Of a DNA stretch of 64,000 nucleotides, positions 1-64,000 are shown piece after piece. Position 1 is the first letter of the stretch, and every line of letters starts with the position of its first letter. The DNA is taken from the NCBI GenBank assembly GCA_022478985.1, contig JAKSZP010000205.1:81741-145740 (forward strand), read 5' to 3'. The DNA comes from Massospora cicadina (Eukaryota > Entomophthoromycota > Entomophthoromycetes > Entomophthorales > Entomophthoraceae). The translations under genes were made by a program, and so were the position numbers. A model generated the notes under the pieces. That model was not told the origin of the DNA, made no database searches, and saw nothing but the letters and a program-made list of their open reading frames with translations.

Positions 1-209
1 TTATCAATTGAGGGATTCAGTACTAATGTCACCACAAAATTGGATTAAAGTTAATAATTAAAATTTTTTATGGTCTGCCCCTATTGCGTGATATACTTGT
101 AGTCTTAAATACTCTATAATCTAAGTCAAAATGGAAAATGTCATTTTCTTATCCATGGAAAATTTCTATGGAGCTACGTATCCCCTCAACAAGATCTTGA
201 GGGAGGTAT
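1..209 (+). pseudogene. Possible 3' end of an upstream Ty3 element, ending in a polypurine tract
   Basis: No open frame survives. The stretch ends at about 196-209 with CTTGAGGGAGG followed by TTGTTGAG. This closely resembles the polypurine tract and LTR start of the G elements further right (CTTGAGGGGGAAG then TGTCAGG). I infer that these bases are the very end of an integrase region and its 3' untranslated part from a Ty3 copy lying to the left of the window. Chance resemblance in a purine-rich stretch is possible. Confidence 0.25.
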
Positions 210-560
210 TGTTGAGAATCTAAGTTTGAAATAGTTTGGATATGAATTGATCCTTGGACAAGGTTTACCACAATTAACAGAAAGAAACACTTGACAAATC
301 CCTTATTTGAGCCATTGTCTCGTTATATCCAAAGACAACTTATTCTAAGGCACACTGAAAGGTCGTAAAGGGTCCCATCTACTCAGAACCTAAATACATT
401 TCTCCTTAAAAATTAAGGAAGGTCTTGACAATCTTGAGAACCAGTGTTTTTAACAATAGCACATCCCTATGAAGAAAATAGTAATATTAATTTAATTAAT
501 TGATATTCTTTACTCTATCTTTTCTTGTCTAAATTATTGCCAAAGTGCATTTTCAATAGT
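210..560 (+). repeat. Decayed LTR-like sequence, probable 5' LTR of Ty3 element G0
   Basis: It begins TGTTGAGAATC directly after a polypurine tract. By eye it has a patchy match to the LTR-like start at 6126 (GATATGAATTGATCC against GACATGAATCAAACC at the same offset). Gag-like sequence follows from about 600. No primer-binding site is visible and the right border is an estimate from the roughly 340 bp LTRs of related elements. Confidence 0.28.
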
Positions 561-2150
561 GAAAAATCGTTCTACTATGAAGCTCATGGACACTAATATG
601 ATAATAACTTCTTTAGCGTTATAGTTGCCGGTTAATAAGTTTTTAAGGATTCCAATTATTATTAATCAAAGTCATTTTACTCAGTTTTCAGAGAAATTAA
701 AGCACTTATATTATACTGCCGCCCTATCAAAGTACTTCAGTGGAAGTTGCAAACTTAATTCATACCCCCAAGTGTATATCCATCCTGTTCTCCACCATCA
801 TCTGCAGCTTCTGAGATGATCATATGGAGATCTAAAGACAATATAGTGATACCAAGCAGCTTCATCCCTTACTCCTTGAGTTTTATGAGATATCTTCCAA
901 TTATGGTCATTGTTGAGAGGCTATTCTAGATAGTTGCAGAAAAATCAATCAGCCAAAGAATAAAATCAATCATATAGCTAACGGTCTTTGTAAAATTTCT
1001 TCACAACTAAGTTACTCAGCATATTGTTAGTGCTTCAGAAACCATACACAGTCATTTACAACAAGCTGTGGCATATTATTAGCACAGTTGAGTGACCAAC
1101 AACAATCTTATTTGTTCCAGATAAAGGGGTTAGTGAATTGGATCAATCAGCTTAAATGAAAAAGACAAACTCCCAATTAACTTCTGAAGTGCGTGTTCAA
1201 TAAGGTCCCCTTGAACTTGAAGGCCTTAAAGGGTCTCAAGGCCCAGAAGGACCCAGAGGCCAAGAGGACCTGAAGGAACTCTAGGAAACCCACGGCACAT
1301 TGAGCCAACCTGAGATAAAGACCATGAATCCCAGATATAAGACTTAGAATGACAATTAATGAAGGTGGCTTGTGGATGTTGTATGAACATTGAAGGATAC
1401 TATCTTGATGCTGACCTGACCTAAAAACATTTTTGATAGGGTTACCACTATTCAGAAAATGTGATTAGACATGATCGCTAGTCAACAAGCCCAGTTAAGA
1501 TACTTAAAATGCCAAAAGATTAAATTGCTTACATACTCCAAGTTTTGGAGAATCTATAAGTAGACAAATTGCAAAAAACTTGCTGACCAGGCTGCCAAAG
1601 ATATATGACTCCTCCATTCTATCATCTCTATGGCTGCAACCACTCACTTAAATTATTGGGATGAAATCTTTATGTGTTTTTCAATAGTTTTCAACAAAAA
1701 CTTGATCAAACTTGCTGACCAACCTTCTTGCGATTTACCCTTAAAACCAATAGACACTCAACCTCAAGATATACATGTCCTCTCTGAGCCTGTTAAAACC
1801 TCTAAGCCTTACTTTATGGAGATATATGTCCCTGGTATGGAGAAAATACAGTCTTTCCTATTTTTGTATGAAAGAACCATTGAGCTAGCACCACCAGACA
1901 GAAATCTCAACATATCAAATATTCCTTGAAAATAAGGCCCAGTAATTAGTAATGCTTTACTTCAAAGAGTGCACTTCCTGATATCAAGAGATGGCGGACC
2001 CTATTTAATTTGATAGCAGCTTGACCCTGTCTAATTAGAAACAAGCTTTCATGCGCATATATTCAAAAAGGTTTTATTCAGACTTTGCTAACTGTTTCTA
2101 TTATGAAGCTTTGGCCTTATCCTCATGTGAACGGTAACCTTTATAATGTA
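561..2150 (+). pseudogene. G0 Gag remnant with collagen-like stretch
   Basis: This is the broken Gag region of a Ty3/gypsy element, with many stops and frame changes. Three parts match the Gag of G2 and G1 in order. An N-terminal piece near 760-815 reads YPQVYIHPVLHHHLQLL (G2: GPKQYLHQLVHPTLYHLLPV). A Gly-X-Y stretch at about 1204-1260 reads GPLELEGLKGSQGPEGPRG. A capsid-like piece at 1630-1929 contains PGMEKIQSFLFLYERTIE (G2: PGEGSIISFLYLYEKALSEA). Gag normally forms the virus-like particle that packages element RNA in the cytoplasm. The function is lost here. The Gly-X-Y segment is not a standard Gag domain. Confidence 0.5.
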
Positions 2151-2594
2151 ATAGCTTTTGTGGTATCTAATTTTTTTTGACCAACACATCACACTCCACT
2201 TACAAGGAGTCAAGAAGCTTTCAAAATAAATCCTTGACAAAGGAAGCTATCATGAAACCTCCCAAACTGGAGGTGCTTCTTACCCCATTTAATAAAGGTT
2301 TGCAGTCTCATAATTATGCCACTAGTTAAAGCCCAAAACCTTGATCCATACGTGACCCCTACTCCTATTATGGGTTCTTCAATAAATAAGAGATTCAATG
2401 CTGGAGAAGAAATCAGATAAGACAGAATTAAAGTGTCAGACTAACGTGTGAGGCTCCCTATTATGATGAATCTACGCTTTAACAACCTACTCATAATCCC
2501 CAAAGCCCAAGTGCTGCATTATGTTTGCTCCTATGGATCTGTCATTTCCAAGATTATAGTTAATCTGAATTTTTCAAATTAATCCTAATCTTCT

Positions 2595-2780
2595 TTGGAA
2601 AAAATCTATGACTTCCAATTTGAGCCTAATAAATCCAATGCTATTTATTCACACCCTACCTTTGGATATGATGTCACTCATGTAGAGGTATTAGTGCACA
2701 AGGTGAAGGTCCTGACTATTCTTGACACTGGTTCCCTAGTCAAATGTTACCCTTCTCGCCTTTTTAATAAAGAAAATTAA
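2595..2780 (+). pseudogene. G0 aspartic protease remnant
   Basis: The frame contains ILDTGSLVKCYPSRLF, the D-T-G-S active-site signature of a retropepsin. It is preceded by a beta-strand-like VEVLVHKVKVLT, as in the G2 protease (AEAIIDTGSPVNVVSSKLI) and the G1 protease (AKAIIDTGSLVNVVSSKFI). In Ty3 elements this enzyme cuts the polyprotein into Gag and Pol parts. Only about 60 codons remain open; the second half, including the ILLG-type strand, is not readable. Position between Gag and RT remnants supports the call. Confidence 0.55.
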
Positions 2781-3599
2781 GATTACTCACAAATTGTAAT
2801 AATAAAGTATATATGGAATCACTGAAAACTCCTGCACTAGCACTCTTTGGGCTTATTTTTATTGCCATCCAGATTTCAAACTCTACTAGTGTATTTCCCT
2901 GATTTGACTTGGACAAATATAGATATGGCCCACTATAAGCATACCTTTCCTAGTCAAGCTCAGCAGAAAAAGTTAGTCATAAAAATTTATATTTCTCCAT
3001 ACTTGGATATATAGTTCCAGATTTTTAATCAAAACCTACTAAAGGAAAAAGGTAAAATAAAATTCCAAGTTGCCTATTGGAGCATCCCAAATCCATTGAG
3101 AGACTGGTGTACTAAGTAGTGAGGCCAAAAACTAAGCTACATCCACCCACAGGCAATGAAAGAAGGAATGTCAATTTTCCTGTCAAAAAGACGTCATCCC
3201 TCATAAGTCTCAGAATCTGGTGTAGAAAAAAGTTCAAGTCATTATACCTCCTTCACATCTATTTCAATTTTATGAAGGAATTAATACTGCTATACCTGAT
3301 CAACTGATTTGTCTTGGGTCACTCAATCCCGCATACCATGGTCCTTTTATTGTCTAGGTGGCTAATCTTACTGACCAATCTCAGGCTGTAACTTAAATCA
3401 TCCATTGTCCTATGTCCGCACTTTACCAATTGACTTAGTTGACTCCTTGACTAGTTGTGGACCTTTGATTGGCTTAAGGATTGATGAATACCCCATTGTA
3501 AGGCAAGCGGAGGTAAAGTTTGGCGATTCTTTTACTATTGAGAAATGACAATTAGTTTCCTATAACTAAGAAGTAACCTGGCAAATTCTCAAAGGGTCT

Positions 3600-4830
3600 A
3601 GACGATTTTGAAACGATGATGGGTTCAACACAAGGTGGATACTAGTGATAATTACCCCATTTGGGCTAGGACATAGCAAAAATCCAAGTTAAGGGAGCCC
3701 AAAATGGTTAAGGAGTTAAAACAGCTATTGGAGGCTGACCAAATAAATCCTTCTTAGAGCCCGCGGGACACTACCTCACTTCTGATATGCACAAAGAATG
3801 AAGGCCGTTAAATAGTGATGTATTACAGGTTACTGGTGCAATAAGTTGATAGTACAGCTACTTCTACTAAAACTCTGATGACTCTCTCTGACTTTTATCT
3901 GGATAAAATTTCATCCTCCATATATCCTTCCAAATGTCATTGACAGATTATACCTGTTTTTGAAGATAGAGAGAAATAACACTAATCTCCAATGAAGAGT
4001 TATAAGAGCTGCCTCATAATCTCAGGGGATGTAGACGCCCCTGAAACCTTTAAATGAGCAATGGATGGGATGCACAGAGTCCTCAAAAAGTCATTTATAT
4101 CAGTCTAACTAAATGATGTTACAGTGCTCTCCCAAATCTTTAATGAACATATTAACACTTTGAGAGAAGTCTTTGAATGTATGAAAGCAGCTTCCTTGAA
4201 GCTAAAAACTGTCAAGTAAAGTTTTAAAACAGGAAGTGCAAATTTTGAGCCACAAGATTTTTTTAAAAGATTTGAACCTGTGCCTGATAAGGTTGTTGCC
4301 ATTTAAATGATGTCTCAGGATAAATAGCTTGTGCAAACACTGGTATTTATAAGAATGGTCAGTTTCTATTGACAGTTCATTCCTCACTTTGCTGTAATCA
4401 CCAAGCCATTGGTTCATTTACTTCACAAAGAAATGCTGTTCCGTTAAGAAAATCTCAACAACAAAACTTTGATTCCCTAAAAGATGTCCTAATATCAGAT
4501 CCTATATTAAGCCCATAACTGAATTCAACAAGCTTTTCATCCATTCATGAATGATAGTGATTTCGCATTTGAAGCAATATTGGAGAAAATCAATCCTAAT
4601 TTGGTTGTTCTTATTGCTTATTACATAAATACTTTGATCAAGGTGGAGAGAAATTATAACATTACTGGAAGTGAGTGTCTAGTTGTGCTACTAGCCATCA
4701 AAAATTTCTGCCCCTGCTTCTATAGAGCCACTTCAAGTTTGTAGCTGATTATGCATTTTTAAGTTGGGTGCAACAGACGAAGGACCCCAACAAAAGTTTT
4801 TCTTGATGTACGTTAAGTTTAAGAGATTAA
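3600..4830 (+). pseudogene. G0 reverse transcriptase and RNase H remnant
   Basis: Frames joined by eye show the Ty3 RT order. The N-terminal block reads LEADQINPS (LL..G.I..S) near 3725-3755. Near 4050-4200 come AMDGMHRVLKKSF, then LNDVTVLSQIFNEHINTLRE and VFECMKAASLKLKTVK. These match AMDNIL, YLDDITVFS and the LKLK block of active relatives. The catalytic YLDD reads LND, so the first aspartate is replaced. RNase H follows at 4547-4744 with FAFEAILEKINPN, LIAYYINTL and ERNYNITGSECLVV, matching FAIGAILEQ and ERNYSTTEKECLA. Several stops and frameshifts make it inactive. Confidence 0.6.
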
Positions 4831-4899
4831 AATTTCTCTATTATTTAATCTGCGAGGGATATCCAATATAACGCTGATGGGTTATTCCGTTTATCAATA

Positions 4900-6120
4900 C
4901 TAATATTATATGCTTCTAAAGAATAAAGGGTATAGGTATTTGATTTTAGCGATCCATGACGTGCAAATTAGAAATCCTGAGGTTTAATTAAAACTAAGAA
5001 AAATTACTGATCAAACACTAATAAAAGGAAGGTTGCTTTAAAAGGCGTATGAACAGTCTGGTTACCTTACATCCCTCAGCTAGAGCCTTTACCATCCTGG
5101 AATCACGTACTATTGAGGTCATGGCACTCTATAGAAAACTTATAAGTGGTTTGAAAATTGATATCACTGGAAAGGCATGAATGAATCTATGATATCATTA
5201 ATCCTTCCTTATTTGCACAAATCAAGATTGGTGCATTATTACTATCAACCTCAAGTTATTGAGCGACCATCACCCTTTGCCAAAGTTAGTATTGATGTTA
5301 TTTTAACTTGTTGCTCTCCATGTATGGACACTAATACATTTTTTGCCATCAATCACTTGGTAAAATGAAACAAAGCCACATTGGTAGTCTCTGACACTTC
5401 AGGGCCATCTATTTCTTTATTGCTAAAAATTTATCATCAGGCATGGTAGTATTAAAGTTCTCTTTAGCTGATACTAGTGCAAATTTCGTGTTACAGGTGG
5501 TAACCAAGTTCAATTTCTTATAAGACATATCAATACTTCACATTCCCCTATTGTCCCTTATTCATTAGAAATGTAGAACAATAAAATGGTACGCTTATCT
5601 TTATACTATGTAAAATGGTACATCTTAATCCTTCCCAATGGAGTAAATATCTCCCCAGGTGCACTAATGGCTTACCAGGTAGGATATCAAAATGGTTAGG
5701 ATATCTCAATATAAGACCCTATACGCTTTGACCTCAAGTTGCCCTCTAGCATCCAGCCCACTTTGGAAACTTCCACCCCAGGCAAAGACAAGCTATCTAT
5801 GCGGAGACAAACAAATAAAGGTTTTAGACTCCAGGCCCTGATGGATAAGTACATAGGGATTATTAAAAGGAGGGAAACCAAACAAGCTATTAATCAAAAA
5901 CCCATCTCGATTGTCTATAATTTGGGAGACTTAGTTTTATTCTACCGTCACCAACATGGAGTAAGAGCATATGAATCTTAATGTTTTATGGCCATACCTT
6001 ATTGAGTGATATGCCTCCATGGCACAGAAAACTTCATCACATCCATCAAAATGGGTTTTTTGTTAATCAAGTCCATGGAAGGTTACACCAGTGTTATGTA
6101 ACCCTAAGCAAGATCTTAAG
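4900..6120 (+). pseudogene. G0 integrase remnant
   Basis: Broken frames continue in Ty3 order after RNase H. At 5177-5368 the piece ERPSPFAKVSIDVI and TNTFFAINHLVK matches the start of the integrase catalytic core, where the first aspartate follows the FxxVxxD pattern. At 5739-5981 an open stretch with NQKPISIVYNLGDLVLFY matches the C-terminal region just before the GPY/F module (K..Y..GDLVL.Y). There is no chromodomain. Integrase would insert element cDNA in the nucleus; this copy is dead. It ends at a second LTR-like start at 6126. Confidence 0.5.
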
Positions 6121-6125
6121 AAATT

Positions 6126-6500
6126 TGTCAGGAGATACAAAGTTCAATCAATTAAGACATGAATCAAACCTCTGAAGAGTCAACCTTTTATAAATGGAAA
6201 CCACCGCCTAATGAATTCATTGATTAAACCTTAAGCTCCAAGGATACAAATGTGCTGATAAATTTTAAAGCTCCTGTATTAAGTACAAAGGGTCAGATAC
6301 CTTTACTAACTAAGGACTAAGCTCATTTAAAGATTGGGAAAGATCTTGCTAATCAAAGAACACAATGTCCTGAATGAAATTTTGTCCATTTATAACTATA
6401 TATAAACACCTGCTTAGGTAATTAATTGTACTTTATCATATCAGACTTGTTTGACAATTGCTAAAGTAAATATTTACCCTGGTGACAAGTAATCCCACTT
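6126..6500 (+). repeat. Probable 3' LTR of G0, decayed
   Basis: It starts TGTCAGGAGATACAAAG just after CAAGATCTTAAGAAAT, a decayed polypurine tract. The G1 LTR starts the same way (TGTCAGGATATTG after CTTGAGGGGGAAG). The right end is unclear and is set by the expected LTR length and by the - strand RNase H remnant that begins at 6532. Confidence 0.32.
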
Positions 6501-6531
6501 AGAATCCATCTGATGCAAAAAACTAATAATT

Positions 6532-6779
6532 TTACAGCCTTTGATGGACTGGTAAACAAATTGCATAATTTAAAAAATAAGCATCTAGATCAATGATTTT
6601 TGACAAAACATCAGCGTTCATATGATCATGTATTACCAAATGTTTGCTCTCAAAATTATCTTGAAGATGTAAAGCCCATTTCACCAAGTTTCCATCTAGG
6701 TAATTCCTGTTTAGAGCCATCTGAGTGAAGCATGAATGGTCACAACATTTGTGTTCTCTACACATGCATAGTTGAAATT
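6532..6779 (-). pseudogene. Element H: C-terminal half of Ty3 RNase H
   Basis: The - strand frame reads FTQMALNRNYLDGNLVKWAL and HLQDNFESKHLVIHDHMNAD followed by VLSKI. This matches the end of a Ty3 RNase H (FTDHKAL..L, RWALRLQDYDFEI.H..G..N.ADALSR). The upstream half lies at 9821-9960, on the far side of LTR element J. Together they indicate one RNase H domain split by the J insertion. The integrase expected to follow below 6532 is not seen, so H is truncated here. Confidence 0.55.
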
Positions 6780-6861
6780 ACTTGACTATTTGTATCACTT
6801 CTAAGCAGTCTCTTGGTGATGGTATGGTTCTTTTCCACATTTCAAAAAGTTTAATTTAGTC

Positions 6862-6865
6862 CATG
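6862..6865. repeat. Target-site duplication of element J, CATG (left copy)
   Basis: CATG lies immediately outside the 3' LTR end at 6866. The same CATG is at 9817-9820 outside the 5' LTR. A fifth base differs between the two sides. Duplications of 4-6 bp are expected for LTR retrotransposon integration. Confidence 0.45.
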
Positions 6866-7438
6866 TTTTGGAATTTAGAAATTCACCAACCAAATTCTGA
6901 GGCCCTCAAAGTTGGATTTTAGTTGACAAATTAAGTAATATATTTTTTAAGGAAATAGATTCCCTTATAGAATGTATCTATATGTGATTTCACAAGTAAA
7001 TGCTCAGTCTTGAATCAGATAAAGGATATAGAATGATATTCTCAGAATGAACAGACGTCAGAGGACCCAGATGATGTATTGTTGCTTTTAGAATTATAAG
7101 TCCCTGGAAAGTTTCTTATTGATATAAATACAATATAAAAGAGAAGTTGAACTTGTGTACTTATTTTATTTTGACACTTATATAGGGTCATTTGTAATAT
7201 TCTTTAAATTGATAATATTACAGTTAATTAGATTAGAATATCTGATTAGAGATATAATCAAATCATCAAAGATCATATCTGATATCTGTTTTAAACCAAA
7301 TAAAGTGATAATAATTATTATAATAAATATTATAGAATGTTAGGCATCATGCCTATTTACCCAAGGCTTAGACTAAAGGGCTGTCATGAGTTTGACCCTC
7401 AGGATAAGGCTTAACAAAATAGGGGTTAAAATCTGACA
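6866..7438 (-). repeat. 3' LTR of element J
   Basis: It reads TGTCAGATTTTAACCCC at its 5' end and matches the other J LTR along its length. Shared anchors are the GCCTATTTACCC block, the AAATATATAGGG-type block and the GGGCCTCAGAAT block near the 3' end. It lacks the 24 bp insert found in the partner LTR at 9586. An AT-rich run at 7305-7340 corresponds to the microsatellite of the partner. Confidence 0.6.
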
Positions 7439-8093
7439 GAGCCACCCTTAAGCCTTGTCCTAGGGAGAAAGCTTAACGTTGAGTCATGCATATCTTGAAG
7501 AGGAAGTAAGTCAACTTGGTGTTGGCGGATTCTAAAATTGGCTCAGGGCAATTTTGCAGATCCAGCATTGGTATCCACCAGTTAAGTTTGTTCCACCATG
7601 GGCCCTGGGATCTGGTGGCAGAAATACTCCAAAGATGTTACTGTTTTATCAAAAGAATGTATTAGGCTGAGGCAAGGGTTGTAAACCCACTTCTCAGTAT
7701 AGCTGGCTGAATTTAATAAACCCCTTTTAATTAAGGCTGGGTGTCCATGGTAAAGTTGGGTGTAACGGAGGCAACGTTGTTTGTGCACTAGTATATAAAA
7801 GCAGAAGCAATGTCATCATTTCTTGGTTTATTATACTTCAGAGGCATAGCAATAGGAGTATTGAACAGAAATTAAAAGATCTACCATTGGGAATTGTTTG
7901 GTATCAGATCAAATGAAAATAAAGAAATTTTGAAAATGAATTTTGAGTACCAGAGGGATCATCAAGGGTGCTCATGAAGTGAAAAGAAACAGAAATATAT
8001 AATCTACTAAAAATAAAATAAATATAAATATAAAAAATGAATATGGTTAGTGTGAATGACAAAGGCAACGGCATTGTCATCCACCCAGACATC

Positions 8094-8103
8094 AGTTATT
8101 ATT
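8094..8103. repeat. Target-site duplication of SINE1, AGTTATTATT (left copy)
   Basis: AGTTATTATT occurs here, again at 8243-8252 and again at 8544-8553. The first two copies bracket SINE1; the second and third bracket SINE2. Confidence 0.6.
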
Positions 8104-8242
8104 GCTTTTAATTATTCGAGGTGGGTCGACCTCGGGACAAATATACCACACCGAGAAGTTTTCTAGCCAGTACAGGTTTCGAACTCAAAACCTGCACATA
8201 GGGTGGAAGCAGTTTTACCTGCTCGGCTAACCACCCTACCAG
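8104..8242 (-). mobile_element. SINE1: tRNA-derived short interspersed element
   Basis: Read on the - strand it begins GGTAGGGTGGTTAGCCGAGC, with a pol III A box like that of a tRNA (TTAGCCGAGCAGG). About 50 bases later comes GAGTTCGAAACC, a near-perfect B box. The 3' part reads GTATATTTGTCCCGAGGTC then GACCCACCTCGAAT and ends in an A/T-rich tail. A direct repeat AGTTATTATT bounds it. SINEs are transcribed by pol III from the internal boxes and moved by the enzymes of a LINE. It lies inside element J. Confidence 0.75.
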
Positions 8243-8252
8243 AGTTATTATT

Positions 8253-8541
8253 ATCTTTTTTTCTTTTTTTATTCGAGGTGGGCCGACCTGGGGACGATAC
8301 CGCACCGATTAGGGAAGTGAAGAAAATGGGAAAGGAGGATAAAACCCGGAAAACCTCCATGCGCAGCGTATGATAGGCCAGGAACTCCATGGACCGCCTT
8401 TGCTATTTGCTATCTCGGTTCGGGGCATTGGCGCGCAAAACCAACACAGTCAAAATCGTCCCCTACCCAAAGTCCATTACCGGGATCGAACTCGGGAGGC
8501 AGTGGTAGAGGGTCTATACTCTACCACTGGGGTATCCTCCC
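8253..8541 (-). mobile_element. SINE2: longer tRNA-derived element sharing the SINE1 3' domain
   Basis: On the - strand it starts GGGAGGATACCCCAGTGGTA, with a tRNA-like A box, and has a B box GAGTTCGATCCCGG about 50 bases on. A middle part of roughly 150 bp is absent from SINE1. The 3' end reads GGTATCGTCCCCAGGTCGGC then CCACCTCGAAT and an A-rich tail, clearly related to SINE1. A perfect 12 bp repeat AGAGTTATTATT flanks it (8241-8252 and 8542-8553). The tRNA-like head is too degenerate and too long-tailed to be a working tRNA gene. Confidence 0.75.
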
Positions 8542-8553
8542 AGAGTTATTATT
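8542..8553. repeat. Target-site duplication of SINE2, AGAGTTATTATT (right copy)
   Basis: It is identical to 8241-8252 over 12 bases. The two copies lie directly at the ends of SINE2. Confidence 0.75.
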
Positions 8554-9178
8554 GTTGGTGCCAGTAAAAAGGGCCCTAAAAGAAACTTGTTGAGCCTTTG
8601 ATTCATTACAATAATCAAAAAATGTCACTGGTAGAAAATATACATCCTTTTTTTGATATAAAGATGACCTGAGCAAGGCGCTTGGGAGTTTCTCATACCC
8701 AAATCTAAGGACTCACCACTCAAGTTTATTTCTCCCAAAAGTTGTGGAATCTAGAGGCATGATTAAAGAGGTGCCGTCATGATTTTTGGCCATCTTTAGC
8801 AAATTCTTTGGCGTCTCACTGAACGCCATAACTTGAACTTTCCTATTCCAATTGGATAACTCCTCACTGGATTGTTGGTGAGTTTAAAAAGATTCACTTG
8901 GATGGTGGTGTGGCGGATTAAAAACTTAGATTAATCAATTGGGCTTTTAGTCAAGTGAATTAGCTTTTATAAAGATCCTTATATAAATTATTGAGATTTT
9001 GGTTAGAAATGATTAATATATTGAATGAATTGGCCCATCAACTAATGGTAGGCAATAATAATCGCTCTAACTCCAAAATTAGCTCACCATCTTCCATTTT
9101 GGTAAACGATTTGGGATAATTTCATTGGTTTAAATCCAATGCACAATAAACGTTTTGATCAAACCATTTTGGAGGGGC

Positions 9179-9196
9179 CCCCTGTAGTGAGCACCA
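9179..9196 (-). promoter_or_regulatory. Primer-binding site of element J
   Basis: On the - strand it reads TGGTGCTCACTACAGGGG, starting with the TGG that pairs with a tRNA CCA end, one or two bases after the 5' LTR. The same core occurs in G1, G2 and I, which supports the assignment. Confidence 0.6.
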
Positions 9197-9585
9197 CCTT
9201 TCAGAATTTGGCGATCCACTAGATGGATTCTGAGGCCCTCAAAGCTGATTTTGGAGTTGCCAAAATAAGTAATCGATTGGTTGGGGAAATTAGATTCCCT
9301 TATATATAAATGTAAATCACTAGGTCAATACTCAGTACTGACTCAGGATGAAAAAATAGAATGATTTTCTCATAATAAACAAACGACTGATGCCATGGAT
9401 GACGAAATGTTGCTCTAAGGATTAAAGCCCTGGAGTGATACTTATTTATATATAAATTTATAAAACAAAAAAGAAGTTAAACCTGTCGTTTAATTGTATT
9501 ATTTTGACAAATATATAGGGCAAGTTGTATTATTAATTAGTCAGTAATATAACACAGTTGATCATATTAAGATATCTAATGAGAG

Positions 9586-9609
9586 TGGGACCATCTAGTA
9601 CTAAAAAAA
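9586..9609 (+). mobile_element. Mini-retroposon copy 1, 24 bp
   Basis: The insert is TGGGACCATCTAGTACT followed by seven A. It is flanked by a perfect 15 bp direct repeat GATATCTAATGAGAG (9571-9585 and 9610-9624), or 17 bp counting two A. The partner J LTR at about 7230-7255 has the same surroundings without the insert, so this is an insertion and not a deletion elsewhere. A-tail, long target duplication and extreme shortness point to target-primed reverse transcription of an RNA 3' end. Confidence 0.8.
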
Positions 9610-9677
9610 GATATCTAATGAGAGATATAATCAACTTATTAAAGGTCATATCTGATATCTATTATAAACAGAATAAA

Positions 9678-9711
<34 letters not shown>
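9678..9711. repeat. (ATT)n and (TA)n microsatellite
   Basis: About eight ATT units are followed by a short TA run inside the 5' LTR of J. The partner LTR has only a degenerate version, so the run expanded or decayed after insertion. Confidence 0.85.
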
Positions 9712-9715
<4 letters not shown>

Positions 9716-9820
9716 GATTATTAGGCGTCAGGCCTATTTACCCGAGACCCAGCCTAAGGGCTTTCATGAGTTTGATCCCAGGATAAGGATTAACCAAATA
9801 GAGTGAAATCCCAACACATG

Positions 9821-11300
9821 GGATGGTTTGTCTCATCACATCCATTTTGGATAGGATACTTAACATTTCTATATTGCTTGCAACCATAGTTAAGTAGAAG
9901 ATTTTGTTTAAAAAAGGATACACTGTAAAAAGCGCATCTTAAATCCTTACTTGAGTTACTTAAAAACTTTTTTGCTTTGGTTTCCCAATGGATTCAAAGT
10001 TCTTTGACAACAGGTGATTGAGTGGAGTAACTATGTCTTCAAAATTGTGCACAAACTGTAATTAGTAACCAGTCATGTCTAGAACGTCTTGATGTCCCAC
10101 ATGAACTTAGTTTTCAATCTCAGCAATTTCCTCTACTTTTTCTCTTATTTTGTTTTTTCACTTTTTAACTGATGTTATGGACAAGGAACTTAGAAATTTT
10201 TAAAAAAAATTTGCCTTAATTTTAAATTGATTTTAAGGCTTAGAGACGTGTAAAGACCACACAAAGGTGTTTCTTGTTCTTTGAAGGTTTATATAAAATT
10301 GGTGATATCATTCAGGATTAAAAAATGAGACATTTTAAAGTCACAAAAGTTTGAGTCCATCTCTTGATGGAAGGAAGATGGCTTAATAAAAAGCTCTTGT
10401 GACATATGAGTTGGTTAAATTAGACACTAAGTTGCTGATTAAAGCACATATTTGCTATTATTGGTTACAGTTATACCTATTAGTAGACTAAATATAGTAC
10501 ATTGATGAATAGTACTTAAGCCTCCAAGACCCTAACTCATCATTGATTTATGGGATGGAGTAAATTTTTTTTATAATTAGTAAGTTGATTTAGCTATAGT
10601 TTATTATGACAAATTGTGCGCTGTCTTCCTTGTGTTTGAGCTAAAGGGGCGATGCACATGGGCTCATTGAGTGTCTCAATAACTCCAGCGTCTTGTAGTT
10701 TTTTAAGCTCTTGAGAAAGTTATTCCTCGTCAACTTTAGAAAACAGTTTTGGTTTTGACTAAATGTAACTGCCTTGATTATGTCCATATGATATACCTCT
10801 CCTTATCACAATCTGAAGTCAGTTAAACCTTTGCTAAAGATATACTTAAACCTTTACTAAGTCTGCTTTTTTGTTAAATCTCTTTGGTTGATTCACCTAT
10901 CCATACTCATTTAATCCTCATATTTTAGGCATAGGCCCAATAGCGTTATATTTGTATGGTTGATATTAGCTACAACTTGTAGTTTTTTCACTTAGATCAA
11001 TTATCTGGTGATAGTACCTAGTACCCCTATATTCTGGCCTGTGTAACTGGTGTCATAGATTCATAGTAAACTATAGGATTGAGAGCTTGAATGTCTTCCA
11101 GTTTGTAGATTTCAAGAATTATTTGGCGGGATATTGACGCCTAACAACAATGACATAAACTGTTTTTACCAAGCAGAATCTTAGCAACCTTGTCTGCGCT
11201 CAAGGGTAAGGCTCCAGTAGTATCCACTATGTATTGAACTTCTTGGCTTTTTTTGTTTTCAGTATTTACTCACCTAGATAGATAAATACTCAGCCTTGAC
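9821..11300 (-). pseudogene. Element H: reverse transcriptase and first half of RNase H
   Basis: On the - strand, going down in coordinate, a Ty3 RT can be read through many stops. Near 10755-10620 is ELKKLQDAGVIETLNEPM (relatives: EL.KLL.AG.IEPS.SPW). Near 10320-10200 is LNDITNF followed by TFKEQETPLCGL and LSLKINLKL, the YLDD block and the following helix, with the first aspartate read as N. The start of RNase H, near 9905-9830, reads ASNIEMLSILSKMDVMRQTI (relatives: ASD.AIGAVLSQ.D..GQ.HP). It continues at 6779 beyond element J. The copy is inactive. Confidence 0.55.
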
Positions 11301-11579
11301 CACAGATGTGAGCTGCTTCAAGAATTTTCTCTTCACTATAAAACTAGAGAAATTAGCTGATTAAAAAATCTCACAGGAATTGAAAAAGTTGATGAACTTT
11401 CCAAATATTTAATAACTTTGGCCTGATAAACAAACTATATAGCTTATAGATAGCACAAGCGCTGGAGCAGGTTAAAGATATGGCCAAATTGTAGTGGTAA
11501 AGCAGTTTAAGCTACTAAAACATTAAATATGGCTGGCCCTATAGCTTGATAACTCACGTCATAGTAATTGTATAATAGA

Positions 11580-11665
11580 TACTTCAATTTTATATCAACT
11601 TTAAAAGATATGGTGTTAACAGACGCTGCAGTATCCAAGATAGCTAGTACTTTAAATCGTTATAT
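11580..11665 (-). pseudogene. Element H: aspartic protease active-site remnant
   Basis: The - strand reads FKVLAILDTAASVNT, a retropepsin active site in which D-T-G has become D-T-A. It lies upstream of the H reverse transcriptase in the expected Ty3 order. Flanking sequence is too decayed to show the rest of the domain. Confidence 0.45.
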
Positions 11666-11901
11666 GAAAACTTCCACATTTTTAACATTATTTTAAGAGA
11701 TGTTTTTAGTTACTAATACTTTAATTTTCATCTTAAACGTCTTAGGAAATTCCTATGTGACCTTTCTTGTTTTATTTACTAAGTCTCCTGTTTATAGTCT
11801 CTCAGTATTGGTTAACGTTTCATGCACTAGACGTTATCCTTAACCTATGCTTTCATTGATCTGTATATTAAAAATCTTAATCAAGGTAACTTAATTTATT
11901 T

Positions 11902-12087
11902 TCATCTATAACATTGTGGGTCATTAACATTGAAGGTATAAATACCTTTGTAATCTCCTAGAACATAGTAATAAGTGTTGTCTTCAGTGAAGTTCTCATT
12001 GTCATCTTCACCCTTAGTATAGAGATTAACCAGTTCTACTGCTTTGACTAACTCTTTCTCCTTTTTTATTTTTGAGCCCCTTTTCAG
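11902..12087 (-). pseudogene. Element H: possible Gag C-terminal fragment
   Basis: A 62-codon - strand frame, rich in Lys, Glu, Asp and Asn, ends at 11902. It lies just upstream of the H protease, where Gag should end. I see no zinc knuckle and no clear match to other Gag pieces here. The frame runs into the LTR of element I at 12093, so its true start is on the other side of that insertion (near 19888) and is not readable. Confidence 0.25.
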
Positions 12088-12092
12088 AAATT
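12088..12092. repeat. Target-site duplication of element I, AAATT (left copy)
   Basis: AAATT is found directly before the 5' LTR and again at 19883-19887 directly after the 3' LTR. The 5 bp length is standard for Ty3 integrase. Confidence 0.65.
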
Positions 12093-12639
12093 TGTTGAAG
12101 GTGTTAACTTGACTTTTAAAATCTATCAATTGTTGATGATCATAATAAAAATAAATGTGATTGGACTTTGTCTTAGACTCATAATGATTCCCCTTACTCT
12201 TTTAATTCCCTATTCATTCCAGATTTGTCATGCGGCAATTTTTACCCTCTAAATTGATTTTTCCCTGTAAAATGGACACATCATACCAACTATGCTCCTT
12301 GTACACATTGTTCCCATTGTACTCCTTGATAATCGATATATAAACCTGGAGAAATCAGTGTTCTATGGTTAGAGAATCCCGTATAAATACATTTTCTGTC
12401 TATCCTAATAAAGTATCATATTTGCTCAGATTTGTTTTATTTTGTTAGAAGTTATTCTTTCAAAGAGATTTACTATTTCAAGAGTTGAAAGAATACTGAG
12501 TTTCGTATAGTGCTCTGTACAATATTCTGTGGTTATTACCTAGTTACTGAACTGAGGTTTATGATTGTGAAGGATTGATGGAGTTTCTAGATGGAACTAT
12601 ACCTGTACTCATAGAGTGCTTTTCTCGCGTTATACAAGG
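12093..12639 (+). repeat. 5' LTR of element I
   Basis: It starts TGTTGAAGGTGTTAACTTG and ends TTATACAAGG. Against the 3' LTR the shared blocks include GTCATGCGGC, CATTGTAC, GAGATTTACTATT and CATAGAGT in the same order and spacing. The two LTRs are clearly diverged. Confidence 0.65.
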
Positions 12640-12657
12640 TAGCGCTTACTACAGGGG
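12640..12657 (+). promoter_or_regulatory. Primer-binding site of element I
   Basis: The 18 bases TAGCGCTTACTACAGGGG follow the 5' LTR directly. Apart from transitions they match the G2 site TGGTGCCCACTACAGGGG. The second base is A instead of the G needed to pair with tRNA CCA, consistent with decay. Confidence 0.55.
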
Positions 12658-12999
12658 ACCATTCAATTATTCTTACCAAAAATTGGATTCTTACGCTGAA
12701 GATGAAAATAATCAGAATAAACAAGCTTTCATATTATGTCAACCCATATAGTTCTTATGATCTGTCTCATGCCAAAGTAGGCTGGAGTTACTCTCACCAT
12801 ATAAAAGGATTCAACATATATTTATAGGGGCAATGCATAGCAGATCATCCAAATGTTTCCAAGAGTGTCCCAGTTATTTACTCATGATTCAGCTGATCAT
12901 ATATCCTCCTTATTTTAACAGCGACACAATTAAACTAATTATGCCAGGTTTATGAGTGAATCTGCGGCATAGATTGCAATCAGGCTCTTTCTTTTATGA

Positions 13000-15780
13000 G
13001 TAGCATTAAACCTCTAAGGGTTTATTATGGGATGCCTACAGCTCATCATGAGGAATTTCTAATTGATACTGCTAGTCATCATGCTACAATAATGGAAGTC
13101 TTTGGATCCAACAGAATGTGAACGCAATGCATCCAAATAAAAAAGCTTTAAAAAAGTTATTGCAGTGTACAAGCCATTATCTAAATCATGAGCTCAGTTG
13201 TCAAGTCCTCAATGTCTATACGAGCTTATTGATCAGCTAAACCATAATGTAAAAAAATCATCAGGCTATTAATAGTTGAGGTGTAACAGCCTCCTGGGTA
13301 ATTGAAGTAAATTAATTTCAGAAGGAAGCTATGAACGTGATAAATGATGCCAGAAAGAAGTTCACCAATCTAACTTAGTGGAGGAGATCAGCCAATATAC
13401 CCAACAAGAGATTCAGATCACTGCTCAATATATCAGAAGCATGGATGAAGCGACCACTAACCTTCAGGAGGAACTAAAAATTCTCTGAAACTAATAGATG
13501 AACATGCAACACAACATCTTTGCTCTCAACACCACTTGTGTTTCCTTAAATAACTACTAAAAGAAGTTTTAGGGACTAAAATGAGCAATAATTATCACAT
13601 GAGTGTTAAAAGGGTCTAGCTTAGAACAAAAGGATGAGAATAATGAGTTTAAGACCTTGATTTGTAAGCTATGAGTGAGGTTACCACTCTGAAGTAATTC
13701 ACTAAATTCGCAGAATGGGATTAATAAGACCAACTGACTTGATTTGACACATGTAGACTGACTGAGCATTGGAAGTTTTCAATGCAAAGTCTGAGTCCAC
13801 CACCTGGAACAAAATAGACCATTTGAAAAAGCCGCCTATTAAGAGGAGTTGGCTCAAGCTGAATGTCAGACAATTAAAAGTCTGATTTTGTAATAAGAGT
13901 GCTTTGGTTCATAATAAGGATAAAATTGACCAAAGGACCCTGGCTGATTCTCGGTGGACCCCTTGAATTGGGGTAATGATTTTTTAAATGATTCTTGGCC
14001 AAATAGCATGAGCTTAAATAGTTGGATTGCACTGACCATGATGCTGAATCAGGGGGGTCCATCTGAGGTTCCTCCCCATCCCATTAACTATTTAGTAAAA
14101 TTACCTATGCAGTGACCACCACCTTATATAGCCTCAAAGGGGGTTCCACCAGATGCAAAGATTATCCCCTATGGTGATTAGTTCAGATGTATCAAACCCT
14201 TACCTAACGGACTGAACCTAACTACTATTGATCCTTCATTGTTCATTCCTTTAAAGCAAAGTGAGTTTTGAGAGCTCCAATAAATTAAAACCCTATATTT
14301 CCTAATTTTGGATACTAGTAGCTTATACTTAATTTCTTAACCATCTCACTTCAAACCTCAGATCGTTTATATACTAATTAGTGTTATAGTAATAGTGGTC
14401 TCTTTTCAACCCATCACTGTCATTAATAAAAACAACTAATAACCCTCTTATTTACCCAATTTAAAGTTTTCTAGTTTTATATAAGTTATAATATAGCCCT
14501 CTGTTTATTAAACAGCAGTTATGAGTTTCATTACTCCTGTTTCTTTAAAATTGTCAAATCCTGTGCTATTAACACAGACAAGCATTAATTCATGCCAGGA
14601 TTTGACACTGAATTTATTAGCCTCAAAGATCCATGTTTGCTGTGCTATTTGCACTTCCCCCTTCAAATAGCCCTTCTAACCAGCGTCAAGCACTGCAGAA
14701 ACCCCAGCAACCTGAGACTTCGCGTTGATTCTTCCCAATCTGTATTCAGACCTGCTGCCTCCAGTATGTCCTTCCAGTCTTTTCAAAAATTTAACCCCAT
14801 CCACCTGTCTAAGTTTGATTAGTATGGAAATGTGTTGTTGTTTATAAAGTTGTCTAAATGACGATGCATGGAGCTAACAATTTGTTTAAGGCTTCTATTA
14901 TGATCAATTGCATAGACGATCAAAATCAAGACTTGATCATGTTTTATCTCACAGAGGACTGATAGAGTTATACCAATGTTGAAAGTGCAGTACTACGCGA
15001 ATTTGGTAATCATGAAAGAAAGGCTATTTTCAAGGCTAAGTTTATGTGAATCTAGTTCTGGAAGAATGAGACTATTTACAGGGTTGCTGATTTTTTTTAT
15101 CACAAGGGCAGGTCTAATTGGGAGAGAAAAGCTATAATCAACTTTGAAATATATTTTCTTAAAAAATACCAAAAAATAACTCAAACTCTACCGTTCACTG
15201 CTGCCTCATTGTTAAGGAGTTGAATACTCCTTCCATGAGTAGATATTCAATTTATGAAAGGGTACCTTTGTATCACTGAATATTAAGACGTGATACACTT
15301 CCCCCAACCCCGTTAAGGTAATGGTAAGAGGCCTATAGGATTCAGTTATAATCAAAGTGGGAATATGGGTCCTTGGTGAAACATTTCTGTTGTCACTTGC
15401 TGGATTTGCGACTCCAAAGTGCACTATGTTGTCAGTTGTCCCAAGAGACGCCACAAAATCAACTTTATCTTTTCCCCTATGGATAAGGATGACCAGGGAA
15501 AAGATGGTCAACATTAGAAAAAGGATACTCTATTGTCAAACCATCTATCCCTTTTCAGGCGCAGGACTGAACTTAACTAGTGCTTTCATGATCCAAAGTC
15601 AGTATACTGAACATGAAAAGAAAGTACAGAAAATAATATCAAAACCCTACGCTATGCAGCTGGCCAAACAGAACCAGTATGTAGAACCAGACAAATCAAA
15701 TGAGCTAGATCCCTTAAAAGGCATCAAAAGTAGCCTTACTTCAAGAAGCTTGAATACTCTTTTTCAGACGTTGAGGAGAT
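13000..15780 (+). pseudogene. Element I Gag remnant with CCHC zinc knuckle
   Basis: Frames are broken throughout. A capsid-like section around 14770-15190 starts SFQKFNPIHLSKFD. At 15398-15439 a clear CCHC knuckle reads CWICDSKVHYVVSC (C-x2-C-x4-H-x4-C) followed by basic residues, as expected for a nucleocapsid that binds element RNA. Near 13930-13970 a short Gly/Pro-rich piece (GPWLILGGPLELG) may be a decayed collagen-like segment. The 141-codon open frame at 15357-15782 is in another frame than the knuckle and is not the real product. Confidence 0.5.
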
Positions 15781-16859
15781 AATCAGAACTATGATCTAAA
15801 AAAGGATGATCCTGCTGCCCTCCCTTTAAATGTGAATTCTGATTACTTTTATATTTGCAATTATATTTTATACTTGTAAATATGATCAGAGTTCACATGA
15901 TTGTTGAAAGTGGAGTTACAAATAGTGTAATTTAAAGCCAATTAATATAGATATTATTTAACCAAATTTGGCCCATAGTCAACAGTATGGGACTGCAGGC
16001 CTTGACAGCGCCATTAGCAAAAGAGCTTATAATGCCTCACCTATAAGAATTGGTTTTCTTCAAGTTACACCCCAATTATAGTATTGCCCATTCAGTAATA
16101 CCAATTTTTGATTGTTGCAAGTTCTCAAATTCTATAAGACAGTCATCAGCTATAATGATGTTACATACAGGATTCTCAGTCAAATCTTTCCCTCCATCAC
16201 TTTGGGGTGAGCAGGTTCCTTTTACTAATCAAAACAATATAATTAAAGTCACTTATACTAAAATTATATTCAATATAAAAACTGATCTTCATAGTAGGGA
16301 CCAACCCTCCGTTATCTTCAAAAGTGAGGGCAATCCCTTACGCGCTTCCTTCACTTACAAACTGCTTCTGGTAAAGCAATGTGTCATAAATATGGGTCTG
16401 CTCTGAACCTGCCATGTAGAATACTGTAAGAAGTTTACTCACCCTGGGAATAAATCTTGAACTGAACCTTATGCAGCACCCAGATTAATTGTTCAGGGGC
16501 ATCAGGACATCTGCGTGCTTTTTGCTAGCCTGATGGCTCAAAAAGTGTACTCTACCCAAATGACAAAATATAGATTCCATACATTTCATTCCCATAAGAT
16601 GAGGTACTGCACAATGAGAGTATTGCAGACCTATCAGAGTTTGGCTTATCTAACGCATCTCCTAGCGCAGGCGGCTCTATAGCTTAGACCAATAAGAAGG
16701 CCTTACTGTAAAACTAAAGGACTAAGCCTTAACATTAATAAAATAAGTTCATGTACATGCTACAAAGGATTAAAATTTTGGGGGCTCCAAAATATATACT
16801 ACATCACATTGACACTGGGGAAGCTCTACCCAAACTTTCTCGCCCCATTTGACCCAATC

Positions 16860-17510
16860 AAGTTTGTCAAGAAATTATTTAAAAAGAGCTCAGGGAATTA
16901 CTATGACAAGGGATGACCATGGCCTCCCAAAGGCCCTGGGCCAGCCCAGTACTTATCATCAAGAATTAAGATTGCTCCAACCAAGTCATGATCTATTATT
17001 ATTGCTTATATAAAATTACTAAAAAAGACTTTTATTCTCTGCCAAACATGGATGACGCTCTTGATTGGATATGAGGGGCCAAGTACTTTACTGCCCTGGA
17101 TCTCATCAGCAGCTTTACATTTGATCTATCCAAAGATGAGCAGAAAAAGTGTGATATTATCACTTCTCATGAGCTATACTACTTACCCTCATGCAATAAT
17201 ATTTGTGAAACGCGCCGACTACCTTCCAAAGATCCATGGACACCATTCTAAAGGGATTTGAAGATGAGCTGTGTCCTAGTATACCTTGACAATATCAGTA
17301 TATTCTCACATACCTTTAATATGCATCTGTCCAAAGAAAGAAGTTATAAGGTTAATAGCCAAGGCTCAATTTATATTGAACTTAAAGATACCATTTTTAA
17401 GACTTAGATGTAGTACCTAGGTTATATCACCAATACTCAAGGGATAAGACTGCAGCCACAGAAGCTCAAGGCTGTTAACCAAAAGAAAAGTCAGGAGAAC
17501 AAGTGAGATA
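16860..17510 (+). pseudogene. Element I reverse transcriptase
   Basis: The + strand reads KDFYSLPNMDDALDWI, AKYFTALDLISSF and LSKDEQKKCDIITSHELYY, then after frame changes FEDELCLVYLDNISIFSHT. These are the Ty3 RT blocks (Y.LP.ID..L..L.GA..FS.LDL.SGY, YLDDI.IFS). The catalytic YLDD is present as YLDN, so the second aspartate is lost. A decayed protease may lie at about 16090-16150 (PIFDCCKFSNSI in place of a DTG/DSG signature), which is uncertain. Confidence 0.65.
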
Positions 17511-17599
17511 TACAAGTATTTTTATGTATGAAGGGATACCACTGCCAGTTCATACTAAAATTCACCCAGCTGGCTGAGCTTAAGTTTCACCTACTCTGA

Positions 17600-18060
17600 G
17601 GTGGAGTGAATTTTTTCTAGTCTTCAAACTGTGTGATTGCTTTTAACAAGTTGAAGGTGACATTAATTAAAGCTTGCATGCTATGTTATCCAGACTTTGA
17701 GCAGCCTTTAATAATTCAAAATGATGCAGTGTTAATGGCCATTGGGTCTGAGCTCTCTTATTTTGAGCAAGAGAAGCACTCAGTAGCTTCTGTAGTTATG
17801 ACCTTATTAAGCAGGAAAAAAATTATATGGTAACAGAATGTAAATGTTTAGCCGTTTACTTTGCCTGTAAACAATAACGTGTTTATATTCATGGCACTTT
17901 TTTCCAAGCTGTCACTATTCATGACTCTTTGTTGTGACTTTATAGCCTTAAAGAGCCTAAAGGTCAGTTGGATAGGTGGGCTTTTAAGCTCCAGGCTTAT
18001 GACTATGAGGCTATACATCTATCAGGGCCCTATCAAAATAATACTTTAATTTCCAGCTAC
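17600..18060 (+). pseudogene. Element I RNase H
   Basis: It follows the RT with AFNKLKVTLIKACMLCYPDF, then QPLIIQNDAVLMAIGSELSY and EQEKHSVASVVMTLLSRKK. This matches AF..LK..L...P.L.YPDF, P...Q.DAS..AIG..LSQ and KE..VAY.S..L of Ty3 enzymes. A second part near 17960-18030 shows LKSLKVSWIGGL followed in another frame by WAFKLQAYDYEAIHLSGP. In the cell it would remove RNA from RNA-DNA hybrids. The catalytic aspartate of the first block is shifted or lost. Confidence 0.6.
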
Positions 18061-18289
18061 TCATTGTGTCTTACCAGATCCTGTACAGCAACCATTATTT
18101 GATATACTTATGCCCATAAATATGACGACAAGAAACTTCATTTTTAAGCGTACTTTGATTCAATTAATGAAGAGTACTGAAGTCTGGAAGATGATACTTT
18201 ATAAAATTGATAGTGATGTCAGAGGTAACTATACTACACGCTTTCCAAATGACCATCAATACTATGAAAGCTCATCACATTATTGGTTA

Positions 18290-19290
18290 TAAGGATTAGC
18301 TAAGACGCTAAAGCAGATTCAACAGAGTTACTTTTGGGAGTTGATGAATTTAATATCTATGAAATCTTGAAAAAGTGCCATGAGTGCCAATCACAACAAC
18401 TTTTAAATCTTCCATCCCCTATCAGCTGATTAAGCTAACTAAATGCGGCATTTTTTTTTAAAGTTATTGGTCCTCTACCAGTCAGCAATTTCAACCATCG
18501 GTATATTATTCTGTCCTTTGACCACTTATCCAGACGGTTCAAAGTTAAGACCTTACTCTTTATTATAGAAGTTACCACAGCCAAGTTTATGATGGAGAAT
18601 ACCATTCATAGACATGAGTGTCCGCAGGTTATCTTAATAGAAAACAATACCAACTTCACCTCAAAAAAATGATTTTTAAAAATAACTGGTTTATGGGGAT
18701 TAGGGGGTTATTATACTCCATACCATCCAGAGACAAATGGAACCTTTAAGAGGGTTAATGGATCCCTAGAGAAAATCCTTTGTAAGTTTGCAGCATCTTA
18801 CCCTTACCAATAAAAACCCTATGTTAATATTGCTTATTTTGCCTATAACCTCAGATATAGTGCTACTGTATTCTCCCCTTTCCAATTACTGTATGGCTAA
18901 CATCCCGCCTATCTGCCCATATTATACTCTATTGTTGAGGATGAAGATGGAGTCAGGCCTGAAGAATAAATTTGATTGCCTATTCAAGGCACTAATCAAG
19001 ATTCAGACCAAGGGTTATGGGTTTGCCTTAACTAAAAATTAGCCATAAATCACATGATGAGATCTATCAAGCAACCTTACACAATTCCACGTGTGGTGAT
19101 CAGGTGTTTACTTTCATATCTATGGATATGAAAATACCTATAAGATGTCAACACTCTAAAAGGGCTAAATGTAATTTTGGAGTGCTAATCTTTTGATGTC
19201 TATACTATTAAGTGTTTACTTGACATAAAAATTGTTAAAAAATTTCATGAAAAGTTCATCATACCTTACTCCAGAAGTCAATTACCCCAT
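18290..19290 (+). pseudogene. Element I integrase
   Basis: The core can be followed through frame changes. FKVKTLLFIIEVTTAKFMME, CPQVILIENNTNFTS (the region of the second catalytic aspartate) and HPETNGTFKRVNGSLEKIL carry the third catalytic block. YFAYNLRYSATVFSPFQLLY then matches the conserved Y..N......SPF.LLYG tail. A C-terminal GPY/F-like piece ends VKKFHEKFIIPYSR. There is no chromodomain. Stops within the core make it inactive. Confidence 0.65.
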
Positions 19291-19316
19291 TAGTCTCCTC
19301 CCAAAAAAAGTAAATT

Positions 19317-19328
19317 AGAGAGGTGAAG
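19317..19328 (+). promoter_or_regulatory. Polypurine tract of element I
   Basis: AGAGAGGTGAAG, nearly all purine, abuts the TGTTGTC start of the 3' LTR. This is where plus-strand DNA synthesis is primed in LTR elements. Confidence 0.55.
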
Positions 19329-19882
19329 TGTTGTCAAAGGTTTTAACTGGCCTTTGACTAAACACCTATTATATGTCAATGGTCAAAATGAAAACAAACA
19401 TACTTGAATTTCGTCCAAGACTCTAAAATGTCCATATATTCTTTTTGGTTCCCTTAATCATTTCAGAATCGTCATGCGGCGATTTATAACCTCTAAATTG
19501 ATCTTTTATATAAATGGCACAATTATATTTATTCTACTTATTGTACACAAAGTGTCCATTGTACACCCCTTGACAATTGTGGTTCTAGCCTGGAAACATT
19601 GATGCTCCACATCTAAAGAATCTTTTATAAACTATTTTTACCTTTATCTCAATAAAATGCATAACATGTCCAAGATCTTCTTAGTTTTAGCAGAAGTCGC
19701 TATTGCTGTAGAGATTTACTATTTTGAGAGTTGAAGAAATAAAGAATATCATATAGCTTAGTACATTATTCTGTGAAAATTAATTTGTCCTGAACTGAGT
19801 GTTAAGATCATGAAGAATTGACGGAGTTCTGAGAAGGATTTATACCTTAGCCCATAGAGTTCTTGACTTAAACTTTACAGGG
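19329..19882 (+). repeat. 3' LTR of element I
   Basis: It starts TGTTGTCAAAGG and ends TTTACAGG, followed by AAATT. It pairs with 12093-12639. Confidence 0.65.
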
Positions 19883-19887
19883 AAATT

Positions 19888-20700
19888 TCGCCAAACATTC
19901 TGTTTAATTGCACTTGTTACAACGTAATTATTTTAAGATTTTATTGTTAGGTAATTCAAATTACTTACCTTCTAATTTATCATCCTTATCTTGAGCCAAG
20001 TTAACAGCCTGCTTTCGCTATGTTTTTATTTATTCTCTTACTATTTTATTTTTTCTCTTCTAGGTTTTTGTACATCTAATAACTATTCTTTAGTTTTACA
20101 AAAGTATTAACATTTTAAGGCCAGCGGATTAAAAAAGTTATAAGCTGGTATGGTAACTGAGGTACCTTTGAAGTATGGTCTTTGCGGTCAACTTATCTAG
20201 GCTATAAATGATCCAAAGCTTTTGGGCTTTAAGAATATCTTGCTGCGTAGTTTACAACCATCTCATCCTACCCATCTTCATCACCAGAACTTATTGTGTT
20301 ATTTATATCTTAAAAACTACAAAATTTGAACCATATGGCTTCCTTAGCTTTAGTCCAGTTAGATCCTATCGCTTGGATAGCGCTTAAAACTAGAGTCTCA
20401 CGTCTCATGTACCCTTAGTTTATAATGATCTTTGTGTCCGTCTCTATTTCCTCCTGTAATGTTTTTATACATCTTTAAGAATCTCAGAATTATGATCTCA
20501 CCCGTGGAGCAACTAGCATTTGAAACAGGGCATAAAGTTTTGGTCTTTGGTAAGTGGTTCAGATCTTACTCATTAAAGGATAAGTATTTGAGTATCTACT
20601 AGTGAGGTTTGCAAGTTTGTAATAATTACTCATGGGGTTGGTTATGGTTATTGACATGTGATGAACAATTCCATGGTGTTCAATATGCTCTTTGGTAATA
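19888..20700. other. Probable remainder of element H Gag region; nothing clear
   Basis: If I is removed, this DNA joins 12087. It is AT-rich and full of stops. A - strand stretch near 20520-20300 contains readable pieces such as SAIQAIGSNWTKAKEAIW, which could be Gag-like, but I cannot assign it. Confidence 0.2.
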
Positions 20701-20715
20701 TAGTTTCTCATCCTG

Positions 20716-21440
20716 TCAATTGTTTACTTTGGTGTTTTTATTGCAAACATTTGTCATTGCCCAAGGTGCCGTGAGGCGCTCAGCACCACTTGGGACAATA
20801 AATTGGAGGATGGGGTCTTTGCCATAAGTGGACAGTCCTGACATCAACTCCTCATAGAGTATTTGAGGGGAAAGGTGTGAGGGGAGGTTATCAAAGGTCA
20901 CCATGGGTGTGTTATCATTGAGGAGATGTTCTTGGGTGGTGGTAATGGGTGTGTTTTTGTGTATTAAGGGTGTGGCTGCTGCAGAGGCCGTGTCCTCTTC
21001 AGTGGGGAAGCCTATATCAAAATAGTCTCTTGTAAGAGAGAAAGTCTATAAATCCTACTGGTGCAAAGGTGGCTGTTGCCAGCTCAATTATTGCTTTGTT
21101 GACATATGGGAAGAGATATATGTACTCAACATGGAGGCAAAAGTGGATAGTGGATTGTGGTAGAGATAAGGTATGGGGGCAGGTTGGGTGGACTCATGTG
21201 AGGTGCAGTGCTAGGTCCCTTAGAGTGACATAGTGGCTGGATGTATTTGGCAGACTGGATGGGCCAGTCTACATGCATTTGCCTTCTGGGCAGTAAACGC
21301 TAGTGGGTTGAGCACAGCTGCCCCACACTGGGGCAGCAGGTGGTGAATCTGAGGACATAAATTGGGAAGTTGATGTGGCGAGGTGGTGGTGGAAAATTAA
21401 CAGTTTTTTTTCAAAATTACTCAAAAGTGATGTCAAGTGG
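20716..21440 (-). pseudogene. LC3: fragment of an LC-type ORF1 (non-LTR retroposon)
   Basis: Two - strand blocks match the ORF1 of LC1 in the right order. The first, near 21370-21270, reads SDSPPAAPVWGSCAQPTSVY then CPEGKCM (LC1: LPPATPVWGSSAPPPSVF then CPTGKH). The second, 20904-20716, reads VTFDNLPSHLSPQILYEELM then SGLSTYGKDPILQFIVPSGA (LC1: VSFANLPSRLPPQVLYDQL then VGLMAYGIQPNLIFAISSSA). The 5' leader ACTTTTGAGT is also kept. The copy keeps its 5' end and loses everything 3' of about codon 215. That is the reverse of normal 5' truncation, so the 3' part was probably deleted later. Confidence 0.65.
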
Positions 21441-21451
21441 AAAGAAAACAT

Positions 21452-22800
21452 GTTTCCCTCAGAATTTGATTATCTTCTTTTCCATAGATCATAGATTTTT
21501 GGTTTTTTGTTGTATCTTTTAATGAGAGTATATTTATATGATGGTTGTAATTATCTATTGTTCTGGTATAAACTGTATAATTTTTTAATCAAAAATTTTA
21601 ATTAAAGTTTGTAATCTTAGTCAAGGTTATATTGATAGTGCTAGAAAATAAGGTTACAAAATTAAGTTCAATTTATAGTAACAGATTACCTTGTATTATT
21701 GATCTAGTGTTATTATTTGAGGTAAACTTAACTAGAAAATGAAATCTATACATTAATGCTTATAAATATTTATATATTGAAAATGCAGGCAGAACCAATA
21801 TATCAGCTAAAAGCTTAGTAAAGAAACTTCACCAAGATGTTATTTTCAATTTCAGATGCACTAATTAGTGTTATTAAATTATCTTCACCAGTATAGGGTT
21901 TCAGCACTTTATTCTTGATCTTTAAATAATTTGAAGTCTTGGCCTGGTACCAAAATATTTGTGTGAAAGGCGCAAATCAACTTGCATCCCCAGTAGTAAT
22001 TGACGCGCTTCTAACTTTCTCCTCTGCTGCCAATATATTAGAGGAATTACTAGTTGATATCATTTATCATTAATGTACCATTTGTAAGTGTAATAGGATT
22101 TTTTATTGCATTTTATTGAGGAATTTATTTTATATAATAATTTTAGTTTTGATAAAGTAAAACAAGTTACTATTTATAGTTTCTCATATAATTACTTATC
22201 AAACTATTAACACTGACTGTCAGAAATTGAGTCTGATAGTTTCAATATAAATGACTGAGTAGTTTAGAATTGTCATATATTAAATAATTCACCAAATTGC
22301 TAAACCAATTAAGTAAAGTAATAATAAATCATAATGTTTAATCTTTAGGTTAACTTAAAGTTTCAGGTCCAGTTCTTAGCCCAAAAACCATTTATCATAT
22401 AGTTTACTTACTTAATTTAATTAAGTTTTAGCATTTGGTCTTAATATAAGTGCTATGAAAAATGATTGAAATTGTTTAGGTTTAGTGGAGATAAATTTTT
22501 ATCTCTGAGCTTCACTTACCATAACAGGGATGGGTTTTGGGTATATTAAAATTGAAACCCAAGTAATGCAGGGTAAATCAGCTAATGAAATATATAAAAG
22601 CTAGGTCTGTTTTCAAATCAAGCACTAGATCTTTATGCAAAGCCAGAACTATACTAACGAGCCTCAAAATAGCTTACTACAAATTAATTTAAGTAATATG
22701 TTATATCTACTTCTTGTGGGATAAGTTACCTCATTTTTTATAACTCTTGTTGTTGATTCAATATATGCTATAACAAATAGGAAATCCATCTATATTAATT
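21452..22800. other. AT-rich stretch, no feature recognised
   Basis: No reading frame above about 60 codons, no element terminus and no RNA gene was recognised on either strand. Confidence 0.6.
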
Positions 22801-22810
22801 TATTTTAAAA

Positions 22811-22952
22811 ATAAATAAAGTAAATGAGGGGGTCAACCTTGGGACAAATATACCATGCTGAGTTTTTTAGCCTGTGCTGGTTTTAAACTTGTGTCAATTG
22901 AAACCTGACCCAGAGTGGAGCATGAACCACCCCGCTATGCTACCACTCCTCC
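22811..22952 (-). mobile_element. SINE3: tRNA-derived element with the shared 3' domain
   Basis: On the - strand the head reads GGAGGAGTGGTAGCATAGCG with a weak A box. A decayed B box, AAGTTTAAAACC, stands where SINE1 has GAGTTCGAAACC. The 3' part GGTATATTTGTCCCAAGGTT then GACCC matches SINE1 and SINE2. A perfect 10 bp duplication TATTTTAAAA lies at 22801-22810 and 22953-22962. The head differs from those of SINE1 and SINE2. Confidence 0.72.
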
Positions 22953-22962
22953 TATTTTAAAA

Positions 22963-23780
22963 CTATATAAATCACACCTATAAGTAAAAAAACTTTGGAA
23001 ATTCCTATTCACATTAATCCTTAAAATATGATATAAATTATCAATAATATGAGTTTTTTATTAGGTGATTAGATTTATATTTTCAATAAGTATCAAAGTA
23101 TGGCTTGCAACCCTTCAGTGCAACTTGTATCTTTGTATATAATTTTTATCAGTATGACATGCAGTATACACCAATATTAAACAAAAAATTAAAATAATTG
23201 ATTTAATCACGTTACTATACTGAAAGTTATGTTAAAATATATACCACTAAAATTCATAAACTATAATATTCTAAACATAGCTTGGTAGCACTTTATTACT
23301 AAGCTATGACCCAGGAGTTATCATAAACTTAAGATACATATAGACTAAAAGTTCTACATAAACAATTTTATTCTCACAGGAATTAGGGCATTAATATAAT
23401 CTTTTTTGATATAAATAACTCAAAATTTAAAGTAGTATTTAATATTGTCAGGATGCTCAATTAAAGAAAGTTTTCACTAAAGTTTAATAATTTATTTTTG
23501 ATTAAAACTGATGCATTAAGCAAAACTAAGACCAAGCCCCAAATACTAATGAAAACCTAAAAATATTATATATGTGCTAAAACAAAATTTATGCTATCTC
23601 AAAAAAGGGTATTTTAAATTTATACTTAAATTGCCCTTTTTATATCAAGCCATCCTTGCAGTGCTTGGTGACAAACCTTTGAGGACTTGCATGTAAGGCT
23701 TTCCACAAAAGGAAAGGATCCAGATAGTGTCTACTACCCCTTTACATGTATAAAAGTTCACTTTATTTTTAAGAAAATTC
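22963..23780. other. AT-rich stretch, no feature recognised
   Basis: Many stops in all frames, no terminus or RNA gene recognised. Confidence 0.6.
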
Positions 23781-24466
23781 TTAAATTTCCGCCCACTTCA
23801 ATCCCCCCACTGTCTAGTAATTGGCATGTTGACAAGATAAAGCTCCTTTTTTGAGAAAACCCTCAGCTTTACCAAAACGTTAGGAGTGCCCCAGGTAAGC
23901 CATCTAATGCCGCCACCTATTTTCCCAAAAACTAAAAGTTTAAAAGATTTTAAAATTTTATGAGGTCTCAGATGTAAAAATTTGATTTTTCTGAAGAATT
24001 TTGAAAGTTCCGACCTGATTTTACCCTTGCGCACACTATTTCCCCAAATTACTTTCTAATGCTTTAGGATATTTGCTTTCAATTGAGCGTCAGAACTCTA
24101 AGGATGAGAGCGCCTCATTTTGGAAAAATCTTTAAAAATTCTAAAGAACGCTAAATTGGGGGGCAGCCAATCATGGCGTGCCCCATCACCTCTCCTCAAC
24201 CTCTGTTCTTGCGCCACCTCATAAATTAGCTCTCACATCACCAGCGAAAACCCAGAGACTGAAAGCTGGAGAATATGCTGACCCAAGAGCTGCAGAACCC
24301 AAAACATTGTTGCAAACTTTAAAACCCCTTTACTATATAAAGGCCAGTGCCCTTACTTGTGAGGATACTATACTATTTTATTCTCCTATGTTTGTTTTCT
24401 CTCTAAATGAAGAGGTCTTTCCTCCCATCATTTAAATCTTGTTATCTCAAAACTTTTTTAGCATCA
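23780..24466 (+). repeat. LTR-like block related to the 44.5 kb LTR
   Basis: It shares short blocks in the same order with 44500-45165: GCCCAC and CACTGT, then CTCAGCTTTACCAAAAC, then GCCGCCACCTAT, then ACCCCTTTA. A TATA-like TATATAAAGG is at about 24336. TGGCGCACATCTAGG at about 24467 could be a primer-binding site. The open frames inside (23798-24034 minus, 24178-24435 plus) are not recognisable and are taken as chance. Confidence 0.3.
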
Positions 24467-25443
24467 TGGCGCACATCTAGGATGTTTTAGTGCAGCCAAG
24501 GTGGCGCTCCCCTCATCAACCAGAGGCTTCAGGGCCACATCAACAGCAGTTGCTTGGTTACTCTGGTGACTGATTGTAAAACCGCCATTGTGCAACCAGA
24601 GCCAACTTGAGCTCTCCAAATCCCAAAAATGAAGCTATGAATATTTTCTGGAGCTCCTTTAATTTCCAGCAACATACTAAAACTGCTTTATTAGTAATAA
24701 AAAGATTCAAGCTCAACTACTTGTTGTTTATAAAAAATCACTGATTGGAAAGAGCCCCTGTGGAGGGAAAAATTTTGACACTTTAAATAAAAGCCATCTG
24801 GACCATTAATTATCAAAAATTTTACAGTTTGAGTATATCTTTATAATGTCAGGGACTGTCCTATGACCCTATCAGCAAAGTTTGAATTTTAAGTTAGGCG
24901 TGTCTCAGCAGTATGACCTGCAATCTAAACTAAGAAACTAGTTTATACTCTCATAAAAACTTAAAATAAATGAAAGTATATAAGAGTATAAATTAAGGAA
25001 TGTTCAATATTAACTTCTAGCCAATTTACCTCTTAATTGATAGCAGCTTTGCTAACTAAGCTTAGGTATTTTTCAAAAGCATAAGTTTATTATCAGGATG
25101 TAAATTTTATTATTAAGCGAATAGAGTTATTTGTAATGCACAGAGTGGTTTAAGAATTCTTCACTTTTGAATATTATACTCAGGGCTTGGACAAAAAGTA
25201 CATATAGGATGGGAGTCAGTTGTGTGATGCACATAAGGCCAATAACAACGGGTCAATAGAGATATGTTTAAAAAGGCTCTAGAAATACTGAGCGCTATGA
25301 TGCAAGCTTCCCATACATTAATGTTATAAAGTTAGGTGACGTCAGAAAGGTTGTAGAGCAATGCTAGCTCTGAAGGTGATGACACTGAAGGTGGCAGTAA
25401 TGTGGCATACCTTACTTCAAAAATGAGGCTTCCTCATTATAGG
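24467..25443. other. No feature recognised
   Basis: It may be the decayed internal part of the LTR element that starts at 23780, but no protein motif was readable. Confidence 0.45.
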
Positions 25444-25462
25444 GAAGGTTGTGTAAACATAT
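25444..25462. repeat. Target-site duplication of LINE B (left copy, diverged)
   Basis: GAAGGTTGTGTAAACATAT here and GAAGGGCATGTACACATAT at 37957-37975 agree at 15 of 19 positions by eye. They lie exactly at the two ends of LINE B once the LINE A insertion is taken out. Confidence 0.5.
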
Positions 25463-26706
25463 TTTATTTTCCTATTTGGAGAGAGTATACCAGTTGACTT
25501 ACACTTCCAATGTAATCATGATATACTATCAAAATATAGATTTATAAAGGACACCCCAGAGGGTTCATAACCTCTCCTGTTGTCAGTCATGACCGCCAGG
25601 TTTAGGAAGATGGGGAGATTCATGCCAACTCTTTACTTGGATGCAGCATGAGTTTAGGAAGGGATCAATGTTTAGAAACCATATTGGGAATCATGAGTTG
25701 ATTAGCCTTATGTTGCGTGGGCCATGTTGCCAAACAACAGTGCCTAAAAATGTTTCTATATATGATAGTGAATACAATTGATTACTTCTTGGAGGGTAAG
25801 AGTTGTTCCTGAAAATGAGTATAATACTATACTATGGAGTGTCTATTTTGCTATTGTCACTATCACAGTCCGTAGAGATGGATGAATTAGTGACTCCATG
25901 TTGGGAGCGAACATTTTTTTAGATAAGCTGAATATCTTCCTATATCCTTGGTGGAATAGCATATAACCTCTTTACAGATAGCTGCCAATGGCGGACAATG
26001 ATCTAGGCGGTGTATTAAAATTCAATATTGGCCCCATATTGTTCAAAAATGGGAGATATTATATCGCTCCACCATGTGATATACTCTCAGAATGCATCTC
26101 CTTATTTGTGAATGTATACTGGGTTGTAGTAGAGCATGGTGTATGTATCCCCAGATAATCCTTTGGGTTTTTTTGTTATATGGTATGTCCATTATATCCA
26201 TGTATTCAACCCTGGTAATTGTACTCATTACAGTTTATCATTCTGTTTATAACAAATTGGCCGTTAAATTCTTACCTGTAAGTTAGCCTTGGGCGGCCTC
26301 ATTGGATAGTCTGTCCACTAATGTGGATCTTCCATTCCGCTTTTCTCATGGCAAGAAGTATTTGTTTAAAGTGTACAGGGATCTCACGCGGTCCTGCAGC
26401 AGTTGGATGTGATCACATATACCTAATAAATGAGATCGAATGACTTGGGTTTCCTATTTGTGGAACACGTGCAAAGTTTGACCTTGCTGCTTAGGCCCAA
26501 TGTAGATTTGGAAGATCTGAACTAGTCATCTGGACTATCCAGGTTCCTAGTATTTAAAAGCTTGTTTTACATAATTTATTGGCCCCATACCTCCATTAAT
26601 ACTAGGGCCAAATAACGCTTTAAGAGTACAGGGGCTTTTTGGCCAGACCAAAGCCACCCATGTATTAGGGCATAATTTGTTGTAGAAAAAGGATGGTGAA
26701 AGCTAG
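25463..26706 (-). pseudogene. LINE B: 3' part (end of ORF2 and 3' UTR)
   Basis: The - strand continues LINE B beyond the LINE A insertion. From 26690 down it aligns with LINE A from 32700 onward. At 26228-26043 it reads RVEYMDIMDIPYNKKTQRII, matching LINE A VRIDYLDHMDIPYNLETQRR, then HHALLQPSIHSQIRRCILRV. The 3' UTR aligns through GAACCCTCTGGGGTG (25560 region), and the element ends with CTCCAAATAGGAAAATAAAA near 25470. The ORF2 C-terminal CCHC knuckle seen in LINE A is not intact here. Confidence 0.75.
26692..26706. repeat. Target-site duplication of LINE A (left copy)
   Basis: GATGGTGAAAGCTAG here and GATGGTGAAAATTAG at 33934-33948 differ at two of 15 positions. Read on the - strand, this is the ORF2 sequence of LINE B at the insertion point. 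Confidence 0.75.
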
Positions 26707-26791
26707 CTTTTCTTTCTGATTACTATCACTTTTAATAATACAATTCGATTCAAACAGCAAAATATGATAATAAACACCAGGCGAGATTAGT

Positions 26792-28056
26792 ATGAATAAT
26801 AAGGTAAAGAGCTGGGAAAACGCGGTAGAGGGTAGCAGATCCAGAACTGCACCGCCCAAAGGTACCAAGCGCACAGGTACAAATGAAAATCTCAGCAAAA
26901 ATAAAAAACCTGAGGTGGTGCATCCCGCAGGTTTCATCAATTTTTTAGTAAGATACTGTAGCTATCTAAAAAGTATCACAATTGCAACCACTGTCATTGG
27001 TGGAACATGGGATATGAGTTTTCCTGGGCGTAGAAACACTGATGATGTGGGAAAAGTTCAGCAAAGCCCAACAAAAAGTTTTTCCCACACGTGGTGTACT
27101 TAACAACCCATACTATCCGCAAAGGGTGGGTAGATCTTGGGTTCAAAACTGTGGAAGAAGCAAATGAAGCAGCAAAAGTCAGAGTGGCACTCAACCTTCC
27201 TGACGGACAGCAATTGGTTCCAACCAAACGCACCCATTGGACTGAATCCAAGGATATTTTCATAATTTTTGATTATCTTCTGACCACACTGGCGCGCACA
27301 GTAGTTGAAAGTCATCTCCAAGAAGGCTTGGAAGCCTACAGAGAAATTAAACAATTTGAAATGCAGCGCTTCCAGCTGATGCTGACCCTCAGCATGAGGA
27401 AAGCCAATAGCAATAATTTCGCTGAACCAGGATTTAGTAGAGGAGATTACAAAAATCCCCCACATCGCATCCTTCACAATTGATAGAAAAAAATACCAGC
27501 TGTTCCACGCAACAGTGGAAAGCATACCCCCCATTTGCAACCACTGCCAGGCCTTTGGGCACAAGATTCATGCTTTCCCCATAAAAGAAGGCCTGAGAGA
27601 AATGGAATTCTGTGAGGAGGAAATGGGCGAAGATGACTCAGAATACACCAAAATCACAGACACTACACAAGCCTTCAACTGGGGAGAACACGGTAAATAT
27701 AAAATTATTGACCTTTTTCCCTGAAAGAAAGAAAAATGGCCAAACAAGCTCACAAGCTGGCTGCGGCCAAGGCAAAGACCTCGGTGGAATCAACCATATC
27801 GCTGGAGCAGATCCAGGAAGACATGGAGGAACTCAAGTCCATGAACCAATCAGATCCCGCGGAAAACCATACACCCAATCTGACCAGTTCAAATTTGACA
27901 GAACCTGATTTGGAAATGAATGCAGCAAAATTGGGGCTCAGTGCACACCCAGAAATTGTGGAATTCAACCCAATTGGGAAGGAAAATCAACAATGGAATG
28001 TGCAAGAAAAAATGCAGCCAATAAAAATCCACAAGTGCACTGCAATAACATTTTGA
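26792..28056 (+). pseudogene. LINE A ORF1
   Basis: The frame opens MNNKVKSWENAVEGS at 26792. It shifts near 27090 to a frame reading VYLTTHTIRKGWVDLGFKTV, EEANEAAKVRVALNLPDGQQ and LVPTKRTHW. LINE B has the matching block at 37661-37398 (DLGFEMAKEANDDAKVRVVV). A knuckle at about 27530-27575 reads CNHCQAFGHKIHAF, that is C-x2-C-x4-H-x4 with the last Cys changed to Phe. A third frame at 27736-28056 is acidic and Gln/Asn-rich. ORF1 proteins of this group bind element RNA. There are at least two frameshifts. Confidence 0.65.
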
Positions 28057-28383
28057 AACCAAGCAAAGCAAGAGAGGAGCGAAAACTGTGGCAATGAAAG
28101 GGGCAGAATACACCCCAACTCCTACCCATGGCTATGCTCTCTGCAGCAGAGGTGTAGTGGAGAGCAATGTGAGCGAGGGAGTAGGGCCGGGAGGCCCTGC
28201 TAACTGCTCCTGAGGCGCATTGGGCGTCTCAGTAGAGATAAGGGACTCTGAACATAGTGGGACTCAAGGCCTAACATCCCGGGCCAAGAAGTTGAGTCTA
28301 CTACAAAACCCACCTGTGGATATCCTGGCGGTGCAGGAAACCCACTGTCCACAGGGAGAGGAGGAGGCATGGGAAAAAATGCT

Positions 28384-28398
28384 CCTCCCAACAATATT
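28384..28398. repeat. Target-site duplication of mini-retroposon 2 (left copy)
   Basis: CCTCCCAACAATATT is repeated exactly at 28422-28436 on the other side of the insert. Confidence 0.8.
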
Positions 28399-28421
28399 TT
28401 TTTTTAGTACTAGATGGTCCA
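28399..28421 (-). mobile_element. Mini-retroposon copy 2, 23 bp
   Basis: On the - strand it is TGGACCATCTAGTACT plus seven A. It is flanked by a perfect 15 bp repeat. LINE B at about 36290-36310 has the same endonuclease sequence with no insert. It is the shortest copy, and its first bases TGGACC differ by one base from the GGGACC of the other three. Confidence 0.8.
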
Positions 28422-29023
28422 CCTCCCAACAATATTGTTTTGGTCGCTTCACTGTGGGGTGATAGTACATGCAAACCAAAACTATAAATTTATTAATAAA
28501 AATTCATTCCTGAATGGCCACATACTCGCCGTAACTTTTTCATGGCACACTGAAGTGCACACAATAGCCAGTGTGTACGCTCTGAACGGTGCGTATGATT
28601 AAAGAGAATTTCTCACAGCTTCAACACAATTAAATCTACCAGCAGATAATTTCATAATGGGAGACATGAACTGCTTGATTAACCCAGAGATTGACCAATG
28701 GCCATACACAATGGAGATACCACAAGGGCAAGTGGAACTCCAAGTACTAAAGGCCACCCTGGGACTATATGATCACTGCCAAAAAGGCAACCCCTGCTAC
28801 AAAACATGACACGCCCACATTTACACAATGGTACACTTGTCCCTATTTCAAGGATAGACCTAATACTCGCACCAATAATTTTTGGTCACCTAATCCAAAA
28901 ATTTAAAACTGGAAAAATTGAATGTTCCAACCATTGGCTTGTTTCAGTGTCTTACAAACTGGTGGAACTCAGTACCCAAGCACCCAGATGGTGCAGAATA
29001 CACCCAGAAAGTTTAGCTGACTC

Positions 29024-29041
29024 AGAATTTCAATCCTGGAT
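29024..29041. repeat. Target-site duplication of LC1 (left copy)
   Basis: AGAATTTCAATCCTGGAT is identical over 18 bases to 30938-30955. It encodes part of ORF2 of LINE A. Confidence 0.9.
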
Positions 29042-29056
29042 TAGAGCTTCTTTGAA

Positions 29057-29078
29057 CGCTCAAAGTCACTTTTGAGCG
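29057..29078 (+). promoter_or_regulatory. Hairpin at the LC1 5' end
   Basis: CGCTCAAA and TTTGAGCG form a perfect 8 bp stem around the loop GTCACT. LC2 (near 41259-41282) and LC3 (near 21420) keep related sequence (TTTTGAGC or TTTTGAGT), so the leader is a conserved part of the element. Confidence 0.55.
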
Positions 29079-30133
29079 ATTTTAAATTTAAGTTTATTTA
29101 TCCACAGCCGTCTGCCCAAACCTATTCTTTGATGTCCTTGGCTCTGCCGCCTGCCACCCCAGTGTGGGGCAGCAGTGCACCCCCACCTAGCGTTTTCTGC
29201 CCCACGGGCAAGCACGTTCAGACGGGCTCAAACAGCCCTCCCACTGCTTCCAACTGCTTTGTCACCCCACGGGACTTAGCGCTCCACCTGGCGCGCGTCC
29301 ACCCTTCTCGCTCCCATCCTCTCGCCCTCCCTCGCTCTGCCATTCGCTATTGCCTCAGAGTGGACTATGGGCGTTTGTTCCCATATGCCAATAAGGCAAT
29401 TATTGACCTAGCCACTGCGGCCTTTGCACCAGCTGGCTTTATAGACTTCCGCCCTTTTAAGGGCTACTTTGACGTTGGGTTCCAATCTGAGGAGGATGCT
29501 GAAGCGGCAGCACAAACTCCTCTAATTTATAAAAAAAACCCCATTTCCACAACTCGTACTCGCCTCCCTTCAGACACCATGCTAGTGGTATCCTTTGCAA
29601 ATCTCCCATCCCGCCTTCCACCCCAGGTTTTGTATGACCAGTTGGTCGTGGGGCTCATGGCTTATGGCATTCAGCCCAACCTCATCTTTGCTATTTCATC
29701 TAGTGCGGAATGCCTTGCTGCTCCTTGTGCAACAGCCACCATCATACCACACCACCCTACCATAGCCCAACAAATCCCACCCCGCGCTAGTGTGGCTGCA
29801 CCGCCTGATCATTTCTTTTGGGCTCAGGTCAATAATGGTAGGCAGATTTGTTCCCTCTGCTTTGGCCTTGACCATGCAAAAAGAGCATGCCCTCAGGCTA
29901 AATCCGGTGCTGCAGCTTCTGAGCCCCCCTCTGGAGGTTCAGTATGGGGCGCTTTGCTGCCCCCTCCCACCCTCCAATCTCGTTCAGTGGGACCACATGG
30001 AAAATCAGCCCCCCCAAAACCTCCATCCTCACTCTCCCACCTAAATCTACGCCAGCCAATCAGAGCAATGCTTGGACTACCATTCGCACCCAAGCAGCTG
30101 CCCATTCGCCCAATCCTACCCACCCAAATTTAA
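29072..30133 (+). CDS. LC1 ORF1, N-terminal open frame of 353 codons
   Basis: This is the longest open frame in the window. Residues 24-45 hold the family motif LPPATPVWGSSAPPPSVF then CPTGKH. Residues near 95-185 form a block with VDYGRLFPYANKAIIDLATA and FRPFKGYFDVGFQSEEDAEA, resembling a small alpha/beta fold. Residues near 167-220 match LC3. A CCHC knuckle at about residues 259-272 reads CSLCFGLDHAKRAC. The tail is Pro-rich. An RNA-binding ORF1p role is inferred from the knuckle and the element context. The first Met may not be the natural start; the annotated one at 29072 lies within the leader hairpin, and Met at about residue 22 is a good alternative. Confidence 0.65.
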   Translation: MSDFKFKFIYPQPSAQTYSLMSLALPPATPVWGSSAPPPSVFCPTGKHVQTGSNSPPTASNCFVTPRDLALHLARVHPSRSHPLALPRSAIRYCLRVDYGRLFPYANKAIIDLATAAFAPAGFIDFRPFKGYFDVGFQSEEDAEAAAQTPLIYKKNPISTTRTRLPSDTMLVVSFANLPSRLPPQVLYDQLVVGLMAYGIQPNLIFAISSSAECLAAPCATATIIPHHPTIAQQIPPRASVAAPPDHFFWAQVNNGRQICSLCFGLDHAKRACPQAKSGAAASEPPSGGSVWGALLPPPTLQSRSVGPHGKSAPPKPPSSLSHLNLRQPIRAMLGLPFAPKQLPIRPILPTQI

Positions 30134-30859
30134 ACGCCACTATTCCAGTGAACCAAAATCCATGGGATCTATTGGCTGAAACTGACGAATCAGGTAATGT
30201 CCTCATTAGTAAGCATACAGGTCAACCTCTCTGCCAAGGCAATTATGGTCGGGCAAAATTTTTCCTTCCCAACTTTGATGAAACCCCTACTCCTCGCCAT
30301 TTTGCTCCTCTACCCAATACAGCCCCCTTCCAAAGTGACCACCAGCTAGCCTTAGCTGCGGTGGCCTCTCCTCATTGCCCAAAACTACGCACCGCGGTGG
30401 CCCAGTCAGTGGCTCAGCTCCAGCATGGCCTGCCCACCATCTTCTTCCCCCGACTTCCCTGAATCTCCCTGCAGTGACATCTCAAAACTATTTGATGATG
30501 CTGAAATTGCTGTTTTGAATGTCGCAACGCTTGCTTCATTCAACCCCTCAGCCAAAATCACCCGCCACAATATCTCCCTTTTCACCCAACTTCCTGAAGC
30601 TCGCAAAGAAGCTGAAGTTCTCCTCGCAGCTTTTGTTGAAACACTTTCCCATCATTATCTTGATGTGGAAGTGGAAAACTCCTACTACGCTGACCTCAGC
30701 CCCCACTATGCGGATGCCCCAACGCCCTGGCTCTCTGCTCTGATCCAGTACTGTAACCAACATCCCTTGATCGAGGTGGGTCTTTCTGAAAACCAACCCC
30801 CAACCCCTCCTCACCCTCTGCCATGGTGGGTTAGCAGTTTCTGCTTCCCACCTGGTTAG
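30131..30859 (+). pseudogene. LC1 ORF1, C-terminal part in shifted frames
   Basis: Coding sequence goes on past the stop at 30133 in a second frame up to 30462, with NPWDLLAETDESGNVLISKH, and then a third frame up to 30859 with ARKEAEVLLAAFVETLSHHY and LDVEVENSYYADLSPHYADA. LC2 has matching pieces (NPWSSLDETEELDYA near 42370). Two frameshifts would restore a protein of roughly 590 residues. The function of this C-terminal half is unknown; I see no endonuclease or RT motif. Confidence 0.5.
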
Positions 30860-30937
30860 TAGTTTGTTTTGTCATTTTGAGTGTTGTGTCCGGTACTGTC
30901 CATCCCCTGGTCAGCGTGGTCTCAAATAAATTGAAAT

Positions 30938-30955
30938 AGAATTTCAATCCTGGAT
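30938..30955. repeat. Target-site duplication of LC1 (right copy)
   Basis: It is identical to 29024-29041 over 18 bases. Confidence 0.9.
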
Positions 30956-33405
30956 GGAGGAAATATTTTAAACCAAGGATTTTCAAACTCCTTTTTGCTC
31001 GGATACACTAATCACCTTGGAAAACTTCAAAAAATCAACAACCCAGCAAATCAAACATACATCGTCTAGAAGACATAGGGCAGTTTCAGCCATTATCAAA
31101 AACACATTGGCTGAAATTGACCATCCAGAAAACAACGCACCAAGAACAGGATACAGCCATGGATGGGGTCTCAAATGGGCGGAAGTTTCTGCTTGGCTAA
31201 ACACCTTGATCTGCAAACACCAAAATCGACTCAGAGTCTAATATAAAGGCAAAAACATAAGAGATGTAGAAACTTGTTTGAGCTACTTTTCCGCTGATTC
31301 CATGCGAGGAAAAATATGATAGCCTGCACACAGGTCCGTTGACTGGATAAATCCATAGCATAAACACCCAAGGAAATCGCAACCAAAATGCACAGGTTTT
31401 ATATGAAATTGTATAAATCTGAGCCAGTCAAACCAGAAAATTCAAAAAATTTCTTAGAAGTGCAAATATTGACACCGTGGCCCAAAATCACAATTTAATC
31501 AACCTAATGTCACGCGAGGAATTATGAGAAATAGTACGTGGTGCACTAAGAGGGAAATGCCCTGGACCTGATGGGATTCCCTATGAATTTTACATAAAAT
31601 ATTCACTAACATCTCTAAAATTCTTCTAGCTTCAATGAACAAGTGTATTATGGAAACATGCCTCCTACCTGGAGGCAAAGAAGCCTACACGGTCACTTTA
31701 TTCAAGAAAGGAGACAGATTAGACCTATCCAACTGGCGCCCAATTTTCTTAACCAACACAGATACAAAAATTTTCAAAAAATTTATGGCTAAACGACTAG
31801 GAGAAATTGCAACTGATGCGATATCCCCATCACAATATGGATTTGTTCCAAGAAGATCCATATGGGACAACATCCACACAGTTGCAAATGTCTGCCAGTC
31901 CAAAAACTCTGGAGCCCTTGTCTTTTTAGACCAACAAAAGGCATACTATAGGGTGAACTGGACCTATCTTAGGGCCTGCCTTCAAAAAACAAAGCTTCCA
32001 AATAGATTTATAAACTGGGTAATGTTGTTTACAGAGTCTGCAACCATGGCTGTGAAGGGAGCAGGCTTATTAACCAACTAAGTTATCCCACAGAGAGGAC
32101 TAAAACAAGGAGACCCCTTAAACCCTCTACTCTACAACTTTAGCCTAGACCCCCTAATCCGAAATACAAACACACTGCTCAAAGGAATCAACGTCAAAGG
32201 CCAACCACCAGTCAAAATGATGGCCTTCGCTGATGATTGTGTGGTGGGCATATCCAACAATCAGGACGCTTGTAGAATTGAGAAAATAGTACAAGACTAT
32301 TCAACCATAAGTAACGCATCACTTAACACTGAGAAAACGGAAATTATACTCCAGGGAAAATACCAGACCCATTGGGCGCCATCTACCCAGGGTCAACAAG
32401 ATAAAACAACATCAAGACTCCTGACCAGACATAGGAGGTGTAAACTAGCAACGACCTTACTGAAACTTCCATTCATCACCAAGCCAACATCTGGCCCTGT
32501 TCGTCACTTGTGAGTATGGTTAGAAGCAGGGGGTTACGCCAACTCCATGATGGAAAATCAATTATTGGACAAAATAACAAAACGCATATCCTCCTTACAT
32601 GGACATCAAACAGGTCTAACAGGAAGGGTCACGGTAGCCAACTCTATAATTTTATCAATCATATGGTTCACGGCCCAGCAATCGCTTTTTCACCATCCTT
32701 TTTCAACACAGTCCGCGCCCTATTACAAGGATGGTAAAAGTCCAACTATAACCCCCCTGCACGCCTCAAAACCCTATTTGGATCTAGAAGGAATGGAGGC
32801 ATGGGGCTTACTAATTACGTAGAGCAAGCAACCCATATACTGGGATCTTGGATAGCTCAGGTGACTAGCCCAGATCTTCCAGATATACACTGGGCCAGAA
32901 CAGCAAGATATAACTTTTACGTGCATTACAATTAAGAAACTCAGAGCACCATAACACATTAATCAAGTATCTGGCATCCCATCCTACAGCTGCAGGACCA
33001 CATGGCACTCCTGCACATTTCAAATGAATACTCCTAGCCATGAGAATAGCGACATAGCGGATTCACATAAATGAACAAACCAGTCACTGAGGACGCCCAA
33101 TACTAACTAACAGACAGGAGATCAATGATCAGATAGTCATAGACAACATAATGATCAAAAGCCCAAATACCATAGTCAGGATAGATTACCTGGACCATAT
33201 GGACATACCCTACAACCTGGAGACCCAAAGAAGAGTATGGAGATACACACATCACCCTCTACTCCAACCCAGGATAAGAGCACATGTATGGAGGTGCATG
33301 AGGAGAGTATACCAAACAGCTGAATGGTCAAACGCCAATCACACCTCATGTGCAATATGTGGTCAGTTCGGAAGCCTATCCCACCACTTAGAACAATGCC
33401 CAACA
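30956..33405 (+). pseudogene. LINE A ORF2: linker, reverse transcriptase and C-terminal CCHC
   Basis: ORF2 resumes after LC1. RT blocks in order: CPGPDGIPYEFY (31560), SNWRPIFLTNTDTKIFKKF and QYGFVPRRSIWDNI (31720-31870), ALVFLDQQKAYYRVNWTYL (31911), RGLKQGDPLNPLLYNFSLDP (32093), and the catalytic box MAFADDCVVGI (32217-32250), which is intact. Downstream comes VRIDYLDHMDIPYNLETQRR and a C-terminal knuckle CAICGQFGSLSHHLEQC (C-x2-C-x7-H-x4-C) at about 33350-33400. Several stops and frameshifts separate the blocks. RT copies element RNA at the nicked target site. Confidence 0.8.
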
Positions 33406-33933
33406 TAAGCAGCGATATAGAAAGAGGCCATGCATCTTTTCCTCCAAGAAAACGAACATCCATTCAGCCTATCAAGGAACATGTTCGCTATAAACATGGA
33501 TTCTCCTATCCACCCATCTCTCAGGGCGCTAATAGTAGCAATAGCACTATGGACAATACACACAATGATACTGGAATCGTTCATAGGAGCAGTGCCAACA
33601 ATCCAAGAAGCCATTCATCGCTTTCACAGCCATATATTGGAACACTTCCAAGCATGGCTGTTTGGACATATGACCCCCCATAACAGAAGGACAATCAACA
33701 CATGGTTCCCCATATGGTTCCTAAAGTTTGATCCTTTCCTATACACATACTGCATTTAAGAATAAGCCAGCATAACTACCCTTCCCTACCGCCCTAAACT
33801 TGGTGACCCTGGAGACAACAAGAGCGGACTTGAACCCTCTGGGGTGTTTCTATTTATCGGATTTCATTAGTTTTCTCACTATATCAGAAGTGCTTGTCCC
33901 CTGGTCGACCTTCCCCAAATAAATATAAAAAAT
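33406..33933 (+). other. LINE A 3' end of ORF2 and 3' UTR
   Basis: The 33410-33740 part is still alignable to LINE B (CACCCATCTCTCAGGG; CCATATGGTTCCTAAA) and may encode the end of ORF2. The 3' UTR contains GAACCCTCTGGGGTG and ends with CCCCTGGTC and CAAATAAATATAAAAA. Confidence 0.6.
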
Positions 33934-33948
33934 GATGGTGAAAATTAG
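33934..33948. repeat. Target-site duplication of LINE A (right copy)
   Basis: GATGGTGAAAATTAG; see 26692-26706. Confidence 0.75.
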
Positions 33949-35023
33949 ATTGCATGCGGCATAAACCAAATCATTGATAATAGCATGGAGTTGTCTAGCA
34001 CAACTCATCCAGTTAAACTTGTGTGTTGTCTATTAAGGGGAGTGATGTGTTTTGTTAGCTTATATAGGAGATGATTCTCCATCGTGGTGTTGGAGTACTC
34101 CCCTGACTCAATCTATACTACCAAATGACGGATAAGTTAAGCTGCCAGCTTGGTGATAAAGGGGAGCTATAATGGTGTGATTGAGGAATTTTACTTGTTA
34201 AACCTGGTGAAAAGTTCCTTGGGTTTCATGGTCTGGTGGCCTAAAGTTAGTGGACCCAATGGGTCTAATATTTTACCAAGAATATACCTTCAGTTTTTTA
34301 AGCATTGAGTGATGCGTTGCTAATAATAAAATATTTTTGTATTGCTTTTCAAGTATGCGAGCATCATAATTGTGGTATATAACCACTATACAATCGTCTG
34401 CAAAAGCCATCACCTTGACTGGTGGTTGGCTATGGACGTTGACGCCAGAAATGAGGACATTTGTATTTCAGATTAATGGATTGAGACTAAAATTTTATAA
34501 TAGAGGGCTTAGGGGTCACCTTGCTAGAGTCCCCTCTGTAAAAATTAGCTTAGTTAAAAATACTGCTCCATGTACATCCATAGTGGCTGACTCAGTGAAC
34601 AGCATCGCCCAGTTTATAAATCTGTTTGGATTTTTAAATTTTGAAAACAAGCCCAAAGGTAGGTTCAGCTCACCATGTCATAGGCTTTCTGTTAATTTAG
34701 GATAACAAGCGCTCCAGATGCTTTAGATTGACAGACATTAGTAGCTGTATGGATGCTATCCCATAATGACCTTCTGGGGACAAATTTTCATTTTGATGGG
34801 GATATACTTCTGTTAATATTTCCCCTAGTCATTTAGCCTCAATTATTTGTGAATATTTTAATGTTAGTGTTGGATAGGGAGATTAAGTGCCATTTGGGTA
34901 GATTTAAACTATCTCCCTTTTTTAAAGAGAGTAACTGTAAATGATTCTTGAACTCTAGGAAGAAGGTAGATTTACACAATAAGTTGTTCATGAAAGCTAA
35001 AAGAATGTTAGGAATGTTATTAA

Positions 35024-35037
35024 AATATTTTCATAGA
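35024..35037. repeat. Target-site duplication of mini-retroposon 3 (left copy)
   Basis: AATATTTTCATAGA here and AATATTTTCCATAGA at 35062-35076 match apart from one extra C. Confidence 0.7.
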
Positions 35038-35063
35038 GTTGGGACCATCTAGTACTAAAAAAA
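35038..35063 (+). mobile_element. Mini-retroposon copy 3, about 26 bp
   Basis: GTTGGGACCATCTAGTACT followed by seven A, the last two of which may belong to the target duplication. It sits in the ORF2 of LINE B, on the strand opposite to that element. It extends two to three bases further 5' than copy 1 with the same sequence as copy 4 (GGTTGGGACC). Confidence 0.75.
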
Positions 35064-35830
35064 TATTTTCCATAGACCATATAGAGTAGCTCATCAGGCC
35101 AGGCATTTCCTTCATGGTGCACTGTGCACCGCTTCCCATAATTCCTCTTGAGAAAATAAATAAATAAATTAAATTTTTGGTTTGAACCATGGTGCCAATA
35201 TGTGCAATTTAAGAATTTTACTCTGTTATGAAGAAGCAGATTTATATAAATTTATGTAAACCCTGTTTACTCCAGTCATGACTTCCTCCGCGTTTCTGAT
35301 ATGGATGTATCCAGCCACCAGACCTGTGTGCAGGCTATGGTGTTCTTTTTGGAGTAAATCGGTGGAAAAAATAACTTGAACTTGTTTCTCCAGGCTTTAT
35401 ATTTTTTGCGCTGAAGTGAACACCAAGCAGCACTGTTAATGTTCAAGTACCGAAGTGTTTAAGCATGCGGATACCTCAGCTCATTTATATCCCATCCAGA
35501 GCCTTAGCATGTGCGTGGGACATTGTTTTTCAGGTAATTGAGTTTAGCCAAAATGCTTTTAATGATGGTTGAAACTGTCCAGACTTTCTTTGTGCTGTAT
35601 GTTTGATTAGGTCACTGTTAATTTATTATAATTTTTTTCAGGTGATCAGAGGGTCTGAACTGATAGGTGTTTGAAAATTAATTTTGAGACCTACCTTCAC
35701 CCAGGAATGAAATTCAAAGTCAGTGAAATTTTTGGACATAATCTGCACCAGCTGGATTCTTGTATGATTGCTTTTGATTTTATAGACCTAAACTAGCAAA
35801 TGATTGGACTTTCAATTTTTTGTAGTTTAA

Positions 35831-36600
35831 ATTTACAAATTGATGTTAGAAATTAATGGCACAAGTATGAGGTCTATGCACAACATAGATATTATTTCAC
35901 TGTTGTGCACATGAGGCAACGTCATGTTCTGCAGGAGAGGAAAACATCTGGATAAGGTCATATAGGTCAAGATGGCTTTTAACACGCGAAGTTCAATGTG
36001 CCCTTGTGGTGCCCCAGTTTGTGTGTGCCATTGATCAATATTTGGGTTAATCCAACAGTTCATGTCTCCTATAATGAAGGTGTTCTCTGGGAAATGGAGG
36101 TGTGTCAAGGCTGAGAGAAATTAATAAAGATCCCGTGCACAGTTCAATGCATACACGCTGGCTATTGTGTGCACCTCTTCTTTCCAGGAGAATGTAACAG
36201 CTAGTACTCAGTCATCTATTTATGAACTTTTACTAATGAATTTAAATTTTGGTCACGGATACTATCACCCCATAGTGCTGTGACCAAAACATTAGTGTTG
36301 GGAGGATCATGTTTTCCTATGCCTCCTCCTTCCCTTATAGACAGTGGGTTTCATGTACTGCCAGGGATGTCCATAAGGTGGTTGCACAGGTGACTCAACT
36401 TCTTGGTCTGGGATGCCAAGGCCTTGAGTACCGCTATGTTCAACGTCCCTATCTCTACTGTGACGCCCAGTGTGCCTCAGGAGCTGGTATCAGAGACTTG
36501 GTCCTACTCCATTGCCCTCCTTGCTCACCTTAGCATCATTGCTGTGAGAGTTAAAGTGATGAGTAGAACTGGGCATATTCTGCCCCTTTCTTTACCATTA
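35831..36600 (-). pseudogene. LINE B ORF2: endonuclease domain
   Basis: At 36108-35833 it reads FPENTFIIGDMNCWINPNID followed by QWHTQTGAPQGHIELRVLKA. LINE A has IMGDMNCLINPEIDQW and QGQVELQVLKA. Further up, near 36370-36290, the CATGATCCTCCCAACACTAA region matches LINE A without the mini-retroposon, giving an empty reference site. The start of ORF2 lies near 36530. Confidence 0.65.
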
Positions 36601-37956
36601 ATTTAATTTTCTTTTTGCCTTTTTTGGCACTTGATTTTTTATTACGGTACAATTGTTTGTTCCCATTTAATCAGTTGTGTCTAAAGAATTCAATTGTTGA
36701 TGTTTATTCCCATTTGGGTTGTAATTTGTAATCTTGTCTAAAATTCCCTTGCCATAGTAAATTCGCATATAAATTAAATTCCATTGAATTCTGTTGGTTT
36801 GTATTGGCTTCTTGTTTTTATGTAGCATTTGGTTGGCTTAATGCTATTAGTTACTACATATTTTCCTGAATTTGTTCAGGAGAAATGAGTGATTCTTCCA
36901 ATGGCTTTGCCTTGGCAGCGGCCAACTTGTGAGCATGTCTGGACACTTTTTGCTCCTATGGAAATTAGGTCAACAGTTATATATTGTTAGAATTCCCTCC
37001 AGTTCTATGCTTGAGTGGAGTATGTAATTTTGGCATATTCTGAGTCTTTTCGCCTATTTCCTCTTCAAATAAATCCATTTCTCATAAACCTTATTATATG
37101 GGAGATCATGAATCTTGTATCTAAAAGCCTGACAGTGGTTGCATATGGGTGATGCACTCCACTGTTGCACAGAATAATTAAGATCTTCCCCATCATTTTT
37201 AATGGATATTTAGGGGTTTTTTGAGATTCTCTGCTACCTCTGGGTTTGGTAAATAATTTTAATTACCTTTCCTGTACTAAGAGTCAGCATTAAAATAAAA
37301 TCTATGCACATCAAACTGCTTAATCTCTCCATAGGATTCCAAACTCTCCCAGATATGGTGTCTGACTATTGTACATGCAAGTTTTTCTGGAAGATGGTCA
37401 AACATAATATAAATGTCTTTTGGACTCTGCCCAACATGTACGTTTGGTCAATAACAATTGTTGACAACTGGGGAGGTCAACCACTACTCTGACCTTTGCA
37501 TCATCATTAGCTTCTTTCGCCATCTCAAACCCAAGGTCACTCAACCATGGCGGATAGTATGGGTTGTCATGTGCACAACGCGTGGAAATAATTTTGGTTG
37601 GGTTTCCCAAACTTTCCCCAAAATACTGGTCCATCTTTTCCCAGAAACACACGAATCCCATGCTCCACTGATGAAAGTGGTTGAGAATTGGACATTTCCA
37701 TATAGATACAGTATTTGACTAAAATATCCATGAAACCCACAGGATGCACCTCTTCAGGGTTTCTTTTGCTTGGTTTTTATTACTTCCAGTGAGCATGGTG
37801 CCTTTGGGTGTTAAAGATCTTGGTCTGCTACCCTTACTGCATTTGCCTAATGCGATTCTTTTTTATGAATTATGCTCATCTCACCTGTAATATTATCAAA
37901 TTGTTCTGTTTGTTAAATCATTTACTAAAAGTGATAGTTATGGAAAGAAAAACCTA
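36601..37956 (-). pseudogene. LINE B ORF1 and 5' end
   Basis: At 37661-37398 the - strand reads SDLGFEMAKEANDDAKVRVV and QQLLLTKRTCWAESKRH, matching LINE A ORF1 (DLGFKTVEEANEAAKVRVAL, QQLVPTKRTHWTESK). A knuckle near 37135 keeps CNHCQAF but the following His is changed. The 5' end near 37956 (GGTTTTTCTTTCC) matches the 5' end of LINE A. The + strand frames here are shadows. Confidence 0.65.
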
Positions 37957-37975
37957 GAAGGGCATGTACACATAT
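37957..37975. repeat. Target-site duplication of LINE B (right copy, diverged)
   Basis: GAAGGGCATGTACACATAT; compare 25444-25462. Confidence 0.5.
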
Positions 37976-40900
37976 AATCAATTTCTTTTCAAGCTCAAGG
38001 ATTAAAAATAATTAAAAATGGCAAAGGTATAGTAAAACTCATTAACTTTTTATTAAAAAAGTGATGTTGATTAAAGGAAGTATTGAATAAAACCATTTTT
38101 GTTTTCTCATGGCTCATAAGAGTTTATAATTCATTTCAGTCATATAAAGCATAATTATGGTTTTCCTTTATGTTAAACCTTAAGTGAAAATGAGTTTTGT
38201 AAACTTTTTACAGGTATAAATTAAGAACTTAATCTCAATTTTGGTAATGGGTAAGGGCAAACAGTCTAAGATTATATAAATATTTCAGAACTTTTAAATT
38301 TTTATATTTGAAGATCAAAGGGTATTGGATTAAGAATTAAATGATCAAACTTGTCTACTTTTCTTATTTGTATTGGAAATCTTCAAGGTTGAGAAATCTA
38401 ATAATCATAAGTTTTGAGAATTTTTTAGGGTCAGAATTAATTTTTAATTTCATAGCTTTGGTCCTCAAAAAGGTAATTTTTGGAGAGTGTTGAGTTATGC
38501 TTATTGGTACTTGTAAGGTTAATGACTGATGCTTTAATATTCTAGTATTTTTATATGGGTTAACTAAATAAGAACAAAAATATAGTCAGGCTTATTATTA
38601 GCACTTTCAAAAATCAAGGGCTACCAGGTATTTACCCTGTGCTTGTTAACGTATTTAGTAACCAGGTACATTTATAAAAGAAATTTCTTTTCAATACAAT
38701 GTGTTCTCATCTTAAATATAGCCAACCTACTAAACTAAAAAAGCCTCCAATGGAGATCACAGTGACTTTAAATTCTATAGATTTCTACTCTTAGTTGCAA
38801 CCTTTATTAGTAAGGTCTGGGACTAGGCAACTTGTTAATATAATTAATGCTCTATCCTTTTTGTGAAGCAAAAGCTGGTGGAAGACATTGTAGATACTTA
38901 GGCAGATGGGAACTCAGGAGATAGAGTATCGCTCCTTAACTTTTTAATATCCTTGTGTGAAAACATTCAAAGATATGAAAGCTATTAAGAGAATACTTGT
39001 ACTGGTAAGCCTCAAGCATCAAAGTAAACTTGGCTTCTAGATTTTGTGTGTATCGCTGGAACAATCTCATATATCTAAAATTACTGTAGGTACATTGTGC
39101 TTTGAATAGATTGACCTGACAATCCATTTAGTTTGGCATTTTAAGAACCCAGCCTTATGATGGTATTCTCATCTTATTTTCTGAAAGGTTCATAATTAGG
39201 GCAAACCTTTATTTAATCTTGGAAGAGACATCATTATGATATTATGACCTCCTGTTATAAGCAAAATGTGTCATAGGCACCAAACTTAACAATTAATCTT
39301 GTTTTATATTATTTTAATGTTGGAGATATTGGTCAAGGTCATATTAACACGTTCAGTATGTCAATCTATATGGTGGTATTATGCAGACCATAAGGCTTGA
39401 TCTTATGGACCTTCTGAAACTGGATGAAATTCTGATGTAAGCTGAGGTTCTCAATTGTAATTCTTTTAGTAATGTAATAGTGTAGTAATAAATGATTTTT
39501 TAAATGGAGCAGTCTGATGATAGGTAAATTATGTCTTTGGTATAAAGTATGATATCTTAATATACTATTGATATTAAAAAGGATAACGTTGAACCCTATA
39601 AAAAACAATTTAGCAATGAGGTTACCATTACAGATATTAAGGGTCCCTGTGGACTATTAGAAGTTAGAAATATACATCTATACCCTGATTAGACTTCATT
39701 TTGATTGCATAGCTTTCATCCTGAAACAGTGCCCGTGACTTTCCTCTTAATTCTAGCCAAATGCGGGTCCCTGGATAGTCTTTATTGTCTTGTGACTTCT
39801 AGAAGTCTAATAAATGAAGATAAATATCCCTCAAGTATCTCAAACCGTATTTGGTTTTTGTTACATGTAAATGGTGATTAAAATGCAGGATATTAATTTA
39901 ATAAAGTAATTTTTATACAAAGTAGTTTTTTGGAATGTTGTTGGTCAAGCATTGATGGTAACTTTGGCAAATTTATCTAAAAAAAATTTTATGGGATTTA
40001 CTTATTCATGATGAGAACCCATATTGTAAGAAGAACATGCTTAGTTTATCACTAGATAATAGGGTTTGTATATTTTAGTCAGGATCCTAAAGAAATGCAG
40101 ATCTGGTCAAAGAGTTGGCTTAAGGCTTTACAGAATATTCTTAGAAATTTAAAAATACTATTGGATGTACAGATATAAGTCCATGAGGTGAACGCCAAGC
40201 AAGATTATTGTTGGAACAACTATAGGGTTTTATTATGTTAACTAGGTTTTTTATCTGTAAGAACTTTGACAGCATTTTTTCTCCATATAAGGTTATACCA
40301 GTTATTATAGACTTGATTATATTCTTTAGTTTTTTATAATAACTTACTTTCATACCTGAAAATAAATAGAAATAGAAAAATATTCTATCAGATCTCTCAT
40401 ATTAGCATTCAATTCCTTTGACAAAAATTCCTGATGGCAAAGTCAGATGAGTTCTTTTTTGTATAAATGTCTTATTGTGATCCAAAATTACTAGTATTTG
40501 AGCTGATGCAAAGGTTTTCTTACGGATCAAAGGCTTTATTTGCTTGAGGGTGTCAAGCATCACGGTTCATAGGGACAGACTAGAGTGCAAGTATCTAAAG
40601 CTCTAGATATTTAAGTAATCCATTGTTAAATAGATTATATTTTCTAAGGAAATGGGCAAATAATGACTAAAAATGACTAAATTAAAATGCAATTTGTTTT
40701 GTATGGTAATAAAATAAAACCAGTAATTTGATGACCTCTAAATCAATAATTGATTATATTTTTTAAAAAGGACCCAATTTCTAACAGGATTGTTTTTTGA
40801 AAAGCCTAAACCTAGCCGCCCTTCATAAGGTGATTGTGACTTATCATCCAGTTGCAGATCAAGAAGACTCATGCGCCATGGCCCCTTTTTCCAATATAAA

Positions 40901-41225
40901 TACTACCATAATTCTGGCACTGAGACCAGCTCCTGATAAACTCAAGGTTTTTATAAGGCTGTAAAAATATCCTATTTTCACAGGTTTGTGAAATAGTTTT
41001 TTAATTTAAATGCTTCACTGTATGATGACAGAAATATAATATGAACTAAAGGTGGCTTAGCAATAATGTTACAATAGGTTTAAATACACTCTGCAACTCT
41101 AGCCTTAAAATCTGAATAAAAACTAAATCGCAAAGATATAAATACTGTCATTCTATTAAAACTATTTAAACTAATGTCCTTTTATTAAATAAACATGGGG
41201 CGAATAAATTGACAAATGGTAATTA
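37976..41225. other. AT-rich unassigned stretch
   Basis: No convincing coding sequence. Short - strand frames at 39366-39608 and 40141-40353 are Ile/Leu/Asn-rich and may be remains of an old element. I could not match them to any block of the Ty3 or LINE copies here. Confidence 0.5.
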
Positions 41226-41226
41226 G

Positions 41227-42440
41227 ATGTTTACCTTATATGTGACAAAGATTTTCTTTACGCTTGAACCCAATTTTGAGCAAATTAAAAAATACAAACT
41301 GATTAGCAACTCAGATAGCCGTGAAACTGACCCACTGATGTCCACGGCCCCACAGCCTGCTTCTCCCATGTGGGGCAGCGGCAAAACCCAACCCAGAATT
41401 TTATGTCCAGTGATAAAAATGCGCTCAGGCTGTTCATCCACTCCTAACAGATCTTTGGGTAAGTTTGTTCCGCCAAGGATTCGCCATCAACCTCACATTA
41501 ACCCAGGTGGTGCACCACTGCCCTCTCATGCTTCCCCAACATCACATGCACTTTGGTCTTTGGGTCAAGTATGGGATTTTGTTCCCATATGTGGACAAAG
41601 CCATGATTGAACTTGCACAGGCGTAGATGCAACCTGCCAAGTTTATTAATTTTCCGCCCCTATAAAGGATAGTTAGAAGTTGGTTTCACATGCAAAACTA
41701 ATGCTTCCACTGCAGCAACTGTGCCCCTTCTCTTTGATGGCATCCCAATTCCCACAACGTGCACCTGGCTCCTTACTGACTCCACGTTGGTGGTTCAGTT
41801 GCTGGATTGTCCACTCATCTTCCTCCTACGGTGCTCCATCAGGGACTGATGGAAGGTTGAATGTCTACAGCACTGACCCCATCCTTCAATTTGTGGTCCC
41901 CAATAGAGCCATATGCCACGCTGGGCCTCAGGCATTTGCCACAATCAGTCCTAAATTTACTAACATTGCTGAGCAAATACACACTCTCTCCTTCGTTGCT
42001 TCTTCCCCTGACCACCCATTATGGGTCACGTTGATGGCAGGCGGACCATCTGTCCATTCTGCTTTAAGTTGTATCACTTGAAGCGTAGTTGCCCCTACCT
42101 CACTGCTTCTGCCACCTCTGCAGTCTTACCCAATAGCTGCCCATCTGCAAACCACCCTGCAGCCATCTGGGAATGGGGTCTAATCCTACCACCACCTCCT
42201 CCAAAACCTGCTGCTTTGTCTGCAATAGCCAATCAGGTCCCTCTTAAACTTGGTGCCACTAATTCTCCAACCAATCATGAAGCTTCTTAGACAAAGATTC
42301 GCTCCCAACTCACAATCCAATCGCCTGCCTCAGCCATCCCTATTGAGGAAAATGTTGCCTTGTATGATATGAACCCATGGTCCTCATTGGATGAAACTGA
42401 AGAATTAGATTATGCAATTGAAGACTCCAAAGTTGACATG
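41227..42440 (+). pseudogene. LC2 ORF1 remnant
   Basis: Broken frames at 41227-41610, 41680-42081 and 42021-42290 together cover the LC1 ORF1 from the PVWG/PMWG motif through the CCHC knuckle at about 42050-42095. A later piece with NPWSSLDETEELDYAIEDSK ends at a stop near 42460. The protein would bind RNA if the knuckle is a guide. It is inactivated by frameshifts. Confidence 0.65.
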
Positions 42441-42813
42441 AGAGTATCTACCCTTAAATAAACCTCCATTGAGATCACTTGGCGCTTTTATGCCCCATGG
42501 CTGCATGACGATCTGTTATGTAACAACACCATTTTGCTGTGGCAGCTGCTGCCCAATTTAGAACCATTTTCCCTCCACAATGCTGTTGCCCAAACACCAA
42601 AATTTTTTGAAAAAGGTCTCCACCCTCCCATTCTAGCCTTAACCTGCCCCTAAAGAGCAAAAAAGCCATCCTCCAGCTTCATAAACAAGCTGGGATACCA
42701 TTTAGAAAGTGATTTCTGCTTCAAAGCCCAAAGTAAATTTCATCCACGCTAGTGCTAATTTATTATCCCAACTTCCTACCATCCGCATATAAGTGGAAAA
42801 TTTTTGCCTATCA

Positions 42814-43697
42814 TGTCTTGAGGACATGCTTGAGGGTACCAACTCTAAGGATAAAGCTGGCCGCAGGAGGCCATAAAGTTAAGTTAGCAGGCCTTCCTGA
42901 CCTCAAACATACCCTAGATCAAAGCTGGGTTCAGGAGAGATATGCCCAGGTTGGTCCTGGGGATTTGTTTAATGCTCAGCCCTGCATTAAAGCAGGGGCG
43001 TTAAAACTCACTAGCTAAACCACAAATAACAATGGTTCAATGTAGTTGCTCAACAAATGTGGTTTCTAAACCTGTTCAATTTATGAAATTTCCAACTTGT
43101 GTGGGCCTTGCCTACAATCAATAACTCGAGTTTGGTCAATCTCAAGCTATAGTACACTGGCTGATGGAAGCATGTGCCTTTTGGTGCACTTAGGCTTTGC
43201 ACCACTTCCACCAATTGATGATCCCCCAGTTGTTTAAGTATTTTTCCTCAAGACCAACCTTTTTTTGTTGGTCAACTTTTCTAATAAAGATGCCATTAAG
43301 CTTTACTTTTTAATATGTTTCCTTGGGTGAACCTGTGCGCAGACCTCCTCATGGAGATCTTTTACTCAGAGTTGGTCCGTTTAATATAACTAAATTGTCA
43401 CCCATACCTTGTGCACCTCTCAGGTGCCCTGGTCCCCTCTAGATCAAAGCGCTCAAGCACTCCTACAATGATCTCCAATTGGACATGTACTCTTCTTTGT
43501 GGTCTAACCAAGTTTGGATATCTATTTGCTCTCTTCTACTATGTACCGCGCTGTACAGCTTTGCTTGTACATTTTGCTCTGTCACTCTCCGCGGTGCCCT
43601 ATTTACCATCCTGCTAATGACTAGTTCCCTGATGGTGTGGCTGTGAATCTTGCACCATCTCTCTGGGTATGGGATAGTTACAGACACTCTCCTTACA
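42814..43697 (+). repeat. Solo LTR (family S) in LC2
   Basis: It starts TGTCTTGAGGACATG and ends ACACTCTCCTTACA. A second copy of the same LTR lies at 59003-59854 on the other strand with the same ends. Both carry a related readable stretch near the start (here LPDLKHTLDQSWVQERYAQV). No internal element sequence follows, so it is a solo LTR. The flanks TATCA and, one base off, TGTCA may be a decayed duplication. Confidence 0.6.
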
Positions 43698-44040
43698 TTG
43701 TCACTTACCTAAGCGCAATTTACAGTTGATAATTTCTACAACTAATCAATTCTATGTAATCTTGCTTTGCATATCGCTGATGATTCCATGCCCTTTCTCT
43801 CTTTTTGTCCTGCGCTTTATATGATGAGGAACCCGTGGATGAGCCCCCTGACCCCCTTCCCCTTCCACCATGGTGGGATAAGCGGCTTGTTGCTGTACCA
43901 CCTAATTGATTGTGTTCTCATTTTGAGTGGCTTGCTGCTCGTTTTGGGCAGTTGATTTTGGTTGTTTGGATTTGGTTTGTCTTGATAGTTTCTGTCTTGG
44001 TAATGTCCGTCCCTTAATTGGCATACCTCAAATTATATTA

Positions 44041-44499
44041 TTCATATGTGACAAATGACAATAAAAAGCCCAACTATCCATTTTATAATAGCATACTTCA
44101 ATGAGAAGCAAGTACTTGTTTCTCAATCTTACTCAAGGGTAAACATAGACCTAGAGTAAATGAGAAAGGACACAATAAAGTGTTATTAAGAAATATTGTT
44201 TAACATTTTAATTTACTAAAACCATTGGCTTCAGTTGCTGTAAAGTAATTAGATATCCTATAAACGTTGACTATATATAGATTATTGAACAAATTACAAT
44301 TAGAAATTGGAGCTTCCTTAACCATGACCAATGGTTTTTATCAATGCGTTTAAAACTTTTTTTTTACTTGAAAGCTGGCAGGGGATGAGCACAAAACTAT
44401 TGGAAAAAAAATCTAAGCTAGCAACTAACATCATATGGCCAACCACCCATATTGACTAAAATAACTAATATAAGACTATGTTGTGTAAAGCATTATATG
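44041..44499. other. No feature recognised
   Basis: AT-rich sequence with no coding or repeat signal that I could assign. Confidence 0.5.
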
Positions 44500-45165
44500 G
44501 TTGAAATCCCAACAAATGCCCACCGCGTTAGCTACCTCACACTGTGCGCATGGTGCTACCGCCATCTATTATTAGCAATGAAGCATAAATGACCTCAGCT
44601 TTTACCAAAACAAATCAAGCTGGTACAAAAAGCAACTTCAAGCCGGTGGAAGATGCGTCATATCTATAAGCTCCCTCACCACACAGCAAATCTCATATGG
44701 TAAATTCTTTACGTTGAATAAATATATTAATGACTTTAATTGTCCAAATGAAAACACCGCATGGGTGTCATTGAGCACCCTCAGGACCTTTCTTCACAAT
44801 GTAGTTGAATAGACAACCTGGGCTGGATCATCATATCAACTTTCGCCACCTTACCAAATTCACCCCATTCCCACAGCGCTCCAAGAAACTTGCCACCAAA
44901 AGTCAAGATATTTGGACATAAAACAAGTCACATTTCAGCTGAAGGATTAATCACTAGAACCCCTTTATAGAGTCTCATAACCATGCGTCCCCACTAGATG
45001 CCATAGCCTTGTTGTTTTTAGCATAAATAGTATATAAGAATATAAGCAGAGGACCCTCCTACTCCTTACTTCAGGTTGGTATATTATATTGCTACTGTTC
45101 AGTTGATTACATCAACCACCTTAAATTAAAGCCTAGAATAAACAGTATAAACGCAAACTTTCTGG
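44500..45165 (+). repeat. LTR-like block of probable copia-type element K
   Basis: It shares ordered blocks with 23780-24466 and is followed by a Gag-like region. A TATA-like stretch and AATAAA-type signals occur near 45020-45145. The borders are estimates. A possible primer-binding site is TTGGTATATTATATTGC near 45076, which resembles the TGGTATCAG of many copia elements but would place the LTR end earlier. Confidence 0.3.
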
Positions 45166-45399
45166 ACATCCCACGCCACCTAATCATCCTCAACTTCTTC
45201 TTCACAACTAAAGCTTTCTAAACTCAACAAGATAGCTCATTCTAGTTAAACTTACCACAATTATTTTCTCTATTTTTTGAGAGTATCTATATGCCAAATG
45301 CTGATACTAGATAAAATAAGCTACTAAGAAACTGTGCAGATTAATCTCCATGAATCATGATCCACCTATGAGAATACATTACCATCTTCAGTTGCGACT

Positions 45400-45960
45400 G
45401 AGACACCTGATCCCATGGTGAGGGACCATCCTGGGACCTTCTTGTTAAGGACTATATTAGCTTTACCAAATTCAATAATACGCTACCTCCCTCTACGTCT
45501 GTACTCAGATATATGACCAGAATGCATGATCTCTATAGATCTAAGTCAGCTTTAAATTTAGATATGACCATGATAGATCTCTTGCTCATTATAGTATTCT
45601 CACCATTGTCCAAGACAACAACCTGAGCAACCACATGTTCCTTACTTTTCTCCTGACCATAACGCTAGAGCTATGTTAAAATTTAATTCCCAGGATCACT
45701 CCTGTACACCAGAACAATACATATGTGAATCTAAAGATGACCATAACCATTTAAAATCAACTCTTTTTATCAATACCAACCCACTTGCTGCGCCCTCAAG
45801 CTCAATGAGCGGTAGCCAAGGTGGTACTCACACATGCTTACAACTGCTTCAAGGCCTATAAAATTTTGTATCACTCCAGAATCAAAATGAGTCAAAGCCA
45901 AGATTTAGCACCTCAAACAAAATATAAAAAGCAGCTTCACTCCCATTGGTTAAAATATTG
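45400..45960 (+). pseudogene. Element K Gag-like remnant
   Basis: A readable run near 45440-45600 gives DYISFTKFNNTLPPSTSVLR, YMTRMHDLYRSKSALNLDMT and MIDLLLIIVFSPLSK. This fits the helical Gag of Ty1/copia elements, where a W..L...Y....-type block is followed by V..Y...M..L...L and L...L...P. A weak knuckle may lie near 45830-45880. No protease, integrase or RT of this element follows before LINE D at about 46200. The family call is tentative. Confidence 0.35.
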
Positions 45961-46199
45961 GGAGCCTGAATAAGGGACCTTCTCTTGGAGCTCAAGTAAC
46001 TAGAAGAAATTTATGAAATTTAAGTCTTCCCACTACTGTGCACAACAGTAACGCCCCACCTGGTCTTTTTTATATGAGCTTTGTCTACAATACAGGAAAT
46101 CACCTCCCTGAGATTAGAAACAAAAAACCCAAAGAAAAACGAGGTGAACACATTAAAACTTAAATGATTCTACTCAAGTATGTTTTATTTCAACGTACT

Positions 46200-46991
46200 G
46201 GATTCATCATACGTCTAAGAATTTCTATGGCGTGCACCTAAACCGCCTACCAACCCAGGCTGATGAAGCTTTACTGGAGTCAGTCACCAACTAGGAAGTT
46301 ATGGAGATCCTGCTTAAGATCTCACGCCTAAAAGTCCCAGGTCTGGCAGCTTAGATTTTTGAGGCTCACCTCCTGGACCCATTGGCTGTAGCAACCACAC
46401 ACCATTACCCATCATGGCTCTCGTGGAAAATGAGAAGTACCACAAGTCTTGAGGCTCTACAACCTTAATTTTATAAATATTATACCTTAAGTACCTATCC
46501 AACTGGCGCCTAATTTTGCTTTTAACTTGGACTGAAGACAAAAAAAGCTCCTGTTCAACGAAATAACCAAACGGGTTTTCTTTAAATGGGACCCCTCTCA
46601 CCACAGCTTCAGTACAGCAAGGTATCAATGGGACAGCTACAAAGCTTTAAACGACTTTAAGTAATGAATTTTTATAGGGTGAATTGCTTTGTGGCTTTCT
46701 TGGGCTTAGAGAATGTTATTAGGTTGTATTAAACTATATCAACGCCTTCTTGGCCGATTTTATCTTTGATGGTTGGTTAATGGATTTTAGCGCTATACCA
46801 AAAATTTATCACCAGAGTGCTGATCCCAACATGATTCAAAAGGATGTACTGGTTGAGAGTAAGCTCCATCAAGGGGCCACCTGAGTTTAGTACTGATTAA
46901 CATATCTTCAATCCTCTCCTGGTCATGTTACAATACAAGGTGTTGAGGAAGAGGTCCTGGGGCCCCCAACACCATAGCATTTTAAGATGAC
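46200..46991 (+). pseudogene. LINE D: reverse transcriptase fragment
   Basis: Pieces of a LINE RT can be read on the + strand: LSNWRLILLLTW (46495), then VAFLGLENVIRLY (a decayed FLD..KAFDRV), then KLHQGATLSLVL from a frame-changed GLRQGDPLSPLLF block (46865), then APNTIAF, a stop, and DDTAL at 46967-47000, the catalytic FADD box. The Ty3 element G1 starts five to six bases after this box. The rest of the RT is not found beyond G1. Confidence 0.5.
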
Positions 46992-46996
46992 ACCGC
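46992..46996. repeat. Possible target duplication of G1 (ACCGC, left)
   Basis: ACCGC here and ACAGC at 60652-60656 agree at four of five bases. They lie exactly at the outer ends of the G1 LTRs. Confidence 0.45.
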
Positions 46997-47339
46997 TCTG
47001 GAAGTTTTGAAATACACTTCCAATGGGGCAGGTTTTCTCTCAAAGTAACTTTGAGTGGATTCTCCAAAAAGCGATAAATTTAAGTAAATACAGGCTATAA
47101 TTCGACCCAATCTTTATTATTAAAAGGATGGGATATTTATAGGCCTTGTTTTGGTTTGTAATCTATCAGTGCTAACTAATTGCTGAACAAATGAATCTTC
47201 AATCAATTGATTGGGATGAAGCTGATCATTCTTATTAACGTTAATATATTGAGATAAACTAAGCTCTCCTTCTAATGAAGCCGGTGGAATTAATGGAGTA
47301 TAATCTCTGGAGGTAAGAGAATTCAGCAATATCCTGACA
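46997..47339 (-). repeat. 3' LTR of G1
   Basis: 343 bp, TGTCAGGATATTG at the 5' end and CTTCCAGA at the 3' end on the - strand. It contains a frame reading GELSLSQYINVNKNDQLHPN then QLIEDSFVQQLVSTDRL, which is conserved in the other three family LTRs. Confidence 0.75.
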
Positions 47340-47352
47340 CTTCCCCCTCAAG
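47340..47352 (-). promoter_or_regulatory. Polypurine tract of G1
   Basis: On the - strand CTTGAGGGGGAAG directly precedes the TGTCAGG start of the 3' LTR. Confidence 0.7.
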
Positions 47353-48420
47353 ATTTGATCGCATGTGAAGGTGAATTCTTAAAAACCTAGGTTGGATACA
47401 ATTGATCACTATGCCATTATCAACATGGACAATTGAGTATTCTAGTCTTCTTCAAAGTATAACTCAATAAGGACTGGACCAATTGGTTCCTACCTTCTCA
47501 TTTCGCCCACCAGGTCAAGAGTGATAATACACAACATAGTCTCCAATTTGGCATTCAGGTAAAGCGGGTTTATGTTGATTGGTTTTTTGAGTCTCTCTTT
47601 GAGTAGTTGCTTCAATAGATTTCATAGCTTGGTCTTGAGGATGAATAATCTCATCCGCCAGATTTCTTAAAATTAGATCAGAATTTTCTGATATGCTTTC
47701 TTCAAGTATGGCTTGAACTCTAAAAGGGACTGAGGGGTCTCGCGCATATAGTAATTTGAAAGGCGAAATCTTAATAATTTGATGATAGCCTATCCAATAT
47801 GCAAATAAAGCACTAGTAAAATAGAAATTCCACTAAGATGGATAAGTAGAAACCATTTTTCTTAGAATCGAAACTAGAGTCCCATTGACTCATTCAATGG
47901 CCCCATTCATGGAGGGATTGTATGGAACAATGAATCGTTGGGCAGTGTTAAATAATTTAGATAATTCCTGTACAAGTTGCGAGGTAAAGCTAGCCCATTA
48001 TCTGACATAAGGACCTTAGAACACCCATGTTGAAAATTTATGTTGATATAAGAATAGCGCAGTAGTTTTAGCCAAGGGAGTGGCATAGAAACGGCCTCAA
48101 CCCATTTTAGCTAAATGGTTGACAGCCAATATAATAACTGGTGGCCATGTAATCCCCAAGGAAAAGACCTACCACAGCAATGCTAACCACTTCAAACGCT
48201 TTAGTCAAGGGAATAACTTGATGCTGATATATTGGGTTAGTAATTCCATGATTTTTACAAATAAGACATGAGCCAAGGGTCACTTGGATAAAATTAGTCA
48301 TATTATCCCAATAATATTGGGTCTTCAACCATTATTGAGTTTTCTTCAACCCACTGTGGCCTACTTGCTCATGACCTTCCATGACAGCCTAAAATTTTGA
48401 GTTTGAGTGTAAAAAGGGTA
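47353..48420 (-). pseudogene. G1 integrase remnant
   Basis: The HHCC region is at 48370-48200 (EQVGHSGLKKTQ-like, then CLICKNHG at about 48265). The catalytic core follows to about 47700. The C-terminal GPY/F part lies near 47560-47380. The same blocks are better kept in G2. There are stops in each third. Confidence 0.55.
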
Positions 48421-48599
48421 CCCACTTGGATTTGACCTTCTTATATAAAGCTCCCTCCTGAATAATAGTATCATTAGGTATAGATATCAAATAGACTCAA
48501 TCTTTTTCAGACTCTTAATCCCACAACTTTGGTTGCCCAATGAGGTTATATATTTGCTCTTTCTTCTCCACTTCCAAAGTCAGAATAGGCATTCAGGAC

Positions 48600-49800
48600 A
48601 ACCCATCAGCACTCTGATGTTGAGCACCTGAATGATGAACAATGGAAAAATCGTGATTCTGAAATCTTAAAGGACCAAAGAACCAATATCCTGTCAGGAT
48701 CATTAATATTCTGCAACCATCTTAAAAAATAGTGGTCAGTGATGACAGTGAAATGGTTACCATATAAGAAGGGACGGAAATATTTATTGCTAGAATTACA
48801 GACAAACACTTCCACTCATTTACACTGTAATTTCGTTCAGCTTTGGACAATTTATGATATAATATGCAACATGATGGTCCTTCTGCTCCTCATTACACTG
48901 GGATAAGATAGCCCCAATAGAGACATTGCTTGCATCAGTATGTAATAAGAAAGGCTTATCAAATTGACGATGAATTAAAACAGGTGACTTAGTCAGGGCA
49001 GTTCGCAGGGAATTAAATGACTGACTTTGAGCTGAACTCCACTCAAAGGACACTCCTTTTTGTAATATATAGAATAATGGTTCACTCATATCAGTAAATT
49101 TTATATAAATTGCCAAAAATACCCAACCACACCAAGAAAGATTTGAATATCCCGCAGAGAGGTAGGAGGAGGCATTTGATGGATAGTTTGAACTTTATCT
49201 GCAAGAAGTTGAATCCCTTTATCCAATTTTTGATGTCCTAAAAACTCCATTTCATTTTGGAAGAATGAGCATTTATAGGACTTGAGCTTTAAGGAGGAGC
49301 TTCAAATTCGACTGAAAACTTCTTTTATATGGCCCAAGTGTTCAGTAAAGGTTTTGGAAAACATGGTAATATCATCAAGTTATACCAAAACACAAGTAAA
49401 CTTTAGGTCCCGTAACATACCATCCATAGCTCTTTGGAAAGTGGCTGAGGCGTTGCTCAATCCTTGAGGCATCCGAGTTGGTTCAAATAAACCTTCACTG
49501 GATATTAGGGCACACTTAGCTCAATCTACTGAGGATAATTCGACTTGACAGTATCCACTGGCTAAGTCCATGGCTAAAAAGTAAGTTGATCCAGCCAGAA
49601 ACTTAAGAAATTATCGATCCTAAGTAAAGGATAAATGTCTCATCAAGTAATAGTATTCATTCTTTGATAATCCAAAACTACTCGATGAGAACCACCCTTC
49701 TTCTTAATCAACAACAATGGGGACGCCCAAGGACTATTAGGGGTTTCAATAATCCATTCTCCAATAATTGATGCAATTCTATGGTAACTTGGGCTTCTTC
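48600..49800 (-). pseudogene. G1 reverse transcriptase and RNase H remnant
   Basis: RNase H is at 49116-48606 with FDKPFLLHTDASNVSIGAIL then SQCNEEQKDHHVAYY, followed by FLYGNHFTVITDHYFLRWLQ. The TDAS aspartate and the TDH block are both intact. The RT lies above, with VLV, a stop, and LDDITMFSKTF at about 49395-49350. It is the only Ty3 copy in this window that keeps both aspartates of YLDD, although the Tyr codon has become TAA. RT and RNase H together copy the element RNA. Confidence 0.65.
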
Positions 49801-50638
49801 CACTTTAGACTTATGATATGGCTTGGCACAGATAAAAAGGTGATCACCAGTTTCAATGGAATGCTTTGCTCCTTTCATCTTACCAAAGTCATAAGTATGC
49901 TTAACAAAAATGTCTTAGTATTCTTCTAACGACTGAAGCACTTGATTCTCTTTGTCACTAGTGAGGTTTTTTCCAATAGCAGGTCCCACTGTAAGGATTT
50001 CCTGATCACTTCCCAGCCCAAAGTCTTGTAGGCTTCCAAAAGCTTTAACATCATAAATATGAGATATGTGTAATAACTTGACATAAGCAATTGGGTGTTG
50101 TTAGTACACCATTTTGGGTTCATTGGCAACTTTCACTAAGAAAATAGATGGTGATCCTGAATAAGCATAATCCAATATTCCAGGGCATGGCAAGATTTCT
50201 TTAACCGAAGGGTTGAAAATGCCCTGGACTTGTAATAAATGTCCTTTGGGAATTGAAAAATGTAAAGAAATATTAATAATTACCTGAGATTTTGGTGGAA
50301 AATTAGATTTTTGGGGGCGAAAATAGGCATCTTCTCTTTGATATCCGCTGAGGTAGGGGGTAATTTTACCTGAGGGTCGTCAACATGGTATTGAATAGAA
50401 TAAGACCTTTTAGACCCCTCCACCAGACATAACCAATGTCATTCATGATCATGATCAGATAAAAGTAAGGGAACTCTATACCCCAAGAGAGACAATGACG
50501 AGTCAGGGTAATTAATAATTCCATCAAATTCCCACACATACTGAGTTTCCAATAGTAGTTCATAACTCAAGTGGTCAAGAACAATTGCAGGGATGGTAAA
50601 AATTAGCTTCCCAATTTTTAGTGGGAAAAGAAAGAGCT

Positions 50639-50851
50639 CTAATTGACCAAGTACGCTGGGGTCCCTAGAGCCATATTCTTTAAAATGGGTATATTGTGCG
50701 TTAACTTGATTTTCTCGATAAATTTTGATGAGACAACATTCACCAGAGATCCTGTATCAATGATAGCTTTGGCCTTGATTTGATTCACTTGGAAGTCAAT
50801 ACAGGTGATGGTGCATCCAAACTGAGAGGATAATGTCAACAATGAGGGCAA
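50639..50851 (-). pseudogene. G1 aspartic protease
   Basis: The frame reads VNQIKAKAIIDTGSLVNVVS then SKFIEKIKLTHNIPIL, with an intact D-T-G-S active site. It lies between Gag and RT. The downstream part continues at 50563-50366 in other frames. Homodimeric retropepsins need about 100 residues; this one is broken after about 70. Confidence 0.65.
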
Positions 50852-50899
50852 GGAATAAAAAAATATTCATCTTTGTTAATTTAACAGGGCTTTGAAGTT

Positions 50900-51087
50900 C
50901 TTGTTGCACACTCATATCATTATCAAGATGAAGAATCTTATTGGTTTTATCCCTTTTCTTTTCTCATCCGCTTCTTTCTTAAACAATGGTCCTCTGTATG
51001 GAAATATTGGTGACAGTAGTTACACTGAATCGCTCTAGTATTCTCAGGCACAGCATAAACTCTAGGGCGACTAGGTCTTGGAGAATA
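50900..51087 (-). pseudogene. G1 Gag C-terminus (nucleocapsid), left of the G2 insertion
   Basis: The sequence aligns with the CCHC region of G2 at 55040-55190 (GGCGACTAGGTCTTGGAGA against GGCGACTAGGTCTAGGAGA on the + strand). It then stops at the G2 LTR at 51093. The same Gag resumes at 57450 on the other side of G2. Confidence 0.6.
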
Positions 51088-51092
51088 ATAAA
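51088..51092. repeat. Target-site duplication of G2, ATAAA (left copy)
   Basis: ATAAA here and at 57445-57449. Joining the flanks restores the Gag sequence seen in G2 at 55185-55200 in form and spacing. Confidence 0.75.
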
Positions 51093-51433
51093 TCTGGAAG
51101 TTTTGAATTACACTTCCAATGGGGCAGGTTAAAACTCAAAGTTACACTAGGCGGATTCTCCAAAAAGGCGATAAAATAAACAAGAAAATACAGTTTAAAA
51201 CTCAACCTAATTTTTATTTTCATAAATAGGAATTATTGTAGGTTTTTTTTACTGTTTGTAATCTATCAGAGTGAATTAATCTCTGCACAATCAAATCTTC
51301 AATCAATTGATTGGGAACAGATTGATCATTAACCTTGATAGATTGTGATAGATTGCTCACTCCTTCCAATGATGTAAGGGGAATTGATGAAGTGAATTTT
51401 CTTGAGATATGAGAATTCAGTGAAATTGTAACA
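51093..51433 (-). repeat. 3' LTR of G2
   Basis: 341 bp. On the - strand it begins TGTTACAATTTCAC and ends CTTCCAGA. It has the conserved frame GVSNLSQSIKVNDQSVPNQL then IEDLIVQRLIHS. Confidence 0.85.
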
Positions 51434-51444
51434 CTTCCCCCCTC
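51434..51444 (-). promoter_or_regulatory. Polypurine tract of G2
   Basis: GAGGGGGGAAG on the - strand, directly before the 3' LTR. Confidence 0.75.
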
Positions 51445-51453
51445 AAGATTCGG

Positions 51454-52600
51454 TCACAGTGGAGGATAACTTCTTAAAAACATAGGATGAATACAATTTA
51501 CCACTATACTAGTATTATTATGAACAATTGAATACTCTAATCCTTTTCGAAATTTAACTCTATAGGGACCAGACCAATTAGTTCCCAACTTTTCAGTCCG
51601 TCCACCTGACTGGGAATGATAGTACATAACATAAACTACAATCTGATATTCAGGTAAGACAGGTTTGTGTTGATTGCTTCTTAGAGTTTCTCTTCGAGTG
51701 GTAGTTTCAATTGAATTCATTGCTTGAGCCTGGAGGCGGATAATCTCATCAGCCAGATTTCTCATAATTAAATTGGAATTTTCTGGGATGCTTTCCTCAA
51801 GGATTGTCTGAACACTAGAAGGGACTGAAGGATCCCGCCCATATACACTTAAATGGGGACATCTTGATAATGCAGTGGTAGCTTATCTGATAAGCAAACA
51901 AGGCACTAGGCAAATAAAAATTCCACCGAGTTGGGTCAGTAAATGCCATCTTCCTTAAAATCAAGACCATGGTTCCATTAACTCGTTCAATGGCCCATTT
52001 GTGGATGGATTATATGGGACAACAAATTGCTGAGTAGTGTTAAATAATTTTAATAACTCCTGTATAAGTTGCGAGGTAAAATTAGTCCCATTATCTGACA
52101 TAAGGACCTTTGGACATTAATGTTGGGAAATGATATGCTGATATAGGAAAAACGCTGTAGTCTTAGCCGAAGGGGTAGCAATGGAAATGGACTCAACCCA
52201 TTTGTTTAAATGATTGACAGCCATAATGATATACTGATGGCCTTGCAATCCTCAAGGAAAAGACCTACAACATCAATGCTGACCACCTCAAACGCCTTAG
52301 TTGGGGGAATAACTTGATGTTGATATGTAGGGTTGGTAGTTCCATGACTTTGCAGATAAGACATAAGTCAAGGGTCTCTCAAATGAACTCAGTCATGTTG
52401 TTACAATAGTATTGAGTCTTCAACCATCCTTGAGTCTTCTTTAAGCCACTATGACCAACTTGTTCATGACCTTCCATTACAGCGTGAAACCTAGAGTTGG
52501 GATGTAGGAAGGGTAACCACTTAGATTTGACTTTCTTATATAAAGCTCCATCTTGAATCATAGTATCTTTAGTAATGGATTTTAGATAGGCTCGATCCTC
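51454..52600 (-). pseudogene. G2 integrase
   Basis: At 52561-52379 the HHCC zinc-binding region reads HAVMEGHEQVGHSGLKKTQG then WLKTQYYCNNMTEFI, with the two Cys just after in another frame. The core between about 52330 and 51850 is frameshifted. At 51765-51454 a 103-codon frame holds RLQAQAMNSIETTTRRETLR and the GPY/F module NWSGPYRVKFRKGLEYSIV then CIHPMFLRSYPP. It stops just before the polypurine tract. It lacks a chromodomain, so insertion into heterochromatin marks by that route is not expected. Confidence 0.7.
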
Positions 52601-52699
52601 TTCAGTCTCTCAATCCCATAATTCAGGTCGTCCAATAAGATTATATAAGCGTTCTTCTTTTTCTAGTCCAAGGTCAGAATAGGCAGGTGGGACAGCCCA

Positions 52700-53225
52700 T
52701 CAGCATTTTGGTGCTGAGCCCCTGAGCGATGAACAATGGAGAAATCGTAATTTTGCAATCTTAAAGCCCAATGGGCCAACCTCCCATCAGGATCCTTCAC
52801 ATTCTGCAACCATCATAAGGAGGAATGGTTGGTAATAACTGTGAAATGGTTACCATATAAGAAGGGACAGAAGTGCTTGATTGCCAAAATTACTGCCAAA
52901 CATTTCCGCTCAGTAACACTATAATTTCGTTTGGCCTTTGACAAAGTTTTGCTATAGTAAGCAACAGGATGATCATTATTTTCTTCATCACACTGAGATA
53001 AGATAGCCCAGTAGTGACATTGCTTGCATCCATATGTAGAAAGAAAGGCTTATCAAATTGGGGATGAATTAGGACAGGTGTCTTAATCAAGGCGGTACGC
53101 AGAGAATTGAATGACTGTTCTTGAGCTGACCCCCACTCAAAAGACACTCCTTTTTGCAATAGGTGAAATAAGGGTTCAGCCATATCAGCAAAGTTGGGAA
53201 TAAATTTCTGGCAATACCCAGCCAT
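52700..53225 (-). pseudogene. G2 RNase H
   Basis: The frame at 53225-52890 begins with the end of RT (MAGYCQKFIPNFADMAEPLF then HLLQKGVSFEW). RNase H follows with FDKPFFLHMDASNVTTG, where TDAS has become MDAS but the Asp is kept. Downstream, in another frame, come NHFTVIT and LQNYDFSIVHRSGAQHQNAD then GLSHLPI. The domain is otherwise standard for Ty3. Confidence 0.65.
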
Positions 53226-53399
53226 GCCAATAAAGACTTGAATATATCATAAAGAAGAGGGAGAAGGCATCTGTTGGATAGCTTGAACTTTATCTAATAG
53301 GGGTCAAATCCCTTTAGCTGAAACCTGATGTCCTAAAAAATCCATTTCGTTTTAAAAGAATGAGCACTTGGAGGGTTTGAGTTTTAAGGAAGAGGCCCA

Positions 53400-53900
53400 A
53401 ATTCAGTTAAAAACTTTTTTAAATGGTTTAAATGCTCGGTAAAGTTTTTGGAAAACATGGTAATATTGTCAAGATATACCAGAATGCAAGTAAGTTTTAG
53501 ATCTCATAATATATTGTCCATAGCCCTTTGGAAAGTTGCTGGGGCATTGCTGAGGCCTTGAGGCATACGAGTTGGTTCAAACAACCCTTCACTCAATATC
53601 TGGGCACACTTAGCATGATATTCTGGTGATAATTCGATTTGCCAGTATCCACTGATTAATTGTATGGCCGAAAAATAGGTGGATCCAGCCAACAACCTAA
53701 GAAAATCATCAATCCTAGGTAAGGGATAACAACCCCGTGGAGTAATAGCATTCAATCAATGATAATCCATCACAACTCGATGAGAACCATCTTACTTCTT
53801 AACCAACAACAATGGGGACGCCCAAGGACTATTGGAGGGTTTCAATAATCCAGCCTACAGAAATTGATGCAACTCCTTAGTAACCTGGGCTTATTCTACT
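53400..53900 (-). pseudogene. G2 reverse transcriptase
   Basis: The 83-codon frame at 53755-53504 reads NAITPRGCYPLPRIDDFLRL then LAGSTYFSAIQLISGYWQIE, and EGLFEPTRMPQGLSNAPATF then QRAMDNIL. These are the Y.LP.ID, F..LDL.SGY.QI and PFGL.NAP.TFQR.M blocks. The first catalytic Asp (LDL) is read as IQL. The second catalytic box near 53490-53445 reads LVYLDNITMFSKNF, YLDN instead of YLDD. Both catalytic positions are thus hit. Confidence 0.75.
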
Positions 53901-54254
53901 TTAGATTTACGGTAGGGCTTTGCCCAGATAGGAAGGTGATCACCACTTTCAACATTGTGCACTACTCCTTTCATCTTCCCAAAATCGTAAGTATGACTAG
54001 CAAAAATGTCGGAATGGTTTGTCTAATAATTGAAGCACTTGTTTCTCCTGCTCCTTAGAGAGGTGTTTTCTGATAGCAGGACCCACATTAAGGATTTCCT
54101 GATCACTTTCCAATCCAAAGTCTTGTAGACTCCCAAAGGGTTTAACATCATAGATACAAAATAAGGGCAGTAACTTGACATAAGCAATTGGATGCTCTTG
54201 ATCTACCAGTTTTGGCTCATTGGTAAGATTCGCCAGTAAGACAGATAATGGTCC

Positions 54255-54889
54255 TTAATAAGCATAATCCAATACCCCAGGACAAGGCAAGAGTTCTTCA
54301 ACAGAAGGATTGGCAGTGCCTTGGACTTGTAATAAATGTCCCTTGGGAATTGAAAAGTGCAAAGAAGTGTCAATAATTACTTGTGATTTTGATGGAACAA
54401 CTAATTTCTCAGGGGAGAAAATAGGCATCCCCTCTTCAAAACCACTAATGCAGGAGGTAATTTTATGTGAGAATCCCCAACATGATAATGAAGTGAATAA
54501 GACCTTTTGGTTCCTTCTAGAAGACATAACTGACGTTGAGTGGAAGCATGATCAGATAAAAGTAAGGGAACTCTATACCCCAAGAGAGACAATGACGACT
54601 CAGGGTAAATGATAATTCCATCACATTCTCATAAAAATTGAGTCCCCAAAAGTAGGTTGTAACTCAAATTATTGAGTACAATAGCTGAGATGGTAAAAGT
54701 TAATTTCCCAATTTTCAGGGGTAAAGACAAAAAAGCTTTAATAGAATAAGTACTCTGAGGTCCATCCATGCCATATTCTTCATAATGAGAAATATGGGGT
54801 GTTAATTTGATCCGTTTAATCAATTTTGATGAGACAACATTCACCGGGGATCCAGTATCTATGATAGCTTCGGCATTGACTTGATGCAC
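54255..54889 (-). pseudogene. G2 aspartic protease and linker
   Basis: At 54889-54629 an 86-codon frame reads AEAIIDTGSPVNVVSSKLIK and ends ISAIVLNNLSYNLLLGTQFL. This gives both the DTGS active site and the ILLG-type second strand, so a whole retropepsin of about 85 residues. It is the best kept protease here. The stretch 54527-54255 is the linker to RT, broken into two frames. Confidence 0.7.
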
Positions 54890-55024
54890 TCGTAAGTCAA
54901 AAGGGTAATGGTGCTTCTAAACTGAGATGATAATACCAATAAGGAGGGCAAATAATAAAAAGAATGTTCATCTATATTACACTCAATCAAACTTTGATGC
55001 TCTTGCTGCGCACTCATATCACTA

Positions 55025-57066
55025 TCAAGGTGAGAATCCTATTGGTATTATCGCTTTTCTTCTTTTCATCTTCTTCTCTCTTAAAACAACGATCCTCAAT
55101 ATGGAAATAGTGATGACAGTAGTTACACTGGATCGCCCTAATGTTCTCAGGCATGGCGTAGACTTTGGGGCGACTAGGTCTAGGAGACTCATAAACTCGG
55201 TGTTCTCAGAGAATTGAGGGGGCAATTCCAATAAGACCTCCTTAATATCCATAATACTTCTGAAATTCTTTTTGATACTGATAAGATAAATTTGCATTTG
55301 AGTCCTGGAAGTAAAAGCTGACAGAACTGCGGTAATTTCATCATAAAAGTTTAACTGACCACAGGCTACTAGAGTTTGAGCTTCCTGATAGAACTGATGA
55401 GCAAAGTCCTTGATATTCATTTTGGTGGGGCTGTATACCCATAAAAGCCTGCTTTTGCGAGGATAAGGTTTGCTCACTCCCAAATTCTTTGATCAACGCT
55501 TCTTTGACCTGAGTTCAAGTAGAGCAAGTCATTAAGTGGGGAACCATAATATCCTGAGCCAATTGAGTAAGGCAATTAGGCAAGTAATTCATCTTTTGGT
55601 GATCCGTGGCCTCACTTAATGCCTTTTCATAAAGATAGAGAAAGGAGATAATGCTGCCTTCCCCTGGGGAGTATTTGTCCTTGAATACTGGCTTGAAACT
55701 CATGGGAGCATTGGTGGTCAAAACATGCACTCCAGATTGTTCAGATTGAGTATAAACATAAGAAGTGGAATCTGAAACTTGAGAAGAAAATTGAGAATAA
55801 GGATTAACAGCTTCAGTACGAATTTCAATAATCTAACGATTCAGATCAGCATGCCCTACTTTCTCATCTATTCGGCGAAATAATTCAAAAATCTGTTCCT
55901 GCTGTGCATTGTACTTGAGTTTCAGAGGCTTAATTTTTGCTTGTAGCCGTTCCCCTTTTGATTCACAAGCATGTAATAAGATATCAGTGTCCTTGGCCCA
56001 TTTTCCCAGATTGATCAATCCATCAGATGATGACTGCAGTGACAAAAGGGGTTCGATTGGTACCCCCTTGGGGGTCAAATTACACCCTTTGGCCAATTAA
56101 GGGAATTGTTCACGCAAGTGGTTCATCATGTTCAAGAGAGAGTCAATTTTCTGGTAAGATCCTGAGTGGCCATTGGCACCTGGAGGTCCCCAAGGTCCAT
56201 CTGCGCCTGGGGGTCCTTAGGGACCTACACTCACTGGGGGTCCACAAGGCCCATCAGCTCCAGGAGGCCCACGAGGTTCTTCAACCCCAGGAGGACCCAT
56301 ATTTCCAGAGGTTTTCTCTACTTCATTAACCTTGAACTGAATTCCTGAGTACAATTGTTCCAATTGAAAGAGACGGGTTCTAATTTCCTCCTCCAATGAT
56401 TGGCTATGCTCAGAGAGTTGGGAAATACCCTCTCTACATTCTTTCTGTATCTCCTGAACTTTCTTAGGAAACTGTACATCAACAAAATTTGACATCCCAT
56501 AATTGAGCTGAATGAGCAGCTGATGTACTTCATTGAGGAAGGCTCAATTATTAATGATATCATCACAATTATCTTGGCTAAACTCAGAAACTGACAAGAA
56601 AAATTCAGAAATATAATTATTCAAGGATTGGAGTCCTTCTAGTAAATTGAGCATCCCTTGATGGTGTATTCCAACTACAGGTAGTAAATGGTATAAGGTA
56701 GGATGTACAAGTTGGTGCAAATATTGCTTGGGGCCAATTCCTGGCATTTGAGAGTTTTGCAGCTCTTCTTGCAATATAGAAGGTACTGCATTAGATTGAG
56801 ATCAGGTAGAACGGATTCCAGGGATTAAGGCCCCTTCAAGCAATTGATTATATTATGTTTAAAGCCTCAAGCGGAATTTGAAAGTCGGAGGTAAAACTTA
56901 AGTCAGGACCATAAAATTCCAAGTTAGCCCGAAGCTCCAACGTGGAGGGTAATCTTGGGATTTGGGCTCCAGTTGAATGGACCCATCGTAAAATACTGCC
57001 TTGCTCTTGGTCTTGAGCCTCTTCAGGCGAAAAATGAGAATCCATAATAGTGATAGACGTTGTCAC
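55025..57066 (-). pseudogene. G2 Gag with collagen-like Gly-X-Y segment and CCHC knuckle
   Basis: The start is probably Met at 57066 or at 57042 (MDSHFSPEEAQDQEQG). Segments in order: an N-terminal part to 56848; GPKQYLHQLVHPTLYHLLPV at 56774-56544; a coiled-coil-like, Glu/Gln-rich part at 56495-56310 (SEHSQSLEEEIRTRLFQLEQ); a Gly-X-Y segment GPPGVEEPRGPPGADGPCGP at about 56310-56160; a second coiled-coil part at 56096-55833; capsid at 55730-55300; and a CCHC knuckle CNYCHHYFHIEDRC at about 55135-55095. Coiled coils flanking a collagen-like stretch are unusual for Gag. At least five frameshifts are present. Confidence 0.65.
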
Positions 57067-57085
57067 TGGTGCGTAACTCAGAGTG

Positions 57086-57103
57086 CCCCTGTAGTGGGCA
57101 CCA
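57086..57103 (-). promoter_or_regulatory. Primer-binding site of G2
   Basis: TGGTGCCCACTACAGGGG on the - strand, one base after the 5' LTR. It would pair with a tRNA ending in CCCCTGTAGTGGGCACCA. The tRNA is not identified. Confidence 0.7.
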
Positions 57104-57104
57104 G

Positions 57105-57444
57105 TCTGGAAGTTTTAAATTACACTTCCGATGGGGCAGGTTATATCTCAAAGTTACACTGGGCGGATTCTCCAAAAAGGTGATAAAATAAACAAGAAAA
57201 TACAGGTTAAAACTCGACCTAATTTTTATTTTTTAAAAGAGGAAATATTTATAAGTTTTTTTACAGTTCATAATCTATCAGAGTGAATTAATCTCTGCAT
57301 AATTGAATCTTCAATCAATTGAATGGGAACATATTGATCATTAAACTTGATAGATTGCGATAGAATGCTTGCTCCTTCTGATGATGTCAGGAGTATTGAT
57401 GAAGTGATTTTTTGGAGATATGAGAATTTGGTGAAATCCTGACA
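57105..57444 (-). repeat. 5' LTR of G2
   Basis: 340 bp, pairs with 51093-51433. It has TGTCAGGATTTC at its start, CTTCCAGA at its end, and the frame GASILSQSIKFNDQYVPIQL then IEDSIMQRLIHSDRL. Confidence 0.85.
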
Positions 57445-57449
57445 ATAAA
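57445..57449. repeat. Target-site duplication of G2, ATAAA (right copy)
   Basis: See 51088-51092. Confidence 0.75.
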
Positions 57450-57624
57450 CTAGGGGTTTCTCCGAAAAGTGAGGAGACAATTCTAACAAGACCTTCTTGA
57501 TATCTAATATACTTCTGAAATTTTTCTTTATGCTAAGAAGTTATATTTGCAACTGAATCCTGGAAGTAAAAGTAGACATAGTGGCAGTAATTGCATCATC
57601 CAAATTCAACTGACCACAGGTTAC

Positions 57625-57640
57625 CAAAGTTTAGCTTCCC
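57625..57640. repeat. Target-site duplication of mini-retroposon 4 (left copy)
   Basis: CAAAGTTTAGCTTCCC is repeated exactly at 57690-57705. Confidence 0.85.
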
Positions 57641-57689
57641 TTTTTTTAGTACTAGATGGTCCCAACCTGAGGGGGGGATTCATCGATGT
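57641..57689 (-). mobile_element. Mini-retroposon copy 4, 49 bp, the longest
   Basis: On the - strand it starts ACATCGATGAATCCCCCCCT, continues CAGGTTGGGACC, and ends with the shared ATCTAGTACT plus seven A. A perfect 16 bp duplication flanks it. G2 at about 55365-55385 has the same Gag region without the insert. The extra 5' bases give the only view of the upstream part of the source RNA. Confidence 0.85.
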
Positions 57690-58997
57690 CAAAGTTTAGC
57701 TTCCCATTAAACTGATGAGCAAAATCTTTTGATTGATTCATTCTGGAGAGGCTGTATACCCATAAAAGCCTGTTTTTGAGAATATAAGGTTTGCTCACTT
57801 CTGAATTCTTTGATTAACATCTCTTTGACTGCGACCAAGTAGTGAAAGTCATTAAGTGGGGTACTATGATATCTGGGACAATTGATTGAGACAATTAAGA
57901 AAACTAATTCATTTTCTGATGATCTGTGGCCTCACTCAGAGAATTATCATATAGATAGAGAGAAGAGATAACGCTGTCTTCAGCCAGGAGAGTTTTTGTC
58001 TTTAAATACTGGTTTGAAACTTATTGAAGCATTGGCCATCAAAACATGTACCCCAGGATGTTCAGATTGAGTAGAGACATAACAGTTGGAATCAGAAGCT
58101 TGCAAAGAAAAGGGATGATAGGGGCTGACAGTCTCAGTATGAATTTCAACAATACATTAATTCATATCAACATGCCCCACTTTTTCATCCACCAGATGAG
58201 ATATTTCATAAATTTTCTCCTGCTGAGAATTGTACTTAAATTCTAATGGTTCATTTTTGGCTTGGAGCATCTTGACTTTTGATTCATAGGTTTGAAACAG
58301 GATATTGGTGCCCTTCGCCCATTTACCCAGATTACTTATTTCATCAGAGAGATACTGAAGTGACAGGAGGGGATCAATCGTTACCCCTTCTGGGGTTAAG
58401 TTACATTCCTTGGCCACTTTGTAGATTGGTCACATAAGCGGTCCATCATGCTCAATAGGGAGTCAATTTTTTGAAAGGATCCTGAATACCCATCAGCGCC
58501 CAGGGGCCCCAGAGGTCCATCTGCACCTGGCAGTCTGCGGGGCCCTTCAACACCGGGGGTCCTTGGGGCCATCAACATCAGGAGGTCCACATGGACCTAA
58601 GCCCCCAGGTGGACCACAGGTAATTCAGCCCCTGGAGGACCCATAGTGCCAGTAGTTTTCTCTACTTCAATGACTAGGGATTTAATTTCCGAGTACAATT
58701 GCTCCAATTGAGAAAGATGATTTCTGATTTCTTCTTCCATTGCTTGACTATGCTCAGAAAAGTGATTCAGTTCCCACTTACCATTCTTTCTGAATTTCCC
58801 AGACTCGTTGTGGAAACTGTAATCCAACAAAGCTAGACATCCCACGATTAAGCTGAATAAGCTGTTGATGTACTTCAGTTAAAAAGGTCCAATTATTTAA
58901 GATGGCATACCAATTATCTCTGTTAAATTTAGAGGCATATTTGAAAAAACTTGGTAATATAATTATTCAAGGACCAAAGTCCTTTTAGTAAATTGAG

Positions 58998-59002
58998 CAT
59001 TC
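58998..59002. repeat. Target duplication of solo LTR S2 (CATTC, left)
   Basis: CATTC here and TATCC at 59855-59859. The empty site in G2 reads CATCC, so each copy differs from the original by one C/T transition. Confidence 0.55.
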
Positions 59003-59854
59003 TGTAAGGAGAGTGTCTATAACTCTCCTGTTCCCAGTGTGGCAGTGTGCGGTTCACCAGGCCAACGCCAGGGAACTAGCCGTTAGGGCCAACATGATTA
59101 GAGATCAGCAGAAGGTGCTGGAGCAATAACCACTTAGGCATACAATGGTGAATTTTATAATAAAAACCCATATAAGGCGACGCGGTGCACATATCTGATG
59201 GGGTTAAGCAACCCAGGTTGGAGGGATCCTGGGCGGACAAATGATGCATGAGGGGAGAGCTGCATGGTACTTGCAAAAGCAAGTGTAACAGAGCGCTAGA
59301 CCTCCTTGAAGAGGTTTGTGCACAGGAGCATTCAGAATATCATAAAATTAAATTAACTTAAAACGGGGTATAGGTTTATTTAGAGTCAACTAACAAGGAC
59401 TGTTGGTCAGGGAAAACATATTTAAACTTGACCGGGTAAATAGGGTTAATGCTGCAGTGGGCCTAAGCAAAGACTCACCAATAAGGTGACACTGCCGTCA
59501 AAATTGGTTGAATAGGCCGAAACTGACTTCACTTGAGTTATCAATTGAAGTTGAATCTGGCCTGAGCGCATTATTTCAAAAATGAAACAGGTTTCAAAAA
59601 CCAGATCCTCAATAAACTGAATCAAACTGTCTGCATTCATTTGATATATCATCCATTTTAATGCCTGGCTTGTCATCAGGGGCTGGGCATTTGGTGCACC
59701 ACTGGTCCCAACCTGGGAATATTTTGCCCGAACCCAGCGTTGGTCCAGGGTGTTTCTCAGGTCAGGAAGGGCCTGCAACTTCACCCTCTGGGCTCCTGGC
59801 GCCCAGCCTTGTCTTTGGGGTTGACCCCCACTATTATGTCATGTTCTCGTGACA
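59003..59854 (-). repeat. Solo LTR (family S) in the Gag of G1
   Basis: On the - strand it runs from TGTCACGAGAACATGACA to ACACTCTCCTTACA, 852 bp. It matches the solo LTR at 42814-43697 at both ends and over the readable stretch KLQALPDLRNTLDQRWVRAK then YSQVG. The aligned G2 sequence lacks it, so the boundaries are well defined. Its start has two adjacent short inverted repeats (TATGTCA/TGACATA and GGGGT/ACCCC). The 112-codon frame at 59784-59446 lies wholly inside it. Confidence 0.7.
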
Positions 59855-60288
59855 TATCCCTTGATGATGCATTCTCACAACTGGTAGTAGATGGTATAGG
59901 GTAGGTGTACTAGCTGATGTAACTATTGCTTAGTGCTAATTCCTGGCATTTGGGAGGTTTTCAATACTTCTTTATAAGATAGAGGGTACATCATTAGAAC
60001 GAGATTGGGTGAAATGGATTCCAGGAATTGAGGCTCCCTCAATATTTGATTAATAATATTTCATGAAGCTTAGGAGGGATTTGAAAATTCGCAGTAAAAC
60101 TTATATTAGGATTATAAAACTCCAAATTGGCACAGAATTCCAAAGTGGATAGTACTCTTGGGATTTTGGTTCTAGATTAACGGACCCAACATAAAATACT
60201 GCCTTGCTCATGGTCTTGAGCTTTTTCAGGAGAAAATTGAGAATCCATAATATTGACAGACGTGTTCATGGTGCATAACTCAGAGTAA

Positions 60289-60306
60289 CCCCTGTAGTGA
60301 GAACCA
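60289..60306 (-). promoter_or_regulatory. Primer-binding site of G1
   Basis: TGGTTCTCACTACAGGGG on the - strand, one base after the 5' LTR. It differs from the G2 site by two substitutions. Confidence 0.65.
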
Positions 60307-60307
60307 C

Positions 60308-60651
60308 TCTGGAAGTTTTGAATTACTCTTCCAATGGGTCATATTTTCTCTCAAAGTTACTTTGAGTGGATTCTCCAAAGAGTGATAAATCAAGTAAAAA
60401 TACAGACTATAATTCGACTTAATCTTTATTATTGAAAGGATGGGGTTTTGTATAGATTTATATTTGGTTTATAATCTATCAGTGCTAATTAATCGCTGAG
60501 CAATTGAATCATCAATCAATTGATCAAGATGAAGTTGATTGTTCTTATTAACGTTGATAGATTGAGATAAATTAAGCTCTCCTTCCAATGAAGCGGGGGG
60601 AACAATGGAGTAGAATCTCCAGATTTAAGAAGATTTTGCGAAATCTCAACA
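60308..60651 (-). repeat. 5' LTR of G1
   Basis: 344 bp, TGTTGAGATTTCG at the start and CTTCCAGA at the end. It has the conserved frame GELNLSQSINVNKNNQLHLD then QLIDDSIAQRLIS. Confidence 0.75.
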
Positions 60652-60656
60652 ACAGC

Positions 60657-61380
60657 TATTATATAAAGTTTCACATATGTCTTTAATATCACTGTCATGA
60701 CCCCTGAAAGGTACGTAAAGTTCATATGCAAAGGCAATACTTTTAAAACAAGAGTCTAGGTTATCTCCACTACCTTTCTTTTGCCATTTAGTATTTAAAA
60801 CAAATGTGGCATTTCCTGTCACTTTGAACTCTCGCAACTCACCATGGAGTCTTGATAAAAAATGAGGACATTGATTTTTTGAAAGATGAATGCTAAGATT
60901 ATAAGCTTACCACTGAAACATCACCTCTTTGGGTCAGGCAATGAAGGGCAAAATGTTCCAATCGTTCCAAAGTCTGGTTCATTTTAAACGTCTAACCCTA
61001 TTTACAGACATTTTCTAGCTGAGTCTCAATGTACTATTTTTTGTTTGATATGTGGCTCCAATCACCCGACCACAACACTGATGAATAAGCCCAATTACAT
61101 TATGAAAGATCCTGGGACTCTTAGAAAACCAGACCCATTCCATATAAACCCTCACTGTCATACACTTGGTCCTTTTCTGATCATGGTCTAATATCATAAT
61201 GAGTGAAATCTCCTCCACAAAACAGCATCTTCACCTCTGGGACTTTCTAGAGAACATTTAACATCTCTTGGAAACGGCTTTGAAACCACATGGGTCATAG
61301 GCTCAAATTCTCCTTGAACACCACTGGAATCAGAGACTCCTAATCCTAAAGTGGGTATGTGCGTGGGTTTATTACGCTTT
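60657..61380 (-). pseudogene. LINE E: endonuclease end and linker before RT
   Basis: On the - strand near 61270-61200 the sequence reads FQSRFQEMLNVL then VKMLFCGGDFTHY, like the F...L......V...GDFN block of LINE endonucleases. At 60837-60657 an open frame reads REFKVTGNATFVLNTKWQKK then SIAFAYELYVPFRGHDSDIK and DICETLYNS. This resembles the linker between endonuclease and RT, where G...F...KW...GE..S..F and I......YY..L recur. The RT that should follow is missing at the G1 boundary. The orientation is opposite to LINE D. Confidence 0.4.
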
Positions 61381-62582
61381 TCTGAACAGAAGGGCGGCCC
61401 CTGGGCTTAGACCCGCCTCCATAAGATTATTCATAATGAACAAGTTATTGTTACCAGACACCAAATGAATATACATCCCAACAACCCAAGAGCTTCAATC
61501 TCATCCCCACTCCATTCAGATCAAACCTAAGAGGCCCTAAGATGATGTTTGTCATCCAGTACTATAATCAATTGTATCCAACACTCTGTGTTTAGTACTT
61601 TACTGCTCATTCTAAGATAGGGGACCAAATCATCCCAGACTTCCAACATAAGAGTTTTCCAAGCTGTGCTCAGCCCATTGGTTCTCATCCCCATTTCTTC
61701 AAATGTTGGGTATCACCCCATTTTGTCCTAGGTCTGCGCACTTTTTTAGGCTCAACCATGGAAGGGATACTCAGTCAAAGAATTATTGTTCTAATAGTCC
61801 TTACCTGGATGCAATTCTATCTTTAGATCCAAGATTATGTATTAAAATATGGACGTTCCAAGAAAATCAGGCTTTAAGTGTGTGTACTTTGGCATCCACA
61901 GAAGCAGCAACAGAAAACAAGATACCGTCTTATCAGTGATATGTGAGTGTTACTTATTGTAAAGATTTAATGTGATATTTAAGAAAAATTGTGGGGTTAG
62001 TAGTTCTAATTTATCTACTGTAAATAACCCACTTGGCATCCTTCAGAGTTACCAATTTGGTATTACACCCATAACAACTAGTAAAATCATCTGGACCTTC
62101 CATAAGTCCATTTTATTATTGCATAAGACGTGACCTTAGATAAGATAAAGTGAAATTAGAGATCTTTTGGGTTAAGTTTTCTAGGATAGTTATAAAATTT
62201 TTTTGACCGCTTTATTAATAAAATGTTGGGATTTAGACAAGGGACTTAATGCGGAAGGCTTATAATTTCCAAGTGCATAGGTGATCCAGTGCTATAATTG
62301 AGGGGTCTCACTAGATATTTTAATATTAAAAGAAATCTAAACCTGGGCTGACATTATATATGTTACAGATAAAACCAAAACAAAATATTTATACTTAATA
62401 AAATAAGATGAAACAAAACAAAATATAACATAACAACACTGAAACTAAATACTTAAATTAGGTAAGGTTTGAAGAACAAACCTACCATGGTGATTGGGGT
62501 GGAGGGTCATGAGTCTAAATTTGGGTTCAAATTATTTAGGTCTAACTATAGAAGAGGCTTATTAAAGCTATAAGCAAAGGCG
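61381..62582. other. No feature recognised
   Basis: It may include further decayed LINE E 5' sequence on the - strand up to about 61950. No motif could be read with confidence; the rest is AT-rich. Confidence 0.45.
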
Positions 62583-62954
62583 TTGGGTGTCATCATGATG
62601 TGTGGTTTGATGTATCTAAGGAAGTTTTTGAGCTCAATAATCCATGTCCTTGATAGCTCATATATTATGAAACAATTTGTACATCTTAAATATAGGTGTC
62701 AGAAAGTAGAGAAAAACTGGCAACAATTTTTAGGTGATTTATGTATGTGGAGAGAATGTCACTGGTTCATAAACATAGTTTGTAACAGCAAAATTGGCAT
62801 AAATCAATTTGGTGTTTTCATTATACGCTTCAACAGTAAAATAAGGGGCAATTCTGGTTTTTGTAGCCCATGCAAGTACTTAAAGACAGACCTCACTAAT
62901 GTTTTGCAAAGTGGGAAACAATTGAGTGAGGCCACTGAAGCTATGGCAAACTAG
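62583..62954 (+). pseudogene. Open frame of 123 codons, doubtful transposase fragment
   Basis: I do not recognise this frame with confidence. Its middle, HLKYRCQKVEKNWQQFLGDL then CMWRECHWFINIV, is faintly like the segment of Tc1/mariner-type transposases between the helix-turn-helix region and the first catalytic Asp (R...R..F...L.....VIFIDE). No Asp stands at the expected place and no later catalytic block is seen. It could equally be a chance frame; its length is above what is usual in this AT-rich sequence. No terminal inverted repeats were found. Confidence 0.18.
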
Positions 62955-64000
62955 TGTCATTTTTATAGGAGATTATGTTGAGCTTAGGGCCATGTTGTAT
63001 GGTTGGGAGAGAGGTGTCAAAATCAGAATAAAATAATAGGCTCAGGTCATAATGGACATCTGAGACAAAGATTGCTTGATTAATTACCTCATCAAATAGG
63101 GTCAAGGATTTTGTTTCATTTGTACTAGGGAGTTAGCATAAGGTTATGGTGGTGATGGGTGAATAGGGAGTTTAGTTGTTATGAGCACTAATCTAAGCCT
63201 GAATCTAATTTGGATTTAATTCAAGTTAGTAGGTGTAGCTAGATGATTTGGTGGGGGCTTATCTTCCACGCTGGCACAGCAAGCAATTGGGAGGTGTGGA
63301 AGAGGCAACGCGCCCCAATCAGATGTCGCTGGCATGGGATCAGAAATATTTTCAGTTATGGTAATAATGGCGGCATAATGGAAAGCTTTTAAGTGTGTAA
63401 CTCAACATAAGTGTTAGATATGTTGACTGTAGGTGACGCAAGCAGTAAAAGAAGTACTCTGGCGCCACACCAATGCATGCATGTGAGAAGATTTGTTGGG
63501 CAATTTAAGACTGTGTGGGTTGATATTGGCAGTTGTGCGAGGGACAGAAATTCACAATATACCAGAGGAAATGAGAAGATATGGTTGGCCTGAGCCCCAT
63601 AGGCTAAATTCCTGCGTAAACTCCTAATATAAAATTTGCGGTAAGAGGTGAATAAAGAGTTTTGCAAGTAATCCCTCCATTGTGGCTTCATTGGGAGTGG
63701 TGAGTAGGATAATGGGGTATTAATTATTTTTATAAAAAAGGAGTCTTTGCGGCGCAGTGGTGTCCTACTTATTTAGAAGCGTTTATTATAAATACCCCCC
63801 AAAAAATTCAATAAAGGCAGCTGGAGCAAAGGAAACAATGACATGCTCAAGTATTTCGTAATACCATATAAAAATAAAGCCCATATACTATTCAAAGGCA
63901 AGTTTTTGATTGTAGACCAAGGGAGGGAGAGTGGAGGAAAGAAAATTGATTGGATGCACGAAAGGGGAAGAAATAAGTCCCTTGAAGGCGCAAAGTCAGC
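62955..64000. other. No feature recognised
   Basis: A - strand frame of 100 codons at 63691-63389 overlaps a + strand frame of 60 codons. Neither matches anything I know. Confidence 0.45.

Follow-up and report, generated by a model that had tools for sequence, protein, structure and literature searches.

Very short copies of a LINE 3′ end in Massospora cicadina start at two narrow points in and beside a predicted hairpin

The window, by which we mean the whole 64,000-nucleotide stretch of DNA that was analysed (Massospora cicadina contig JAKSZP010000205.1, positions 81,741 to 145,740 of the forward strand), holds four very short inserts with the same 3′ end followed by a run of A. They are listed here with their flanking duplications; S and M denote the truncation classes set out below, and the LINE is the source element that is also described below.

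9571..9585, + strand: site a, duplication copy 1, GATATCTAATGAGAG; two further A are ambiguous
9586..9609, + strand: site a, insert of S class, LINE 3′ end, TGGGACCATCTAGTACT plus A7
9610..9624, + strand: site a, duplication copy 2
28384..28398, − strand: site b, duplication adjoining the A tail, AATATTGTTGGGAGG
28399..28421, − strand: site b, insert of S class, TGGACCATCTAGTACT plus A7
28422..28436, − strand: site b, duplication, 5′ copy
35022..35037, + strand: site c, duplication copy 1, AAAATATTTTCATAGA
35038..35059, + strand: site c, insert of S class, GTTGGGACCATCTAGTACT plus A3 to A7; the border of tail and duplication is ambiguous, with an A-run to 35063
35060..35076, + strand: site c, duplication copy 2, with one extra C relative to copy 1
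57625..57640, − strand: site d, duplication adjoining the A tail, GGGAAGCTAAACTTTG
57641..57689, − strand: site d, insert of M class, the LINE's last 42 nt plus A7; starts ACATCGATG and reads ACATCGATGAATCCCCCCCTCAGGTTGGGACCATCTAGTACT-A7
57690..57705, − strand: site d, duplication, 5′ copy

The insert lengths at sites a to d (24, 23, about 26 and 49 bp) agree with the original prediction, as does the presence of both orientations (a and c on the + strand, b and d on the − strand). When the window was searched for the 16-mer at the common 3′ end with up to three mismatches allowed, matches were found at 9587 (+), 28406 (−, one mismatch), 35041 (+) and 57648 (−), and none of 100 shuffled windows held four or more (mean 0.35), so the four inserts with a shared 3′ end stand as described. 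The same holds for the long flanking direct repeats (15–17 bp), three of which had been called perfect: they measure 15 bp at site a (17 with the two ambiguous A), 15 at b and 16 at d, and the pair at c differs by a one-base indel. Empty sites also exist as claimed, since related insert-free copies that are 68–80% identical align to all four places, reasonably at a, b and d and messily at c, and a cleaner empty site is present at locus L010, where the flanks match 2918-3480 and 3467-3545 of a single repeat copy. No longer copy was found in the window, in line with the view that the source lies outside it, and the two 3′ ends of window LINEs that we inspected differ from the inserts. These window LINEs include pieces in both orientations at 25458-37951 that are 67–68% identical, two of which, in the same orientation, abut near 26701-26708. 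Two paired repeats, at 42840-42954 and 59823-59708, one of them containing CAGGTTGGGACCA, were set aside as not being copies of the LINE end, because their similarity continues past the motif and CATCTAGTACT is missing.

We also sampled blind to the motif, using 200 kb from ten contigs together with the window (264 kb). This sample holds eight clear copies, of which five have a young form; the other three have an older one, approximately GATCRGTGTATCCCCCTTTAGGTTGGGACCACCTAGTGCT-An, and each of these begins at the M position. In a profile built from these same eight copies, the weakest copy scored 18.9 bits versus 7.4 bits for the best reversed-sequence control. A scan for an A-run with a perfect direct repeat of at least 11 bp within 500 bp gave five cases in 264 kb versus one in reversed sequence, and four of the five belong to this LINE-end family. 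The separation weakens once one mismatch is tolerated: repeats of at least 14 gave 6 versus 2 reversed in the 264 kb, and repeats of at least 11 gave 5 versus 7 reversed in the window alone. The genome-wide search that had been proposed was run over the assembly of 1,469,884,898 bases in 16,968 contigs, and the exact 16-mer GGGACCATCTAGTACT occurs at 19,595 places (9,731 and 9,864 by strand), while its reversed control occurs at 0 and 1. Together, the shuffles, the A-run and repeat scan and the genome-wide count of 19,595 versus 1 rule out a chance origin of the motif. The motif is absent from the viral contigs that were searched, and the 16-mer from the papers that were searched. A protein encoded by a LINE in the window has up to 91% identity, across 84% of its length, to Massospora cicadina proteins, which make up 15 of its 16 hits. 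Passages of PMC11105155 describe a LINE expansion in M. cicadina that followed its Ty3 expansion.

The source of the inserts is a LINE, one of the origins originally considered. Three of the first eight loci hold long copies (L022 and L023, more than 1.5 kb; L024, about 520 bp), and upstream of the motif L022 and L023 align in two stretches, 5,568 bp at 95% and 891 bp at 92%, spanning about 6.4 kb of L022, so these two are near-full-length copies that end in the motif. The L022 copy starts ATCTCTTTCTGC directly after GATTGGTCATGGCA, which recurs past its A tail, and the 3′ end of the element, as read in L024, is GGCTCTTAGGAGCCCAGGCGTAATTCAATAAACATCGATGAATCCCCCCTTGGGTTGGGACCATCTAGTACT and then A. 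Pfam scans done on separate pieces of the L121/L022 copy, which has frame breaks, matched Exo_endo_phos (PF03372, 3.1e-10) and RVT_1 (PF00078, 8.4e-30), with a zf-RVT match (9.6e-6) just under the cut-off, so that the source encodes both the endonuclease and the reverse transcriptase domains of a LINE. The closest solved structures to its reverse transcriptase, by pairwise matches only, are 8c8j (7.1e-36) and L1 ORF2p (1.7e-35), with R2 at 1.6e-27. Longer copies, which could have revealed the motif as a fixed internal part of another repeat, are present, but they are the full LINE ending in the motif. With their constant 3′ end, 5′ truncation and target-site duplications of variable length, which are features of LINE insertions, the inserts are by their anatomy 5′-truncated and derive from a single 6.4-kb LINE through target-primed reverse transcription, the route that the original prediction had proposed from the constant 3′ ends and long duplications. 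The element itself shows some variation: distances from its 5′ end to the −375 position cluster near 6.0 and 5.7 kb, as length variants of the 5′ region (L121/L122), and two long copies align with a break near the 5′ end, one piece being shifted by about 375 bp.

Next, the first 100 listed of the 19,595 places (L021–L120, contigs C1–C13) were taken with no selection and binned by the number of bases before GGG (S, 0–9; M, 20–32), with a direct repeat of at least 11 bp and at most one mismatch required for both classes. Forty-seven copies are of the S class: they start 0–8 nt before GGGACC, a position within the apical part of a predicted 3′-terminal hairpin; 24 are of the M class and start 23–27 nt before GGG, with CATCG, ACATCG, AACATCG or something close to them as first bases, immediately 3′ of AATAAA, where insert d also starts relative to the full LINE; and 16 are long and match the LINE through all 229 nt tested. 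Four lie between S and M, 11–18 nt before GGG (L026, which has extra bases, L076, L097 and L114). The remaining nine, with no qualifying repeat or a doubtful match, were left unassigned (L030, L038, L055, L061, L099, L102, L108, L109 and L119); two of these extend beyond AATAAA (L030 and L061, 43 and 79 nt before GGG), and L055 and L108 start near the M point by eye. Without the tail, S inserts measure 15–24 nt and M inserts 39–43 nt. Among these 100 first-listed copies the motif is bounded by direct repeats, as foreseen, in the 71 that are short: the duplications are 11–22 bp long with a mode of 16–17 (57 of 71 within 14–18), 53 of them perfect and 18 with one mismatch. The A-run is 7 long in 42 of the 100 copies and 8 in 24. 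For 12 of the 16 long copies, a comparison of listed places put the 5′-end 16-mer about 6.0 or 6.4 kb upstream; in the same comparison L024 is a truncated long copy, and L068, L100 and L103 are without an assignable 5′ end. The variable 5′ ends of the original description thus give way to truncation concentrated at two points (47 S and 24 M of 100).

Copies of the S class that start at GGACC (site b, L008) or later, of the ACCATCTAGTACTAAA type, fall outside the genome-wide count, and since starts 3′ of GGG escape it, the S share is probably understated. At L160, ACCATCTAGTACTAAAA lies just past an older M-class insert and may be a young copy of ultra-short length whose start lies 3′ of GGG.

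To follow truncation along the whole element, we counted exact 16-mers from the 3′ end to the 5′ end. These large-family counts are lower bounds, and their ratios, being ratios of exact matches, are biased to unmutated copies and are no census.

GGGACCATCTAGTACT, 3′ end: 19,595
ACATCGATGAATCCCC, first bases of M: 6,720
AATAAACATCGATGAA, five bases beyond ACATCGATGAATCCCC: 2,365
GCTCTTAGGAGCCCAG, about −57: 2,966
CTCAGCCCTGGTCTGG, −375: 2,788
TCTGCTAAGCATCACT, −6,422, 5′ end: 2,598

The reversed control is 0 for every one of these 16-mers except GGGACCATCTAGTACT. The count drops from 19,595 to 6,720 to 2,365 within about 30 nt and from there remains level as far as the 5′ end; 2,365 being lower than 2,966, variable stretches are evidently undercounted by exact matching. 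By these exact-match ratios, about 85% of copies stop inside the last 43 nt and little is lost across the next 6.4 kb, and by subtraction (19,595 minus 2,966) the short copies number roughly 16,600 exact matches. Among the first 100 listed of the 2,788 −375 places, 65 are paired with the 5′-end 16-mer at 5.5–6.8 kb; the pairing used listed 5′-end places up to contig C193, and whether a place lay near the border of its contig was checked only for the + strand and at the low end. Of the 35 unpaired places, three are too near a contig start to judge, and others may be truncated or diverged. The very poor processivity once suggested is therefore not supported in general: counts are level from about −57 (2,966) to the 5′ end (2,598), 65 of 100 places are paired, and processivity is not simply poor.

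The 3′ module is predicted to fold as GAUG-AA-UCCC-CC(CUUG)GG-GU(U)-GGGA-C-CAUC, with a folding energy no better than that of dinucleotide shuffles, 51 of 200 of which did as well (z −0.64). The same fold is predicted for the young and the older subfamily, within the energy range of shuffles. The older subfamily has 1,739 exact copies, and its first 40 listed places, besides two already in L009, were classed under laxer rules (M by motif, long by LINE motif, S by a repeat with at most two mismatches) as 22 M, 7 S, 4 long and 7 unassigned, three of the last (L130, L133 and L152) starting at the M point by eye. Because the four older long copies read TAAATAAAGATCGG or close variants, the older M point again lies directly 3′ of AATAAA. 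The base of the hairpin differs on both sides between the subfamilies, a compensatory change that amounts to one event: where the 3′ arm is CATC (young), the 5′ arm is GATG in 37 of 42 copies, and among the 23 copies with CACC (old), 12 have GGTG on the 5′ side, 4 have AGTG, which loses the outer pair, 3 have other letters, and the 4 with GATG or AATG do not fit such a change. As the copies were selected by the letters of the 3′ arm, only the 5′ arm is free evidence for pairing.

SINEs are short retroposons moved by a LINE, and the window holds two nested SINE-like repeats at 8252-8553 (−) and 8099-8250 (−), the first with a tRNA-like B box (GTTCGATCCC), an imperfect A tail and a 14-bp duplication (AATAATAACTCTGG), and both with a 3′ tail of the type TCGGTGYGGTAT..GTCCCNAGGTCGRCCCACCTCGAATAA. 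Tails resembling it are also present at 22826-22872 (−), at 33887-33924 (+) and in L008, L013 and L019. The tail at 8263-8323 (−) resembles the older LINE tail at L009:4452-4498 from ATCGGT on, with a score of 29 that none of 5000 letter shuffles reached. From this likeness, SINEs may have taken the LINE module, from near the M point, as their 3′ end. As a source of the inserts, the tRNA-SINEs were rejected: the 3′ tail of this one family is similar, not identical, and a second family shows no similarity (3090 of 5000 shuffles reach its score). A 288-bp insert at L020:2831-3150 (−), with a perfect 16-bp duplication (TAAAGCATCTTTGGAA) and a tail ending ...GCCTTGGTTAAATAAAAAA, perhaps represents a second SINE family. 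At L150, the tail of a SINE is interrupted by an M-class insert of the older LINE that has a 17-bp duplication (GGTATATTTGTCCCAAG); hence the LINE was still active once that SINE was in place.

A simple block to reverse transcription would be expected at the 3′ base of the stem. None of the five exact AGTACTAAAAA sites in the 264 kb stops there, and all reach GGACC, which points either to a complex that keeps hold of the stem as it melts it or to templates that were already cut at the loop and linker. At the 5′ junctions, microhomology is above chance in S copies (18 of 36 versus 10.9 expected, P 0.011) and near chance in M copies (10 of 22 versus 7.6 expected, P 0.19), a test that omitted 11 of the 47 S and 2 of the 24 M copies because of untemplated or variant bases. 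On this evidence S starts look like internal arrest, while M starts could be arrest or run-off. In human L1, according to passages of PMC2912911, junction microhomology is in excess in truncated copies and at chance in full-length ones.

The best explanation of these observations, and one that we think probably correct, is abortive target-primed reverse transcription at the predicted 3′ hairpin. The LINE RNA would end in a linker with AATAAA (predicted to be unpaired), the predicted hairpin, UAGUACU and about seven A, and the enzyme would nick the target, prime on the oligo-A and begin copying. Failure would mostly come at one of two points, either in the apical part of the hairpin when its 3′ arm had already been copied (S, 15–24 nt) or next to AATAAA, immediately 5′ of the hairpin (M, 39–43 nt), and copying that passed both points would usually reach the 5′ end. 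By analogy with ZfL2 ORF2, the abortive step may occur while the LINE protein still grips the 3′ hairpin, which an enzyme bound there from the start would need to release, and the aborted cDNA would still be joined to the target with ordinary duplications. Some of the evidence weighs against arrest. M starts are confined to about 3 nt and have near-chance microhomology, so that they fit run-off at an RNA 5′ end equally, and because S starts lie in loop or bulge that nucleases could cut, with the 3′ arm already passed, a plain hairpin block is not obvious.

These same points favour the main alternative, one that we regard as rather unlikely overall, in which LINE RNA is cut or decays from its 5′ end as far as the hairpin, perhaps under protection by protein, and is then copied to the 5′ end of the remaining stub, M being the protected fragment and S a half cut at the loop. 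It fits the tight placing of M starts directly after AATAA(A) in both subfamilies, the near-chance microhomology of M and the location of S and M starts largely in stretches predicted to be unpaired, and a template that is either intact or decayed would naturally give all-or-nothing lengths; the smear of S starts across 0–8 nt and the excess microhomology at S junctions argue against it. A separate small RNA or SINE that shares the 3′ end and templates the short copies in place of LINE RNA is very improbable. Short copies are several times commoner than the LINE, and SINEs with a similar 3′ tail are present in the genome, but M sequences are the LINE 3′ end, no longer non-LINE copy was seen among the 100, and the SINE tail aligns only to ACCT and then diverges. 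The window also has no Rfam match at gathering score, with sub-threshold ones only around insert d, by which a tRNA or known RNA family was rejected as the source. ARAGORN found no tRNA in the window, where it also misses the SINE head that is present, and by reading, the inserts are too short for a tRNA-like head, so that they lack the internal Pol III promoter and full-length non-coding unit of a SINE. Equally little weight falls on smooth truncation whose intermediates were later lost to selection or recombination or were missed by the exact 16-mer search. Such a search favours unmutated copies, 13 of the 100 are intermediate or unassigned, and passages of PMC5389967 report selection against long copies in Anolis; yet intermediates would have turned up among the 100 places, for which the 3′ 16-mer was the sole criterion, and length-dependent loss is not expected to leave thousands of full copies with so few of lengths from 43 nt to several kb.

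If abortive reverse transcription at the hairpin is taken one step further, the 3′ hairpin might act as a checkpoint resembling abortive initiation and promoter escape by RNA polymerase, with the enzyme anchored for the first 15–43 nt, roughly 85% of integrations aborting (by exact 16-mer counts) and high processivity after release. We advance this only tentatively and would not quite back it. Were it true, the reaction would have three main products, of about 17, 42 and 6,400 nt, and the genome would hold well over ten thousand abortive products as a record of single reaction pauses. LINE truncation is an old question that is often framed as limited processivity. Here failure clusters within the last 43 nt and later elongation is mostly complete, which points to release from the 3′ hairpin or to template integrity as the deciding step. 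The short copies also form a class of 15–43 bp insertions with duplications that standard repeat annotation would probably miss.

In the context of known elements, the present analysis covers one genome, at the level of its DNA and by exact-match counts. The stringent LINEs UnaL2 and ZfL2 end in short repeats. The Massospora LINE differs from them in its oligo-A tail and resembles ZfL2-1, ZfL2-2 and UnaL2, as described in passages of PMC4176376, in having a 3′-terminal stem-loop (predicted here) before a short tail and SINEs with similar tails. According to the same passages, the ORF2 region between endonuclease and reverse transcriptase binds the 3′ stem-loop in a stringent LINE (ZfL2); they contain no description of arrest at the stem-loop. 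tRNA-derived SINEs are unlike the copies found here, which are 15–43 nt from the 3′ end of the LINE followed by A and lack a tRNA-like head. Truncation of human L1 is broad, and the Massospora LINE differs in its discrete truncation and its short, fairly constant A-run (7 or 8 in 66 of 100). It resembles human LINE-1 in its related reverse transcriptase (ORF2p), its A tail and its duplication length, the duplications of full-length human L1 peaking at 14–16 bp in passages of PMC2912911. A likeness in length is found in Anolis, where, in the passages of PMC5389967 used here, the authors infer many CR1 insertions below 50 bp and L1 truncates early or tends to completeness, so that neither very short insertions nor a two-phase length curve is new in kind. 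Among the open-licence PMC papers searched, we found none that reports truncation at two narrow points linked to a 3′ hairpin, with intermediate lengths being few. In those Anolis passages, the probability of truncation of CR1 and L2 falls with distance from the 3′ end and early truncation of L1 means failing to reach 1 kb, whereas in the Massospora LINE the two narrow starts lie within 43 nt and are tied to a single predicted hairpin, and few copies were seen that are longer than 43 nt but short of full length.
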